Assembly: GCA_034231615.1 (NCBI GenBank)
Contig: CM067298.1
Location: 67,909,591 to 67,973,590 of the forward strand
Length of the DNA stretch: 64,000 nucleotides
Origin: Meghimatium bilineatum
Lineage: Eukaryota > Mollusca > Gastropoda > Stylommatophora > Philomycidae
Direction: 5' to 3'
Each line of letters opens with the position of its first letter. The stretch's first letter is position 1. This document shows positions 1-64,000 of the stretch, one piece after another. The notes under the pieces were generated by a model. That model did no database searches and had not been told where the DNA came from. It saw nothing but the letters and a program-made list of their open reading frames with translations. A program made the translations under genes and the position numbers.

Positions 1-61
1 TACATGAAAAATACCAGCAGTATTATTTATCAAGCAAGCTTACACAGTATCAACTACTCAC

Positions 62-203
62 CTTTGTTTTATCTTGTGCTTTAATAATTAGTATACTTTC
101 TCCAGATGTATCAATGCCAGCTCGACCAGCTCGCCCTATCATTTGTTTGTATTGGCTGTGTTTGATAAAACTTGTTCCAACATAGGGACTCCGTAATATT
201 ACC
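62..203 (-). CDS. HELQ: HELQ helicase, coding exon 10 (motif VI)
   Basis: Exon of the HELQ DNA helicase, a 3'-5' Ski2-type enzyme acting in replication-fork and interstrand-crosslink repair (family knowledge). The acceptor TTTTCAG lies just above 203 and the donor ACAAAG|GTGAGT ends the exon at 62. The first base completes a split Arg codon from exon 9, and 47 codons follow (residues 672-719 of the assembled protein). It carries helicase motif [12 protein letters not shown] (692-701), with the arginine finger pair, and the preceding VILRSPYV strand, both very close to vertebrate HELQ. The remaining exons (winged-helix, ratchet and HhH domains) would lie off the left edge. Confidence 0.93.
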
Positions 204-492
204 CTGAAAAATAAAATGGTTAGTACCTATATGTTGTCAGGGCACAAAAGGGGATAACAAATAGCAACACTGCAACAGTGTTCCAGGTCAATTGCCACTG
301 TGAAAGTCTCCTTCGGCTGGAATCCCACATAAACATCATATGCAAATGTAGTGGAATAATCACATCCCCTACCCATGCAGCAGCTTTCATAGGTATTAGG
401 TAGGATGCGTTCAGTTTCAAAATGACACATTATCTTTCTTGCTATTATTTTTTTCAAAATAATTTGCCAAATACGTTTTGCAGGGTGATGAT
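204..492. repeat. Intron with head fragment of GAA-tailed SINE-like repeat
   Basis: HELQ intron 9 sequence. Positions about 226-275 match the head of the repeat seen at 26,225-26,275 (shared words include CAAAAGGGG and AATAGCAACACTG). The homology then stops, so this is a 3'-truncated or rearranged copy. No coding signal is visible. Confidence 0.5.
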
Positions 493-1250
493 ATGGTAGC
501 TACAGAGAAGCTTGTGATTCTTGCCATATTTATGAAATGGTAGCTACAGAGAAGCTTGTGATTCTTGCCATATTTATGATATGGTAGCTACAGAGAAGCT
601 TGTGATTCTTGCCATATTTATGAAATGGTAGCTACAGAGAAGCTTGTGATTCTTGCCATATTTATGAAATGGTAGCTACAGAGAAGCTTGTGATTCTTGC
701 CATATTTATGAAATGGTAGCTACAGAGAAGCTTGTGATTCTTGCCATATTTATGAAATGGTAGCTACAGAGAAGCTTGTGATTCTTGCCATATTTATGAA
801 ATGGTAGCTACAGAGAAGCTTGTGATTCTTGCCATATTTATGATATGGTAGCTACAGAGAAGCTTGTGATTCTTGCCATATTTATGAAATGGTAGCTACA
901 GAGAAGCTTGTGATTCTTGCCATATTTATGAAATGGTAGCTACAGAGAAGCTTGTGATTCTTGCCATATTTATGAAATGGTAGCTACAGAGAAGCTTGTG
1001 ATTCTTGCCATATTTATGATATGGTAGCTACAGAGAAGCTTGTGATTCTTGCCATATTTATGATATGGTAGCTACAGAGAAGCTTGTGATTCTTGCCATA
1101 TTTATGATATGGTAGTTACAGAGAAGCTTGTGATTCTTGCCATATTTATGATATTGTAGCTACAGAGAAGCTTGTGATTCTTGCCATATTTATGATATGG
1201 TAGCTACAGAGAAGCTTGTGATTCTTGCCATATTTATGAAATGGTCGCTA
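493..1250. repeat. 44-bp satellite array, about 17 copies
   Basis: Head-to-tail 44-bp units beginning ATGGTAGCTACAG, with a HindIII-like AAGCTT in the middle and ending TTGCCATATTTATGA. Units are nearly identical and differ mainly at one position (GAAATGG or GATATGG). Each unit is bounded by a short inverted pair (ATGG/CCAT, extended to ATATGG/CCATAT in the GATATGG form). The array sits inside HELQ intron 9. It ends abruptly in a unit reading GGTCGCTAG. Confidence 0.97.
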
Positions 1251-1539
1251 GTGGCTGTGGAGACAATCCTTTGTTACTGCTGCATTTTGTATGCTGGTAT
1301 TTAATGCCTCAATATATTTTTAATACCACTTCATCGAACTGCTAAATGTGGTGATATTGTCATGTCTGCTTATTACACAATATTTATGAATAACAGAATT
1401 ACCTGTACAGAATATGAAGAACACAAAATACTAACATATGACATACAGAAATGCGTTCAAGTAATTATTAAACAAGTAATTGATAATCAAAACAAGTAAC
1501 AATTATAATAACTGGAAAAACAATAATGTATTATTATTA

Positions 1540-2043
1540 TTATTAAGTGCCGTCTCCGCAATGAATGTTGGCTGCAACTATCTCCAACATCTCCTGTCTC
1601 TTGTCTTGGTGGTGCACTCTTGCTAGACTGTAACCTGTCCATCATGTAATGTTACTCTTCCATTTGTATCTCTGCCTACCTCTTGCTCGCTTCCCTTTGA
1701 CTTTACCCTCAAGTAAGGTCTTCAATAAGGTGTCATGTCTTTTAATGTGTCCAAAGTATTTTATTTGCTTGATCTTTATTTCTCTTAGTAGTTCTTTCTT
1801 CATATTAAGTGTCTTTAGCACCTCTTTATTTGTTTTCTTCTCTTTCCATGATGTTCTCCCTATTCTTCTATATACCCACATCTTATAGGCATCAATTTTG
1901 TCTTCTAATTGTTTATTTAGTGTCCATGTTTCTGAGCCATACATTAATATGGAATAGATGTAGCATTTTATAATTCTCATTTTTAACTTGTTTGTAATTT
2001 GTATTAATAATTTCCTCATGCCATTGAAGGTACTTTTAGCCAT
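1540..2043 (-). mobile_element. LINE 3' end with (AAT)n tail
   Basis: The minus strand reads a RTE/craTE-like C-terminal region: ILMYGSETWTL, then RRIGRTSWKEKK, YFGHIKRHDTLLKTLLEGK and KGKRARGRQRYKW. This is the usual end of the reverse-transcriptase ORF in such LINEs. It continues with decayed sequence to a TTATTATTATTA run at about 1,532-1,545, which on the element strand is the microsatellite tail. The copy is 5' truncated near 2,043. Confidence 0.8.
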
Positions 2044-2150
2044 TCCTATTATAATGTATAATTGAAGTATATTCTGTATAGTAGTGTATTTCAGCAGCTG
2101 TACTTATGCAAAACACAAGGTCTATCAACTTTACAATGAACGCATAGACT

Positions 2151-2204
2151 ATCAGATTATTGGGTACGAGTAATACTTCATTTACCCGTACCCAATAGTC
2201 TGAT
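2151..2204. repeat. Short foldback hairpin
   Basis: Arms 2,151-2,168 (ATCAGATTATTGGGTACG) and 2,187-2,204 are inverted copies with one mismatch and an 18-nt loop. A third, degenerate copy of the arm follows (TGGTACCAAATAGTCTGA). No encoded product is seen; it may be the relic of a palindromic element. Confidence 0.75.
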
Positions 2205-2318
2205 TACTGGTACCAAATAGTCTGAATGTTATACATATATAACTACTATATTATACAGTAATTTAACTTATTATTTCTCAACAGCTGATCCTCTGCAACA
2301 TGTCTACCGGACGGCATT

Positions 2319-2512
2319 GGTAGCATACACTATTCAGGACGTAACCATCAATCCAGCATTTTTTGGCTGTATGGATTTTCTAGGCAATATAAATATGGCA
2401 GTAGTTTGTCATTGCTTTCTGAGCAGTCTGGATGCAGAATTGATTGCAGTGGGATTTTAACCCAGTACCTCAGCCATCACAGAGACACCCTGTACCTCAC
2501 CACCAGAATGCA
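2319..2512 (-). mobile_element. tRNA-derived SINE, copy 1
   Basis: On the minus strand this repeat begins with a tRNA-like head: a decayed A-box region near 2,490-2,511 (GGTGGTGAGGTACAGG) and a B-box at 2,461-2,451 reading GGTTAAAATCC (canonical GGTTCGAATCC). The body (AGAAAGCAATGACAAACTAC, then GATGGTTACGTCCTGAATAG) aligns throughout with the copy at 16,109-16,305. The two copies differ at many sites, so both are old. It lies in HELQ intron 9. Confidence 0.75.
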
Positions 2513-2652
2513 TGATATATGCTCAGTATATCTAGCAGAAAACTGATGGTTGTGAGGGGAATATTTCTAGTGTATTCCAGCCTCATTTGAAAGTCTCAAT
2601 TCACTTGCGTCTGTGATAGTGTGATAAGAACTTGCATAAAACTTATACATAC

Positions 2653-2892
2653 CTTTTTGCTGGCAAGTTAACACCTGCAGCTAATGTAGAGGTGCAAGCC
2701 AGCATAACTAATGTCCCTTCTGAATAGGCATCTTCAATAAGATGTCTTTCATCACTTGTGAGGCCACTGTGGTGATAGGCTATGCCAAACTGAACTGTGT
2801 ATTTCAAGACTGGACAGATTTTGCCCACACCATCCTGGTAAAGTTCCTTTAGCAGCTGTTTCCTTTTGTCCACATTGATAGCTGCTAAATGT
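2653..2892 (-). CDS. HELQ: HELQ helicase, coding exon 9 (motif V)
   Basis: 240-nt exon with acceptor TTATAG above 2,892 and donor AAAAAG|GTATGT at 2,653. It supplies one base of a split Arg codon, 79 codons and two bases of the next (residues 592-671). It holds the conserved [20 protein letters not shown] block and motif [13 protein letters not shown], which contact ATP and DNA in RecA-like domain 2. The spelling [11 protein letters not shown] is diagnostic for the HELQ/POLQ helicase group. Splice phases match exons 8 and 10. Confidence 0.95.
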
Positions 2893-4320
2893 CTATAATT
2901 AAAAGATAAGACAATAGACTGCTTACAATGTACAGTCTTCATTATTCTATTTTTGGTCAACACACATTGAAAAAATCAATTTTTAGCAATGTGATATCAG
3001 AGGCAGACACACATCTATCAATTAGTATAATTTCCCATAATTTGTAAGTTTGATAGTTTCTTTAATGTATGGCTGGCCAAATCACTTTTCAGTTTTGTTC
3101 TTTTACAAGTTCAACATTGTACCTCACCATTGTTGGTTACCCAAATGAGGTTACTACATGCACATGCTTTTCTTATGCTTTATGATACTTGGTTGGGATG
3201 GTTTTGCTGCTTGCATTACTTTTATTAAATACATACAATTTGATTTTGTCATAGATCAAACGTAAAATTTTGGACATGACTCACTTTCTAAATTATTTTG
3301 CAAGTAATAGTCGCGGGTAGAAGGAGTAGAGGTTGCCAAAGAAAATCCTGAATTCATAACATCAAGGAATAATCTGGACATGATTTTTCTCCATTCCACT
3401 GAATGGCTGAATATAGAGGTGTTTGAATGGATTTTTGTGCTGATGTATTCAGCGTGACACTCCTACAATTTTGACCGGTTATGGGTCTAATCATTATTAT
3501 TTTTATTATATGGCTAAAAAATGACCCAATCAGCATAGAGGATTTAAGTGACTGTACTGTGACATATCACCTATTGAGAATACTACTTTGTACAGGCTAA
3601 GCAAATGTGGCCTCATCACGTGATAAGTCCAACTTTTTAATATTACGGGTAGTTTCATTCAGATTTCATGACCTAGCTGACCTCGGATTATAAAGTCACA
3701 TAGTATGCTTCGAACTGTGTGTTACATACCGAGAGCCCCCTCCTTGGATCATCTAAAGGAGGGGAAGCGGTTCTCTCTTTAGATTCTGTATTCAATTATT
3801 CATTTACATTTTTTTTAAATTTAAAAATATCTAAAAAAAAACCAAAAAAGCTGTTGCATTTTCCAACACTCACATAAAATAAATTGTCCAAACAAAAGTT
3901 CAGTGGTAGGGGAGAAATTGTGTAATTATTATTCATAGTGCTAAAGGTTAAGGTAACAACAAAATCACACAACTAAGTTATGTCATTGATTATTTCCTGT
4001 ACTTGTCCCTACTCCCTTCTCTCGCAACTGTGTCTTCCCCAAGTGTTAAATTTTGAACAGCCACTCTCCCTGTTCAGTTCATTAAGAACACCTTTTATTA
4101 ATGATAATCTTGTCTTTTTGTTGGCACTTTGCAAGGAAACTATTTTTGATCAGAATTGGTGCAGAATCTTTTGTAGATACATATGAAAATATATAGTTTG
4201 ATAATGTTCATCATCATAAATTGACCCTAATGTAGTGTTGATAGCTCAAGTCTACAGAAAAGTTTGTCATAATTTGTATATATAAAAGTAAGCAAGATAA
4301 TTGAAAATTTTTTTGGAAAG
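2893..4320. other. HELQ intron 8, no gene seen; small hairpin at 3,737
   Basis: Intronic AT-rich sequence without a convincing frame or repeat of known type. The one structure noted is a GC-rich hairpin at about 3,737-3,765: CCCCTCCTT pairs with AAGGAGGGG around a 10-nt loop, with an outer GAGAG/CTCTC pair. It is too short to call a microRNA precursor. Confidence 0.5.
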
Positions 4321-4321
4321 T

Positions 4322-4450
4322 CCTGAAGATCACACAATCAACACCTGACTGGAACTATGAGTCTACATACACTGGGATGGCTGCTGGAGCGGAGGGCGGA
4401 GCACTTATGGGAATGTCCCACGTGCTGTGAAGCCAGTTTCTAATCAAGAA
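4322..4450 (+). mobile_element. LINE family B, 3' end fragment
   Basis: The plus strand encodes a decayed C-terminal Cys motif of family B (LERRAEHLWECPTCCEASF), matching the same 3' end at 10,890-11,130 and 16,585-16,765 on plus and at 24,345-24,440 and 53,970-54,060 on minus. The fragment ends at CTAATCAAGAATCAAGA, shared by several copies. Confidence 0.7.
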
Positions 4451-4844
4451 TCAAGAGATTATTGAAAAATATAAAATAGGGACCAGTTTACAAACTGAAA
4501 CGATTAAAGTTGATTTTATAAAACAGTGTGCACATTTTCTTTTTCACTATTTACAAACTAGTGATTTGTTTTGGAAAAAAAAAATATTTTATGTAGTTGT
4601 TGCTCTCCAAGAACTCTTTTTTGTGAGATGAATGTACAAGGTGAACAGAAGAAGTTTGGTGTACATGTTTGACACATATGCAAGCATTGCGTAAGGAATA
4701 TTGATGTCTACATAATTTATATTGTCTACCTGTACTAATATTGTCTGGCTTTGTGGCTGACAGGTACAAGTTGAGGTACCTTGTTGACTTTCACACTAAA
4801 AGTTGTAGGCAGTTGAGCACCTGGGCTGCTAAAAAAAACAATAA

Positions 4845-5590
4845 CAACCTCATCATCATCATCAGGTGCCATGCCGGCTGGAGTAGGCTTGTAGCCCGAT
4901 CTTCTGCTGTTGCATGCATGGTTTCAATCTCATGACAGGATCAAATAAACTGGGTTTCTGTCTTTAAATGTAGTCTAGGCTTGAGATAGTCTTTATTTCT
5001 TTCCTGATTTCTTCATTTTTCCATCTGTCTCTTCTTGTGATATTTATAGCTTTCCTAAAACACCTTATTTCACATACTGTAAATCTTTTTTACTAGTGTC
5101 TTTGTCAAGGGCCATGTTTGACATTGGTAACACAGAGTTGAGGTAAAAATAATGTTGTCATTCTGTAGCCATGTAGATTGATGGATGTTTGAGTATTGGT
5201 GACAGCTAGTAAGTCAGAGACTTGGCTTTCTAACAAATTGTCTCGATCTTCCTATCAAGTTTTCCATCCTCTATAAAGACGCTTCCGAAATACTTAAACT
5301 CTGAGACCAGCTTTAGTTTTGTATCATTGACAGATACATTTAACTGGCCTGGTGTTCAGCTTATCTTCATAGTCTCCGTTTTAGATGTGTTTAGTTTCAG
5401 GCTGTATTGTTTGCAGGTGCTATGGAGCAGATGTGTATGCCACTGTAATTCATCTTCAGATGTGTATATTAAACTTTGGTCGTCGGTAAATAGCAGTTCA
5501 TAATCTGATAATAGTAAATAATCTACTGATACTGAAGGCACTTCAACACTTCTGAGTTTGAATCCTGGGATAGCCAGCACCAGGCTGACC
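4845..5590 (-). mobile_element. LINE family D fragment (RT palm to 3' end)
   Basis: The minus strand reads a reverse-transcriptase active-site region (FTDDQSLIYTSEDELQ in place of the usual YADD), LKLNTSKTETMKIS, then a shifted-frame EFKYFGSVFIEDGKLDREIE, ending in a (TGA)n tract at 4,851-4,865. The order matches the copy at 52,500-53,800. Several stops and frame changes make it inactive. Confidence 0.8.
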
Positions 5591-5983
5591 TAATTTTAGA
5601 AATTAGTACTCAACTCATAAAGATGTGAGAGGTAAAGACAGCAAGGAACAGCACAGGCAGTGTCACCTCAAAGAAAACTAAGGCTAAAATGTGTCTGACA
5701 CTATCTATTGTGGGATGGTTTTCTATGAGACTAGCCTAACCATTTTTATTGATATTATATAACTTATATTATCCGTTATATTACAGTCTATATTCATCTG
5801 CTGCCGATAAAGGTGATAAAATAAAATAAATTATTACTACTTCTATTAAATGAAACTGAGAAACAATGTATCTCCATACTCTGGACTACATCCTGTTGTA
5901 AATATAGTATGATCATTGTCCTGATACAAGAGCAATTGGGAATTTGAGAGAAAACTCTTAAAAAAATTGTGTTACTACTGTAC

Positions 5984-6138
5984 CTGTGATAGTTGCTGGC
6001 AAGCTTGCTCAGCATCAGTGCAACATTTTCACAGTGTTTCTTTGTTGCACAAAACATCAGACAAGAGCTGTCTGGCACTATCTCCATTACAAGACCTAGA
6101 AGATGATCAGGATCCTGTTGCAACAGTTCTGAAGAATA
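5984..6138 (-). CDS. HELQ: HELQ helicase, coding exon 8 (motif IV)
   Basis: 155-nt exon; acceptor CTATTCAG above 6,138, donor CACAG|GTACAG at 5,984. It encodes residues 541-591 plus two bases of a split Arg codon. DPDHLLGLVMEIVP and SSCLMFCATKKHCENVA are the HELQ motif-IV block that opens RecA-like domain 2. Both junctions keep frame with exons 7 and 9. Confidence 0.94.
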
Positions 6139-7052
6139 CTGAATAGAATATTCATGACATATTTATACAACATATATAAAATACATCTACTTTATTGAAT
6201 GAACTGAAATGAATGAACCGAATCAACATTCAGAAATGAAGTCTTTTTTAACGCACTTGAAACATATAGGGAATATCGTGTTTGGCCTAATGTTGGGCCA
6301 GACATGTGCGTATGTCTGACAAAGACATTCCAAAACAGCTTATGTATGGTGAGATCATTAAGGGATCAATGGCTTGTGAATATGCTTCAATGATTCAAAA
6401 ATTATTTAAGAGTTTCAACATCGATTTCAAAACCTGGGAATCCGTCACTTAGAATCGCACAATGTGGCAATACTTAGAATCGCAGCACTATCAAAATACA
6501 TACATTTCTGAGAAGTATGAAATTTTAAAGAAAACATGCTACCCAAAAAGACAAAACAAAAAACACACAGATGTCCAACTCTGACTATACATGACCCAAA
6601 TGTTGCTGGGGATTCTATAACAGAATTGCACATTTTACTCAGCTCAGCACACATCAGACATACAAAAACACAAGTCTGAAACTGTTGTAATGGTATCCTG
6701 CAATATATGGCTATTAGGTCCAATGTTACTCTTAAGCAACACTTGTCATTATGTATCATATATATATATAAGACCCATAACCCATGAGGGTTGTAGGGTG
6801 CTACACTGGATAAAAAAAATTTAAAATACTGTCATACTGTATTTTTCTAGTTAGGGAATTACAGGGAGTATTTGAGTGGCTTGTGTGATAAAGGAAGCAT
6901 GTTGCCGCATGTGCTGTTGCCACATCATTTTCATTTTAGATTAACATGAAACATCAAAGATATTATTTTAGAACCTACTAAAAAGAAAATTAGAATGAAT
7001 ACAAGCTTAAATAAGTTAAAAATTAATGAAAAAAATTATCTCTTAGACTTAC
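6139..7052. other. HELQ intron 7 with worn repeat fragments
   Basis: No gene seen. About 6,770-6,815 (CCCATAACCCATGAGGG, then TGCTACACTGGAT) matches the 3' end of the RTE-like copies at 12,793 and 26,890. About 6,840-6,935 (TTAGGGAAT, GTGTGATAAAGGAAGCATG) matches the stretch leading into the SINE-like repeat at 26,130-26,225. Confidence 0.55.
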
Positions 7053-7160
7053 TGGAAAACTGACTATCTTTTCATGTTGTAATTTTTCATCTTCATCTAG
7101 AGCTTCATGATTTATAGTAAAAATATTGTCCTCAACTTTCACATATTCTTTTAATGATAC
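7053..7160 (-). CDS. HELQ: HELQ helicase, coding exon 7
   Basis: 108-nt phase-0 exon of 36 codons (residues 505-540) between acceptor AAACAG (above 7,160) and donor CCA|GTAAGT. It starts VSLKEYVKVEDNIF, aligning with vertebrate VELKEYLKINDTIY. The rest is an acidic linker between the two RecA-like lobes, which is expected to vary. Confidence 0.92.
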
Positions 7161-7414
7161 CTGTTTTTGGATTAAAACAACAACAACATATACAATAAAA
7201 ATTATTTAATTCATTTTTTTAAATGTAAAAATAATTGATACACAAGAATAAAAACAAATTTCTTGCAAGTAACCAAATCTATAAAATATATACTTGCAGT
7301 ATATATTTTAAAAGATAAAAGATTGAATTTCAAATTCAATGCAAAGAGAAATGTTTTAAATAAAGCAGGACAATGGTTCTACTAGATTTCTAGCAGGATG
7401 TAGTGCAGAATGGA

Positions 7415-7480
7415 AATGTTTTGTGTCGCTGTGTTATTTGCGCCAATGACCAGACACGTCCATCTTTGGTGGTGTGTCAT
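7415..7480. repeat. Short dispersed repeat shared with 25,826-25,900
   Basis: The stretch around ATTTGCGCCAATGACC and CACGTCCATC matches the stretch at about 25,850-25,878 (ATTTGTGCCAATCACC, CACATCCGTC). It is probably a fragment of an unclassified repeat in two HELQ introns. Confidence 0.45.
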
Positions 7481-7734
7481 GGGAACAGGTTGTTTGGGCC
7501 ACAGTGTATAGAGGAGAAAAATCCGAAATAGAATAAATATAAAGGAGAACCTAATATAAAATAGAACAAAAAACTATATTCATTAGAAGATATATGAGAG
7601 CAAACTAGTGGTTGAGATTCAATGTGCATACACTGTGAAAGAATCTTTGCAGATTGGATTGGTTTCAGTAACCACATTGGCTATACTCATACATCGAGAT
7701 GTCTTTATATATATAAGTAATAACATAATCTGTC

Positions 7735-8990
7735 AGGGCCTAGGAGTACTGCATTGGATGCATCAACATACAGTCATGCTATAAGAATACTGCACTGGAT
7801 TTATCATTGCACTCAATGTTGTCTCATTGTCAATGCCAGCAAAATACTACTTGGTATTATCAGGAAAAGACTACAACATAATCTGGAAGAAAAGTTAAAT
7901 GAAGCACAGGCACATTTCAAACAGGGTAGAGACACCAGAGACCATATTTTCAATATGTGGAATATCATATAGAAATGCAGAGAGTTTAATGTGAACATCT
8001 ACACATGCTTTATTGACACCAAAGCATTTGATTGTGTAGAACATCAAAAACTTTGGAATATCATGAAGGACATGGGTTTTCTGTTACATCTAATCCACCT
8101 CATAAAAACATTACATCAAGACCAGCAAGCTCCCATGAGAGTAAATAGTGAAACATCTGATGAAGAAATGATCAACAGAAAAAAAACTTCAACATCGGAG
8201 GTCACGAGATACCAGAACTAAGATATTCTGATGATACAACATTATTGGCACACAGTCAAGCAGGCTTCGAACACCTCATAAACTCCATTAAAGAACATGG
8301 TGAAAAACAAAACCCATTTCGAAATGGAAACAAGACCAAGATTATGACAAGTGACAAAACCACTAGCAAGTTCTCAATCAGTAGCAACAACAGCAAATTA
8401 AAGTCTCCAGTTTTGAATACCTTGATTGTCTTAACAACAGTAATGGTGATATGAAGAAGTCAGAAGGATGTTGGCTATTGTGCCAAAGAAGCTGAAACAA
8501 ATAAAAACATATGGCTGAACAGTTGCTAAAAAAAAAAAAAATTAACATTTCTAAGAGTTTGCATATTCCCAGTGGAAATATATAGGCGTGAATCCTGGAC
8601 AATCACCAACAAAGTGAAAAATAAGATAACAGCATTTAAAATAAAATGTTACAGAAAAATTCTCAGAATACCATGGACCAAAAAGATCACAATGTAGCCA
8701 CTCTGAAAGAAATGAATGTAAAAGAAAACTGGCTAAACAGCATGGTTCTTTCCAGAAAACTACAATATTTTGGCCATATAAACCACCAAAACATGGCAGT
8801 AACAATAAGGAAGACTAGCTCAAGATCAACAGAAGTTTGAAAAGGCTGTGATGATTGCTACATCTTGTAGCAGGATATGCTACCTGATGATAATGACTGG
8901 ATGTTTCAACACAGCCATGGTACAGGGGTACTGTATTGGATGCATTGTCACAGTTACATATATAGACATACAGGATCATCAATGCATGAA
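7735..8990 (+). mobile_element. LINE family C, decayed RT region and 3' end
   Basis: The plus strand gives broken reverse-transcriptase blocks: NLEEKLNEAQAHFKQGRDTRDHIF, then FIDTKAFDCVEHQKLW with IMKDMGF, then a shifted YSDDTTLLAHSQAG active-site region, then FKIKCYRKILRIPW and LQYFGHINHQNM, ending GRLAQDQQKFEKAVM-like sequence near 8,870. Family order is intact but at least five frame breaks are present. Related pieces lie at 28,190-28,600, 11,745-12,010 and 57,060-57,330, all on minus. Confidence 0.82.
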
Positions 8991-9061
8991 AAAAAAGACA
9001 CTGCATATATTCAAATATAATTATTGTTCATCAGTTTGAGCTCAACTGGGATTAAGATGAC

Positions 9062-9126
9062 AAATCAGCTTCAAAATCTTTCACACTTGTAGGGTTGAAT
9101 TATTTTCATTTCCTCAATATTAGTAT
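9062..9126. repeat. Left half of an approx. 83-bp tandem duplication, split by a LINE
   Basis: TTCAAAATCTTTCACACTTG and the following TGAATTATTTTCATTTCC recur at about 10,614-10,668. If the LINE B insertion (9,127-10,590) is taken out, the two form a direct tandem pair ending in AATATTRGTATAGAAT. Confidence 0.7.
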
Positions 9127-10590
9127 GTTCGTTTGTTTGCTTGAGAACAATGTTTGAGAGGGGATGTCTTCAAGAGAACCAGCACAATGAAGTACTTAGG
9201 GGTTATGTTGGACAGAAATTTGAGTTTTAAAGATAATGTTGACCACATCATTGTAAAGACTTATAAAGGTCTTGCGATGATGAAAGTTATGACTGCTGCT
9301 CAATGTGAACAGAGCCTGCTATTTCTGCTCTATCAGGGATTGGTGGTGGTGGTGGTAGAGTACGCTCTGGCGATTCTAACACTGAGTCAGACTCAAACAG
9401 AAAGATTGGATAGAATCCAGAATTAGGCAATGCGAATCATTTTGGGGTGTACGAGAGATGTGTCGGCACGGGCTATGCGATACCTACTGGATTGCCCAAC
9501 TGCAGAGCAAAGAATATAAATATGCAGGGCGCGGGATTTACCTACAAATCACCGCTGATAAAGAACATCCTCTACACCCTGAAATTCTCAAAGTGAAAGG
9601 CAGTCGATTTAAGAGAGGAAAGTCGTGGATGGGGCGGGCAGAGGATATTCTACAGAGTGTGTGCAGATTGGAGGATGTGCTACTTGGTGCGGAATGGATC
9701 GTGCGCCCTGAGATTGTCTGACAGTCTTCAAAGTAATAATAACACTCAGTAGAGAATGCAGGGAATGGTGTCCGACAGTGGTGGAGTCGGAGGTACTCGC
9801 TCTAATCGATGAAAATTTCAGGGAAGGTGATATGATTGTATATACAGATGGGTCAGTTGAGAGACACATCAGAAGTGCCTAGGCTTTTATGGCTCAAAGG
9901 TGGGGGGAACCATCAGAGAGGAAAGAGGTGCTTTCGCTCAGACGACAAGCAGCATGACAATGGAGATTTTGGCAGTAACCAGAGCTTTGCAATGGGTCTG
10001 CTCGCAGACTATCTGCAAGCATGCCTGCGTACTCAGTGACTCGATGAGCATGATTGTGAAAGTTCAGGCGGTATACATTTGGGAACAGTGGCTGGATGCA
10101 GTGAAGAATTCCTGTATGCATAAAGTGACTTTCATTTTTGTGCAGGGACATGCGGGAGTCCAGGGTAATGAGAGAGCAGATAGGTTGGCCACACACGCTG
10201 CTACTACGGCTGTTGGTGGAGCGATGGATTGAGCAGACATTTTGTGCTGCACTCTAGCATGTGTTAACTTTTACATGTGGTGTGTACTCAACAAATCACT
10301 GTATGCTAGGGATATTGACCATCCCTCCAATGTTTCTGCTTTTTAAGCCAGCCAGATCAGAAAGCACAGATGCCATGCATAGGTTGGATGTGATGGTGTA
10401 GAGGTTACTGAGATATTTCCTGTCTCTGTGCAGGCAGTTCTCATTCCATCTACAGCATCCACATCCATGAGCATAAAAGTGTTAGCCAGGAATGCAGCAA
10501 GAGCCGCTGTATTTCTGTTTTCAGGGTGCACTATGAGGAGGTGCTTTTAGGTTCTAGGTTATCTGCTAACCCTGGGTCCGCACGAAAGCC
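9127..10590 (+). mobile_element. LINE family B insertion (RT end plus RNase H) with 15-bp target duplication
   Basis: Flanked by the direct repeat CCTCAATATTAGTAT at 9,112-9,126 and 10,591-10,605. It encodes the RT thumb (MKYLGVMLDRNLSFKDNV), TERLDRIQN, then an RNase H domain with all catalytic blocks visible: YTDGS near 9,844, SSMTMEILAV, LSDSMSM and GHAGVQGNERADRLA near 10,145-10,190. The frame changes at least twice, so it is dead. It is 5' truncated, the usual outcome of target-primed reverse transcription. Confidence 0.85.
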
Positions 10591-10735
10591 CCTCAATATT
10601 AGTATAGAATTAGCTTCAAAATCTTTCACACTTGTAGGAATGAATTATTTTCATTTCCATAATATTGGTATAGAATCAGCTTCAAAGGTACATAATATTG
10701 ACCTCAGTATCTCCATATAGAATTTTGTCTCTCAA
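10591..10735. repeat. Right half of the approx. 83-bp tandem duplication
   Basis: Starts with the right target-site copy, followed by the second unit (AGCTTCAAAATCTTTCACAC) and the start of a third (AGAATCAGCTTCAAA at 10,672). Confidence 0.65.
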
Positions 10736-10889
10736 TAAAGCAGCAAGGTACTTGCTGAGAGTAACTCTTTAGCTCACATGATAATCCCAGTGACTTCAGA
10801 AAAAAAGCGCATGTAAACCAGATGCTGTGGTATTATTTTGAATAAAAAATATTTTTTTTGTACACAGAAAATGTTTTGATCACTTCACC

Positions 10890-11130
10890 ATGGAGATACC
10901 AAGTACATATCCTATTTATGAAATATGTATTCAGAGAATGATAAAAATGGAAGTGACCAGGGGAAGAACAATCCTTTTCTAATATGAACAAAAAAGTCCA
11001 CAACAGACAACTGATTAAGTGAGAATACATACTGTTGGATGGATGGTGGGCTGGCGAGATGAACATTTATGGAAATGTTCCCAGTGAGTGATGTGATGCT
11101 GGTTTCTAATCATAAATTCATGAAATTTTG
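10890..11130 (+). mobile_element. LINE family B, 3' end fragment
   Basis: Shares the family B terminal stretch: CAACTGATT, GGATGGATGGTGGGCTGG, ACATTTATGGAAATGTTCCC, GATGCTGGTTTCTAATCA. Same order as 4,322-4,450. Non-coding by decay. Confidence 0.65.
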
Positions 11131-11285
11131 ACTTTTTAAACTGGTACTACCTATTTTTGTTCAAATTAACTTATCAGAGCAACATCATCTGTTTACTATT
11201 GTAACTATTAGTCAGTCTTCCTTTGATATTTTCAGTGCAATACATACAATTTTATGATAAGATTATCCATTTAATGGATACTTAC

Positions 11286-11383
11286 TGGGCGAAAATTACT
11301 GGTAAAATGTTCTGCATGCAAGAAATCTTGAAGATCTTTGATATTGTTGAGAGTAGCACTCATACCTATAATCTGAGTGTCAT
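11286..11383 (-). CDS. HELQ: HELQ helicase, coding exon 6 (motif III)
   Basis: 98-nt exon; acceptor TTAATAG above 11,383, donor CCA|GTAAGT at 11,286. It completes a split Tyr codon and adds 32 codons (472-504). [11 protein letters not shown] carries motif III (SAT, 480-482), which couples ATP hydrolysis to strand separation. [17 protein letters not shown] follows, as in vertebrate HELQ. Confidence 0.95.
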
Positions 11384-11744
11384 CTATTAAATACAAAATA
11401 TATTTAAAGTATAAAATACACATATACATTTAAGTCAGTTAAACTACCATATGTGAAGAAAGAGTTTGCTGAAATTGAGCTCTTTTTTTAAACTATTTCT
11501 CTAGCTTTTGTTATTGTGGTATGCTGACACACTTATTTGTCAATCTTTCTGGGTTGGTCACACAGTTCATATGCCTGATCACTAGATGCTTAAAACTATA
11601 CTTTCAATGGTGAAATCCACAATTGTAAGCATTCTAAAGGTGGATAGAAAAAGTAATATAACGATACACTCAAATCTTCCTAAAATCCTTGAGCACAAAC
11701 TATGACATATATGAGGTGATGCAAGATCAAACTACCTGGTTGTT

Positions 11745-12010
11745 ATTTATTTAATGAGGGTGAAGCAATGTATGTGACAACAAATAAAGTAGCTGCTATA
11801 ATCTTCATCAGGTAGCATATCCTGAACAGGATGTAACAGACATCACAGCCCTTCGAAACTTCTGTCGATCTTAAGCTAGTCTTCCTGCTTCTGTTATTGT
11901 CATATTCAGGTGGTCTTTGATATCTGGCATCCATCTTCTTCGTGGTCTGCCTCTTGTTCATCTCCGTGGTATCATCCGCTCCATTATAGTCTATACAATG
12001 GAGATATGAT
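11745..12010 (-). mobile_element. LINE family C 3' end fragment
   Basis: The minus strand reads GRQTTKKMDARYQRPP-like sequence and SLRSTEVSKGCDVCYILF, collinear in nucleotide sequence with the family C end at 8,800-8,890 (AAGCTAGTCTTCC against GGAAGACTAGCTC). It contains stops. Confidence 0.6.
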
Positions 12011-12169
12011 TGAAATGCACAACAAACGCATAATGCATAAAGCATTCCCTGCACATGGTGTCTTAAGGAGTGCACTGTATTGTACTCCTCAGTCATCTAT
12101 GAATTTTAGACACATTTGACTTATTTCTGAATGGTTGAATTAAAGTGGTCATCTTCAGTCATGAGGGAT

Positions 12170-12470
12170 GTACAGCAAATATTCTCACACTGCCATGACA
12201 AGTCTAAAGTATTTGCAGAATGAGGGTATGTTATCGGCAGCATTAGGTATACTCTCAATGTGAAAATTCAATGCATCATTGGACTTCTATCACTCAGAGA
12301 GCTCCATGTTCCCATCATGCTCACTCTCAAGAAAAACTATTTGTGTGCTACTGTATAAAGAAAGCAAGTGATCTTAATAAAAGAACAAGAATCAAGCTTG
12401 ATATGTCATGGATGGCATATGTTGAAAAGAAGAGATGTGCAAGGAGACAACATATATGACTTTACTACAT
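12170..12470 (+). mobile_element. LINE family B fragment (RT-RNase H linker)
   Basis: TATACTCTCAATGTGAAAA, GGACTTCTATCACTCAGAGAGCT and ACACAAATAG-type sequence follow the order seen at 49,440-49,560. Strongly decayed. Confidence 0.5.
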
Positions 12471-12479
12471 CAACATCCA

Positions 12480-12740
12480 ACTCATAATGCCTCAGGGGGT
12501 TTCACTTTAGAAAAGTCAACAAAAAATCTCTTTGTTCCCAAATGAGTGTGGAGAAACTTATTTCTATACAGTTTTTAATTTTATCAATCCACACTTTTCT
12601 TTGTCTTCTTCTTTTGTCCCTCACTTGTTCCCTTCAGGACAGTTTTGGAAAGTAATCATGCCTCATGTACTAAAACCACAGAAGTTTGCGACATTTCATA
12701 ATTGCTAGATGTTCTTGTTGAGCTGCAAGAACATATATTT
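12480..12740 (-). mobile_element. RTE-like LINE fragment, decayed
   Basis: The minus strand has the layout of the RTE-like C-terminus seen next door at 12,793-13,420 (TCCTGAAGGGAACAAG, AAGAAGAAGACAAAG, TGGATTGATAAAA), but no readable frame survives. A similar piece is at 26,885-27,110. Confidence 0.45.
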
Positions 12741-12792
12741 ATATGTTTTTTTTTACATGTACATTGCTGTTACGCTCTGTATCAATCAATAA

Positions 12793-13420
12793 ACCCATAA
12801 CCCTTCAGGGTCGTAGGGGTACCACATTGGATGCTTCAGCACACAGAGTCCTCCAGCGAATTCTATCCTCAGCGATGTGGATGAGTGTGGAAATATCTAG
12901 CCCTGTCCATTCCTTGATGTTGTCTGTCCATGTCTTTATTTGTCCTCCTCTGCTTCTTCCACCCTCGACAGTTCCCTGCAGTATTGTTTTTGACAAGGAA
13001 TCGTGCCTGCATACATGTCCGAACCATGCTAGTTTTCGTCGTTTCACTATTGAAAGCAATGGCTCCTGGACACCTGCACACATCTCTACTTTATTTCTTA
13101 CGTACACATTGGTCTTATGTTCCCTATAGGAAATTCGTATAATTTTTCTGTAGCATTTATACTCGAAAGCCTGTAATCTTCTCCATGTCCGCAGTGAGTG
13201 TCCAACTCTCACAACCATACAACACAACAGAAAGCACCAGCGACCTATACAGTTTGATTTTCACTCCAACACCGATGTTGCTTTTCCAAATCACAGTTAG
13301 CCTTGACAAGGACGCTAAAGCCATCTCCAGCCTTATTTTTAGTTCTGCTTTGCATTTACCATCGCTGCATATACTGGATCCGAGGTATTTGAAGGATCCA
13401 GTATAATTGATGCACAATAT
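12793..13420 (-). mobile_element. RTE-like LINE, 3' terminal 0.6 kb
   Basis: Two minus-strand frames cover the end of an RTE/craTE-type polyprotein: FKYLGSSICSDGKCKAELK, LYGCESWTLTADMEK, then FEYKCYRKIIRISYREHKTN, VKRRKLAWFGHVCRHDSL, KTWTDNIKEWTG, ending SNVVPLRP and the terminal CCTGAAGGGTTATGGG. One frame change lies near 13,160-13,230; otherwise it is well preserved and therefore among the younger RTE copies. 5' truncated. Confidence 0.88.
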
Positions 13421-13800
13421 TCTTCTGTAAAATTTGTTTTAAAAAAACACTTAAGTTTCTCTTCAATTGTCATACTCTCACATTTGTACAAAATAATATC
13501 TATTATTATATATTTATACAAGTTGATCTTCACTATTGTACTTATTCTATTTTTCTATATGATATTCAATCAAGACATTGCAGCCTAGGCTATTTCGAGT
13601 CTGGTATTGATTTCTTTGTTACTGATTCCATAGCTGCTCATATAAGATCCTAAATATTATTTGCTGCATAGAGAAGAATGGATTCAGGTTCATAAAATAA
13701 AAGCACATGCCTGCAACATTACTATTCCTTGCAGAGAATGTAGATTAAAAACGAACAGATTTAAAAATTAATTATCTAATAGAATTATGCAATAGGGTAT
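13421..13800. other. HELQ intron 5, no gene seen
   Basis: AT-rich sequence between the RTE-like fragment and the minisatellite. No frame or recognised repeat. Confidence 0.5.
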
Positions 13801-13802
13801 GA

Positions 13803-15203
13803 TGTTATGATGATGACTCACAGATGGCTATGATGATGACTCGCAGATGACTATGATGATGACTCGCAGGTGGCTATGATGACTCACAGGTGGCTATGAT
13901 GACGACTCACAGATGGCTATTATGACATCCAGGTGGCTATGATGATGACTCAAAGGTGGCTATGATGACTCACAGATGGCTATGATGATGACTCACAGAT
14001 GGCCATGATGATGACTCACAGGTGGCTATGATGATGACTCATAGATGGCTATAATGATGACTCACAGATGGCTATGATGATGACTCACAGATGGCTATGA
14101 TGATGACTCATAGATGGCTATAATGATGACTCACAGATGGCTATGATGATGACTTGCAGATGGGTATGATGATGACTCACAGATGGCTATGATGACTCAC
14201 AGGTGGCTATGATGACTCACAGGTGGATATGATGATGACTCGCAGATGGCTATGATGATGACTACAGATGGCTATGATGATGACTCACAGGTGGCTATGA
14301 TGATGACTCATAGATGGCTATGATGATGACTCACAGATGGCTATGATGACTCACAGGTGGCTATGATGACTCACAGATGGCTATGATGATGACTCACAGA
14401 TGGCTATTATGACTCACAGGTGGCTATGATGATGACTCACAGGTGGCTATGATGATGACTCGCAGATGGCTATGATGATGACTACAGATGGCTATGATGA
14501 TGACTCACAGGTGGCTATGATGATGACTCACAGATGGCTATGATGATGACTCACAGATGGCTATGATGACTCACATGTGGCTATGATGATTAATCGCAGA
14601 TGGCTATGATGATGACTACAGATGGCTATGATGATGACTCACAGATGGCTATGATGATGACTCACAGGTGGCTATGATGATGACTCGCAGATGGCTATGA
14701 TGATGACTCACAGATGGCTCTGATGATGACTCACAGATGGCTATGATGATGACTCACAGGTGGCTATGATGATGACTCACAGATGGCTATGATGATGACT
14801 CACAGATGGCTATGATGATGGCTCACAGATGGCTATGATGATGACTCGCAGGTGGCTATGATGATGACTACAGATGGCTATGATGATGACTCACAGGTGG
14901 CTATGATGATGGCTCACAGGTGGCTATGATGATGGCTCACAGATGGCTATGATGATGACTCACAGATGGCTATGATGATGACTCACAGGTGGCTATGATG
15001 ATGACTCACAGATGGCTATGATGATGACTCACAGATGGCTATGATGATGGCTCACAGATGGCTATGATGATGACTCGCAGGTGGCTATGATGATGACTAC
15101 AGATGGCTATGATGATGACTCACAGGTGGCTATGATGATGGCTCACAGGTGGCTATGATGATGGCTCACAGATGGCTATGATGATGGCTCACAGATGGCT
15201 TTG
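13803..15203. repeat. 23-bp minisatellite, about 60 copies, with 229-bp higher-order repeat
   Basis: Units of the form GGCTATGATGATGACTCACAGAT, with 20-bp variants lacking one GAT and variants TCGCAG, ACTACAG and GGCTCAC. Near the right end a longer block is duplicated: the variant order at 14,821-14,960 repeats at 15,050-15,189, a shift of 229 bp. The unit length is not a multiple of three and no long frame runs through it. It lies in HELQ intron 5, about 540 bp from exon 5. Confidence 0.96.
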
Positions 15204-15743
15204 TGGGTGATGGTGAGAAATCTAATGAGATTTTCTAGTTAGTGTATATGGTGGGGTTATTATCATGCATAACAGAATATAAGACAACTACTTCCAGTAT
15301 GAGCATAATAATTAAACCATTACCACTCTCCAATAGCTCTTGCAGGATTCATTTACAAGGGTAATTATCATGACCAGTTCTCAGTTCATGCTTCAAAAGA
15401 ACCATAACAGCTGGTTTCAGTACAAGTGAATGACATCTATAGCTGGTTTTACATGAATATAAGGCTTGGATATGCAAGCATTTATAATGTTGAGAGATCT
15501 AATTCAGTTGCTTGATGTGGTGATGCTGGACTTCCAGCCGCTCAAGAATAATCTCTTTAGTGAAATTTTTAGTTATTCTCAGAATTCTTCTAAGAATCTA
15601 CATCTCTGTGGACTCCAGAGAATTAAAGAAGGATGCAAAAAAAAATAATCATTGAAATCCTGAAGGAAGATAGTTTATGCATTAAACACAAATATTATGT
15701 TCTTTATTCCAAAGTTTAAATGGAAGAATATGCTAGTACTTAC
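15204..15743. other. HELQ intron 5 (3' side as read on plus), no gene seen
   Basis: Unique-looking intron sequence; no repeat or coding match recognised. Confidence 0.5.
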
Positions 15744-15816
15744 ATTTCAGAACTAGTTTCAAGAGCATTGCTTCAAGGTTTGCACCTCTTGAACCTCCTT
15801 CTCCTATCATGTGAAG
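15744..15816 (-). CDS. HELQ: HELQ helicase, coding exon 5 (end of motif II)
   Basis: 73-nt exon; acceptor ATTTCAG above 15,816, donor AAAT|GTAAGT at 15,744. It encodes LHMIGEGGSRGANLEAML (448 onward). With exon 4 it completes the Walker B box D446-E447|L448-H449, so the DELH motif is split by an intron. One extra Gly (EGGSRG) is present relative to vertebrate EGSRG. It ends with the first base of the Tyr codon finished in exon 6. Confidence 0.94.
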
Positions 15817-15934
15817 CTGAAATGAATGGATATTTACAAGTGTGTTTAGGTAACTGGCATCAAATTAGTGATTCTAAGAGCTAATCTTTAATCATGTATT
15901 TGACACAAAATACTATAATTAATAAATATATAAC

Positions 15935-16095
15935 AGACCTAGAGGCCGACGACGAAAACGATGGACCACCGAAATAAAAGAGGCGACAAACTCCATTATA
16001 TACTGAGCACACAAGAGGGACATCTCCAGAAAACTCTTCTACCTCTGACGCTGAAAGGCAGCAAAGGGTTTAGCAAATAGATAGATAGACTATAA
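15935..16095 (+). mobile_element. LINE 3' end with (ATAG)n tail
   Basis: The plus strand reads RPRGRRRKRWTTEIKEAT, then KAAKGLANR and a stop, followed directly by ATAGATAGATAGA. This is the common terminal layout of RTE-like LINEs (basic RGRxxxRW motif, short microsatellite tail). Confidence 0.7.
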
Positions 16096-16108
16096 TTAAT
16101 TAATAATT

Positions 16109-16305
16109 GGTAGCGTGTCCTATTCAGGACATAGCCATCAACCCAGGTTTTCTTGGCTGTAGTGTTTTTTAGGCAATATACATACATTCAGTAGTTTGCT
16201 AGTGCTTTCTGAAGGGTCCAGATGCACAATTACCTGAGGGGGTGAATGAACTTGGCACAGTGGCGTCACAGATACGGTCTGTACCACTCCGCCACAGAGC
16301 CAGAC
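16109..16305 (-). mobile_element. tRNA-derived SINE, copy 2
   Basis: On the minus strand a clear A-box TGGCGGAGTGG lies at 16,294-16,284, preceded by GGCTCTG, the form of a tRNA acceptor/D-arm. The B-box region is decayed here but preserved in copy 1 (2,319-2,512). The body is collinear with copy 1, including GATGGCTATGTCCTGAATAG. Confidence 0.8.
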
Positions 16306-16399
16306 AAATACTATAATTACTGTACTATAATGCCTATAAATTAAAAATATGATATAAAAATAAAAAAGTGTTTTAGACACTCGTACTACAGTACATATC

Positions 16400-16765
16400 T
16401 ATATGGCTTGATCTGATCATGGATAAATCAGTGCAATGCAGAAAGAGCAGTATAATTGGTGAGAGACACTGTATTGGATGGTACAGTACTGAGAAGAGAC
16501 AGAGATAACTTAATCAGAGCAGCCATAGATCTGCTACAGAATTAAGAAGATAAGACTGAAGGTGAAAATATATATGTAAAATAGAATGACAGAAACGTGG
16601 ATGACTAGGAGTGAGGGGTGAAAGTGTGTCCTCTTGGACAGATCAGACAATCACATAATATACATATAACTGGAACATTGAGTTTTAACACCCTTAAATG
16701 GAATGAAGAGCGAAATTTTTATAGGAATGTCTCCTATGCTGTAATGCTTGTTTTTAAATTGAGAA
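16400..16765 (+). mobile_element. LINE family B, 3' end
   Basis: The plus strand shows RRDRDNLIRAAIDLL-like sequence, then the terminal motif (ATCAGACAATCACA, AACTGGAACATTGAG, ATAGGAATGTCTCC, TAATGCTTG) shared with 4,322-4,450 and, inverted, with 53,970-54,240. RNase H itself is missing. Confidence 0.65.
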
Positions 16766-16804
16766 TCAACATGACTATCCAAGTCATCAAGTTAACAGAA
16801 AATA

Positions 16805-17000
16805 ATGGGTTGTAGTTTTCAGCTCGGCTACAATATCTTGCACTTCAGGCAAACATCCAACTTCAGCATGACATTTTAGGTACCTTTGACTCTCTATAAG
16901 ATAGAGTAGCCACTCCCACACTCATCTCTCACTAGTTATCTCTAGCAGGTAGCAATGTTAATATTCATTTCCTATTTTGGCCCTGGTAACACAATAGAAA
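16805..17000 (-). mobile_element. GAA-tailed SINE-like repeat, head portion
   Basis: The minus strand reads GTGTTACCAGGGCC, AGAGATGAGTG, TATAGAGAGTCAAAGG, ATGCTGAAGTTGGATG, in the same order as 26,225-26,420 and 38,700-38,990. The 3' part is absent. Confidence 0.6.
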
Positions 17001-17224
17001 CAACATATACAATAAGCAAATTTTCGAGATTTCAAAAGTAAGTCTTATCTGGTACTCATATTCTGAACATCTGTGAATAAAAATGCTCAGAAGTCGCTCT
17101 CTCAGTACCACAGCCACACATCATTAGTTCCTATCTTCAAATTGTTGCAAATATTATATCTTAATGTGTTGTTTGTGTAGTTTCTGAAGAGTACGACATT
17201 GTCATTTCTATTGAGTTGGCATTA

Positions 17225-17412
17225 TGCATTATATTTATGGCTGCCCCATCCCATATAGGGTCAGTGACCCAAGGCATGCTGAAGTCAGATGTGTCAGGCA
17301 GAAAGGTGCTGATATCACAGCAATGCTGTAAACCATGACACAACGCATTCCGTTCTCAGACTACTTCCTGCTATTCTGCAGGAGTTTGAGAACGAACGCA
17401 GAAGAAGAATAA
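17225..17412 (+). mobile_element. GAA-tailed SINE-like repeat, 3' portion
   Basis: ATATAGGGTCAGTGACCCA, GGATATGTGTCAGG-like, ATGCTGTAAACCATGACACA, CTGCAGGAGTTTGAGAACG, then AACGCAGAAGAAGAA. Nearly collinear with 26,337-26,500. Together with the minus-strand head at 16,805-17,000 it forms a head-to-head pair. Confidence 0.75.
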
Positions 17413-17806
17413 GTGCATTTATTTTCCCAAATGTGATTTTGTTGTCAGTACAATTCAATATATTAGGAATAATTTCATTCACCAGTGTATAGTCTTTAAG
17501 ACAATGTGTGATAACCTAGGTTAAAATGTCATACTTTTTTCATGACTGAAATATATGACACAATCAGCTTTGATCTTATTATATCTTACATGCTAAGAGA
17601 AATCAAAAGTGATACCCAAATATAAATATTTTCAAGTAGTTGTAGTTCCAACCCCCCCTCCCCCATCCCCCTGCATCATCAGTTAGTTTCTATAGCCACA
17701 CTTTTATTCACCCTGCTACTATTTATAGAGCTTGCTGGGTGCTGTTCTTTGATAGTCATAAGGAGATAAATGAGATGGCAAGATAATTATGACACATGTA
17801 CCTTAC

Positions 17807-18007
17807 CTCATCAACAACAACAAGACCCAGAGATTCTGTCCTTTTAGTCTCTATTAAGCTATTGACTAGAGAGTGAGCTTTCTCTATGGTTGCAATATAT
17901 AGAGACTTCTTTTTCTGTCTTTTGATTGGTGGAAATCTGCCTTTGCTTCCGGCATACTCTTCCACAAGGAAGCCAAGCTCAGTTGCAAATTCTGAAATTG
18001 TTCTAAC
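17807..18007 (-). CDS. HELQ: HELQ helicase, coding exon 4 (motif II start)
   Basis: 201-nt phase-0 exon, 67 codons (381-447); acceptor CTGCAG above 18,007, donor GATGAG|GTAAGG at 17,807. [16 protein letters not shown] and [19 protein letters not shown] are almost unchanged from vertebrate HELQ, and the exon ends in VVVDE, the first half of the Walker B (DELH) box. This is the most conserved exon in the window. Confidence 0.97.
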
Positions 18008-18389
18008 CTGCAGAGTAAACAAAAAATGTAATACTGTACAATAGAGTTCAAATCTATTTATTAGATGACAGCTGGGATTACAGCGTTAATAACTTGTAAG
18101 TACAGGGAAATATATTAAGTAATGGGTCTACATGTATGGTAAAAAGCATTTCTTGATTGCTGTAACATTGCCATGCATTTCCAATAACAAATTAATGGAA
18201 TTTGATGAAATTACTGTAGTTCTGTACATGATTCTGGTATTAGAAACTGATTAATGCACCAAAAACTTACAAATGGATGACAACATGGCTGTGTCCAGAT
18301 AATATCTACAATTTTTACAGCAAACACTCTGCTACCAATGTCAGACATGGTCTTTAACAGCCCCGCAGCAGAAGAAAATCATTACATGT

Positions 18390-18700
18390 GAAATGAAGTG
18401 TCTGAGAAAAGCTGCAATGGTTACTAAACTAGATAAAATAAGAAATTAAGAAAAGAGTTGGTATAATATCATGTATTGAGAATATCGAAAGACAGCAAGT
18501 AAAATGGTCCGGTCACCTTATGAGAATCAACCCAAACCAATTAGGAGTATAATAAATAATAATAATATACCAATAAGAGCATAACAAAAGAATATCCAGA
18601 CACAAGGCTTAAGGTAGATCAAGAAAACGGCGGATAGAAAACATCAAGATAGCTTTGAAAAAACACGGACTATGCAACTAAGGTGATTTGTATTTTAAAA
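18390..18700 (+). mobile_element. LINE family D 3' fragment
   Basis: The plus strand has ATCGAAAGACAGCAAG, TGGTCCGGTCACCTTATGAG and AATCAACCCAAACC, the same block as the minus strand at 52,520-52,590; RQQVKW-GHLMRINP-like in translation, followed by GRSRKRRIENIKIAL. Decayed. Confidence 0.6.
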
Positions 18701-18739
18701 TTGGTGTAAGCTCATAATTTATGTAGTTGGTTTTTTTAT

Positions 18740-19939
18740 ATTCTTGTCTCAGCGCGAAGTTCAAATGTGATGTAGTGTCAACATCAGCAAAGTGCAATGG
18801 AGATGGAGAGAGAAAACACATCCATGTAACCACATCATAAGGACAGCTGGAGAGGAGATGGGCACCACTAGCTAAACCTTTTGCCCACTGAAATACTACA
18901 ATGGATAATCACACACAGAGAATACAGAACAAAGCTCTTAAACTTACCGAAAACTGTGTTATCGGCACATGGAATGTGAGCACGCTATACGCATGCGGAA
19001 AGGTCAGCGAACTTACGAATTAAATAAACAAGTATACATGGGACATAATGGGCATGGCAGAGGTAAGGTGGACGGGATTTGGTGAAACAACAACAGATGA
19101 CAGTCACAAAATATGGTATAGCGGAGATGAAACAAAACACCAACATGGAGTGGGGTTTATTGTAAACAAAGAGAAAGTTAAATCTATCATTAGTTGCACC
19201 CCTATAAACAGCAGACTTATAACAATATGTGTAGCAGCTAAACCCAAAAACATCACGATAATTCAAGTTTATGCCCCAACTGCCAATTATGATGAAGAGG
19301 AAATAGACGCATTTTACGAAACACTAGAAGACACAATAAAGGAGATCCCCAAAAAAGATCTATTAATAGTACTAGCGATTGGAACGCAAAAGTGGGACCT
19401 GATGCTTATGATCAATGGGCCGGTACAGTAGGGAAATTTGGAACAGGAGAAACAAATGAACGAGGACTAAGATTATTGGATTTTGCCAATAAATTTAAAC
19501 TTACTCTTGCAAATACATTATTCCCACACAAGCTTTCCAGAAGAACAACATGCTCCAAAAGCAGACATACATAATCAAATTGATTTCAATCTTAAACCGA
19601 GAAAATTCAATTCCAGCATAAACAAAGCACAAACAAGAACTGTTCCAGGAGCAGACATCGGTAGCGACCATGATATGGTTCTATTGACGATCAAAATTAA
19701 GCTTAAAAAGAATCATACGCAAAACAAATGCACACGATTAAGATTTAATTTAGAAAAATTGAAAGATCCAGAAATAGCAGAGATATATGAGGCAACAGTA
19801 GGAGGAAAATTTGCAGCTCTAAACCTTGTAAATGAAGATGTTAACTCTCTCACAGTAACCATGAAAGGAACTTTATTAGAATCAGCAACATAAATACTAG
19901 GGACAAGAAGAATAACACACAAACCTTGGGTAACAGATG
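18740..19939 (+). mobile_element. RTE-type LINE, endonuclease half (5' part of a split copy)
   Basis: Encodes the APE-type endonuclease of an RTE/BovB-like LINE; host genomes often annotate this piece as craniofacial development protein 2. ATG at 18,901; blocks in order VIGTWNVSTLYACGKVSEL, MGMAEVRWTGFGETT, KHQHGVGFIVNKEKV, QVYAPT, DWNAKVGPDAYDQWAG, ETNERGLRLLDFA, and GADIGSDHDMVLLTIK with the SDH motif. A stop near 19,021 and frame changes near 19,380 and 19,545 inactivate it. The frame ...KPWVTDDILK is interrupted at 19,952 by a family N insertion and resumes at 24,028. Confidence 0.9.
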
Positions 19940-19952
19940 ACATCCTAAAATT
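19940..19952. repeat. Target-site duplication, left (family N copy 2)
   Basis: ACATCCTAAAATT, repeated exactly at 24,015-24,027. Confidence 0.92.
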
Positions 19953-22900
19953 CCCCTTAACTGCTGGGCCATTGGCGCTCAAGAGTCCAGAAAGACAGGC
20001 CACCTAGGAGATGGAAAACTCTACACAAAGCCTGGACAGATGGTGCTCATGATCCCGGGAGGGCAGACCATCTAAGGAAAGCAAATCTGAATGAAATAGC
20101 TGGCGGAAATCGGATGCACTTGGCCATATGGCGCATAACAAAGTGCAACGTACCTCATATACACTCATGCAGATTGAGACAATGGATTCTAGGTATGGTG
20201 CTCTGCCTGAGGAGTCCCACCAGGCAGGTAGAGTGCCGGGCCCCATGCCTTGAAGGGGCCCACCCCAAGCTACTGGTGCTCACCCTGGCCCATTTTGGAA
20301 GACCAGGAAATGGGAACAGCAGGAAAATATGACTGGTCAAACCACACGACAGACAAAAGGACTAAACATACTGCATTGGAATGCACAAGGCATTTACCAC
20401 AAAAAGCAGGCACTAACAGCTAGACTAGATAACGACAAGATGGTGTGGCTTGCATACAAGAAACCGATCTTAACATACAACATAGATTCTCTATCAGGGG
20501 CTACCAAACATTCAGACAGGACAGAGAAGGGCATAAGGGAGGGGTACTTACACTGATACGCAACACCATTCCAGCAAAGCAGATAGAAATAAATACAATA
20601 GGATAATCAGAGATTATAGGAACAGATATGTACATAAACAACCAACCCATCAGAATTTATAACATATACAGCCCAGTAGGAAGAGCAATTAAATTAAAAA
20701 CAATGGATATTACAGACACACACTGTATTGTAGTGGGCAACTTTAACAGCCACTCTGAAAGGTGGGGTTACCAGCAAACTGACTCAAGAGGAGAAGAAGT
20801 GGAAGAATGGGAAATTGATAACAATCTATTTCTGTTGAATGCACAGGATGATCCCCAACTTTCTACTCAAGGAGGTGGAAATCAACATCAACCCCAGATT
20901 TAGCGTTTGCCACTGGCGATTTATCCTATAAAATATGTAGAATAGTTATGAACCAGCTAGGGGACAGTGGCCACAAACCAATAAAACTCACTATCAACCT
21001 TAACTACACACAGGAAGAGCAGAAACCTCTTCCCCGCTGGAACTATAAGAGAGCAGACTGGGACAAATTTGCAAAACTCTCAGACGCATATAGTGAGCCT
21101 ATCAACACCCATCAAAAAAAAATTAAGAACATGACGGAAAAGCTAACTGAGGCAATACTTTGAACAGCAAAAGAAGCAATCCCAAGTGGGGCAAGGAAAA
21201 ACTACAAACCGTACTGGTCCAAAGAAATACAAAAGCTTGAAGAAGACCTGAAGATGGCCAGAGAATTAGCAGAAACAGAGCAGAGTACAGAAAGCAATAT
21301 AGCTCTCAAGGCAGCCTCAGCTAAATACAAGAGAGAGGTAAAAACATCAGCAAGGAGGAGCTGGATCGAAAAAACCGAGAGCCTTAACATGGACAAAGAT
21401 GGAAACAAACTCTGGAAACTTGCCAAGGCATTGAGTGATGAAAACAGTAGCCGACCTCCAATAACACTTAAATATAATAACAAAATGCACACGGGAAAAG
21501 CAGCAGCAAACATTTTCAATAAAAATTATGCAACTGTGAGCCAGATAAACATACCAAAAGAAAGAAAAAAAGAAGTCAAAAAAGAAATTCATGGACTAAA
21601 GGATATGCCTATGGTGATAGAAGAGCAAATGTTGGCAAAATTTACGGAAACTGAGCTAGAAGAAGCACTACAGAACCTCAAACTCAAGAAGTCACCAGGT
21701 AAAGATGGGGTTACCAATGAGATGCTTATGAAACTGTGGCCCAGAGCAAAGAGAAAACTTCTAAACATAGTAAACACTAGCTGGAGAACAGGACAGGTGC
21801 CCACCGCATGGAAAGAAGCTATCATGGTACCCATTTTAAAGCAAGGCAAAGACAAACTTGACCCAAGTAGTTATGGACCTGTCAGTCTCCTCAGCTGTAT
21901 GGGCAAATTAATGGAGAAAAGGTCAACAGAAGGCTCATGTGGCACTTGGAAGGAAAACAACTCATAATAGCACAACAGAGCGGCTTCCGACAACACAGAT
22001 CAACAGAAGACCAGGTCGCCTACATAGCCCAAGAGATTGAAGACGCATACCAAGAAAAAAAACACACGCTTGCAGTGTCGGTTGACATGGAGAAGGCATT
22101 TGACAAAATCTGGAAAGACGGACTCAAGAACAAGTTCCTTAGACTAGGAATCAAAGGACACTTTTATAACTGGATATGCAACTATATGGAAAAAAGAACT
22201 GCTAGAGTGCAAGTACAGGGAAAACGTAGCAGGAAGAGAATACTAGAACAAGGTGTCCCGCAAGGAGATGTACTATCCCCTACACTCTTCTTAATTTACA
22301 TAAATTATATTATGGAGGGCATACCAACTGGGGTACACTCTGCAATGTATGCAGATGACCTAGCCTTGTGGACAGGAGGGGTGACAATAGCAGTTGCAAA
22401 AAATTGAATGAAGGGGCACTGCACAAACTAGAAAGCTGGACCAAGAAATGGTTGCTTACCATTAATGAAAAGAAAACCACACACACAATATTCACCCTAT
22501 CCAACAAGGTACAGAAAACAACACTAAAAATAAACAATCATGTACTCCCACTAGAGCAGAACCCAACATACCTCGCAATTACCCTTGACTCTAGAATGAC
22601 ATGGGCAAAACAGACAGAAAAAGCAGAGAAATGAGCCAGAAATAGAACGGCAATAATGAAAAAGATAGCAGGCATAAACTGGGGAGCGGACAGCAAAATC
22701 TTGAAAAGACTATACACAGGTAGAGTTAGGCCAGTACTAGAGAATGGCATCGCAGCCTGGGCACAGCATCTAAAACGCAATTCAACAAAATAAACAAAAC
22801 CCAGAATCAAGCTACACATATTATCACTGCATCTATGAAATCTACACCCATAAATACATTAGAAACAATAACTGGCCTTCAGTCAATGGAAGATAGAAGA

Positions 22901-24014
22901 GACATGAAAGTAGTTCAACAAGCAGAAAAATGCAAGAGATTCCTGAATCATCCTATGCACCAAAGAATTAATGGCTATGGCAAAAGCAGGTTGGAGAGGA
23001 GCAACTTCTCAGCAAATGCAAAGAGACTGATACAAAAGGCACCAATTATAGGACAAGCAAAACCAAGGCCCATACAACCAGTTAGTATCATCCCCCCATT
23101 GGGCATACAGACTCCCACAACTAAAATCAAATAGAAGGTATAGAAAAGAAATGAATTCAGACAGACTTGGAGAGAAAGCGTATCACAGAACAACACATCG
23201 CAGTTAATTACCCACAGGATGCATGGACTCATGCCTATACAGATGGCTCGGCAACAAATGCAATAGAGAATGGAGGTGGAGGAGTGACCCTCAGACTAAA
23301 ATACGGGAAAGATGTTACTCTAGCCATAGCTACAGGCAAGCTCTCAACCAATTTTAAAGCAGAAATGGAAACTCTCAAGAAAGCAGCAGAAACTATCTTA
23401 CAACACAAAGAACAAGTGCACAGGAATATTGTACTACTAACAGATGCACTCTCTGTCATAACAGCACTGAAGATACACAAGAACACCGAACTTAATGAAT
23501 TGAGGGCAGTTCTAGTTCAGTTGTACAATAATTTCCAAAGAGTAGTGATCCAGTGAATACTGTCACACTGTAACATTGAAGGGAATGAAGTTGCAGATAG
23601 ACTGGCCAAAGAAGGAGGGAAGTTACCTCAAGAAGACTATCTAGTCAGTTATGAAGAAGTGAAGACCATCATTAAAGGCAAAAATATCAAAAAGTGGAAA
23701 GAAGACCACCCCAAATATAATGCAGATGATGGGTATTACCAACTGTCCAGAAAAGACCAGGTTATCCTGCTGCGCCTCAGAACTGGTCACAACAAAATGA
23801 GACATCATTTGTACACCAAATTCAAAATAGGTACAACTGGGCTCTGCCATTGCAGCCTTGCGAATATGACAGCAGAACATATCCTACAAGAATGTCCCCA
23901 GTATGCAGACCTGAGAAACAAGACATGGCCCAGTGGACACTAAAACAGACAGCAGCCTATATCATAGAATCCGGAGTCCCAACGCGACTGAGTAATGAGC
24001 GCCGAAGAAGAAGA
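19953..24014 (+). mobile_element. LINE family N copy 2, near full length, nested in an RTE LINE
   Basis: 4,062-bp I-superfamily LINE with a perfect 13-bp target duplication. ATG at 20,329 opens the endonuclease (LNILHWNAQGIYHKKQ; VVGNFNSHSERWGYQQ; SGHKPIKL in place of the SDH box). Then RT: LKKSPGKDGVTNEML, QQSGFRQHRSTEDQ, VDMEKAFDKIWKDGL, QGVPQGDVLSPTLFL, YADDLALW (near 22,349). RNase H: YTDGSATNAIENGG near 23,236, LTDALSVITAL, NIEGNEVADRLAKEGG. C-terminal CHCSLANMTAEHILQECP (CxC-H-C) near 23,853, then a GAAGAAGAAGAA tail. About six to eight frame breaks. Its 5' leader differs from copy 1 and shows no ribozyme-like fold that I could find, but it shares the conserved CACCAGGCAGG and GGGCCC words at 20,219-20,262. 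Confidence 0.92.
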
Positions 24015-24230
24015 ACATCCTAAAATTGTGTGACGAACGGAGGGAAATGAAAAAGATTAAGAAAGAGGCCCCTGAAATGTCAGGGCAATATAGCAAAATA
24101 AACAAAAACATCAGAAGGAAAATGAAACAAGCACAAGAAGTGTGGCTAGAAGAAAAATGTGAAACCATCAATGAAGGTATTAAACGCGGAAATAGTAAGG
24201 TAGCATATGACATTCTTGATTAGAAAACTG
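24015..24230 (+). mobile_element. RTE-type LINE, continuation after the nested insertion
   Basis: Begins with the right target-site copy, then reads LCDERREMKKIKKEAPEM, YSKINKNIRRKMKQAQEVW, EEKCETINEGIKRGNSKVAY, the linker between endonuclease and RT in RTE/BovB elements. It fits directly to the frame left at 19,939. The copy breaks off at about 24,225. Confidence 0.88.
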
Positions 24231-24344
24231 GCCTATATGAATTCAAGTTTTCTATGGTGTTATAATCTGCAAATTCTAGGCCTTTCTTTCTACATATTAT
24301 AACTTCTTGTCTTTTTACTTTCTTATTCAATATTCTTTTAAATT

Positions 24345-25330
24345 ATTGATTAGAAACCACCAATCTGGAACATTCTCTTAAGAAATCCTCTCTCCATTCC
24401 AACAGCATCCAAGCGTATGCAGATTCAAAGTCCCAGTCATTGTTGATTATGTGATCTCCAGATGTTTCCAAAGAGAACAATCTTTTCCACCTCACCCCAG
24501 TCATCCCCATTTCTGTCACAATTTGCATGTGTATGTTATCTTGTCTTTTAGCATGAGCATAATCTTTTTTCACTCTGTAGTAAATCAATGACTTCTTTTA
24601 TTTAGCTTCACTCTATCTCTTCTCAGTACTGTACCATCACCCACAGCATTGCGCGCCAATGAGTCTGCTCTTTCATTGCCTCTGACCACTGCATGATCAG
24701 GTTAGTATATCCATGTATTACTTTGGACAACCTAGTTGTTCAGTAGAGTGACCTATTTCTTCTAAAAAGGCACCCATTTATCTTATGTGGCATTGTGTTT
24801 TTATTCTGAGAGTATCAGTGTGAGCTGCTATTTCGGTCGCCAACTGCTTCTAGCTGAATTTTCATGGGTGATGTAGAGGAGCAGGCAGGTGATTTCTCAA
24901 GAACATTCCTGCCATTGTTGTAGGCAACAAAATCCCTGTTTATTAATTTCTCTGATGACAGCCATCTGTGTATATGATTGCGCCTAGCTGTTTTGAGTGC
25001 AATTTAGCAAGTTCTTGCACTGTCACTTCTATCCTGATACCAGATATTTCTTGATAAACTTTACCGAGTTGTATTATTACATTAGTCAGAGATTGTTTCT
25101 CTTTTTCCACCTCCACCCACTCACTGCTTACTGCTACTTGTTCCAATTCACATACTGAGTAATGTCTTCTTCTTCTGCCATACATGACTTTATATGCTTG
25201 ATTCATTTTCCCTTTATCTTTTCTAGACATTGGTGTAAGGTATCATTGTTGGTTGCATCAAGGCATGCCCTTACCTGTGCCCCTTGATGTCGTACCTTAA
25301 TGCTGGGCAGGTCTAGCAAGAATCTTATGG
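24345..25330 (-). mobile_element. LINE family B, RNase H region and 3' end
   Basis: The minus strand reads MSRKDKGKMNQAYKVMYGRR, CELEQVAVSSEWVEV, TNVIIQLGKVYQEIS, ELAKLHSKQLGAIIYTDGC (first RNase H Asp at about 24,960), then a worn remainder, and the C-terminus HIINNDWDFESAYAWMLLEW with CSRLVVSNQ at 24,350-24,440. Collinear with 53,970-54,960 on the same strand. Inactive. Confidence 0.8.
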
Positions 25331-25452
25331 CGATGATGGGAGTATCTTTAGTGCATCTTACTTGATGTCAGTACATTGTTAAAGTATATTTTTTTTATAC
25401 AGACTACCATAAAAGTATTCTTTAAATGAAAGAAAAAAAAACGGAAGTATAC

Positions 25453-25631
25453 CTTCTCTTGAACTATGGAGACAAATGGTAACACCAACAATGCATCCCT
25501 CTCATAACACAACAGCTCTCTCATAATCAGCACCTCAGCCACTAATGTCTTGCCACCACTGGTTGGTAGTGTGTAGATCAAATTCTTGCGATCTCTAACT
25601 GCTTGCAGATGCAAGCATTTATTTTGCCAAT
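25453..25631 (-). CDS. HELQ: HELQ helicase, coding exon 3 (Walker A)
   Basis: 179-nt exon; acceptor AAATAG above 25,631 and donor GAGAAG|GTATAC at 25,453. It completes a split Asp and adds 59 codons (321-380). WQNKCLHL resembles the Q-motif side of Ski2 helicases; [14 protein letters not shown] holds the Walker A motif GGKT (346-349); [13 protein letters not shown] is motif Ia. The catalytic Lys348 is present. Confidence 0.97.
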
Positions 25632-25825
25632 CTATTTTTTTGCCATGAAAACATAAACGTATTAATTTAATAAACAATGGTGGACATTTACAAGATACAT
25701 TTTAATGTCAAAAATATGCACTTGGTTAGTGTTTTCTTATTAGCCTATCATATGGTGATCTTCTTCAGTGTTTGACTTCAAACTTCCACCAGTTATCAGG
25801 ATTTACTCTAGAGAGCAGAATATAA

Positions 25826-25900
25826 AATGGCAGAAAGTGGACGTTTTATTTGTGCCAATCACCCTACACATCCGTCATCAGCGGTCAGCACATATGTGAT
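25826..25900. repeat. Short dispersed repeat shared with 7,415-7,480
   Basis: TTTATTTGTGCCAATCACCC and ACACATCCGTC align with the intron 6 sequence at 7,437-7,463. Origin unknown. Confidence 0.45.
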
Positions 25901-26124
25901 TCTTGATACTTCTATTGTTGGGGAAGGTACAGACATCAGCACCAAAGTTAACATTAAACAGAGATAAAAATATAATGACAACAAAAATGTCACAGCTACA
26001 CAGAAAGTTTGGAGAAATAAGAAAATGTAGAGGCATGAAATAAACAATCAGGAGGCAAGTGGGTATAACATTAATAACAACTTAAATAAAAAGATAGTAG
26101 GTGTAATGATTTGGTCATGTCACT

Positions 26125-26510
26125 GTAAATACTGAAAGTTTCCCATTAGGGAACTTCAGGGAGATGGTGCATGTAGGTGTGTGTGTGATAAAGGCAGCAT
26201 GACCCTGCTGTAAAAACATGTACCAATCATGTGTTGCCAGGGCCCAAAAGGGGAGCAAAGAATAGCAACACTGTTTACCTTCCACTATATGTTGTAAAAG
26301 GTGACTAAGGAGGTTATGGGATGGAGTTGGCTGTCCTATCCCATATAGGGTCAGTGACCCAAAGCCATGCTGAAGCCGGATGTGTCAGGTTGAAAGGTGC
26401 AGATATCGCAACAATGCTGTAAACCATGACACAACGCATTCCGTTCTCCGGACTACATCCTGCTAATCTGCAGGAGTTTGAGAATGAACGCAGAAGAAGA
26501 AAAAGAAGAA
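26125..26510 (+). mobile_element. GAA-tailed SINE-like repeat, most complete copy
   Basis: Longest copy of this non-coding family. The head holds a 7-bp inverted pair, GTGTTGC and GCAACAC, around AGGGCCCAAAAGGGG (26,233-26,271); then GTGACTAAGGAGGTTATGGG, ATATAGGGTCAGTGACCCA, GGATGTGTCAGG, ATGCTGTAAACCATGACACA, CTGCAGGAGTTTGAGAA, and a GAAGAAGAAAAAGAAGAAA tail. No tRNA boxes are clear. The AACGCAGAAGAAGAA end resembles the 3' end of LINE family N (GAACGAAAGAAGAAGAA), which suggests mobilisation by a similar LINE machinery. Confidence 0.75.
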
Positions 26511-26884
26511 ACCGTGTACAGGGTGAGTTTTTAAAATGTATTCTCCGACAGAAAAAAACTCAGTCCTTATAAATTTAAGTAGGAAGGTTCAATTCCCGTC
26601 AGCAGTAAGAATCATAAATTTAAACTTGGACTGTACAGATTGAGACCGATACTGCTCTAACCTCTCACTCATGCATCACACTATTGACATGTCATTAAAC
26701 TCTCCTCCAAATAGCATTTCTCAAAAAATGCTTTTGTCGATACATACTTAGGGAACACCTACACAAATGATGGACTGCGAACTGCAGAGAAAATAAAAAC
26801 TCTGAAAATAACTTTATACTCAGAGATCCGTTCCAGATATCTTCCTCCTTTTATGTAGTAAGAATCAGCAGGATTATGTGCAAA

Positions 26885-27110
26885 CATCATCATTAAGCCC
26901 ATACCCTTCAAGGATGTAGGGGTGCAACTTTGGAAACAGCAACACAAAAATCCAGCAATTTATGTATCTTTGAGTATGGACAATTTTATTCAGTCTATAT
27001 ATTATCAATTCATACTTCCTTTAGTTTCCTCTTTTTCTCCCACTCTCAATCTGTAGGACAGTCTTAGACCTACTGCAAGATGTTGGACTTTACAATACTA
27101 CTTAGTCTCT
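26885..27110 (-). mobile_element. RTE-like LINE 3' fragment
   Basis: The plus strand shows the reverse complement of the RTE-like terminus (AAGCCCATACCCTTCAAGG, TAGGGGTGCAACTTTGG), as at 12,793; the rest parallels 12,480-12,740. No readable frame. Confidence 0.55.
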
Positions 27111-27178
27111 TTCCCTTTACTGTGAGATAATAAGAGATTCACAATACAAACTAAATATAATATAAACAAATAACTTAC

Positions 27179-28079
27179 CATAGAGCTTGGTAACACCTCT
27201 GTAGGTCTCAAACATCTGTTGAACTTTAGCAGGCAGACCAAAAAATGGTCCAATATCAACAGTGGTACCTTCTTTCCTAATCTGTGAAGCATCAAGTATT
27301 GCTTGAACAAGGGCTGCTTTCTTGAAATCTTCTTCAATATTTCTCTGTACAGTGGTAGATCCTACATTTTGTTTCAGTCGTTGTATAATCTTTTCCTTCA
27401 AGGATGAATTGTTCAGAATGAATGTTTTCCCAACAGTGGATGAGTCTATTATTCTAGGGGTTACTTCCAAGCATGTGCTGGTGGTTAAGTCATTTGATTC
27501 TAAATAGTTATCACTACTAGATGTGCTGAAAATGACTGGTGTAGACACTTCATGTAATTTTAATTGTAGTGCACCATTCCTTGTATTTTTACCACTATTA
27601 CACACATGCTCAAAAGAAAATGCACTTTCAGAGGAAGAGGTATTTTTATTCCCATATTTTGACAATGAAACATCTTTAACTTTTTTAGCGATAAAATTAG
27701 GTGTATGAAAACTAGAAGTCAGTGGCTGAATATTGTCATCAAATAAGTCTTCATCTGAATCATTTACAGCTTCCTCAGTCACATTGGATTTTTGTGGGTG
27801 AATATCTTTTGTTTCACCTGTTTGTACGCAAGCTATATTGTGCTGATATTCATTTTTCAAATCAGTCAGTTCCTGATGTACTATATTTTGACAAACTTTC
27901 TTTTCTACATTACTGTCATATTGTGTCTGAATCATTTCAGGACATACTTTCTTGCTGATAGGAGAAGAAATACTGCAATCAAAGTTGGCAGATGGCATAG
28001 ATTCTACATCAACTTCAGCAAGCAGAAGATCACTATCATTGAATTTTTCAAACTCATCTGATATATGACAGATGGAAGG
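27179..28079 (-). CDS. HELQ: HELQ helicase, coding exon 2 (disordered N-terminal region)
   Basis: 901-nt exon; acceptor TTACTTTGCAG above 28,079, donor CTCTATG|GTAAGT at 27,179, giving residues 21-320 plus one base. Most of it is acidic, Ser/Thr-rich and low in similarity (CHISDEFEKFNDSDLLLAEV, NDSDEDLFDDNIQPL), as in other HELQ N-termini, which bind repair partners. The end is conserved: DIGPFFGLPAKVQQMFETYRG, then VTKLY, just before the helicase core. An ATG at 28,103-28,101 is in frame with the exon, but the strong acceptor at 28,080 and phase match to exon 1 favour splicing. Confidence 0.88.
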
Positions 28080-28189
28080 CTGCAAAGTAAAATTGTTTAT
28101 CATCAGACAAAAATCCTCTAAAGTTTATTACAAAATAACAACTACAAAAGTACTCAGAAATCCTCTTGAACATGTTCTGTAAAATGCTC

Positions 28190-28600
28190 TTACCATTCTA
28201 CTAATTTTAACATACACTACATTTCATCTCCGCCACAATCAAATACTTTGGTGTAGTCAATAAAACTTGTGTAGATGTCAACATTAAACTCTTTGCATTT
28301 CTCTATGATGTTCCGCATATTAAAAATATGGTCTCTGGTGTCTCTACCTGTCTGTGCTTCATTTAACTCTTCTTACAGCTTATGTTGTAGTCTTTTCATC
28401 ATGATAAGTCTTTTCATGATGATAAGTCTTTTCATGATGATAAGTCTTTTCATGATGATAAGTCTTGTCATGATGATAAGTCTTTTCATGATGATACCAA
28501 GTAGTATTTTGCAGTTGCGGTGCTGCCATACACATGCAGACACAAGGAGCCATACATGAGCTGGATAGAGTGGGAGAACAAAAACAGGATCCACACCTTC
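28190..28600 (-). mobile_element. LINE family C fragment with in-frame 18-bp expansion
   Basis: The minus strand matches family C RT at 7,820-8,010: LLGII then RLQHKL, EELNEAQTGRDTRDHIFNMR, FNVDIYTSFIDYTK. Between LLGII and RLQHKL six 18-bp units (28,390-28,497, GTCTTTTCATGATGATAA on plus) encode tandem IIMKRL. Located in HELQ intron 1. Confidence 0.82.
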
Positions 28601-28829
28601 CTCTGAGGAGAAAGTGACTGCTTCTCATCGCGAGGTACTATCCCTTACACACTCCAATCCCACCCCCCTCGAATTAGTAGACAATGCTAAAGTATAATAG
28701 CATTTAGAATACAAATTGCCCCTGGAGTAGGCACCACATGCTGGAGGGTAGTGTTGTGTAATGGAAAAATAACAGTGATGCTATTTCAAATGTGCAGCAC
28801 AAAAATGGCTGAAGTGTTGTTCATGGTCA

Positions 28830-31020
28830 AGAATACAAAATAGTTGAATTCTTCTTCTTGTTTGTAGTTTAACATGTCTAGACAGCAAGTCTGATTTTTT
28901 TAATAAATGCTGCTGTATTTGAAAGCACCCATAAAACTTTCTGTGGATATTCATCTCTGTGAGTCAGTATTCCACTCTTAACTGGTTTAGTGTAATGCAA
29001 TCTAATGGGAAAAGTGTTGATGTTATTTCATTTGTTAAGTCTGGTAGTTTTTCCTTATTGAGAACTTTTCAGCATTGATCTTTACCATCCATTTCTCTGA
29101 CCATGCTGTTATATTATTCTGCCTTTTGTATTTTCTTGCTGGCGATCTTAAGATGTTCTTCTACACCAAGTCATCAGCATACATGGCAGCTCTTACACCT
29201 TTTGGTAGTTCGCAAAATCATTTATGAACACAAGAAACAGAGTTGAAGACAGTACTGAGTTTTTCCATTGAGCATCTTCTCAGTAGTAATAGTAGTACAG
29301 AATCTCCATGTTTTAGAAGAACTTTCTTGCTGTTGTGACCTTCCATAGTGACTCTTCTTTCCGATTGTGTAAGAAAGATTATATTCACTTAATCATGTTA
29401 CCCTATTCCATTTCACTGCAGCTTTACTATCAGTCTATCTCTCCAGACCTTGAAAGAAAATTTTGGAGATCTATTCATAGGGCGAAAACTTTCTTTTTTT
29501 TCTTGAAATCCATCTTAAATGATCTGGGACATGAATGTTATTTGGTCTTCTGTGTTGTTACATTCTCTAAATTCATCTTATTCTGGCATCAATAGCTTCT
29601 CTGATTCTAGGTACCTTTTCATTCTTCTGCTGACCGTCTTTTCCATTGTCTTGCAGACACAACTAGTTAGGCTTATTGGTCTGTAGCTGTCAGGCTTCAC
29701 ATGAGCGCTTCTCTCCACGACTAGTACATTGCCTGTACCCCAACTGTAGTTCTATATCTGTAGTAATTTATACATAGCTGCACATCCTTGGTTCTTAAGT
29801 ATTTCACTGGTGGGCCATCCGGCCATGGTAATTTTCTATCCTTTAATTTCCCTATCGGTACTTTTAGTTCTTCTAACGTAAAATGGTTTAGAGAACCAAA
29901 TGTAAATGGTTAAGACATCAGTATATGGACATTTTGTGTTTCTTCTTATTGTTTATTTTTGTAATGAATATTTTGTTGTCAGCATGGATTGATGGTAATG
30001 GTATTTCCTTTTCTATAGGATTCTGCAAGAATATCTGCTGCTTGCTTGCCACTGTAGAATTTATCTGAATCAGTGTAATTGTTTGTCACTGAGAGTTGCT
30101 GTCATCATTTATTTGCTTGGTTAGTTTCCATAATTTTTTCCCTTTCTTTTCAAAATTTAATTATTGGGTTTTCTCCTCCAGCTTCTTCTCTGTTTCCATC
30201 TTAACTTTAGTGAACTTTGCTTTGGTCTTTTGTAGTGTGATGTGGTTCTGTTAAGATGGTTATATTGTTATATATTACGCAATACATTATATATTATTGT
30301 GCCATATTAAGTTTTCAGGAAGTTCTTCTTATAGTTGTTGGAGTGTGTTCATCCAATATGGGACATAATTCTTCCTTGCTCCTCTTTGTATTGTCTTCTT
30401 AGCTGCCTGATGTATTCCTTTGTTAACCTATGACAATTGTGTTGATATATCTGAATGTTACTTGTATGTCTTTTGTGGGTAGGTTTGCTCTGTGTTTATA
30501 TATGTGCCAGTTTTTTTTGTATGTCCATCTTGGTTAGTTGGTCTTGTAATTATTGTTTTGTTCAAGTGGATGATGACTGGGTAATGATCACTGCCACTAA
30601 GTTGTTTCCTTATCATTCTTTCCACCATTTCAGCCACTTCTGGGATGCAGAATGCCAGGTCTGGGGTGAAGGTGCTATTGATTGGTGGATCCTGTGGATT
30701 ATTCAGGAGGATTAGGTTGTTATAATCTTGCTACCTTTCTATCTCTTCTCCTGTTCTGTCTAAATTGTTGAATCTCCAGTTTTGGGAGTGGCTGTTAATG
30801 TCTCCCACTGCCAGGAAGTGTTTATTGGAGATGTTAATACTGGTCATGTTTAAAGTGATGTCATTTGGGCAGTAGAAGTTTAGTATGTGGAGTTCAATGG
30901 AGTTGTTTTTTATGTGAATTATCTGGTATTCAGCACCTTCCTTGTGTGTTTTGGTTTCTGTGGCATAGATGTTATTCTTGATAAGTGTTAGTATGCCACC
31001 TTTGGGCATGTCCTGCCCAA
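28830..31020 (-). mobile_element. LINE family N-related copy, old
   Basis: The best-kept part (30,731-31,020 minus) is endonuclease: MPKGGILTLIKNNIYATETK, GAEYQIIHIKN, FYCPND, VGDINSHSQNWRFNN, against GGILTLVKNNISAH and CGDFNSHSQSWG in copy 1. Downstream on minus, decayed matches to the end of the endonuclease and to RT follow to about 28,850. Many breaks; older than copies 1 and 2. Confidence 0.75.
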
Positions 31021-33114
31021 AGAGGCTTTAATCTCAGAATCAACAAACAGCACATGACAGGTTAAGTCCAATGTCAAGACCATGATGATTACATTCTTTG
31101 ACATTGATGTGCTGGTTTATCATAAATATGCCTGTCACAATTGTAGTGTACATTATGACAATGCCCCCTGCACACAGGCTTGTCATCACAAAAGTATTTT
31201 TGACATAACACAAAATTCCATTGCTCCCACAACCTCTATAATCACCTGATCTTGCTCCATGTGAGTTTTTCATGTTCACGCAGCTGAAGAGAACAATGGA
31301 AGGTCACCAATTCAATGAAATTTGGACATTCAAGCCAACTTAATGAGACAAATGAGGGCTATCGTGAAAAGTAACTCTGATAGAGTTGCTTCTTTCAGTT
31401 GCAGGAGCGATGGAATAAGTATATACACTCACAAGGGAACTAATTTGAAGGAGATAGAACCAATTACTCTGTAAGTCTACTTTTTCACCACCAAAAACTA
31501 TGTTCCGGAACATAGTGGAATAGCACTCGTACATGGATCTATCAAGTACCATGAGTTCACTTGGACTGCAATGACAATTCAGTCACCTTCTATTGTTACT
31601 AAAGCCCAAAGATGAAATTGTGGAATCCCTCTACAATGCATCTTTTTTATAAAAAGTTTTCTTATTATTTAATGACACTTTTAAAAATCCCCAATTAAGT
31701 TTATTCTTTATTTTTTGTACTGCATATAGCAAATTTTGTTATTATTACATACACATTTCATCAATGGAATAAGTTTTTATTATGGGACTTGACTGTATTA
31801 GCTTGGAACATGCTCTTCGTCATTGGACATTTATGATTTATTGGCGATATATCATATTGTGCACTTCGCTGTAGGTTGCCATTGCTTTTGGAATGGTCAA
31901 GATGTACAACTTGTGGATCGGAGATTTAACACATCACCTAGCTTGCTCAAGATACTCTCTGTAGTTTTTACTTCAGTTTGACACACCTTTATTTTTGTAA
32001 ATAGGAAACAGTTCAGCCTGTCAACAACTTTGGCAGAGTTTATTAACCTCTAGCACTCTGCATTAAAACTGAGTAATTATCGTATGCCACTCCATTTTTT
32101 TTCCTTTTACATGTTATTAATTGGAGGGTATTTGGAAAATTCAATTTTGTTTTTTCTGTGTGGAAATAAAGGAATGGTTACTGAATGTAATGATGTACGT
32201 TTTGCTAATGTATGCCTGCTATCTGAGAAAATGGTGAAGGTTAAAAAAAAAGCTTTAAACTCCCACAAAAAATCCTGAAAAAAAGTGTGCCTCGCCTATT
32301 CTTGTCCTATATATTCAAGCCAGGATAAAATGCTGCTAATTGACTAGGCCTAAACTATTTTTGCTATTATTTCATAACCAAACTAACATGTTCATATAAT
32401 ATCATCTGTAAAAACAAAGTAACACACCAATCTAATTAACTTCACTGGCTAGGCTAAACATTTCTGTAAACTTCAATGTATTCGCAGGAATTCCGCCAAA
32501 TGAAAATGTCCATGCTATTTATGATGTCATTTCATTACCAATCTAAGGTGTTCATAAATATCGTCTGTGAAAACAATAGAAACACGCTAATCTTGTTTAC
32601 TTTATAGGTCTAATGTTCTTACAACTTAAAAAAAGTTGCAACTGCAGATGATTGAAACCTGAACAGGCACATTCAACTATATTCATGATACTTTTCTTTA
32701 TACACACACTCAGAAAACAACTGCTGCCTCATATCCCCAGCTATCTTGGGCTGGAAAATAATATCGGCATCAGTAAAACCAAGAAATTCAGCATCAGAAT
32801 AAAAAAAATTCCTAAAAAATGGATTACATTCAGAATGATTTCAACGGATTACAGAATAATTTCACAATAATTGTATTTGACATCACTATGATTAGATTAC
32901 CAGCGGTAATGGAAATAAAATGTCTTCTTTCAATTTCTGTGTTGCCCCTATGTTTACACATTTTAATCTGTATTAAAAGAGGTGCATAGCAACAGTGTAA
33001 TTTTCAGCCTCCAGCTGCTCAAAATACCTTTACTGTGACGGAATTTTCGGCCTGTAGCATTGTAAAGGTTAAAGGTGAGCAAAAAAATGTGTGAACAATC
33101 ATCATAGCTAAATT
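31021..33114. other. HELQ intron 1, no gene seen; old approx. 155-bp-spaced duplication at 32,353-32,612
   Basis: No known gene or element recognised. About 32,353-32,458 and 32,508-32,612 are an imperfect direct duplication (shared: GCTATTATTTCAT, GTTCATA-ATATC, CTGTRAAAACAA, ACACACCAATCT against ACACGCTAATCT, TAGGCTA). Minus-strand frames at 31,040-31,279 and 31,340-31,552 match no family known to me. Confidence 0.45.
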
Positions 33115-33125
33115 ATCTCAATGAC
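33115..33125. repeat. Target-site duplication, left (family N copy 1)
   Basis: ATCTCAATGAC; right copy ATCTCAACGAC at 37,214-37,224 (one mismatch). Confidence 0.8.
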
Positions 33126-33200
33126 ACCCATCGAGGCCAGCTCCTTGGCGTGGAGATGGGGCTTAGTCCAGCCAGCAGAGGCTGGAAACTAAGACTGGCC
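33126..33200 (+). ncRNA. HDV-like self-cleaving ribozyme at LINE 5' end (predicted)
   Basis: The first 75 nt fit the nested double-pseudoknot plan of HDV-like ribozymes. P1: 33,127-33,131 (CCCAT) with 33,156-33,160 (ATGGG). P2: 33,135-33,140 (GGCCAG) with 33,195-33,200 (CTGGCC). P3, directly after P2: 33,141-33,144 (CTCC) with 33,152-33,155 (GGAG), abutting P1'. P1.1: GC at 33,148-33,149 with GC at 33,161-33,162. P4: 33,168-33,173 (CCAGCC) with 33,180-33,185 (GGCTGG). The J4/2 strand reads AAACTAAGA, giving the C-N-R-A pattern with candidate catalytic C at 33,189. Such ribozymes are known at the 5' ends of R2, RTE and trypanosome L1Tc/ingi-type LINEs, where they release the RNA from upstream transcript. 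Cleavage itself is inferred. Confidence 0.78.
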
Positions 33201-36200
33201 GGGCCCTCCCACATTCGGGCAGGACCACAGTCTTGCCTAGCAAGTAAAGGTGCTGAAGTCAGCGACATTTGGCCAGAAGGCGCACTGCAACAGTCAGAAT
33301 GTCATGCATTATCGCACATGAAGATCTATATCTGCATTACCCCGTTATAGTGCTAACCCTGTGACGACTCACCAGGCAGGAGTAGCACCGGGCCCTATAC
33401 CTCGAAAGGGCCCACCACATACGACTGGAGGTCCTCTTCGATTGCCTTGTGGAGCCAGGAGGCACAAGAGTAATATCACTGACCAACAAATATTACCAAC
33501 CAATGAGACATCACTTACAATAATGCACTGGAATGCTGAGGGTGTAAATAGCAAAAAAGATGGCTTTAGCAAGAAATTAGAATTAGAAAACACCCTTCAC
33601 AAGGAACAGGTCAGCATTTGTTGCATACAAGAGACACACCTCAGCAAAGATGTAGCCTTTAAAATTGCAGGTTATCAGTGCTTTAGAACTGATCGAATAG
33701 ACAGAAGAAAAGGAGGTATACTAACTCTAGTCAAAAACAATATCAGCGCACATCAAACTGAGCTATACATGGAAGGAGCAGAATATCAGGTCCTTCAACT
33801 AAAGACCAAGAACACAGACTTCAACCTACTAAATTATTATTGTCCAAATGACCAGTCCCTTTCCCTGGACACAATACCGTACAAAGGAAGACTGATAGTA
33901 TGTGGAGATTTTAATAGTCACTCACAAAGCTGGGGGTTATGACCACATGGATAAAAGAGGAGAAGAACTTGAAAGCTGGCAAGACGATAAATGTCTTCTA
34001 TTGCTTAATACGCCAAAAGATCCTCCAACATACTACTCAAGAGCATGGCAAACCACTTCCACACCAGACTTGGCATTGTACTCAGCAGACCTAAACTGGG
34101 AAATCAATAGAACAGTGGGGAAGCAACTTGGAGGTAGCGACCATCGACCAGTCCTCCTTAGTATTAAAAATGAACTCACAGGAAATGCATGTAGCCTTCC
34201 AAGATGGAATTATAAAAAAGCAAATTGGGGACTATTTAAACACCGCAGTAGTGTTTTAGCTGGACAAATAGAAATGGAAGGAAAAGACATAAACGCCATA
34301 GTCAAAGAGTTCAATAAATGTATTCATCAAGCTGCCAAGGAAGCAATACCAAGAGGAGCACGCAAACAATACAAGCCATACTGGAGTGAACAACTAGAAC
34401 TGCTGCAAGAGGAATTAGAAAAAGCACGGACGGAAGTGGAAAATAACCCAAGCCAGGAACATCACAACAAACATCAACACGCAAAAGCTATATTCCAAAG
34501 AGCCAAACTAGAAGCTAGAAGAAAGAGCTGGAAAGAGAAAACAGAATCCTTAAATTTTGAAAAGGATGGAAGAAAACTGTGGAAACTGGTCAAACAACTA
34601 AATGATGAGGGAACAGGAAGAAGCACAAACATAACACTCGTACAGAATGGCAAAATGATTACAGGAAAGCAAGCAGTAGATAATTTCGCTAGGATATTTA
34701 CTCAAGACTGCAATATTGAAATTAGTCCAGAAAAATAGCATACAGTGCGGAGCAACCAAAAAAGTAAATTGGAACATGCTCAGACTAGAATCAGTGATGA
34801 AAACAGCACAGATGAAATTATGGATACATTGTTCACATATAGTGAATTTAGAATTAGCAGTCTCTAAACTAAAGCTAAATAAGTCCCCAGGAATTGATGA
34901 AATATCAAATGAAATGATAAAGAATCTAGGAACAACAGCCAGAAGGAAACTATTGGACATCCTAAATATTAGCTGGACTACTGGGAAAATACCACAAATC
35001 TGGAGAGAATCAATTATGGTCCCTTTGCTTAAACCTGGAAAAGATGGAACAACACCAACTAGCTACAGACCAATTAGTCTTACAAGTTGCCTGTGCAAAA
35101 CAATGGAGCGCATCATAAACCTAAGACTAAAATTTCACCTGGAAAGTAGAAAATACCTTGCACCACAGCAGGCAGGTTTCAGGCAATGCTACTCCACAGA
35201 GGATCAAACCATATACCTCTCACAGGAAATTGAGGATGCTTTCCAAGACAAAAAAATCAGTTTTAGTGGCATGGATTGATTTACAGAAGGCCTTTGATAA
35301 AGTATGGAAAGAAGGATTGCTTCAAAAAATGAGAAACTACAAGATATGTGGAAATATGTATAGATGGACGAAAGCCTTTCTTCATAATAGAAGAGCTAGA
35401 GTACAAGTAAATGGCAAAAAAAGTAGGAAAGTATTACTACGCCATGGAGTGCCTCAAGGAGGAGTTCTATCACCCACTCTTTTTCTCATATTTATCAATG
35501 ATCTAATTGAAGAAATACCATGTGGAACTAAGGCAGCACTATATGCAGATGACTTAGTTCTATGGTGCACACATGAGAGCGCCATGGTTACCACAAAAAT
35601 GCTTCAGAGAGCCATGGACATTTTGACTAATTGGGCTGACAAATGGTGTGTAAGTATCAATATAGAGAAGTCAGCAACAACCCTTTTTACACTTTCACCA
35701 CAACAAAGAGCAGGAAACATCTATGTAAATAAAACTATCTTAAAGGTAGATGACCAACCCACATATCTTGGTGTAACATTTGATGCCAAAATGACATGGA
35801 AACATATCAACAAAGCAGAAACAATGGCTAGAAGGAAGATAGCTTTACTAAGAAAACTGAGTGGGACAACTTGGGGAGCTAATGAAAGAATTCTAAAAAA
35901 TGTATACCAACAAGCCATTCGACCACACTTGGAATATGGTTCTACAGCATGGAGTTCATCATCAAGCACTACACTACACAACCTAGATAGAGTACAGAAC
36001 CAAGCACTTAGAATCATTACAGGCGCAATGAGATCCACACCAATCATAGAAATGCAGAATATTGAAGGGATGCAGTCATTGAAAGAGCGTAGAGATACTA
36101 AAATTATAATTCATGGAGAAAAGTTTCTTTCCCACCATAGTCACCCAATGAAGGAAAGATTCCAGCATCTATCACAAGGACGGCTTAAAAGAAGCAGCTT

Positions 36201-37213
36201 CATACACCAGGCCAAGCGTCTACGTAGACAGGTATCGGATCTACCAGAGGTAACAATACCACTGACATCTCAACCAGAACACACCCCATGGGAAAAACGG
36301 ACATGCCTACCAGTGACCATACAAACAACAGTAGCAGGTATGCATGGGGATGAACATCAGAATAATCTGCAGAAAAGAGTAGCAGCTCTCAGTTTCCTTG
36401 ATGATGTTTACCCAAGTGATCTATGGACCAGAGTATATACAGATGGATCAGCACAGAATGCAGTAAAAAATGGAGGAAGTGGTGTATATGTAGAATACCC
36501 AGATGGCACCACTGATACCACTTGTATACCAACAGGGAATTACTGCAACAACTATGACTCTGAAGTCAAAGCTATTTATACAGCTGCAGAGAAACTGTTA
36601 ACATTGGACAGGACCTCACACCCTATTGTAATACTTACAGATGCAAGGTCAGTACTAGAGGCATTACAATCCAATAAACTTCCAGACTTAAAAGAGGTAT
36701 TGTCCATAGTACAAAATAGGTGTAGAGTTATACTGCAATGGATTCCATCACACTGTGGAATAGCAGGAAATGAGAGAGCTGATCAACTCGCCAAGGAAGG
36801 TGCTAACATGCAGCAACCGGATGTACCAATCAGCTATCACCAAAAGAAATCCATGATAAAGGCACAACGAAAGCCAAACTTACCTCCACGGGATGACTAC
36901 CACCTACTTAGCAGACAAGAACAGGTCATCATATTTCGACTGAGAACTGGACACAATAGACTAAACAGCCATATGTATACAAAATTTAAAATTGGCACAA
37001 CAACAAAGTGTAATTGTGGACAAGTCAACCAGACTTCAGAACATATCCTTCAAGAATGTGCAAACTATGACACATTAAGATGCACATACTGGCCTTCTGA
37101 TACACCAATGAATGTTAAACTTTATGGTACAAAACAAGAAATGGAAAACACTGTCCAATTTATACAAGAAACAACACTGCAGATATAGACATTATTAGCG
37201 AACGAAAGAAGAA
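33126..37213 (+). mobile_element. LINE family N copy 1, full length
   Basis: 4,088-bp I-superfamily LINE. Leader with ribozyme, then a GC-rich CACCAGGCAGG and GGGCCC...GGGCCC region (33,371-33,412). Endonuclease: IMHWNAEGVNSKKDGF, CCIQETHLS, YCPNDQ, VCGDFNSHSQSWG, GGSDHRPVLL. RT: LNKSPGIDEISNEM, PTSYRPISL, QQAGFRQCYSTEDQ, AWIDLQKAFDKVWKEGL, HGVPQGGVLSPTLFL, YADDLVLWC (near 35,541). RNase H: YTDGSAQNAVKNGG (36,436), SEVKAIYTAAEKL, LTDARSVLEAL, SHCGIAGNERADQLAKEG. C-terminus CNCGQVNQTSEHILQEC, stop at 37,186, GAACGAAAGAAGAA tail. Only about three frame shifts (near 33,935, 34,735 and 35,265), and the last 2 kb is one open frame of 676 codons, so it is young. It sits in HELQ intron 1, opposite strand, 95 bp from exon 1. 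Confidence 0.95.
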
Positions 37214-37308
37214 ATCTCAACGACCTAATTTTTTTTGTAGTGTCAAATTCTTCATCATGCTTATAATGCCAATGAACATTATAGAAATGAATGAAAATTC
37301 GAACTTAC

Positions 37309-37368
37309 ACGTCTGTGGCGTTTTCCTGATGACCTCTTGCAAAGAGGTCCTTTCTTCTTTTGCTCCAT
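37309..37368 (-). CDS. HELQ: HELQ helicase, coding exon 1 (start codon)
   Basis: Twenty codons, beginning MEQKKKGPL and ending KRHRR, Lys/Arg-rich like the vertebrate HELQ N-terminus. The ATG has G at -3 and at +4, and an in-frame TAG stands three codons upstream. The donor CGT|GTAAGT leaves phase 0, equal to the acceptor phase of exon 2 at 28,079, giving a continuous 719-codon frame over ten exons. A CAG at 37,388-37,386 could be the acceptor of a non-coding leader exon. Assigned by splice signals, phase and position; too short for a similarity argument alone. Confidence 0.7.
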
Positions 37369-37531
37369 TACTACCTAATTTGAGCCTGTATTATACAATA
37401 AAAAGATGAGTTTCTGATCCACTATTACACTTGCTGCATTTCATATTATACACACATACAAACTATGCAATATAAACATTTTGCTATCCGTAATTCTAAT
37501 TATAATAATTTTTTAAAAATCTATAATTATT

Positions 37532-38340
37532 TCTTCTTCTTCTTTCATTCAATTGAAACATGTCTATATCTGTAATTCTGTAGCCTGAATAAAACTCACT
37601 GTCTTTTATAGTTCACACAGTGGTCCGTAGAGCTTTGATTCCAGTGTTGTTTCCTCTGGCCAATATGTCTGCCTCTGCGTTTCATACTCACAACACTCTT
37701 GAAGTATATGTTTGGCGCTCTGTGCTGGCTGTCCACATGGCAGTGTTGCTAATCTTTTATTTTGTGCACATGTGACTGTGGAGTCTGTTGTGTCCCATTC
37801 TGAGGAGTAGAATTTCAACTCTTCTGATCTGTTCATAATGTGGTAGTCATCTTATGTTGGTGTTTGTGGCTTTCTTATTGACTTGATAATATGTGTTTTC
37901 TGATGGTAAGTGATTGGTACGTCTGGTTGGTCTTTGGCAGCACATTCCTTAGCCAGTTGGTTTGATTTTTCATTTCCTGGTATTCCACAGTGAGAGGGTA
38001 CAATGCATAGTTACCCTATACTGGCAAGATAACTCATTAAGTAGTTACTGTAAGTTTGTCAGTTTTCCAGACTGGAGAGCTTGAAGCACTGACCTTGCAT
38101 CTGTCAGGAATACCACGGGCTGTGGGCCAGGGTTGGAGTTCAGTAGTTTTTCATTTGTCACCCTAATTGCCTGAATTTCTGCATCATAATTATTGCACAA
38201 TTTCCCTATTGGTGTTCTGATCGTATCTCTAGGCTTGTGTGGATATTCTATACATACACCTCCATTTCTCACTGCATTCTGTGCTGACCCAACTATGTAT
38301 ACTCTGACCCATGTCTTGTGGATATTCATCGTCCAGGATG
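37532..38340 (-). mobile_element. LINE family N, 5'-truncated 3' copy
   Basis: Minus-strand RNase H (VYIVGSAQNAVRNGG, NNYDAEIQAIRVTNEKLL, LTDARSVLQALQSGK) and C-terminus (CGQPAQSAKHILQECCEYE, YWPEETTLESKLYG), ending in GAAAGAAGAAGAAGAAAT. The first RNase H Asp is replaced (YIVGS for YTDGS). Flanked by TAATTATT at 37,524-37,531 and 38,341-38,348, a likely 8-bp target duplication. It lies just upstream of HELQ exon 1. Confidence 0.85.
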
Positions 38341-38684
38341 TAATTATTCTGAAATCTGCATTCCAGATTCCTGAAAACCTGGCATAAACAAATTAGAAAC
38401 TTGGAAAGTTTGTATAGTTGAAGAATTAAAAGTGGCTGTGCATCTAAACAAGTGTATTTGGTGAATTCCATACTTATAAAAAAATAGTAACACAATGAGA
38501 ACTTGCATAGTTTGGATATTTTAACTGGCATGATTCCCTGTCAAAAACGTTCTAGCAGGAAACTCATGAAGGTGGAAGAACAAAAAATCATCAACATACA
38601 TCAAAGAATAGGCTGGTGACAATTTCTTTTTTTACTTTCATCTGCATCACTATGAACTTTTTTTGTCTACCGCAGGTCATTTCT

Positions 38685-38990
38685 ATTATTAACTATTTTT
38701 GCTCTTCTGCATGTGCTCATAAACTCCTACAGATTAGCAGGATTCCGTTGAGAAAACAGATAGAATTGTGTCATGATTTACAGCTTGGCTGTAATATCTG
38801 CACCTTTTGGCCTGACACAACCGATTTCAGAATGGTTTCCGAGTCATCTGACTCTCTATTAGATGGGACAGAGCAAACTCCCCCCCCCAAAAAACAACAA
38901 CTAATCCTTAGTCATCTCTTATGACATGCATTGCAGGTCACCATTCCTTGCTCCTCTTTTTACCCCAGCTACAATGACTTACTTTATAAA
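38685..38990 (-). mobile_element. GAA-tailed SINE-like repeat
   Basis: The minus strand reads GCTGGGGTAAAAAGAGGAGC, AAGAGATGACTAAGGATTAG, ATAGAGAGTCAGATGAC, GGTTGTGTCAGGCC, AAAAGGTGCAGATATTACAG, CTGTAAATCATGACACA, TCCTGCTAATCTGTAGG. Full order of the family; tail decayed. Contains a 9-C run (plus strand, 38,881). Confidence 0.7.
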
Positions 38991-39165
38991 AGCATATGTG
39001 CTAACCAATTTTACATCACTACAAAAGGCCAATCTGATTATTATTGTGCTTTTCATTAGCTGGCAAAAGCATAAATAGCAAAATATAAATAAATGACCAA
39101 TAAAAACAAGACAATACTTTAAATGGCCTATGGTAATGATGCTGCACATATGCTTGTACAAATTA

Positions 39166-39177
39166 GGTCATGCCGGC
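39166..39177. repeat. Target-site duplication, left (short N derivative)
   Basis: GGTCATGCCGGC, repeated exactly at 39,425-39,436. Confidence 0.9.
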
Positions 39178-39250
39178 CCTATCGAGGCCAGCACCTAGAA
39201 GTGGTGATGGGCGTAGATCAGAAATCAGGGGCTGGAAACTAAAACTGGTC
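39178..39250 (+). ncRNA. HDV-like ribozyme, copy in the short derivative
   Basis: Same fold as 33,126-33,200 and starting at the exact insertion edge. P3 is CACC/GGTG (39,192-39,195 with 39,203-39,206) against CTCC/GGAG in copy 1: both sides of one pair changed. P1 keeps pairing through a T-G wobble and P2 through a G-T wobble. Candidate catalytic C at 39,239. The P4 stem is reduced, so activity today is doubtful. Confidence 0.68.
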
Positions 39251-39424
39251 AGGCAGTCCCACTTAAGCAGGACCACAATCCTACCCAAGTAAAAAGGGTG
39301 CTGAAGACGGAGACTAGCCAAAAGGTGCACAATAATCAGGATGCCATGTATAAAACACAATGGGAACATGTCTATATCCAATAAACAGATATAGTAATTT
39401 TTCAAGTGAACAAAAGATGAAGAC
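39178..39424 (+). mobile_element. Short N derivative: LINE 5' end joined to LINE 3' end (RIME-like)
   Basis: 247-bp insertion bounded by a perfect 12-bp target duplication. Bases 39,178 to about 39,380 match the family N leader, including the ribozyme: P1 CCTAT/ATGGG, P2 GGCCAG/CTGGTC, P3 CACC/GGTG, J4/2 AAACTAAAA; P4 is decayed. About 39,386-39,424 (CAGATATAG ... CAAGTGAACAAAAGATGAAGA) matches the last 39 bp of the LINE, beginning at the final codons. All coding sequence is missing. With its own target duplication it was copied as a unit, like trypanosome RIME relative to ingi. Confidence 0.85.
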
Positions 39425-39436
39425 GGTCATGCCGGC

Positions 39437-40490
39437 AACAATGCAAAGATATTTTCTGGCCTTCTATTCTATAGCTCTGCATTTGATATAATTTGTGGTT
39501 ATCTAATACAAAGTAAGAATATATAATATACTGATACAGATTTCCAGTTTTAATGAAATCTTTTAGGTGACATAATACATTATTCCCTGGGAGTAATACT
39601 GTCATTATAGAACAAAACTAAACTTCAAATTTGAGAATATAATTGAAATAGTTGACAAAAAAAAGATAAAAACACCAATTATCTATTGAAAATAATTAAC
39701 GGCATGACACTGGCACTAAATAGGTACTTGGATGTATAGGTTGGATAAATAGGTACTCTGCACATGTATGGAAAATATTGTTTTAGGCTATAAATATGCC
39801 TATCCTATGACCAGGGTTCTTTAAGCCATGCTCAGTTTTTAAAAATAAATTTTGAGAATAAATGTGTCTATGCCTCTATAAGGGTGTTTGATTCGAGATC
39901 AAACATCTTTCATTGTCATCAATTCTGACAGAAATATGATCTCATATTGAAGTAATACTTGATTTAGTGCTTCAAGATAAGTTAAATCCACTATAGACCT
40001 AATCCTTCTAAATTTAGTGAGTATCACAGGGTTACAAGATATAAAACATATTGCTTCTAATATAGGGCCTATATAACTTTTACAAATATTAGACATGGCT
40101 AAAAAAAATGACCAAAAATTTTCCAATTTGACATTCATTTTTATTATGCTAATTAGCCACCATTGTTAATATTAATTAGGGAGGGTGCATGTGAAAATTA
40201 AAGTAATGTGATCAACAGATAGCCTACATCCTGTCCCAGGGTGAAAACAAAAATAGGCCCTGTAGTTTCTGTGGTATTTTATTATAGGCTATCTCATAGT
40301 TATAGGGCCTATAATTTATTTTAATTTTATTTATGCTAATAAGATGCAATTATGAATATTAATTAGTTCTGAATGCATCGGAAAATGTGAACAATAGATG
40401 TGTTTTATCTTCAAGAACACAAAAATGTATAGGCCTAATTTGTATTGCTTTATTGAAAATAACTAAGATAATTCAGAAATTATCAGCTCA
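39437..40490. other. Intergenic, rich in AGGCCTA words; no gene seen
   Basis: AT-rich spacer between the two divergent genes. Frequent GGCCTA/TAGGCC words begin near 39,785 and run to about 41,860 (for example TATAGGGCCTATA at 40,065 and 40,305). No frame or repeat family recognised. Confidence 0.5.
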
Positions 40491-40491
40491 G

Positions 40492-40683
40492 CTCTCCAGC
40501 ACTTCAAGACCGACCTGCGATTTCAAAGCTCGGATGTCATAGCCCTTCAGGAGGCTAGCAAGGCATATCTTGGTCTGTTCGAAGACACCAACCTTTGCGC
40601 CATCCATTCCAAACATGTAACAATTATACCAAAGGACATCCAGCTGGCGAGATGTAGGCCTATCTGTTGTGAGCGCTCCACAA
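40492..40683 (+). pseudogene. Histone H3 fragment (retro-fragment, decayed)
   Basis: The frame from 40,500 reads [20 protein letters not shown], then [32 protein letters not shown], covering H3 residues about 78-135 (alpha-2 and alpha-3 helices). Changes from H3 include A88D, M90I, E97K, loss of V101 (a clean codon deletion), A114S, R116H, M120I, and a 3-nt insertion before the C-terminal IRGERA region (now ICCERS). Most substitutions are transitions. GC-rich codon use against an AT-rich surround shows it came from elsewhere. Nothing of the H3 tail (residues 1-70) is present. The SSxV core resembles canonical replication-type H3 rather than H3.3. Host function is unlikely. Confidence 0.9.
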
Positions 40684-40690
40684 GTTTAGT

Positions 40691-42057
40691 TAGGTTTATA
40701 TTTTCCTATCTTTCATGTAAATTATTTGGATGTCAAATAATTAGAAAAAAAATTCATAACTTTCTTCAGGAAGGATGTACAGTACGATACTTACTTGGTT
40801 GAGGTATCGTTAAATTACAATTTTCAAGTGCTGTTATAGTTTAGCTGTAGTAGTAGGCCTACTAAAAACTTTAAAAAACTACTTCATTTAAATTTAATGA
40901 ACAGGCCCTATACTGCCTATAGCTAGATAGGCATACAGTACAGATAATAAAGTTAAATAAAGATGTCTAATTATAAACCACGAATCACAATCACACTACT
41001 CAAAGTTTAGGCTAGTATTTAGTAGTAGGGGACTATTAATTATTAAATATAGTAACGTACATTTACAACATAGTCATTGCTTAAATTAATGATTAGCCTA
41101 CGGATTACCAATGTTGCGATCAATCATTGATCATATCTATCATTCACGCATAGGCCTATGATGATAGGCCTACTATATATATATTAATATGCCATAATAT
41201 TATATGGTGATCAGGTCTATGAATGATGATTGTAGTCTATTGTCATTGTAGACTGTAGACGTAGCGACTGTGTCACTGTACTGGCCTACTCTGTACTCAC
41301 TGTACTGTAAGTTACTGACTGTAAGTTGAACTGTAAGTACTAAGTTACAGTGTAACTGTAATCGTAGTAGAGATGGGAATTGTCCGCCGATATTAAAATC
41401 AGTAGGCCTTTGCAAAACACAAAACTGTATTATATGACTATCTGTGCAATCTGTGAGTAAGCTAAATTTGAGTCTAGGGCATACTTAATAGGGTCTAATA
41501 CTTTGAAATGTAAGCTTAACTTATGATTAAAATAGATCTTTAGTTTAAATTTTGTGCAACTTAGGAAGTTTAGAAAGTTACATAGTAAAGGAATCAGAAT
41601 AATCTCCCTTTAGTTAACTGAGTGTGTGTGGTGTTTTGAGAAATATGAAAGTGCACAAATTTTAATCAAATATAGGCCTATTACGTTTTGATGTTACTAT
41701 AATGTAAATAGTCGAATTGACTACAAAGTACATACGACTTGTTGGAGATACTCAAGCTGACGCTTAACATAAGCATCTATTATTAGACGTTCTTAGTTAA
41801 AGTAAAATTTTACGGTGTAAGTGTAGGCCGTGTAGGACCAATAGTGCCAGTAATTGTAATACTAATACAATTGAATTACAATACACTTGAATACACTCAA
41901 ATAATACTCAATACTGGCAATACTCAGTAATTGAGTAATACTCATTAATACTGACTGGCGATGATCATTCATGGTGTAGTGTGACTAAAAACTGTAACTA
42001 GTCTCTCAGTTGTTAGGATTAGCAGCAATTCAGTACCATAAATACGAGAATACGAGT
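40691..42057. other. Upstream region of UBOX5; AGGCCTA-rich, no gene seen
   Basis: Contains further TAGGCCTA-type palindromic words (GATGATAGGCCTACTATATA near 41,160) and quasi-repeats of ACTGTAAGT (41,270-41,350) and AATACTCA (41,895-41,955). A TTGTTAG near 42,010 could be a splice acceptor for a leader intron. The promoters of both divergent genes should lie between 37,390 and 42,057, but no TATA or initiator can be fixed. Confidence 0.45.
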
Positions 42058-43734
42058 ATGTTGATCAATTTTGCATTAGATGTTGTTGGTACAAAGATTA
42101 CTAGCGATAAAGTAAGCACAGATGGCTACGATTGCTCAAATCTAATTAGTAATAACTGGCATTTAAGGAGAAAGGGATTTTTAGCAGAATACTTTATCAA
42201 GCCACCAGTGAACCTTACATTTGAGTTTCCCTGCAATATTTGCATTCATCACGTATTTGTTACTCCTTGTGTGGGACAGCAGAGGTCATCTCACTTGGAG
42301 CTGTATTCTACTTCAAAATTGCCTCAAAGTGCAGCAAGTTACTTTCAAAAACAGAAGCCTATTGTATCGAAGGGGAACACAGCTGCCTTGCCAGATGGAT
42401 ATGCAGTTTCAAAGGCACAATCTAACTCACATCATAATCCTTCTTTATTTTGCCATATATCGAAAATTTCTGTCCAAGATGGTGACCGCATATGTTTTTC
42501 CAATTCTAAGGTCAATGCCTTATTTAACAGTGATATGCCTACAGATAATTTTCCAGCATCAAATCACAGAGCAGAAATACAATGCTTCAGGCAGAATATA
42601 ATTTCTGCATCAAGTCATCTAACACTACGTATAGTAAGAACTGTAAGTGGTTCTGCCGCAGCAGTAAGTAGTATTGATATCTGGGGTTTAGCAGCATTGT
42701 CTGTCCCTGCTTCTATCAGAGATGATATTGTCAACAAATATACCAGTTTTATAAATCATTCATTGACTAAAAAGGATAGTGAGATAGTAAAACATGACAA
42801 AAAAGTTGTTTGCATACCTACTTCTGTGTCAGACATAAGTTCTGCAGATGACAGTCTTGAGATTCCTGAAGACTTTATAGACCCTATTACATGTGATGTT
42901 ATGGCAGTACCTATGTTGTTACCAAGTGGAAAGACTGTAGATCTATCTACTTTAGATCATTACTTTAATGTTGAAGCTTCTTATGGAAGACAACCTAGAG
43001 ATCCATTTACTGGATTACAGTTCTCAAACACAAGTAAACCTATACCAAATGGTGGCCTCAAAGCAAGAATAGACAAGTTTCTTATGGAACACTGTAGTGA
43101 TGCAGCAACTTCAACAATTGCCAGGACTGTGCGCTCAGGAAACAGAGATGTACCTCTTCTTGGGAAACGGAAAAAATCAACAGATTCTAGTGATGGAGTG
43201 TCATCTTTGGTTTCTCAAAATTCTGATAGACATTTAATTGCAACCAATAATGATTGCTCAAAAGTGAGTATAAGTGAAGGTTTTCAACTCATAAATTTGT
43301 TGTCAGTAGAAAGTCAGAAATCAAAAACACTTCCTCAACATAAAAATCTTCTTCATGCAAGAAAAAATGATTATTACACAGAAACATCACATCAGTGCGC
43401 ACAGCATCAGCAGACTGTGAATGTTTGTAGTGGAACAAATAATGGCCACTCCCATGAAACTCAGTTAAAAAATAGCCTGGATAGTGCATTGTCTTCGATC
43501 CTCAGCAGCATGCCTTCGTATTTATCCAAATGTGAAAGTTCTACAAACAGTAATTTGTGTTCCTTATGCAAGCAAACACTAGCAGTGGACAAGGCATCAT
43601 ATATAACACCTTGTCATCATTATATGTGTCGGGAGTGTTTGACATCTGACAGTGCTAAAACAGTAATCACATGTGGAGTTTGTGGACATATTTTTTCATC
43701 AAGTAATGTTTTAAGAAGACATCAAATAGTTTAG
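42058..43734 (+). CDS. UBOX5: UBOX5/RNF37-like E3 ubiquitin ligase, intronless
   Basis: 558-residue E3 ubiquitin ligase. Start chosen at ATG 42,058 (MLINFALD, A at -3), matching vertebrate MVINLCLP; the frame is open further upstream but without ATG. N-terminal domain: STDGYDCSNLISNNW and AEYFIKPPVNLTFEFP, as in human UBOX5. Linker, then U-box at about 269-345 (EDFIDPITCDVMAVPMLLPS; ASYGRQPRDPFTGLQF; LKARIDKFLMEH), which recruits E2 enzymes without zinc. Ser/Asn-rich linker, LDSALSSILSSMPSYLSK. C-terminal C3HC4 RING with C501, C504, C519, H521, C524, C527, C539, C542. All domains lie in one exon, unlike the multi-exon vertebrate gene and unlike neighbouring HELQ: either true intron loss or an intact retrogene. 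No canonical AATAAA stands close downstream. Confidence 0.95.
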   Translation: MLINFALDVVGTKITSDKVSTDGYDCSNLISNNWHLRRKGFLAEYFIKPPVNLTFEFPCNICIHHVFVTPCVGQQRSSHLELYSTSKLPQSAASYFQKQKPIVSKGNTAALPDGYAVSKAQSNSHHNPSLFCHISKISVQDGDRICFSNSKVNALFNSDMPTDNFPASNHRAEIQCFRQNIISASSHLTLRIVRTVSGSAAAVSSIDIWGLAALSVPASIRDDIVNKYTSFINHSLTKKDSEIVKHDKKVVCIPTSVSDISSADDSLEIPEDFIDPITCDVMAVPMLLPSGKTVDLSTLDHYFNVEASYGRQPRDPFTGLQFSNTSKPIPNGGLKARIDKFLMEHCSDAATSTIARTVRSGNRDVPLLGKRKKSTDSSDGVSSLVSQNSDRHLIATNNDCSKVSISEGFQLINLLSVESQKSKTLPQHKNLLHARKNDYYTETSHQCAQHQQTVNVCSGTNNGHSHETQLKNSLDSALSSILSSMPSYLSKCESSTNSNLCSLCKQTLAVDKASYITPCHHYMCRECLTSDSAKTVITCGVCGHIFSSSNVLRRHQIV

Positions 43735-44104
43735 CAAGAACATGATTAAATTCATTGAAAATATAACCATTAAACTGTTTTTTGACCCAAATTCTGTATA
43801 AATAATACTTTACTGAAGGTGATTGTGTATAAAAAAACCTGAATATATTTGGTTAAAATTGCAGAATCTGTATAATTTGACATATATGGAGTTTTATGTG
43901 AGTGAATGTATCAATTTTGTTTGTGTATCTTTATGCTAAGATCTGAGATTGTATATGATTAATTATGAGCTGATGTCACTGCACCCATAGCGCTCAGTTT
44001 CCCCACATAAATATAAAAGTATATTCGATAGATCATTTAATACACCATTGACTGCCATAGGGTCTCCCCTCCTGATTTTCTTTAGAGCCATACTCCCTTG
44101 GTCT
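43735..44104. other. UBOX5 3' flank
   Basis: Presumed 3' UTR and spacer. ATTAAA near 43,769 is the nearest poly(A)-signal variant. No gene. Confidence 0.4.
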
Positions 44105-44132
44105 GAAGCACTCCTGTGATAACACATTAGGC
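44105..44132. repeat. Left part of a SINE-like repeat interrupted by a hAT; includes 8-bp target duplication
   Basis: AAGCACTCCTGTGATAACAC then CATTAGGC (44,125-44,132). The undisturbed arrangement is seen, inverted, at about 55,950-55,985 (GGCACTCCTGTGCTAACC, TATAAGGC, AATGGGTAATAGGG). Confidence 0.75.
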
Positions 44133-44467
44133 CAGTGTTTCCCAATGTAGGACTCATGCCCCACAAGGGAGGCAATTTGATTGTTCAGGGGGGGGGGGGC
44201 AATTCGAAAATTTGCTTGTCAAAAGTTTAAAAACCAACTTCCTACTGTGACTTCACTTGTATAAAAAGGATTTTTGGTTCTCAATATAAAATAATCATTC
44301 GTTAACCCTTTATAAGGCAGAGCTGTAGGAGGGGGAAAGGGGGGAGAACATTTATCAAAACAGCTTATTTCTCAAAGAATGTCCCACTAAGGCCGGATGC
44401 TGATTTCTTGCTATAAGAGCGATGACTAATTGCGTCAGTATGTTTTGGTGGCAATATTTTGGTTATA

Positions 44468-46337
44468 GGGTAGCCGGGGGCAATGTTGCGCGTTTTTCAC
44501 TGTTTTCCGTATTCTGACAAATAGACTTAACTATGAGAGACCAAACTAGCAGCAGTGTGTAGCTTATCCATCCATCTAACAATCGCCAGGGTATTTACAA
44601 CATACAATCACGTTTAGTCCGTAGAATGAGATTTTATGAACATGAGTATAATCCCACCTTTGCCCCAATTTCTGGGGCAAACACGCGCTGGCAAAAAACA
44701 ATTACAAAATAATGGGAAAATTGACAAAACCAGCAAAATAACAACGTCACTTCCTATCTAAACATAGTCAGTCACAATGTGGGAAGATAATAGAGCACAA
44801 AGACTAGGCATATGTATCTTTATGTAACTTTAATACGAAAAAAAATGAAAAAACGTAAATATGAAAAACAAAATTTAATACAGAGAATGGGTGCTTAGAT
44901 CCGTTTAAAACTATAACAACGTGTTGGAGTGCTCTATAAAGCGTTTGACTATAATTTCAACTATCTATGAATAGCGGAGGTCGTGCATCTATGATCAGCG
45001 GAGATCGTACAACTATGACCGGCGGCAATTATGCATCTATGACTGGCGGAGATTGTGCATCTATGAATAGCGGAGATTGTGCATCTATGACTGGCGGAGA
45101 TTGTGCATCTATGACTAGCGTAGATTGTGCATCTATGACTGGCGGAGATTGTGCATCTATGAATAGCGGAGATTGTGCATCTATGACTGGCGGAGATTGT
45201 GCATCTATGACTGGCGGAGATTGTGCATCTATGACTGGCGGAGATTGTGCATCTATGACTGGCGGAGATTGTGCATCTATGACTGGCGGAGATTGTGCAT
45301 CTATGACTGGCGGAGAACGTGCATCTATAAATGGCGGAGAACGTGCATCTATGACTGGCGGAGATTGTGCATCTATGAATAGAGGAGATCGTGCATCTAT
45401 GAATAGAGGAAATCGTGCATCTATGAATAGAGGAGATCGTGCATCTATGAATAGAGGAAATCGTGCATCTATTAATAGAGGAGATCGTGCATCTATGAAT
45501 AGCGGAGAACGTGCATCTATGAATAGCCGGAAACGTGCATTTATGAATAGCTGAGATCGTGCATTTATGTATAGCGGAGATCGTGCATCGGCGGAGGTCG
45601 TGCATATATTATCGGCGGAGGTCGACCAACTATGACCCATGAAGATTGTGCAGCTATAACCGACAGGGATCGTGCAACTATGAATAGCGGAGAACGTGCA
45701 TCTATTATCGGCGGAGACCGTACAACTATGACCCGTGGAGATTGTGCATCTGTGATCGGAAGGGATTGTGCATCTATAGCAGCGACTGCTTCATTTTCAG
45801 TCAGTGGCATCATTTTCTCAATTTTCCGTTTGTAATTCCTAAAAAGAAACATAAAGTGACAATAAAATATTGGTTTAAATATTTGGCAACATGAGAGGGA
45901 AGTGACTGGGGCAAACATGCGCAGTCAGTCAGCAGCGCATGTTTGCCCCGTCAGTGTGCGCGGCGTTACCCCAAAATCACACTGTTCACAATTTTTATAA
46001 AATATCATGAAAACAAAAATTATCTTGACAATGTAACATGCTTAATAACTTAACAATACAATATAGTTTTCAGTTCAGACATGTAAAATAACATGACAGT
46101 AATGATAACAGAGGACAAAGAGTGAGAATTGGAAAAAAAGTTAGATCGAGAACGTTAAAAAAAGAATTTACCTCATAGCTCAAAAATGACCTGCCCATGA
46201 CTGATGAAAATTCGTTGTGCGACAGAAACGGATGTTAGCGTCCGGCGTGGCCACGTGGTTTGCGGGAAAAACACAAAGTTCCGGAAAAAAACGACTGCGA
46301 ATCTTTGCCCCCAGCGCATCTTTACCCCCGGCTACCC
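44468..46337. mobile_element. TA-flanked non-autonomous DNA element carrying a minisatellite
   Basis: 1,870 bp bounded by TA dinucleotides and inverted ends GGGTAGCCGGGGGCAA (left) and TTTACCCCCGGCTACCC (right). No transposase. The motif GGGGCAAACATGCGC, or close variants, occurs near both ends and inside: 44,477, 44,673 (plus an inverted TTTGCCCC at 44,659), the inverted pair 45,908-45,922/45,935-45,949, and 46,303. About 820 bp of its interior is a 24-bp minisatellite. The TA flanks suit Tc1/mariner-like or related transposases, but the family cannot be named. Confidence 0.82.
44963..45785. repeat. 24-bp minisatellite, about 34 copies
   Basis: Units of the form ATGACTGGCGGAGATTGTGC plus ATCT. 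Because 24 is divisible by three, long open frames appear on both strands (195 codons on plus with period MTGGDCAS; 214 and 203 on minus with periods HRCTISAS and DAQSPPVI). Variants are regional: TGGCGGAGATTG units dominate 45,050-45,360 and AATAGAGGAGATCG units 45,370-45,480, showing local homogenisation. The right 200 bp is more diverged. Confidence 0.95.
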
Positions 46338-46640
46338 TAATTATATTTGCGAACAGAATTATTATTAATGGAAAATCGTTATACACAATGGTATGTATGT
46401 GTCGCATATGTATATTCCTGTGGTCTCAGTGAATAAACACTTAAGTCCAAAAAGTAGAATTTGCAGGAGATGAAAAATAAACTTCACACTCTCATATAAA
46501 TATGCATCATATTGAATATACAAATATCATTAAATATTTATTGCACGCTCCAAAACAATAACAACGAAGATATCAGCCCGTTACCTAATAGTAAATAATA
46601 AATACGTTATTGTTGTTAAATAGTCAACTTAAATAAACTA

Positions 46641-46866
46641 AGACTGGTTCCATCACCTATGTGGACAGGCACCAAAGACCACGGAACATATCATGGAAGA
46701 CTGTATTACAGTGCACTAAACCAGCAAAGGGAGGAACACTGACTTACAGAGACGGATATCCACAGAAAGCTGTATGGGAGCAGTGAGGAGCTTTCAAATA
46801 CAGCAGGATTCATTAAGAAAACTGGATTTGCTGTGTATACATGTCAAAATTAGAACGAGAAGAAGT
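46641..46866 (+). mobile_element. LINE family N-related 3' fragment inside the hAT
   Basis: The plus strand reads CGQAPKTTEHIMEDC, the CxxH-C tail motif of family N, then a decayed end with GAACGAGAAGAAG. 5' truncated. Target duplication not certain. Confidence 0.7.
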
Positions 46867-49065
46867 AACTTTTGTGATTTATTAATTAAAAAAATCATAC
46901 TAATAATTAATTTTGATATATTTTATTAACATTAACACATAGTTTATTTTTAGTTTTTGATTTATCTTTTATTTATTACTTTCCTTCGCACAGTTAAATT
47001 AGTAGTGCAAGCAAAAAAAAAGTTCATCTGTATGCAGAGGAATACTTAAAATTTGGGTTCATACCCGCTGTCCATGATCAAAAGTTACCTTTTTGTCTGT
47101 TATGCCATCATTGCTTGACCAATGAATCAATGAAGTGAGGTCGTCTTGAGGTGCATTTGAAGTCATAACATAATGCGTATGTAAATTCAGATTTAAATTA
47201 CTTTCAAACTTTGAAGAAGAGTTATGAAAAAAGAGCAACATTAAAGTCTTTGTTTATTGCTCATACTACAACTGTCAATTGTACTCTTGAGGCTAGTTAT
47301 GAAATTTCTTTAATCATTGCTAAATCTAGGAAAAATCATACTATAGGAAAGAATGTAATCAAGTCATCAATATCAGCGATTCTTAAAACAGTTTTGGAAA
47401 CAGATGGCAAAGATGTGAAAGTTAGTCTTTTACCACTCAGTAATTATTAGCAGAAGAATAGTTGAACTGAGTGAAGATATTGAAATACAACTTGTTGGAA
47501 AGCTGAAAACAAGAAAATTCTCAGTGCAAATGGATGAATCCACTTTGAGAGACAGTTAATCCGTACTGATAACTTACGTAAGATATATTGATAAAGGCGA
47601 TTTTGCTGAAGAAATGTTATTCTGTAAATCATTAGAGAGCACCACTACCTCTAAAGATATATATAATAAACTAAAAAAATTACTTAGATTTCAATAATAT
47701 ATCAAGGAAAAATATGACATCTTGTGCTGCAGATAGTGCTCCCAATCTAGAAGCTTGATAGAAGCTCATCAAAGATAGAAGCAAATCTGATGGGCAAGAA
47801 AAATGGCTACTTAAAATTGATGAAAGATGAGAATCCAGAAATGCTTCTTGTACATTGTGTTATTCATAGGGAATAACTTGGGTGCTAAAAATATTTCACC
47901 TGTTCTTCATGAAGTACTCAAATCAATTATAAAATGTGTCAAATGATATTAAAGCTAATGCCAAATGTGAGCGTCTCTTCAAGCTTTTTTGTGAAGAAGA
48001 AAATGCAGACCATGTGAGACTTTTACTTTACACTGAAGGAAGGTGGCTGTCGAAAGGGAACTATTTGATACTATTAGTGACTTTTAAAGTGAAAAACATG
48101 AAATGAAGAATCTTTTAATGGTCGATGGTAAAGCATTTGTGAGTTATTTAATCGATATCTTTGACAAACTAAATATATTAAATCAACAACTTCAAAGAAC
48201 AAATAAAACTCTAATCGATGCAAAAGCGAAGATATTTGGTTGCATTACATTTATTGAATTATGTCAAAAATATATTTGTAACAAAAATTTTGAAGTTTCA
48301 TCGGTTGCAAAAATGTGAAGTGACTGATACCACTGTACTTGTTATTGTCGATCATCTGAAAATTCTGTGTGCTGATTTAAAAGAAAGATTTTCTGATTTA
48401 AAACAAATTGATTTTCCAACGTGGATGATGCAGTCAATGTTAGTGGAATTGTCTTATGTATCAATGTAGTACCAAGAAGAACTCTCAGAAATACAAAATG
48501 ATGAGTCTATTAAAACTTGATTCAATATAAAATGAGCAATGGCATGACTGTGATGAAACCAAAATTCAACCAACTTTGCAAGAAAGCTATTGCTACCATT
48601 TCCTTCATCATATTTAGCTGAATGTGGATTTAGTGCTATAAAGATTTGTTACTAAAGAAAAGAAATTGACTGGATATCACAGAACAGGAAGAATTGAGAC
48701 TGAAGCTGACTAAATTGAAGCCCAATGTAAAAGCTCTGTGCATCAAGCACAAGGGTCTCACTAAATTTAGTACATTCATCTAGACGTACTCTCACATTGA
48801 ATGTTTTAGTTGTCTATTATACGTTTTGAAAATTTAGTTAGGGCATACTGTTTTTTTCTTAATTATTTCCTAGTGGTTTCTTCCTAAAACCCAAGTTGTG
48901 TTTCCTGAACAAGTTGTAATTAGGCTTCATTTAGGTAATAATTCAATTTTTTAATCTAAATAAATGTGTATATGTCACTTAGGGGAAAGGTGGGGGAGCA
49001 TAAGACTTTTAGGAAGACATTGATGGGGCGTGGTACAAGAAAGGTTGGGAAACACTGCATTAGAC

Positions 49066-49210
49066 AATGGGTAAGCAGGACTTGATGAAATTACTATATC
49101 CCATCCCATAGTGAGTCAAATTGATCCAGCGGTCATGCTGTAAACCATGACATACTTTCCTGTTCTCTAAACCATATCCTGCTAACCTGCAGGAGTTTGA
49201 GAAGAAGCAG
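49066..49210 (+). repeat. Right part of the SINE-like repeat interrupted by the hAT
   Basis: AATGGGTAAGCAGGACTTG, CCCATAGTGAGTCAAATTGA, ATGCTGTAAACCATGACA, CTGCAGGAGTTTGAGAAGAA. The same order is found inverted at 55,800-55,960. Confidence 0.8.
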
Positions 49211-49770
49211 AAGGTTAATATCTTTATATTACAAAAAATTAGGACTTAATATGGTGGTAGTATGCAATGATGCAAGATAGGGTATAGAAAAAAAGTGTAT
49301 ATAAGTAGCAACTGCAGGAATTATCTGTGTGTAAATACATTGCCATTCTACTGAAAGAGAATGAGCTGCCTGGAGTTCTGTAAAATCAGTTCTGTTAAAA
49401 AAATTACCAGTATTCCCAAAATGAGGGAATGCTTATGCATCTTGGAATTACTAGGGATACTCTCACTGTGAAAATGAGATATATGCTTGGATTGCTATCA
49501 ATATGCTCTCATCATCCTCTCACCCAAGCCAGAGCATATATTTGTGTGACTATAGACCAGAGAGACCCACTACATAAAAATACTAATGATCACAAGGGCT
49601 CTAGAAGTGCTCTTAAACATGGCAATTTGTGGATAGCACAGATGGAAAGTACAATAGGTGAGGTCGCGACAGTATCTGCATTACCAATAAGAAAATGGCC
49701 TCTGAAGACACGATACACTTTCATAAGTTCATAGTTACCCTTGGCAGAGAATGTAAAGAGTCTATTGTCT
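49211..49770 (+). mobile_element. LINE family B fragment (pre-RNase H region)
   Basis: TTGCCATTCTACTGAAAGAG, GGATTGCTATCAATA, CTATAGACCAGAGA, AAAGTACAATAGGTGAGGTC, then ATAGTTACCCTTGGCAGAG (VTLGREC in the related copy at 55,300). Collinear with the minus strand at 55,280-55,800. Confidence 0.75.
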
Positions 49771-50054
49771 TTCCCCAGATGTATGATGGCTGATAGTATC
49801 CACACTTAACGTTATGCATAGTGTTGGGAGTCTCAGTTGTTGTTCCAAGGCCAGATGTTTCGCCACGGTTGCATTGACTCCACGTTTGTTCAGTGTTATC
49901 CTGTTTTTTATCCACTAATTTTTTGGTCTACCTTTTGGCTCTATTTCCAGATATTCTTTTGTTAATGCTCTTATTGGTACAATCAAACCCATTATAACAA
50001 CTTGGTTCAGACCAATTCAATAAGTATGTAATAACAGAAATTCATTATAGACAG

Positions 50055-50935
50055 TCATCATCATCAAGTGTCATGCCGAATGGCGTTGATGATGATATTT
50101 CTCCATGTACATCGATCTCTCATATATGGCATCATCTCTGTTGGTGTCATCAATCGAAGCCATTTAGTCAAACTGTCCAATATCTTTTCTCTGGGTCTTC
50201 CCTTTGACCGTTTCCCTTCTATCTTTCCTGTTGTCACTATATTCTCAATACCTCCTCTTCTCATTATGTGCCCAATAAATGTTGATTGTCTTTTTCTTAT
50301 ATTATCAATAATGCATCTTTTCACATCCATCCTTCTAAGATATTCTTCATTAGTAATCTTTGCTGTCCAAGGAATGCATTCTTCGAACAAACCACATTTC
50401 TGCTGCCTCCAATGATTTTTGTGATGTCTTATTTATTTTCCATGCTTCACTTCCATAGAGTAGCACTGGTTCAATGTAGCATTTTGAGGACACGTTTTCT
50501 AGTATCCATCGATATGGAATTGTTGCACAGGATATTTTTCATTTTATGGAATGCTGTTTTTGCTTGTCCTATTCTGCTTATAATTTTGGTCTTGCATTTA
50601 CCATCTGAAGTTATTAATGTTCCTAAATATTTGAAACTATTCACCTGCTTTAAGTTTTTCTCATATTAATACTATTTGGTGGGGTACTATTTCTTGATAT
50701 TATCATTGTCTGTCTTTTTAATGTTTAAACTAAGACCTTTTTGTTCACTTTCTATCACCGTCCTGTTTAACAGATCTTAGAGATGTTCTTGGCTTTCTTC
50801 TATCAACACAGTATCATCTGCATATCATAGATTATTGATATTGTGTCCTTCTATTTTAATGCTTATATTATATAGTCTATAATATAATGGCTGTGTTGTG
50901 TCATCTCCGGAATGCTCTATAAATAGCAAATATAT
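50055..50935 (-). mobile_element. LINE family E, RT active site to 3' end
   Basis: Minus strand: YADDTVLIEESQEHL-like block near 50,820 (one stop before it), SFKYLGTLITSDGKCKTK, QAKTAFHKMKNIL, then MKRCIIDNIRKRQSTFIGHI, GGIENIVTTGKIEGKRSKGR, MMPYMRDRCTWRNIIINAIR, HDT and a (TGA)n tail at 50,058-50,066. Two or three frame breaks; moderately old. The layout is RTE/craTE-like. Confidence 0.82.
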
Positions 50936-51109
50936 ACCACGGAATTCCTGTGCAACATCCACTCAAAATGATTGGTGTCATGATGTTATTCAAAGCAGAC
51001 AACATTTTTGTATATACCGGTAAATGTTATTGATGTGCAAACAGGTAAACTTCTGTATCAGCTTGTGGTTAAAGTTATCTAAAATACATAATATTTAAAA
51101 TACACATAA

Positions 51110-52480
51110 TTTGCTTCAAATGATGGATGAAGATGATCCATTCATAAGAAAGCATAAAAAAACAAAAGAGCGAAATGCTAGATGGTTGAGTCGTCAAAGT
51201 CAAGAGTCACTTTCTCAGATTCGTGCCGCAAATGCTGCAGAGCATAGAAATAGAATTGAAAGAGAGATGCAAAGAATTGATCAAGAAACCCTTCAACAAA
51301 GACAAACACAGCTTGCTAAGGATGTTGATTTTCATTGGCATCGAGCTAAGCTAGAATCACCAGTGCAAAGAGAAAATCGACAAGCTATGAACAGAGAATA
51401 CCAACGTCATCACAGACAACATGAAACTGTTGAGCAAATGCAGATAGGTTGAGCTGCAGATGCCTAGGCTCACTCATTGTCACAAATGCATTGAAGTCAA
51501 GCACTTTCAAATGAAGCAGAAAGTTTTGCTGAGGATCGTGTTGCTGTACATAACTGAAATTTTCGATATCACATGTCAATTTTGTGGTGCTAAAAATTAT
51601 TTGGATGATTAACGATGGCAAGTATACAAGTTGTTGCCGAAAGGGAAAGATCATGCTCCCAAAGCCACAAGACATCCATAGTAATAAGCTGGAGTATCCT
51701 GAGTTCTTGCGCTTGATGCTCTCTGATAATACACACCCTAAATACACACATTTTCACGAGAATATTGCTCTTATAATAGCGCTCATTCTTTTTTATCAAT
51801 GAGAGCAAAAGTTATGGATTGTCAAGGTCCATGTATTTTAAAATTCATGGATAAACTTATCATTGAACTTCTCATATACAACTGCCATACAAAAAAGTTC
51901 CACAGTTCGCTCAGTTGTATGTTTTAGACAGTACTCAAGCAACAGATGTTCGACAAGCACACGCAGCAAATGCTACATGCAAAAGAGAAATTCTTGATAA
52001 AATCAATCAATGTTTTCGTCAGTACAATAGACTAGCACAGTCGTATCAGTTAATGCATGATATCGAAACGAGAGATTCAGAATGCTGCTCAAACTGGAAG
52101 AGAATATCCCAATAGTAAACATGATCTTCAAGTGCAATTGTCAATCTGATCAATGTCGCTATAATGAACCAACATCTAATGAGGTTGCAATGGTTTTCAT
52201 CAATGGAAATGGAGAACCACCTTTTAATTGTGACATTTGCATTTACCCATTGAATCCAGCAAAGAAGTTCATTAATATCAATATACTTAGCTCGAATATA
52301 TGTATTCGATGTCATACATGCTTTTGTTCCCATACGGTGAGCCAGGTTGGCAAGCACATTGGCAATGTGAGGCATATCAGGGTAAACAATCCAATAAATT
52401 TCGTCCAGACGAGATCCAAATGAATCTTGTAAAGAATAAATATAATTTGGGGATTTTGAAAAGTGTTGTTACAGAGGAAT
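51110..52480 (+). mobile_element. Helitron remnant, N-terminal helicase-protein region
   Basis: Plus-strand frames give the Helitron-like N-terminal domain in order: a coiled, basic leader (ARWLSRQSQESLSQIRAANA, RENRQAMNREYQRHHRQ), a CQFCGAKNYLDD zinc-binding block with GKYTSCCRKGKIMLPK, PEFLRLMLSDNTHPKYTHFH, then VPQFAQLYVLDSTQATDVRQ, CKREILDKINQCFRQYNRLA, YQLMHDIE, RYNEPTSNEVAMVFINGNGE, PPFNCDICIYPLNPAKKF and LLFPYGEPGWQAHWQCEAYQ. The Rep HUH and helicase domains are missing and the frame changes at least five times. Ends (5' TC, 3' CTRR hairpin) were not located. Confidence 0.88.
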
Positions 52481-52499
52481 CATTATTATAAAATGGTTT

Positions 52500-53800
52500 G
52501 CTATAGAGGGGTTCCACTGTATTTGGTCTGGATTCATTCTCATAAAGTGACCAAATCATTTTACTTGCTGTCTTTCAATATGTTCAATAGATGATATTAT
52601 ACCTTTTCTTTTCCTAATTTCTTATTTTATCTTGCTCAATAACCATTGTAGCTTTTCTCAGACACTACATTTCACATGTACTGATTGCACTTTGCTGCAA
52701 GACTGTTACAGACCATGTTTGATATTGGTAGCAGAGTGTTGGTATACAAATTGTAGATATTACTGAGTATCTCTGTGTTGATTGCCATCTTGATCTTTGG
52801 GTGGAGAATTAATGGTGAAAGTTTGTAAGTCAGTGTTTACTGACACATTGTTTCTATTTCTCTGTCTAGTTTGAGAAATCCATTTTCGGAAAATATGCTG
52901 TTTAAATATTTAAATTCTGTGACATGTTTCTTTGGTGTTATCTATTGTTATATCCATTGGTGTTACAGAATTGCTAATTTTCATAACTTATGTTTATTGT
53001 ATGTTAATTTCCATGTTAACTGTGTATTTCTTACATGCATTAATGTGGTTTTGCATATTTTCCTCATTTTCGTATATTACGGTAGACTTTGATCGTCTGC
53101 GAATAGTAGTTAGTTAATTTTATTATTAAATTCCTCATAAGATTTATTGGCAATGTTTTTCTTTTTGTTAATTCTCTACATGTATATGTTGAAAATTAGA
53201 GGTAAAAGTATGCAGCCTTGTCTTACTCCAGATCTTTTTCAAAAGGTTCAGTCATTCCATTATTTGTCCTTATGGCATTTTTTATATAATGCTTTTATAT
53301 TGTCTAACAGTTAGCCTCTGATGTTATAATTTTCTAAGGTTTCCCATAGAATGTCTTTATCTACTTTGTCGAATGCCTTTTCCTCGTCTACAAATACTGT
53401 GTTTAGATCTTGATCATCTTCAATTGTTTTTTCTCTTAGTTGTGTCTATACAGTTTGTTCATCTTCTGAAGCCAAATTGAGCGGGACTCAGCTGTAGTTC
53501 TGCAATGTACCATACTCCCTTTCTATTATTTGTGCTTAGATTTTACCTGTGTAACTTAAGGAGATGCCTCTATATGATTCCCTCGTACTACCTTTGTGTT
53601 TCCACAATGGTACAATTAATGTAGAGTGGAGGTTTATTTGTGTTTGAGAACTGCAATCCAGTAAATGGATCGCTAGGTTGTCTTCATACTGATGATTCTT
53701 GTGGCTTGCTGATTGAACATATTTTATTCTGTCCCTCAGTCCTACTCTTAATACCAAATACTCTTAATACACTGAATACCAAATTCCTCAATTGTATCCT
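52500..53800 (-). mobile_element. LINE family D, decayed RT
   Basis: Minus strand in order: LIVPLWKHKGSTRESYRGIS, EKAFDKVDKDILWETL-like palm motif near 53,370, GVRQGCILP near 53,220, LFADDQSL near 53,095, FKYLNSIFSENGF with LDREIET near 52,880, and RQQSKMIWSLYENESRP near 52,550. The most complete family D copy, with many stops. Confidence 0.82.
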
Positions 53801-53969
53801 AGATGTGTTATCTATAATAGTATCTACATTCCACAGATGCTTGCCAACCAACTGTAAAATGTATCCCTTTTCTATCTCAATTCACCAACTTTAGGTGCAT
53901 TTGGCACAAACGTATCTGCTCTCTCATTTCTGTGAATTCCTGCATGTCCTGGGCAGAAAATCCACGTGA

Positions 53970-54960
53970 CACCATAAGGTCTTGATTCTTGATTAGGAAC
54001 AAGCATCACAGCACTGGGGGCATTCCCATATATGCTATGCTTGACATTCCGTCAGCCATCTAAAAATGTATACGCTCAGTGTCCCAGTCAGTTGCTGATT
54101 ATGCGATCTTCTGATCTTTCTGGAGAGGGAGCATTTTCTTCCATCATCTCTAGTCCGTCCTATTTCTACCATTCTCTGAATATATACATTGTCACATTCA
54201 ACTTCCTCCTTGTCTTCTCATAGGTTATCCATGACTGCTCTAATCAATTCAATACTGTCTCTTCTTATGTCGGTGCCGTTCACCAAAGCTTTACCAGCCA
54301 ACACATAAGCTCTTTCGTTTCCCCTGACCCAAGCATGACCAGGACAGTAAATCCATGTAATGCTCTGTGCATTGTCGAGAAGAGTGACCCATTCAGTCCT
54401 GGTCATATACTTTTCTATCTTGCGCAGCATACTTTGAGAGTCTGATAGAATCATTGAGTCTGTTGGTGGTTGCGTCGCCAGCCAAGTGAAAGCTGTTGTC
54501 ACCGCTTCTATTTCCATTCTCATACTCGATGTTGTAGTGAGGTAGGCAGTTGACTTCTCAGCTAACTTCTTGCCATGTTGGTAGGCTACAAAACCCCAAC
54601 CACACCTATTTGTTTCTTGCATTACTGAGCCGTCTGTGTAAATTATTGTATCGTGTGGCTTCTAGTGCTGCAGTATGAGTTCATGGATCATTTCCTCTGT
54701 TCTGTTGGCAGCCCAGTCGCGGCACTCTCTTCCCATCTGTATCACCATTGTTGTCAATAATTTTCCCTCTTTGCCAAATGTCACCCATTCACAGTCTCTT
54801 CCCACTTCCTCCAGCTCACAAACTCTGAGTAGGGTATCTTCTGCTTCTGCCATCCAGAACCTTCCTCTCTTGATTCGCTTTCCTTTTGTGCTGTCTAGAG
54901 ATTGGTGTAAGACGTGATGATCACGTAAGACCCAGAAGGTCGGAATAGGCTATAGAGTCC
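53970..54960 (-). mobile_element. LINE family B, RNase H domain nearly open
   Basis: Minus strand: FWMAEAEDTLLRVCELEEVG, ECRDWAANRTEEMIHELI, IIYTDGSVMQETNRCGWGFV, TTTSSMRMEIEAVTTAFTWL, MILSDSQSMLRKIEKYM, WIYCPGHAWVRGNERAYVLA. Three acidic catalytic residues and the His are present; the last Asp of GNERAD is Tyr. The 134-codon RNase H frame is unbroken except for one stop before YTDGS. It ends with the family B terminus (CDACS) near 54,000. Confidence 0.85.
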
Positions 54961-55019
54961 ATCCACTTGTACTGACACCAATTGTTTTGGATCTTTCAAA
55001 ACATGGACTGAGAATCACA

Positions 55020-55800
55020 CACTGTGACTGTCCTAGTAAAATGAGTCTCAAAGAGCCATTGGAGAGCTGCAGTAACATTTCATCTTCATACTGGAAGTTG
55101 TTGTTCTATATGCTCTGTTGCGCTTGGTAATCATTTTACCGCTTGCACTAGTTGTAAAACCCCAGCCAGATTTGTCACCATGATGGAATAGAGCTGCCTG
55201 TGAACACGATGACATCATCATCTCCTCAGTTATAGCAATCAGTTGATTAATTTCAAGGTCTGCTATTCCACTTCCCCACTGTCTACACTCTCTGCCAAGT
55301 GTAACTATGACCATATAAAAGTTTTCATTGGTTTTTTTTTCCAGCAGAGACCATCTTCTCCTTTTGGTAAGGCTAATACTGTTGTGACCTCACCTATTGT
55401 ACTTTCAGTCTGTGCTTATCCACAAAATGTCATGTTTAATTCCAGAGCCCTTGTGATCACTAGTATTTTTATGTAGTGGATCTCTGGTCTATAGTTACAC
55501 AAATATATGCTCGGGTCCCCTTCTGTGAGAGAATGACGAGAGCGTATTGATAGCAATCCAAGCTAATATCTCATTTTCGCAATGGGTGTATCCCAAGTGC
55601 ATCTAATAATTATACATGGTTGTTTTTTTAACAGAACTTACTTTACAGAAATCCAGGCAGGGCCACTCTTTCAGTAGAATGGCAATGGATTTACATTCAG
55701 ATAATTCCTGCAGTTTGCTACTTGAATATGATTTTTTCTATATCCTCTCTTGTATTATTGCCTACTACCACTATATTCAGTCATAATTTTTTGTAATCTA
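55020..55800 (-). mobile_element. LINE family B fragment
   Basis: Minus strand: VIVTLGRECRQWGSGIADLE, EEMMMSSCSQAALFHHGDKS, GWGFTTSASGKMITKRNRAY, TTTSSMKMK, preceded by the linker region shared with 49,211-49,770. First RNase H Asp lost. Confidence 0.75.
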
Positions 55801-55990
55801 ATGATATTAACCTTCTTCTTCTCAAACTCCTGCGGGTTAGCAGGATCTGGTTTAGAGAACAGAACAGTATTTCGTGTTTTACAACAGTATTACAGCATTG
55901 CTCCTGGGTCAATTTGACTCACTATGGAATGGCAGTCATTTCAATAAGTCCCTATTACCCATTGCCTTATAGGTTAGCACAGGAGTGCCT
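55800..55990 (-). repeat. SINE-like repeat, uninterrupted partner of the hAT target
   Basis: Reverse complement reads GGCACTCCTGTGCTAACC, TATAAGGCAATGGGTAATAG, CCATAGTGAGTCAAATTGAC, CCGCAGGAGTTTGAGAAGAA. It is collinear with 44,105-44,132 joined to 49,066-49,210, so it shows the empty site. Confidence 0.8.
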
Positions 55991-57059
55991 TAGATAAGCG
56001 ATAACAACTTTGATAATGTATTAGTGTTACTGGTAACTAATATAACTACCCTGTAATAAATAGTAAAAGAGAAATAACAAAAAAATAAAGTAACAATGAC
56101 CTTTTTCTATGTTACAGTCCAATAGGGACTTTTTTAAACACAAAAACAAACCAGAAATAAACACACAAAATTATTAATGCAAAAAGATGTTTTGGCAACT
56201 CCTTCTCACTGCATTAGAAAAGAGAAAAAGGCACTATCATGTTTAGTTATGGGCAACATTGGTTGGCGCCTGAACTTCATAGTATCAAATTGAACTTACC
56301 ACATTGGATAGTAATGTAGAAAAAGTCCTTATTATTTTCTTTTTTTATTATTTCTCATTTACATTAGTTTTATTATTTATTAGAAAATCGAATATATGTA
56401 CTCACTGCGCAAAACTTAAGTCCAATAGGTAAAGCTTGAAACAAGGTAATAAAGTTTTGCTAATTGTGCGAAACATACATAGGCATATACACAAATCGAC
56501 GTTTTGACCGAAAGGCCTTTATCAAGGATCACAAACACATAAATAAAAAAAACAAGTAGGGACGACACAACTTGTGTTCACATGTAGTAAGTTGGTCAAA
56601 ATGATAGAAATGAGGTCAAAGGTGACACAAACAGGAAATTAATAGAAATAGGAAGTGTACAAAAACAAAGCTGAATACATGTTAAAACAAGACCGAGAGA
56701 TGATGGAATAACCCGATATTATACATATGTCAAGCGCTCATTCATACCCAAGGGTTTCATAGTGCCGAATTCATATATATAGCAGAAATTATTTGTTAGT
56801 TATCCAGTAATAATAATACATCATAGTTGTTATCGTTTCTTGGTTTTATTACTGCAGTACTCTCCACCTTGTGAGATATCCTCTGACAGTCTGGGTATAA
56901 GTCTGCTCAAGGCCATGGACATACAAGGAAGAAAACTATTCAGTTGACCTTCAATCATGGGAAGAGTAAATAACAGGAAGGGGCAGGTTGCCATTGTTAG
57001 ATATTTGGCGCTCACAAAATATGCCAGGGTAATGTTTGTTTCGATGTCATCATTACATG
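55991..57059. other. No gene seen; CGACGTTTTG/CCTTTATCAAG motif at 56,498
   Basis: AT-rich. The stretch 56,498-56,528 (CGACGTTTTGACCGAAAGG, CCTTTATCAAGG) belongs to the same motif class as the arms of the inverted repeat at 59,270-59,600. Such words are common in the untranslated ends of invertebrate retroelements (recollection, not tested). No frame recognised. Confidence 0.45.
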
Positions 57060-57330
57060 ACATATTTTTTTCAGAACGGTTTCTTTGCAATTGATGTCCT
57101 GAACCCAACTCTATCCTGTACCAATCTTCCTCCTCCAATAATATCTTCATAGTCTTTGATGTCATCTGTCCATCTCCTTCTAGGTTTACCTTTTCTAATC
57201 TTCCTGGAACTCTGTCCTCTTATATGCGTCTTTCCATGCCATAGTGTCTTTTTATATGTCAGAAATATTTCAGTTTTCTATGTAAAATTATATTTACCAG
57301 CCATCATTCTACTATATTTAGCAATTTTTC
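57060..57330 (-). mobile_element. LINE family C-like 3' end
   Basis: Minus strand: YFHIKRHYGME-like, SRKIRKGKPRRRWTDDIKDY, GGGRLVQDRVGFRTSIAKK, then a stop; compare GRLAQDQQKFEKAV of family C at 8,820-8,870. A single frame change near 57,230. Confidence 0.65.
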
Positions 57331-58000
57331 GATGTACAATGTGGTAACAAGTAAATTTAAGTAGGAAGCCAGTTCAATTCCCGTTAGTCTCAAGAATGTG
57401 GTAACAGGAGCCTGTTCAAGGCCAGTAACCTGTTTGGTCAAAAGGGGAGACAATAAGTCATTAAATGTCCTATCCACTGGAGGTGCTGAGTCTAAATAGA
57501 AATATTGCTAAATAGAAATATTACTCAACAACAGGCTTAATGTGTCATGTGAACACAGCACCAGTGGACTGCCTGATGCGTGTTCTGGCTCCACACTTGA
57601 CTGACAGCCTGTTAGGCAGTCATAAAGTAGGTGATATCGTGCTGAGACTATCTCAACAAGCATAACGGTCTTGTCAACCCAAACTCGTAAAGTCTGATAT
57701 TCTGCAAATTTATGTGTACAAGGTACGATAGTTTATCGACTCACTGGGTAATGTAGGCGAACGCCAGCAACACAGTGTGGACCATTGTGGGGATGGTATC
57801 CCCCACAATCATTGCTCAATGTTAGTGATATTTGTATATTAAAAAAGGAGTCCACCTTCCAGTCCCAAATTGATAACATGGCAAAGTGAGCTGTTCTCTA
57901 TGACAATAAGCATCACTAAAACTGTGATAATGTGTCACGGATCTACAGTACCAACAAACATCACTTTAAGCAACTCATGTAAAGGAAGATGACAACTTTT
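57331..58000. other. Intergenic; perfect hairpin at 57,790-57,814
   Basis: No gene. Near 57,345-57,400 a stretch (AAATTTAAGTAGGAAG, TTCAATTCCCGT) also occurs at 26,568-26,600. The hairpin arms ATTGTGGGG and CCCCACAAT enclose a loop of about 8 nt. Confidence 0.5.
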
Positions 58001-58013
58001 ATTACCACAGTTT
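58001..58013. repeat. Target-site duplication, left (twin-primed N copy)
   Basis: ATTACCACAGTTT, repeated exactly at 58,668-58,680. Confidence 0.93.
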
Positions 58014-58667
58014 CCATTGTGTTTTGTGCGTGTCATCCTGATTATCTGTGCACCTTTTGGCTGGATGCCTCCGTCTTCAGCACTCTGCTTATTTGGCAGA
58101 ACTATGGTCCTGCTCGAGTGGGACTGCCCGACCAGTCTTAGTTTCCAGCCCCTGATGGCTGAACTAAGCCCCATCACCACTGCATTATGCTGGCCTCGAT
58201 GGGGTCAACTTTCGAGGGCCTCGAAAGCAGACCAACTGGCTAAGGAAGGTGCTGCCGAAGACCAACCAGATATACCAATCACCTACCATCAGAAAAAAAC
58301 AGATGATCAAGTCAATAAGAAAGCCACAAACACCAACACAAGATGATATCACATTATGAACAGATCAGAACAAGTTATAATTCTACGTCTCAGAACAGGA
58401 CACAACCGACTCCGCAGTCACATGTATACAAAGTTCAAGATTGGCAACATGGCCATGTGTACATGTGGACAGGCAGCACAGAGTGTCAAACATATACTTC
58501 AAGAGTGTTCTGAGCATGAAACGCTGAGGCAGACATATTGGCCAGAGGAAACAACAATGGAATCAAAACTCTGTGGGACACTGTATGAACTACAAAAGAC
58601 AGTGAGTTTTATTAAGGAGACAGAATTACAGATATAGACATGTTTCAAGTGAACGAAAGAAGAAGAA
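58014..58667. mobile_element. LINE family N, twin-primed (5'-inverted) copy
   Basis: One insertion with a single 13-bp target duplication, made of two parts in opposite orientation. 58,014-58,205 is the first ~190 bp of the element on minus, with the true 5' end at the junction; about 58,224-58,667 is the 3' end on plus (ADQLAKEGA of RNase H, RTGHNRLRSHMYTKFKIG, MCTCGQAAQSVKHILQECSE, stop, GAACGAAAGAAGAAGAA tail). The junction carries the palindrome CTTTCGAGG-G-CCTCGAAAG (58,209-58,227). The 93-codon plus-strand C-terminal frame is open. Confidence 0.92.
58130..58205 (-). ncRNA. HDV-like ribozyme, copy in the twin-primed insertion
   Basis: Minus strand from 58,205: P1 CCCCAT/ATGGGG (6 bp, the best P1 of the three copies), P2 GGCCAG/CTGGTC, P4 CAGCC/GGCTG, J4/2 AAACTAAGA identical to copy 1. 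P3 is weak here (CAT/GTG). The start of P1 coincides with the junction, that is, with the 5' end of the reverse-transcribed RNA. Confidence 0.68.
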
Positions 58668-58779
58668 ATTACCACAGTTTGGTCGACAGTTATTATCCAC
58701 AGTTATATCTACCCTCTTCCTAGATAATGAAATAAACACACATATAGGGAAATCAGCTACCATTTTTGGCAGACTGTCA

Positions 58780-59278
58780 AAATGAGCTTCGAAAAACCAT
58801 AAGCTTAAATTGAAAACAAAGATACAGATTTATCTTTACTCGGTACACGTTTGTGCACCGAGTACACTATACTACAGATCTGAAACAAGACTACCTACAC
58901 AAAACTTGAGAGGAGACTGAACATCTTTCATCTAAGATGTCTCAGCAAAATCTTGAACATCAAATGGCACGAAAAAATCATCAACATGAAAGTGTTACGC
59001 TGCACCCAGCTACCACCTGCCATGGAAACACTTAATAGAAATAAATTACATTGGCTGGGTCACATCTGCAGAATGCCAAATTGCTGCATCCCAAAACAAG
59101 TACTATTCTGAGAATTGGCTGAAGAATAGTGAGCCCATGGTAGACCAATGCTGAGGTATAATAACATCTGTAAATCCTCTGAAAAAGGCTTTTTCATAGA
59201 CCCCAAAATCTGGGAAAACACGGCAGAAACTCGGGCTGTCTTGAGGCATAACCTGCATGTTGGAGCAAAATGCGAATA
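58780..59278 (+). mobile_element. LINE 3' ORF end, decayed
   Basis: Plus strand, several frames: LKTKIQIYLYSVHV, LRCLSKILNIKWHEK, VLRCTQLPPAMETLNRNKLH, WLGHICRMPNCCIPKQ, IDPKIWENTAETRA, HNLHVGAKCE then TAA at 59,276. This is the C-terminal region of a LINE of a type unlike N or B (LGHICRMPxxxIPKQ, IDPxxWExxAExRxxWR). A shorter relative is at 60,215-60,393. Confidence 0.75.
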
Positions 59279-59600
59279 AGGTAAATAGGTTACTAGAAAA
59301 CTATCAATATAAAATAATAAAATATAGAAAATAACAATAAACAAAGAACAAATACAATTGTCAATGTGTCGGTCCAATTGGGACCTTTATCAAGACAACA
59401 AAAACAGTTAAAAATACAACCATAACGAATATAAACAAAATGGACTTCTCCCACTAGGAAATCAACACCCAGCAACAACAAAAGGTCCCAATTGGACCGA
59501 CACGTTGATAATTGTATTTGTTCTTTGTTTTAATGTTATTTTCTATATTTTATTATTTTATATTGATAGTTTTCTAGTAACCTATTTACCTTATTTGCAT
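59270..59600. repeat. Inverted repeat, 119-bp arms, 93-bp spacer
   Basis: Arms 59,270-59,388 and 59,482-59,600 match over their whole length with only a few differences (about 95%). The inner ends are GGTCCAATTGGGACCTTT (59,371-59,388) and AAAGGTCCCAATTGGACC. The left arm begins at the last codons of the LINE at 58,780-59,278 and so is its 3' UTR; the right arm is an inverted copy of that UTR without the ORF. Confidence 0.9.
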
Positions 59601-60214
59601 TTACCTCTATTTGTCTGGTTACTGTGGCACTTCCTTTTTGTCAGACATCCTCCAATATTTGGGTTATTTATGTTGGATCAACATTGTTCAGAGATAATAT
59701 GTTTAAAGATATGGAAGAAAAAAGAGAAAAGCACAAACAAAAATGTTCTACTGCTGTGACATGATAGCTTGAAAAGTCCAAATTCCTGAGAAAATGTTCA
59801 AAGGACTGTTTTTTGCATAATGACTGTCTGCAAGACGCAAAAGGCCATACTATATTCAAAAGGGGTTCATCAGTTAGAAACATATTGTGAATCTGAGTAT
59901 TTTGTAGAAGTAAGTGACTTTATTGTTCAGAGTTAGAAGATAAGGAAGAATTAGTCAATGTATTGTAGCTAGATTTTAGGAGTGTTGTTATACCTGGGAT
60001 GTGTGAGTCAACCAACATCTAGAATGTTGCTTAGATTTGCTAGTGAGTAGACACCAATGACAAGATAGTCATTGATAGTGAGAGATTCATCCAAAGAGTA
60101 TTTTCACACAGTTCACTTGTTGTAACATACCTATAATTAAACAAACTGTGTATTGTCTAAGCGTTTTTACTCTTGAGTCTGTCTGCCTGATTTGAGTGAT
60201 AAGGTGGAGAGGAA
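59601..60214. other. No gene seen
   Basis: AT-rich sequence; no repeat or frame recognised. Confidence 0.45.
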
Positions 60215-60395
60215 ACAAACAGACTAGCATCTAAATAATACCCTGTAAATCAGTATGTTTCATTAAAAAACCTTTGTATTGACCCCGATTTCTGGGAAAT
60301 TGTTGCAGAGGACTATGGTGCATGGAGATTGGCATTGCACAAAGGTGCAGAAACTATTGAAACTCTTTTGAGGGATAGACTAGAACACAAGTGAC
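60215..60395 (+). mobile_element. LINE 3' ORF end, short fragment
   Basis: Plus strand reads VCFIKNLCIDPDFWEIVAED, YGAWRLALHKGAETIETLLR, DRLEHK, stop. It has the IDPxxWExxAxDxxAWR layout of the copy at 59,185-59,275 and is in one frame. Confidence 0.7.
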
Positions 60396-60584
60396 ATACA
60401 CAATAAAGTTAAGGTCAATGCAAAACAGCAGTGACTGATTCATTCTATATTTAACACTACCTAAACAAGGAACCTGCTAAATAGCCATCTAAAAGATGAA
60501 AAAGCCATACATTCATCAAGTATAGCCTAGTACATTATCTGTTGTTGATTTAGAACTTTTGTTTTTCGGATGGAATTATGAGAT

Positions 60585-60933
60585 GTTTAAGACCTTCTTC
60601 ATTGTATGATAGTAAATTTTATTACTAAAAGTCAACAGAAAAACAAACACAATGAAAGACATATTCTATTCTCATCATTAATTCTATTAATAAAATTACA
60701 TGTACTAAGTTTTACTAAAATAACTGCAATACATTCTGATAGTTCTTTCTTTATAGTTTAGCTCAGCAATTAATGTTATTACATGAACTGTCATATTGAT
60801 TTAATCAAGCTGATATATCTGAGAATAGTGATTAATATAGTTGAGATCAGTTGTTTGATTATTGTGCTTGTGGGACCTGGTCACTCATAGAATTGGATCA
60901 GATCCATTCCAGTCAATTTCAGCATCTTCCCAC
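60585..60933 (-). CDS. Possible terminal exon of an unknown minus-strand gene (coding 60,885-60,933)
   Basis: A pyrimidine-rich acceptor (TTCCTCCTCCTCTATTTTAG above 60,933) is followed by one base and WEDAEIDWNGSDPIL, then TGA at 60,887-60,885. The downstream 270 nt are stop-rich and reach an AATAAA on the minus strand near 60,613-60,608, fitting a 3' UTR. The acidic, Trp-containing ending looks like a real protein terminus, but I do not recognise the protein, and no upstream exon was found between 60,934 and the right edge. It could be chance. Confidence 0.35.
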
Positions 60934-60939
60934 CTAAAA

Positions 60940-62290
60940 TAGAGGAGGAGGAATTGTTAAACTTCCATATTGTAACAGTGATGTTGATTAATTATGCAAA
61001 ACATAATCCATCAAGCATAATATATTAAAATGATGACATATTCTTTCTTTGTAATGAATGTTAAAAACACTGCTGTAAAAATGTTTACAAAATGATAAAT
61101 CAACAACAGAAAAACAAAGAGAAAGAAAATCAATTATTTGAATACTGGTAATTTTAAGGAAAACTAAATTACACTTGGTAAAACAGCTCTCAATCATACA
61201 CATGCTTTTATAGCAACATTCACAGATAGGAAAGAACAGACAAAGGTCTCACAATAAAACTATGGAAGACTAGAGGAAACTTTATAGCCTTGGAAAATAT
61301 ATTAGAAATTGATTTAACCCCTTTGACACAACATAGTTCTCATTCCCCTTTCGGTAGCTATATTTAGGACACAGCATTAGCCAGAAAATGTCTTTATGAC
61401 CTGACCTACTGACATTTGCATCAAACATTATAGTCTATATCAATATATCTTCAGTTCTCACATTCACAAAGGAACAACTGTATCACTATCCTTGAAGATT
61501 TTGGACACATTTGTTTTTATTCTATTTGAACCAGGATTTTGTTATTTATGAGTAGGTCTATGGTGAGTTTATTAGGTCTACAGTGTGGGTTTACTTTACC
61601 TTTCACATTTATATAGTGTAGATCTAGTCTAGAACAAACATTGTCATTTATTATCTAACTTCCCCATGAGCATGACAGCAAATTGTCTGATTCTGATTCA
61701 AAGTAAACATCACTGCCAGTCAACAAATCTAAAACAACTAATACAATTTTCTAGTGGAAGTTACGATATAACATCAACCACACACTTATACATTTGTATA
61801 CTGCTGATCAGAACTTTGAAAGACTGTGTATATGCCATGTTTTGAAGTCTCATTAATTGATTGCAGTAAAGAAAGATAACTTCTGCTAAGATCATAAAAG
61901 CCAGATTTTTCAACGCTGAAGCAAAACATGCAGAACATTTACCATTAGATCTGTATACAAAATAGTTGTAAAGTTTTATTTTTGGCCGTACATGAAGTAT
62001 CTTTTAGGTAAAATTGAATTTGACATTTCATGACATCTGAGATATACAGACATGTCTGAGCAGAGATGATTGCTCATTTTCATGACATATTGTTACATCT
62101 TATAGACATCAAGGGGTTAAGTTAAACATAAAAAAATATTCTTACATTAATACATAAAACTAAACTCAGAACTCATGAAATGTATGAGAATGTCAGTTTG
62201 GTGCCATCAAGATAGGTAGGCTATGAAACAGTGGCATTAGAATCAGAATAAGCACAATATCTTGAATGGAAAATGTTGAGAGATAGTAAA
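60940..62290. other. No gene seen
   Basis: AT-rich sequence with no recognised frame, repeat family or structural RNA. If the exon at 60,885-60,933 is real, this is intron. Confidence 0.45.
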
Positions 62291-62480
62291 CAAATTGATT
62301 TGTTCATTTATGAGAATGAATCACAGTCAGATACCTACAAAAGCATATAATAATACTGTATCTATTCTGGTTATGTATCCAAGAGAAGACCAATAAAATG
62401 TTGGATAGACAACATCAAAAATTCCTTGAACAGATATGGAAAACTAGTGTGACCAATCCGGTAATGGATGACATGTTAAA
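62291..62480 (+). mobile_element. LINE family D 3' fragment, very short
   Basis: ATTTGTTCATTTATGAGAATG, AAGAGAAGACCAATAAAATG and GATAGACAACATCAAAAATTC follow the order of 18,480-18,650 (GGTCACCTTATGAGAATC, AAGAAAACGGCGGATAGAAA, ACATCAAGATAG). Decayed. Confidence 0.5.
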
Positions 62481-62901
62481 ATTTCCAACACTACACTTTG
62501 CGGTAAGTGTGGATAACACAATTACATTATCACCTTTGAATCTTTCAGAAGATGTGTAGACAAAAATATGCTTTTCAAAAAAAACATTTATCTCAAGCTT
62601 TTATTGAAAAGGCTTCATTTCCATTTATTTTATGAATGATTCTATCAAGCCACAGCAGTCCCATTTTCAAGGTGGGTGTCCATCACTCGTTCCTGGATTT
62701 GCAGAACTATCTCACATCAATCTGTCATTATTTTAATCATAGCCTAATAAAATTTCAATCATTTTATTTCAATTAATAAAAAATCAGAGTCATTTTGAAT
62801 TTGAACATCATCAACTACATTGCCAATTTTAAAGTGTTCATTGAAAAAATACAGGAAATCATTAAATCTCCAAGCATCACAGCTGAATCAATACAATTAT
62901 T

Positions 62902-62913
62902 ACACTACAAAAT
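62902..62913. repeat. Target-site duplication, left (short 3' N copy)
   Basis: ACACTACAAAAT, repeated exactly at 63,202-63,213. Confidence 0.92.
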
Positions 62914-63201
62914 CTACGTCTCAGAACAGGACACAACCGGCTCCGCAGTCACATGTATACAAAGTTCAAGATTGGCAACACAGCCATGTGTACATGTGGA
63001 CAGGCAGCACAGAGTGCCAAACAATATACTTCAAGAGTGTTCTGAGCATGAAACGCTGAGGCAGACATATTGGCCAGAGGAAACATCACTGGAATCAAAA
63101 CTCTATGGGACACTGTATGAACTACAAAAGACAGTGAGTTTTATTAAGGAGACAGAATTACAGATATAGACATGTTTCAAGTGAACGAAAGAAGAAGAAG
63201 A
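62914..63201 (+). mobile_element. LINE family N, 288-bp 3' fragment
   Basis: 5'-truncated insertion with perfect 12-bp target duplication. It begins in CTACGTCTCAGAACAGGACA and runs to the GAACGAAAGAAGAAGAAG tail. About 97% identical to the same part of the twin-primed copy (58,378-58,667), so both are recent. One extra base inside the Cys/His region shifts the frame. Confidence 0.93.
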
Positions 63202-63299
63202 ACACTACAAAATTAGATGACAAAAGTCATCTGTTGCAGTGAAAGGTACATTGTGCCTTAATTACTTTCATCATCTATGGCAGCAAAAATGTTAAAGCC

Positions 63300-63784
63300 A
63301 AAGCTCAATGAAGTAACCTGTCTATTTTTAGTAGCATTTCATCACTCAGTAGAGAAAGTAGCAAGTGGTGCACTACTGCTGTGATGCAGGAATTGGTCAG
63401 TGGGAATTCCAAGGATGGTGATATAACTATACACTGGTGGTTCTGTTATCAGATGTACCTTTATTTGGCTTCATAGTTTAGTGCATAGGAAAGACTATAA
63501 AAGAAGAGAGTGGAGCTTTCACTGTTACTGCAAGCAGTATGACTGGAGATTATGGCAGTGACCAATGCTGTAAACTGGATATGAACACTGAGTGCAATTC
63601 GTGTGTGCATTCTCAACAAGTCAATGAGCATGACATGACTTTTGCTTTTGGCTGGGGGGAAGGTCAAAGTTGGAATTGGTTACATTCATTTTCATGTCTG
63701 GTCATTAGGGTGTGAAAGCAAAATATGAGAGTTAATAGACTGGCACTGCATCAAAATTAATAGCAGTCAAGCAAAATTAATGAG
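63300..63784 (+). mobile_element. LINE family B, decayed RNase H
   Basis: Plus strand in several frames: SLSRESSKWC, GDITIHWWFC at the position of GDMIVYTDGS, SSMTGDYGSDQC/MEIMAVTNAVNWI, CILNKSMSMT for LSDSMSM, GYIHFHVWSLGCES for the PGHAGV box. All catalytic acids but the Glu are lost. The copy parallels 9,760-10,210. Confidence 0.65.
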
Positions 63785-64000
63785 GGTGATTATTTCTTTT
63801 CCATGTCCATAATAATGAAACAGGGCTTGAAATGTGGAGTCACCAGAGTTGAACATCATTATGGACTGAAAAGAATGTAAACCAACAGAGAACTCGAACT
63901 GCCTGTCGTTATATAATTGTGAATATTTGTGTGCAATTATGATGATCTGACAATTAAATAACTAATATGCCTACAGAATTATATGCTATGTGGTAACCTC
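63785..64000. other. No gene seen
   Basis: Last 215 bp of the window; nothing recognised. Confidence 0.4.

Follow-up and report, generated by a model that had tools for sequence, protein, structure and literature searches.

A predicted HDV-like ribozyme at the 5' end of a LINE and of its short derivative in the gastropod Meghimatium bilineatum

How the exact 5' ends of dispersed LINEs arise is only partly understood. Some LINEs are described as having a promoter placed precisely at their 5' terminus, others as relying on co-transcription and ribozymes (PMC3774820). The same question is raised by three related leader sequences in a 64,000-nt window of Meghimatium bilineatum (the whole stretch of DNA analysed here, from contig CM067298.1), which is part of the searched assembly of 1.61 Gb in 32 contigs. 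The original prediction, made from the window, placed an HDV-like fold at the 5' end of an RNase H-bearing LINE, and both the window copies and those found across the genome support this placement. Our analysis indicates that element nt 1-75 very probably constitute an HDV-like self-cleaving ribozyme that sets the 5' end of this LINE and of a short element derived from it, with cleavage being predicted from sequence features.

Leader copies in the window and their predicted fold

LINE copy A (33126..37213, + strand) is flanked by 11-nt target-site duplications (TSDs) that differ by one mismatch (left, 33115..33125, +, ATCTCAATGAC; right, 37214..37224, +, ATCTCAACGAC). It consists of a leader of approximately 196 nt followed by an EN-RT-RNase H coding region that is broken by frameshifts and stops. 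The presence of RNase H, part of the original prediction, was borne out by the detected domains (EN, PF14529; RT, PF00078; RNase H, PF00075), and the domain order, together with the relatives of the protein, is consistent with membership in the I superfamily. The LINE protein has 747 relatives; among the best 120, the named ones are nearly all from molluscs and include proteins of Bradybaena similaris (66% over 59% of the query), Littorina, Batillaria and Elysia. One relative (P0038, 50% identity) is filed under the gill symbiont of the bivalve Solemya velum and is probably host contamination. Further 3' fragments, from this LINE or one related to it, are located at 37531-37968 (-) and 62910-63202 (+) (repeats D5, D6, I2, I3 and I10).

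The first 75 nt of copy A (33126..33200, +) can be drawn with all the elements originally claimed, namely P1, P2, P3, P1.1, P4 and CTAA in J4/2, so that the sequence has the capacity for a five-helix double pseudoknot. P1 (33126-33132/33155-33161) starts with a mismatched A-G pair in copy A. P2 (33135-33140/33195-33200) is paired in 100% of the cells across the three window copies, and the P3 hairpin (33142..33154) comprises the helix 33142-33144/33152-33154 and a 7-nt L3 (33145-33151) that contains G25. U20 and G25 of L3 are core positions in HDV numbering. The motif CGTG (element nt 24-27, +) spans L3 and the 3' strand of P3. P1.1 is a single pair between C37 (33162) and G22 of L3 (33147), P4 forms the hairpin 33168..33185 (33168-33173/33180-33185), and J4/2 (33186-33194) contains the putative catalytic C33189 (C64) within CTAA. 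A covariance model built from the three window copies scores them at 101-110 bits (108 bits for copy A, which is itself in the model), compared with 9.9 bits for the next match in the window; a sequence pattern recovered the same three copies and nothing in 100 shuffles.

Copy B (39177..39424, +) is a 248-nt element that combines a LINE-like ribozyme leader with a LINE-like 3' tail and is bounded by identical TSDs (39166..39176 and 39425-39435, +, GGTCATGCCGG). Its 3' end aligns with the LINE tail at 58.6 kb with a score of 53 (the best of 300 shuffles scored 29) and, more weakly, with the tail of LINE A (score 31, reached by one of 300 shuffles). ARAGORN, which detects intact tRNAs alone, found no tRNA in the window. 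Because the head of copy B is a LINE-like leader, LINE-derived short element is a better name for it than SINE. Another, SINE-like family in the window (17230-17411, 26230-26512 and 38700-38960, -) ends in GAACGCAGAAGAAGAA with a LINE-like tail; a stretch of about 34 nt in this family resembles the copy C leader at a borderline level. A link between the leader and the SINE body at 17268/26359 was considered and rejected: of the three pairs compared, one showed borderline similarity (score reached by 3 of 300 shuffles), and in the others 48 and 190 of 300 shuffles did as well.

Copy C (58014..58204, -) is a ribozyme-bearing leader that comes from an older lineage and makes up the inverted 5' portion of a single insertion enclosed by identical 13-nt TSDs (58001-58013/58668-58680, ATTACCACAGTTT). 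The sense 3' part (58223..58667, +; left edge approximate) extends, as read by eye, from the RNase H region to the tail, forms the direct repeat D5 with the 3' region of LINE A (36930-37043), and is separated from the inverted part by about 18 nt of filler with a small palindrome, the layout of a 5' inversion (twin priming). One P3 pair of copy C is broken. The only further copy in the 100 kb flanking the window (L206:1516-1432) has two broken P2 pairs.

The three copies thus start at 33126 (+), 39177 (+) and 58204 (-); the original prediction found all three but placed the latter two starts one nucleotide away, at 39178 and 58205. It was right in having the fold begin at the insertion boundary, given that TSDs abut the starts of copies A and B, and in noting a P3 pair that switches between T-A and A-T among the copies. 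The expected cleavage site, at the first nucleotide of P1, coincides with the element 5' end as positioned by the TSD boundaries. The fold, its position and the LINE of the original prediction are likewise supported, but the prediction missed that copy B belongs to a numerous short family and that copy C is an inverted 5' part.

Other features of the window include tandem arrays at 356-1403, 13783-15272 and 44843-45831 (units of 44, 23 and 24 nt, respectively) and a long ORF (42010-43734, +) with DUF5918, a U-box and a weak RING match, which presumably represents a gene resembling RNF37/UBOX5.

Genomic families and a distant relative

Searches of the assembly with the leaders of copies A, B and C gave 2879, 3010 and 642 first-look candidates, respectively, counts that are unconfirmed and come from lists that may overlap; 40 matches were scored for each query. 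The young LINE sample comprises the 20 best-scoring of the 39 other scored matches to copy A, the short-family sample the 39 other scored matches to copy B, and the older-lineage sample 20 copies fetched from the 40 scored matches to copy C. Because the copies were picked by similarity to the queries, conservation is overstated in all three sets. The 15 nt upstream of the copies are unrelated in each set (mean identity 0.30-0.34).

The young LINE copies have sharp 5' ends. The copy A query reached 27 nt upstream of element nt 2, and 32 of the 40 scored matches begin at nt 2 (the query itself carries a mutated nt 1), with the other eight, including the window itself, beginning 3-27 nt earlier. 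All 20 young copies start with CCCCATC and are identical over the first 85 nt; since C occupies nt 1 in every one, A33126 of copy A is a mutation and P1 of the young family has 7 bp. Nineteen of the 20 are flanked by recognisable TSDs of 11-13 nt (L203 gave none), with the boundary exactly at C1 in 11, one base further in four where the target base itself is C, and 1-2 nt short of C1 in four. These 19 copies, with L203 excluded, show a mean pairwise divergence of 0.47%, and 12 of them retain a single 1288-aa open frame, whose ATG lies at element nt 197.

Copy B, retrieved together with 39 other scored matches at 82-86%, is a member of an abundant non-autonomous family of about 250 nt. CCCCATC starts 23 of the 39 copies, and exact TSDs of 9 nt or more flank 21, of which 14 place the boundary at C1. 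The copies are decayed, seven of the 39 keeping all 23 pairs of the fold. C64 is present in 36, G25 in 37 and U20 in 29 of the 39.

The older lineage was recovered with a query beginning at nt 1, so that its matches (39 of the 40 scored reach nt 1 and one reaches nt 3) are shown to extend to this position rather than to stop there. C1, C64 and CTAA are present in all 20 copies, and G25 in 19; position 20, where HDV has U20, reads G in 11 copies, A in seven and T in two. P1 is intact in 20, P2 and P1.1 in 19 each, and P3 and P4 in 17 each, with all pairs kept in 13 copies. A LINE 5'-region marker was found downstream in six copies exactly and in ten by a looser test, and accordingly this lineage consists at least partly of LINEs. 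Five of the 20 gave TSDs, as most 3' ends lie outside the fetched sequence. One copy, L255, is an internally deleted derivative with its own 12-nt TSD.

Comparison of the LINE master sequence with the short-family majority shows how the pairs were kept between lineages. The two differ at eight of 76 positions, and none of the 23 pairs is broken in either. Positions 17 and 29 changed together, retaining a P3 pair through the same T-A/A-T exchange as among the window copies; at positions 43 and 74, C is replaced with T opposite G, which preserves pairing, and the other four differences fall in L3 and L4. When eight random changes were simulated, 0.45% of the trials broke no pair, and 0.18% also included a two-sided compensation. 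The original prediction had looked to an alignment of genomic copies for compensated pair changes, and the master sequences, with no broken pairs and one swapped P3 pair, are consistent with it.

A scan guided by the RT identified six distant RT matches in viral contigs and 50 in genome contigs. One of the latter, L007, is a 4.3-kb contig filed under the Thiotrichales MAG BB2 that encodes an RT 29% identical to that of the window LINE and a protein with the 2A-like motif GDVETNPGP; L007 is a eukaryotic LINE and likely a contaminant of the bacterial MAG. Near its 5' end lies the only match on this contig to a strict descriptor that combines the HDV-like topology with the HDV core, that is, U at L3-1, G at L3-6 and a P1.1 pair (L007:88-154; nt 88 is the putative element start). 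The predicted helices are P1 GGTCCA/TGGACT, P2 GAGTACA/TGTACTC and P3 GCC/GGT, with a 7-nt L3, a 6-bp P4 and CAAA in J4/2; P1.1 is C-G, as opposed to G-C in the window LINE. In viral contigs, neither a 19-mer from the J4/2 region nor the 28-nt start of L1Tc had a match; a 14-mer gave at least 120, but such a query is too short to be meaningful.

What sets the 5' end

The sequence itself, the sharp 5' ends, the TSDs and the retention of the pairs and of the core C across lineages are observed; we infer that the RNA folds as drawn, that it is cleaved, and that cleavage processes the element 5' end. RNA passing through the element, whether initiated close by or reading in from upstream, would fold into the P1-P2-P3-P1.1-P4 structure, in which C64 of J4/2 would help to cleave at the phosphate immediately 5' of C1. 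The cut would leave LINE or short-element RNA with C1 as its first nucleotide, and target-primed reverse transcription of this RNA would produce full-length copies ending exactly at C1.

Alternatively, an internal Pol II promoter could start transcription at C1 and thereby set the 5' end, as is the case for the Pr77 promoter of L1Tc with its downstream CGTG, the leader folding while no ribozyme acts. Indeed, CGTG occupies +24..27 in both the LINE master and L007, close to +25..28 in L1Tc, where the ribozyme overlaps the promoter (PMC4748587). Given that promoter and ribozyme coexist in L1Tc, both may hold in the gastropod LINE as well. However, the majority sequences of the short family and of the older lineage read AGTG and nevertheless have the same 5' ends, and a promoter leaves P2, the compensated P3 pair and the conserved CTAA unexplained; that a promoter acts instead of a ribozyme is, in our assessment, unlikely.

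The leader could also form two plain hairpins, P1 and a P4 extended to 12 bp by CTTAGT/ACTAAG, that serve in translation or in binding proteins; C64 would then be paired and catalysis absent. The extended P4 is intact in both master sequences, whose nested MFE structures include it, as do those of copies A and C; it is absent from that of copy B, where three of the six extension pairs are broken without compensation and CTAA is nonetheless kept. CTAA itself, although retained in every older-lineage copy, is able to pair with CTTAG in this helix. In rough energy estimates that leave the cost of the pseudoknot uncounted, P1, P3 and P4 of the LINE contribute -24.2 and the P2 duplex a further -10.1, against an MFE of -35.5 kcal/mol; the corresponding values for the short-family majority, with the same cost uncounted, are -21.1 and -7.4 against -29.6 kcal/mol. 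At this level of modelling, the energies do not separate the longer P4 from the pseudoknot. The pairing of C64 in the longer P4, along with the retention of U20 in two of the 20 older-lineage copies, argues against a simple ribozyme picture. Two hairpins would, however, not account for P2, a 6-bp helix that shows a GC/GU change, and by inspection L007 has no contiguous extension of P4; we consider this explanation quite improbable.

Searches with existing models and with descriptors bear on whether a ribozyme-like fold could arise fortuitously. Rfam models yielded no match in the whole window at the gathering thresholds, and at E<=10, a threshold used around copy A alone, four matches, none of them to an HDV family. 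For the trypanosomatid forms, the criteria by which Webb et al. screened have been deemed too restrictive (PMC4035085). A loose topological descriptor gave six matches in the window compared with a mean of 6.4 in 200 shuffles, which is not significant, so that topology alone is no evidence. The strict descriptor gave three matches, compared with a mean of 0.12 in 400 shuffles (45 of which had at least one): 33126, 39178 (one nucleotide into the element, with a P1 of 6 bp) and 42067. The last of these falls within the cellular U-box ORF, at no element start, and is taken as chance; the 100-kb flanks contain one match, L205:8317, at no known element start. Of the searches suggested with the original prediction, those with Rfam models found no HDV family, and the strict descriptor located two of the three element starts to within 1 nt. 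Neither the loose nor the strict descriptor matches copy C or the flanking copy L206:1516-1432. All 20 young LINE copies match the strict descriptor, compared with two of the 39 short copies, plausibly because the latter are decayed; the short-family majority satisfies its core and pairing terms in a version of the test that did not require P4. That the fold is a chance resemblance, in line with the loose-descriptor counts and with a three-copy covariation no better than in shuffled alignments (268/500), is hardly credible given strict matches no more than 1 nt from two element starts where 0.12 are expected per window, another at the 5' end of L007, and the simulated frequency of 0.0018 for the changes between the LINE master and the short majority.

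Relation to known ribozymes and significance

HDV-like ribozymes at LINE 5' ends are already established in R2, L1Tc/ingi and other LINEs (PMC3774820, PMC7761336, PMC4035085), and among these, the self-cleaving ribozyme that we propose is closest to the trypanosomatid L1Tc/ingi (Pr77) type, the Pr77-hallmark group of L1TcRz, NARTc and SIDER. Both occupy nt 1 of a LINE with EN, RT and RNase H domains and recur in short non-autonomous relatives, and in both P1 starts at C1, which is the mapped first nucleotide in five L1Tc/ingi-type ribozymes, most of this type having three consecutive GC pairs in P1 (PMC4035085). CGTG stands at +25..28 in L1Tc and close to this position in the LINE master and L007, and the short-family and older-lineage majorities have AGTG. 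J1.1/4 and J4/2 may also be similar in sequence between the two. Other differences are the hosts, trypanosomatids as opposed to an animal, and the 2A-like sequence that L1Tc carries downstream of its leader, perhaps not a clade-wide feature (PMC4748587); no 2A motif was seen in the leader and N-terminus of the young LINE, as judged from the first 600 nt of one copy in three frames. When compared directly with the first 28 nt of L1Tc, a clear signal of similarity appears in copy B only (its score was reached by two of 5000 shuffles) and is weak for the three-copy consensus, copy A and copy C (80, 406 and 412 of 5000, respectively).

In R2, as proposed here, an HDV-like fold sets the 5' end of a LINE, and internally deleted non-autonomous derivatives (SIDEs) are known in arthropods (PMC3414825, PMC3774820), of which R2Dwi_SIDE bears an HDV-like ribozyme (PMC4035085). 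R2 inserts site-specifically in rDNA, whereas the gastropod LINE is dispersed, with TSDs of 11-13 nt. The orientation of the P1 GC pairs in the R2/HDV type is opposite to that in the trypanosomatid type (PMC4035085), and the gastropod LINE, with C on the 5' side of P1, differs from R2 and HDV in this respect. HDV, CPEB3 and other HDV-like ribozymes share a double pseudoknot, cleavage at the first nucleotide of P1, a core in L3 and J4/2, and a P1.1 of one or two pairs (PMC4908430). The fold predicted here is likewise a double pseudoknot, with the first P1 nucleotide at the element 5' end; it differs from HDV and CPEB3 in a P1 that starts with C, a single P1.1 pair and the lack of an Rfam match.

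With regard to molluscs, Matetovici et al. reportedly described in 2016 short retrotransposons with a LINE-derived 5' end, said to be without mention of a ribozyme, and the copy B family resembles these in being short with such a 5' end. Ingi elements are abundant in several gastropods according to a survey whose main text does not contain the word ribozyme (PMC11203168). Among the matches listed from titles and abstract starts in the open-licence literature, there was no report of a molluscan HDV-like ribozyme; nor did we find an open-licence paper linking Ingi, ribozyme and Aplysia, or one retrieved by phrase on LINE-derived 5' ends. As a tentative scenario, a 5' ribozyme with an embedded CGTG might be ancestral to the Ingi-like part of the I superfamily (L1Tc/ingi, the gastropod LINE and L007) and might also head a numerous short parasite that retains only the leader and tail of the LINE.

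The locus thus adds a well-supported member, with predicted cleavage, to a known class of HDV-type RNA. It presents a young LINE family with exact 5' ends at the predicted cleavage position of the ribozyme, and a short derivative that retains the ribozyme. If the ribozyme cuts, 5' processing of the L1Tc/ingi type would extend from trypanosomes to animals, and the LINE and the short element would offer two diverged natural variants for comparison.
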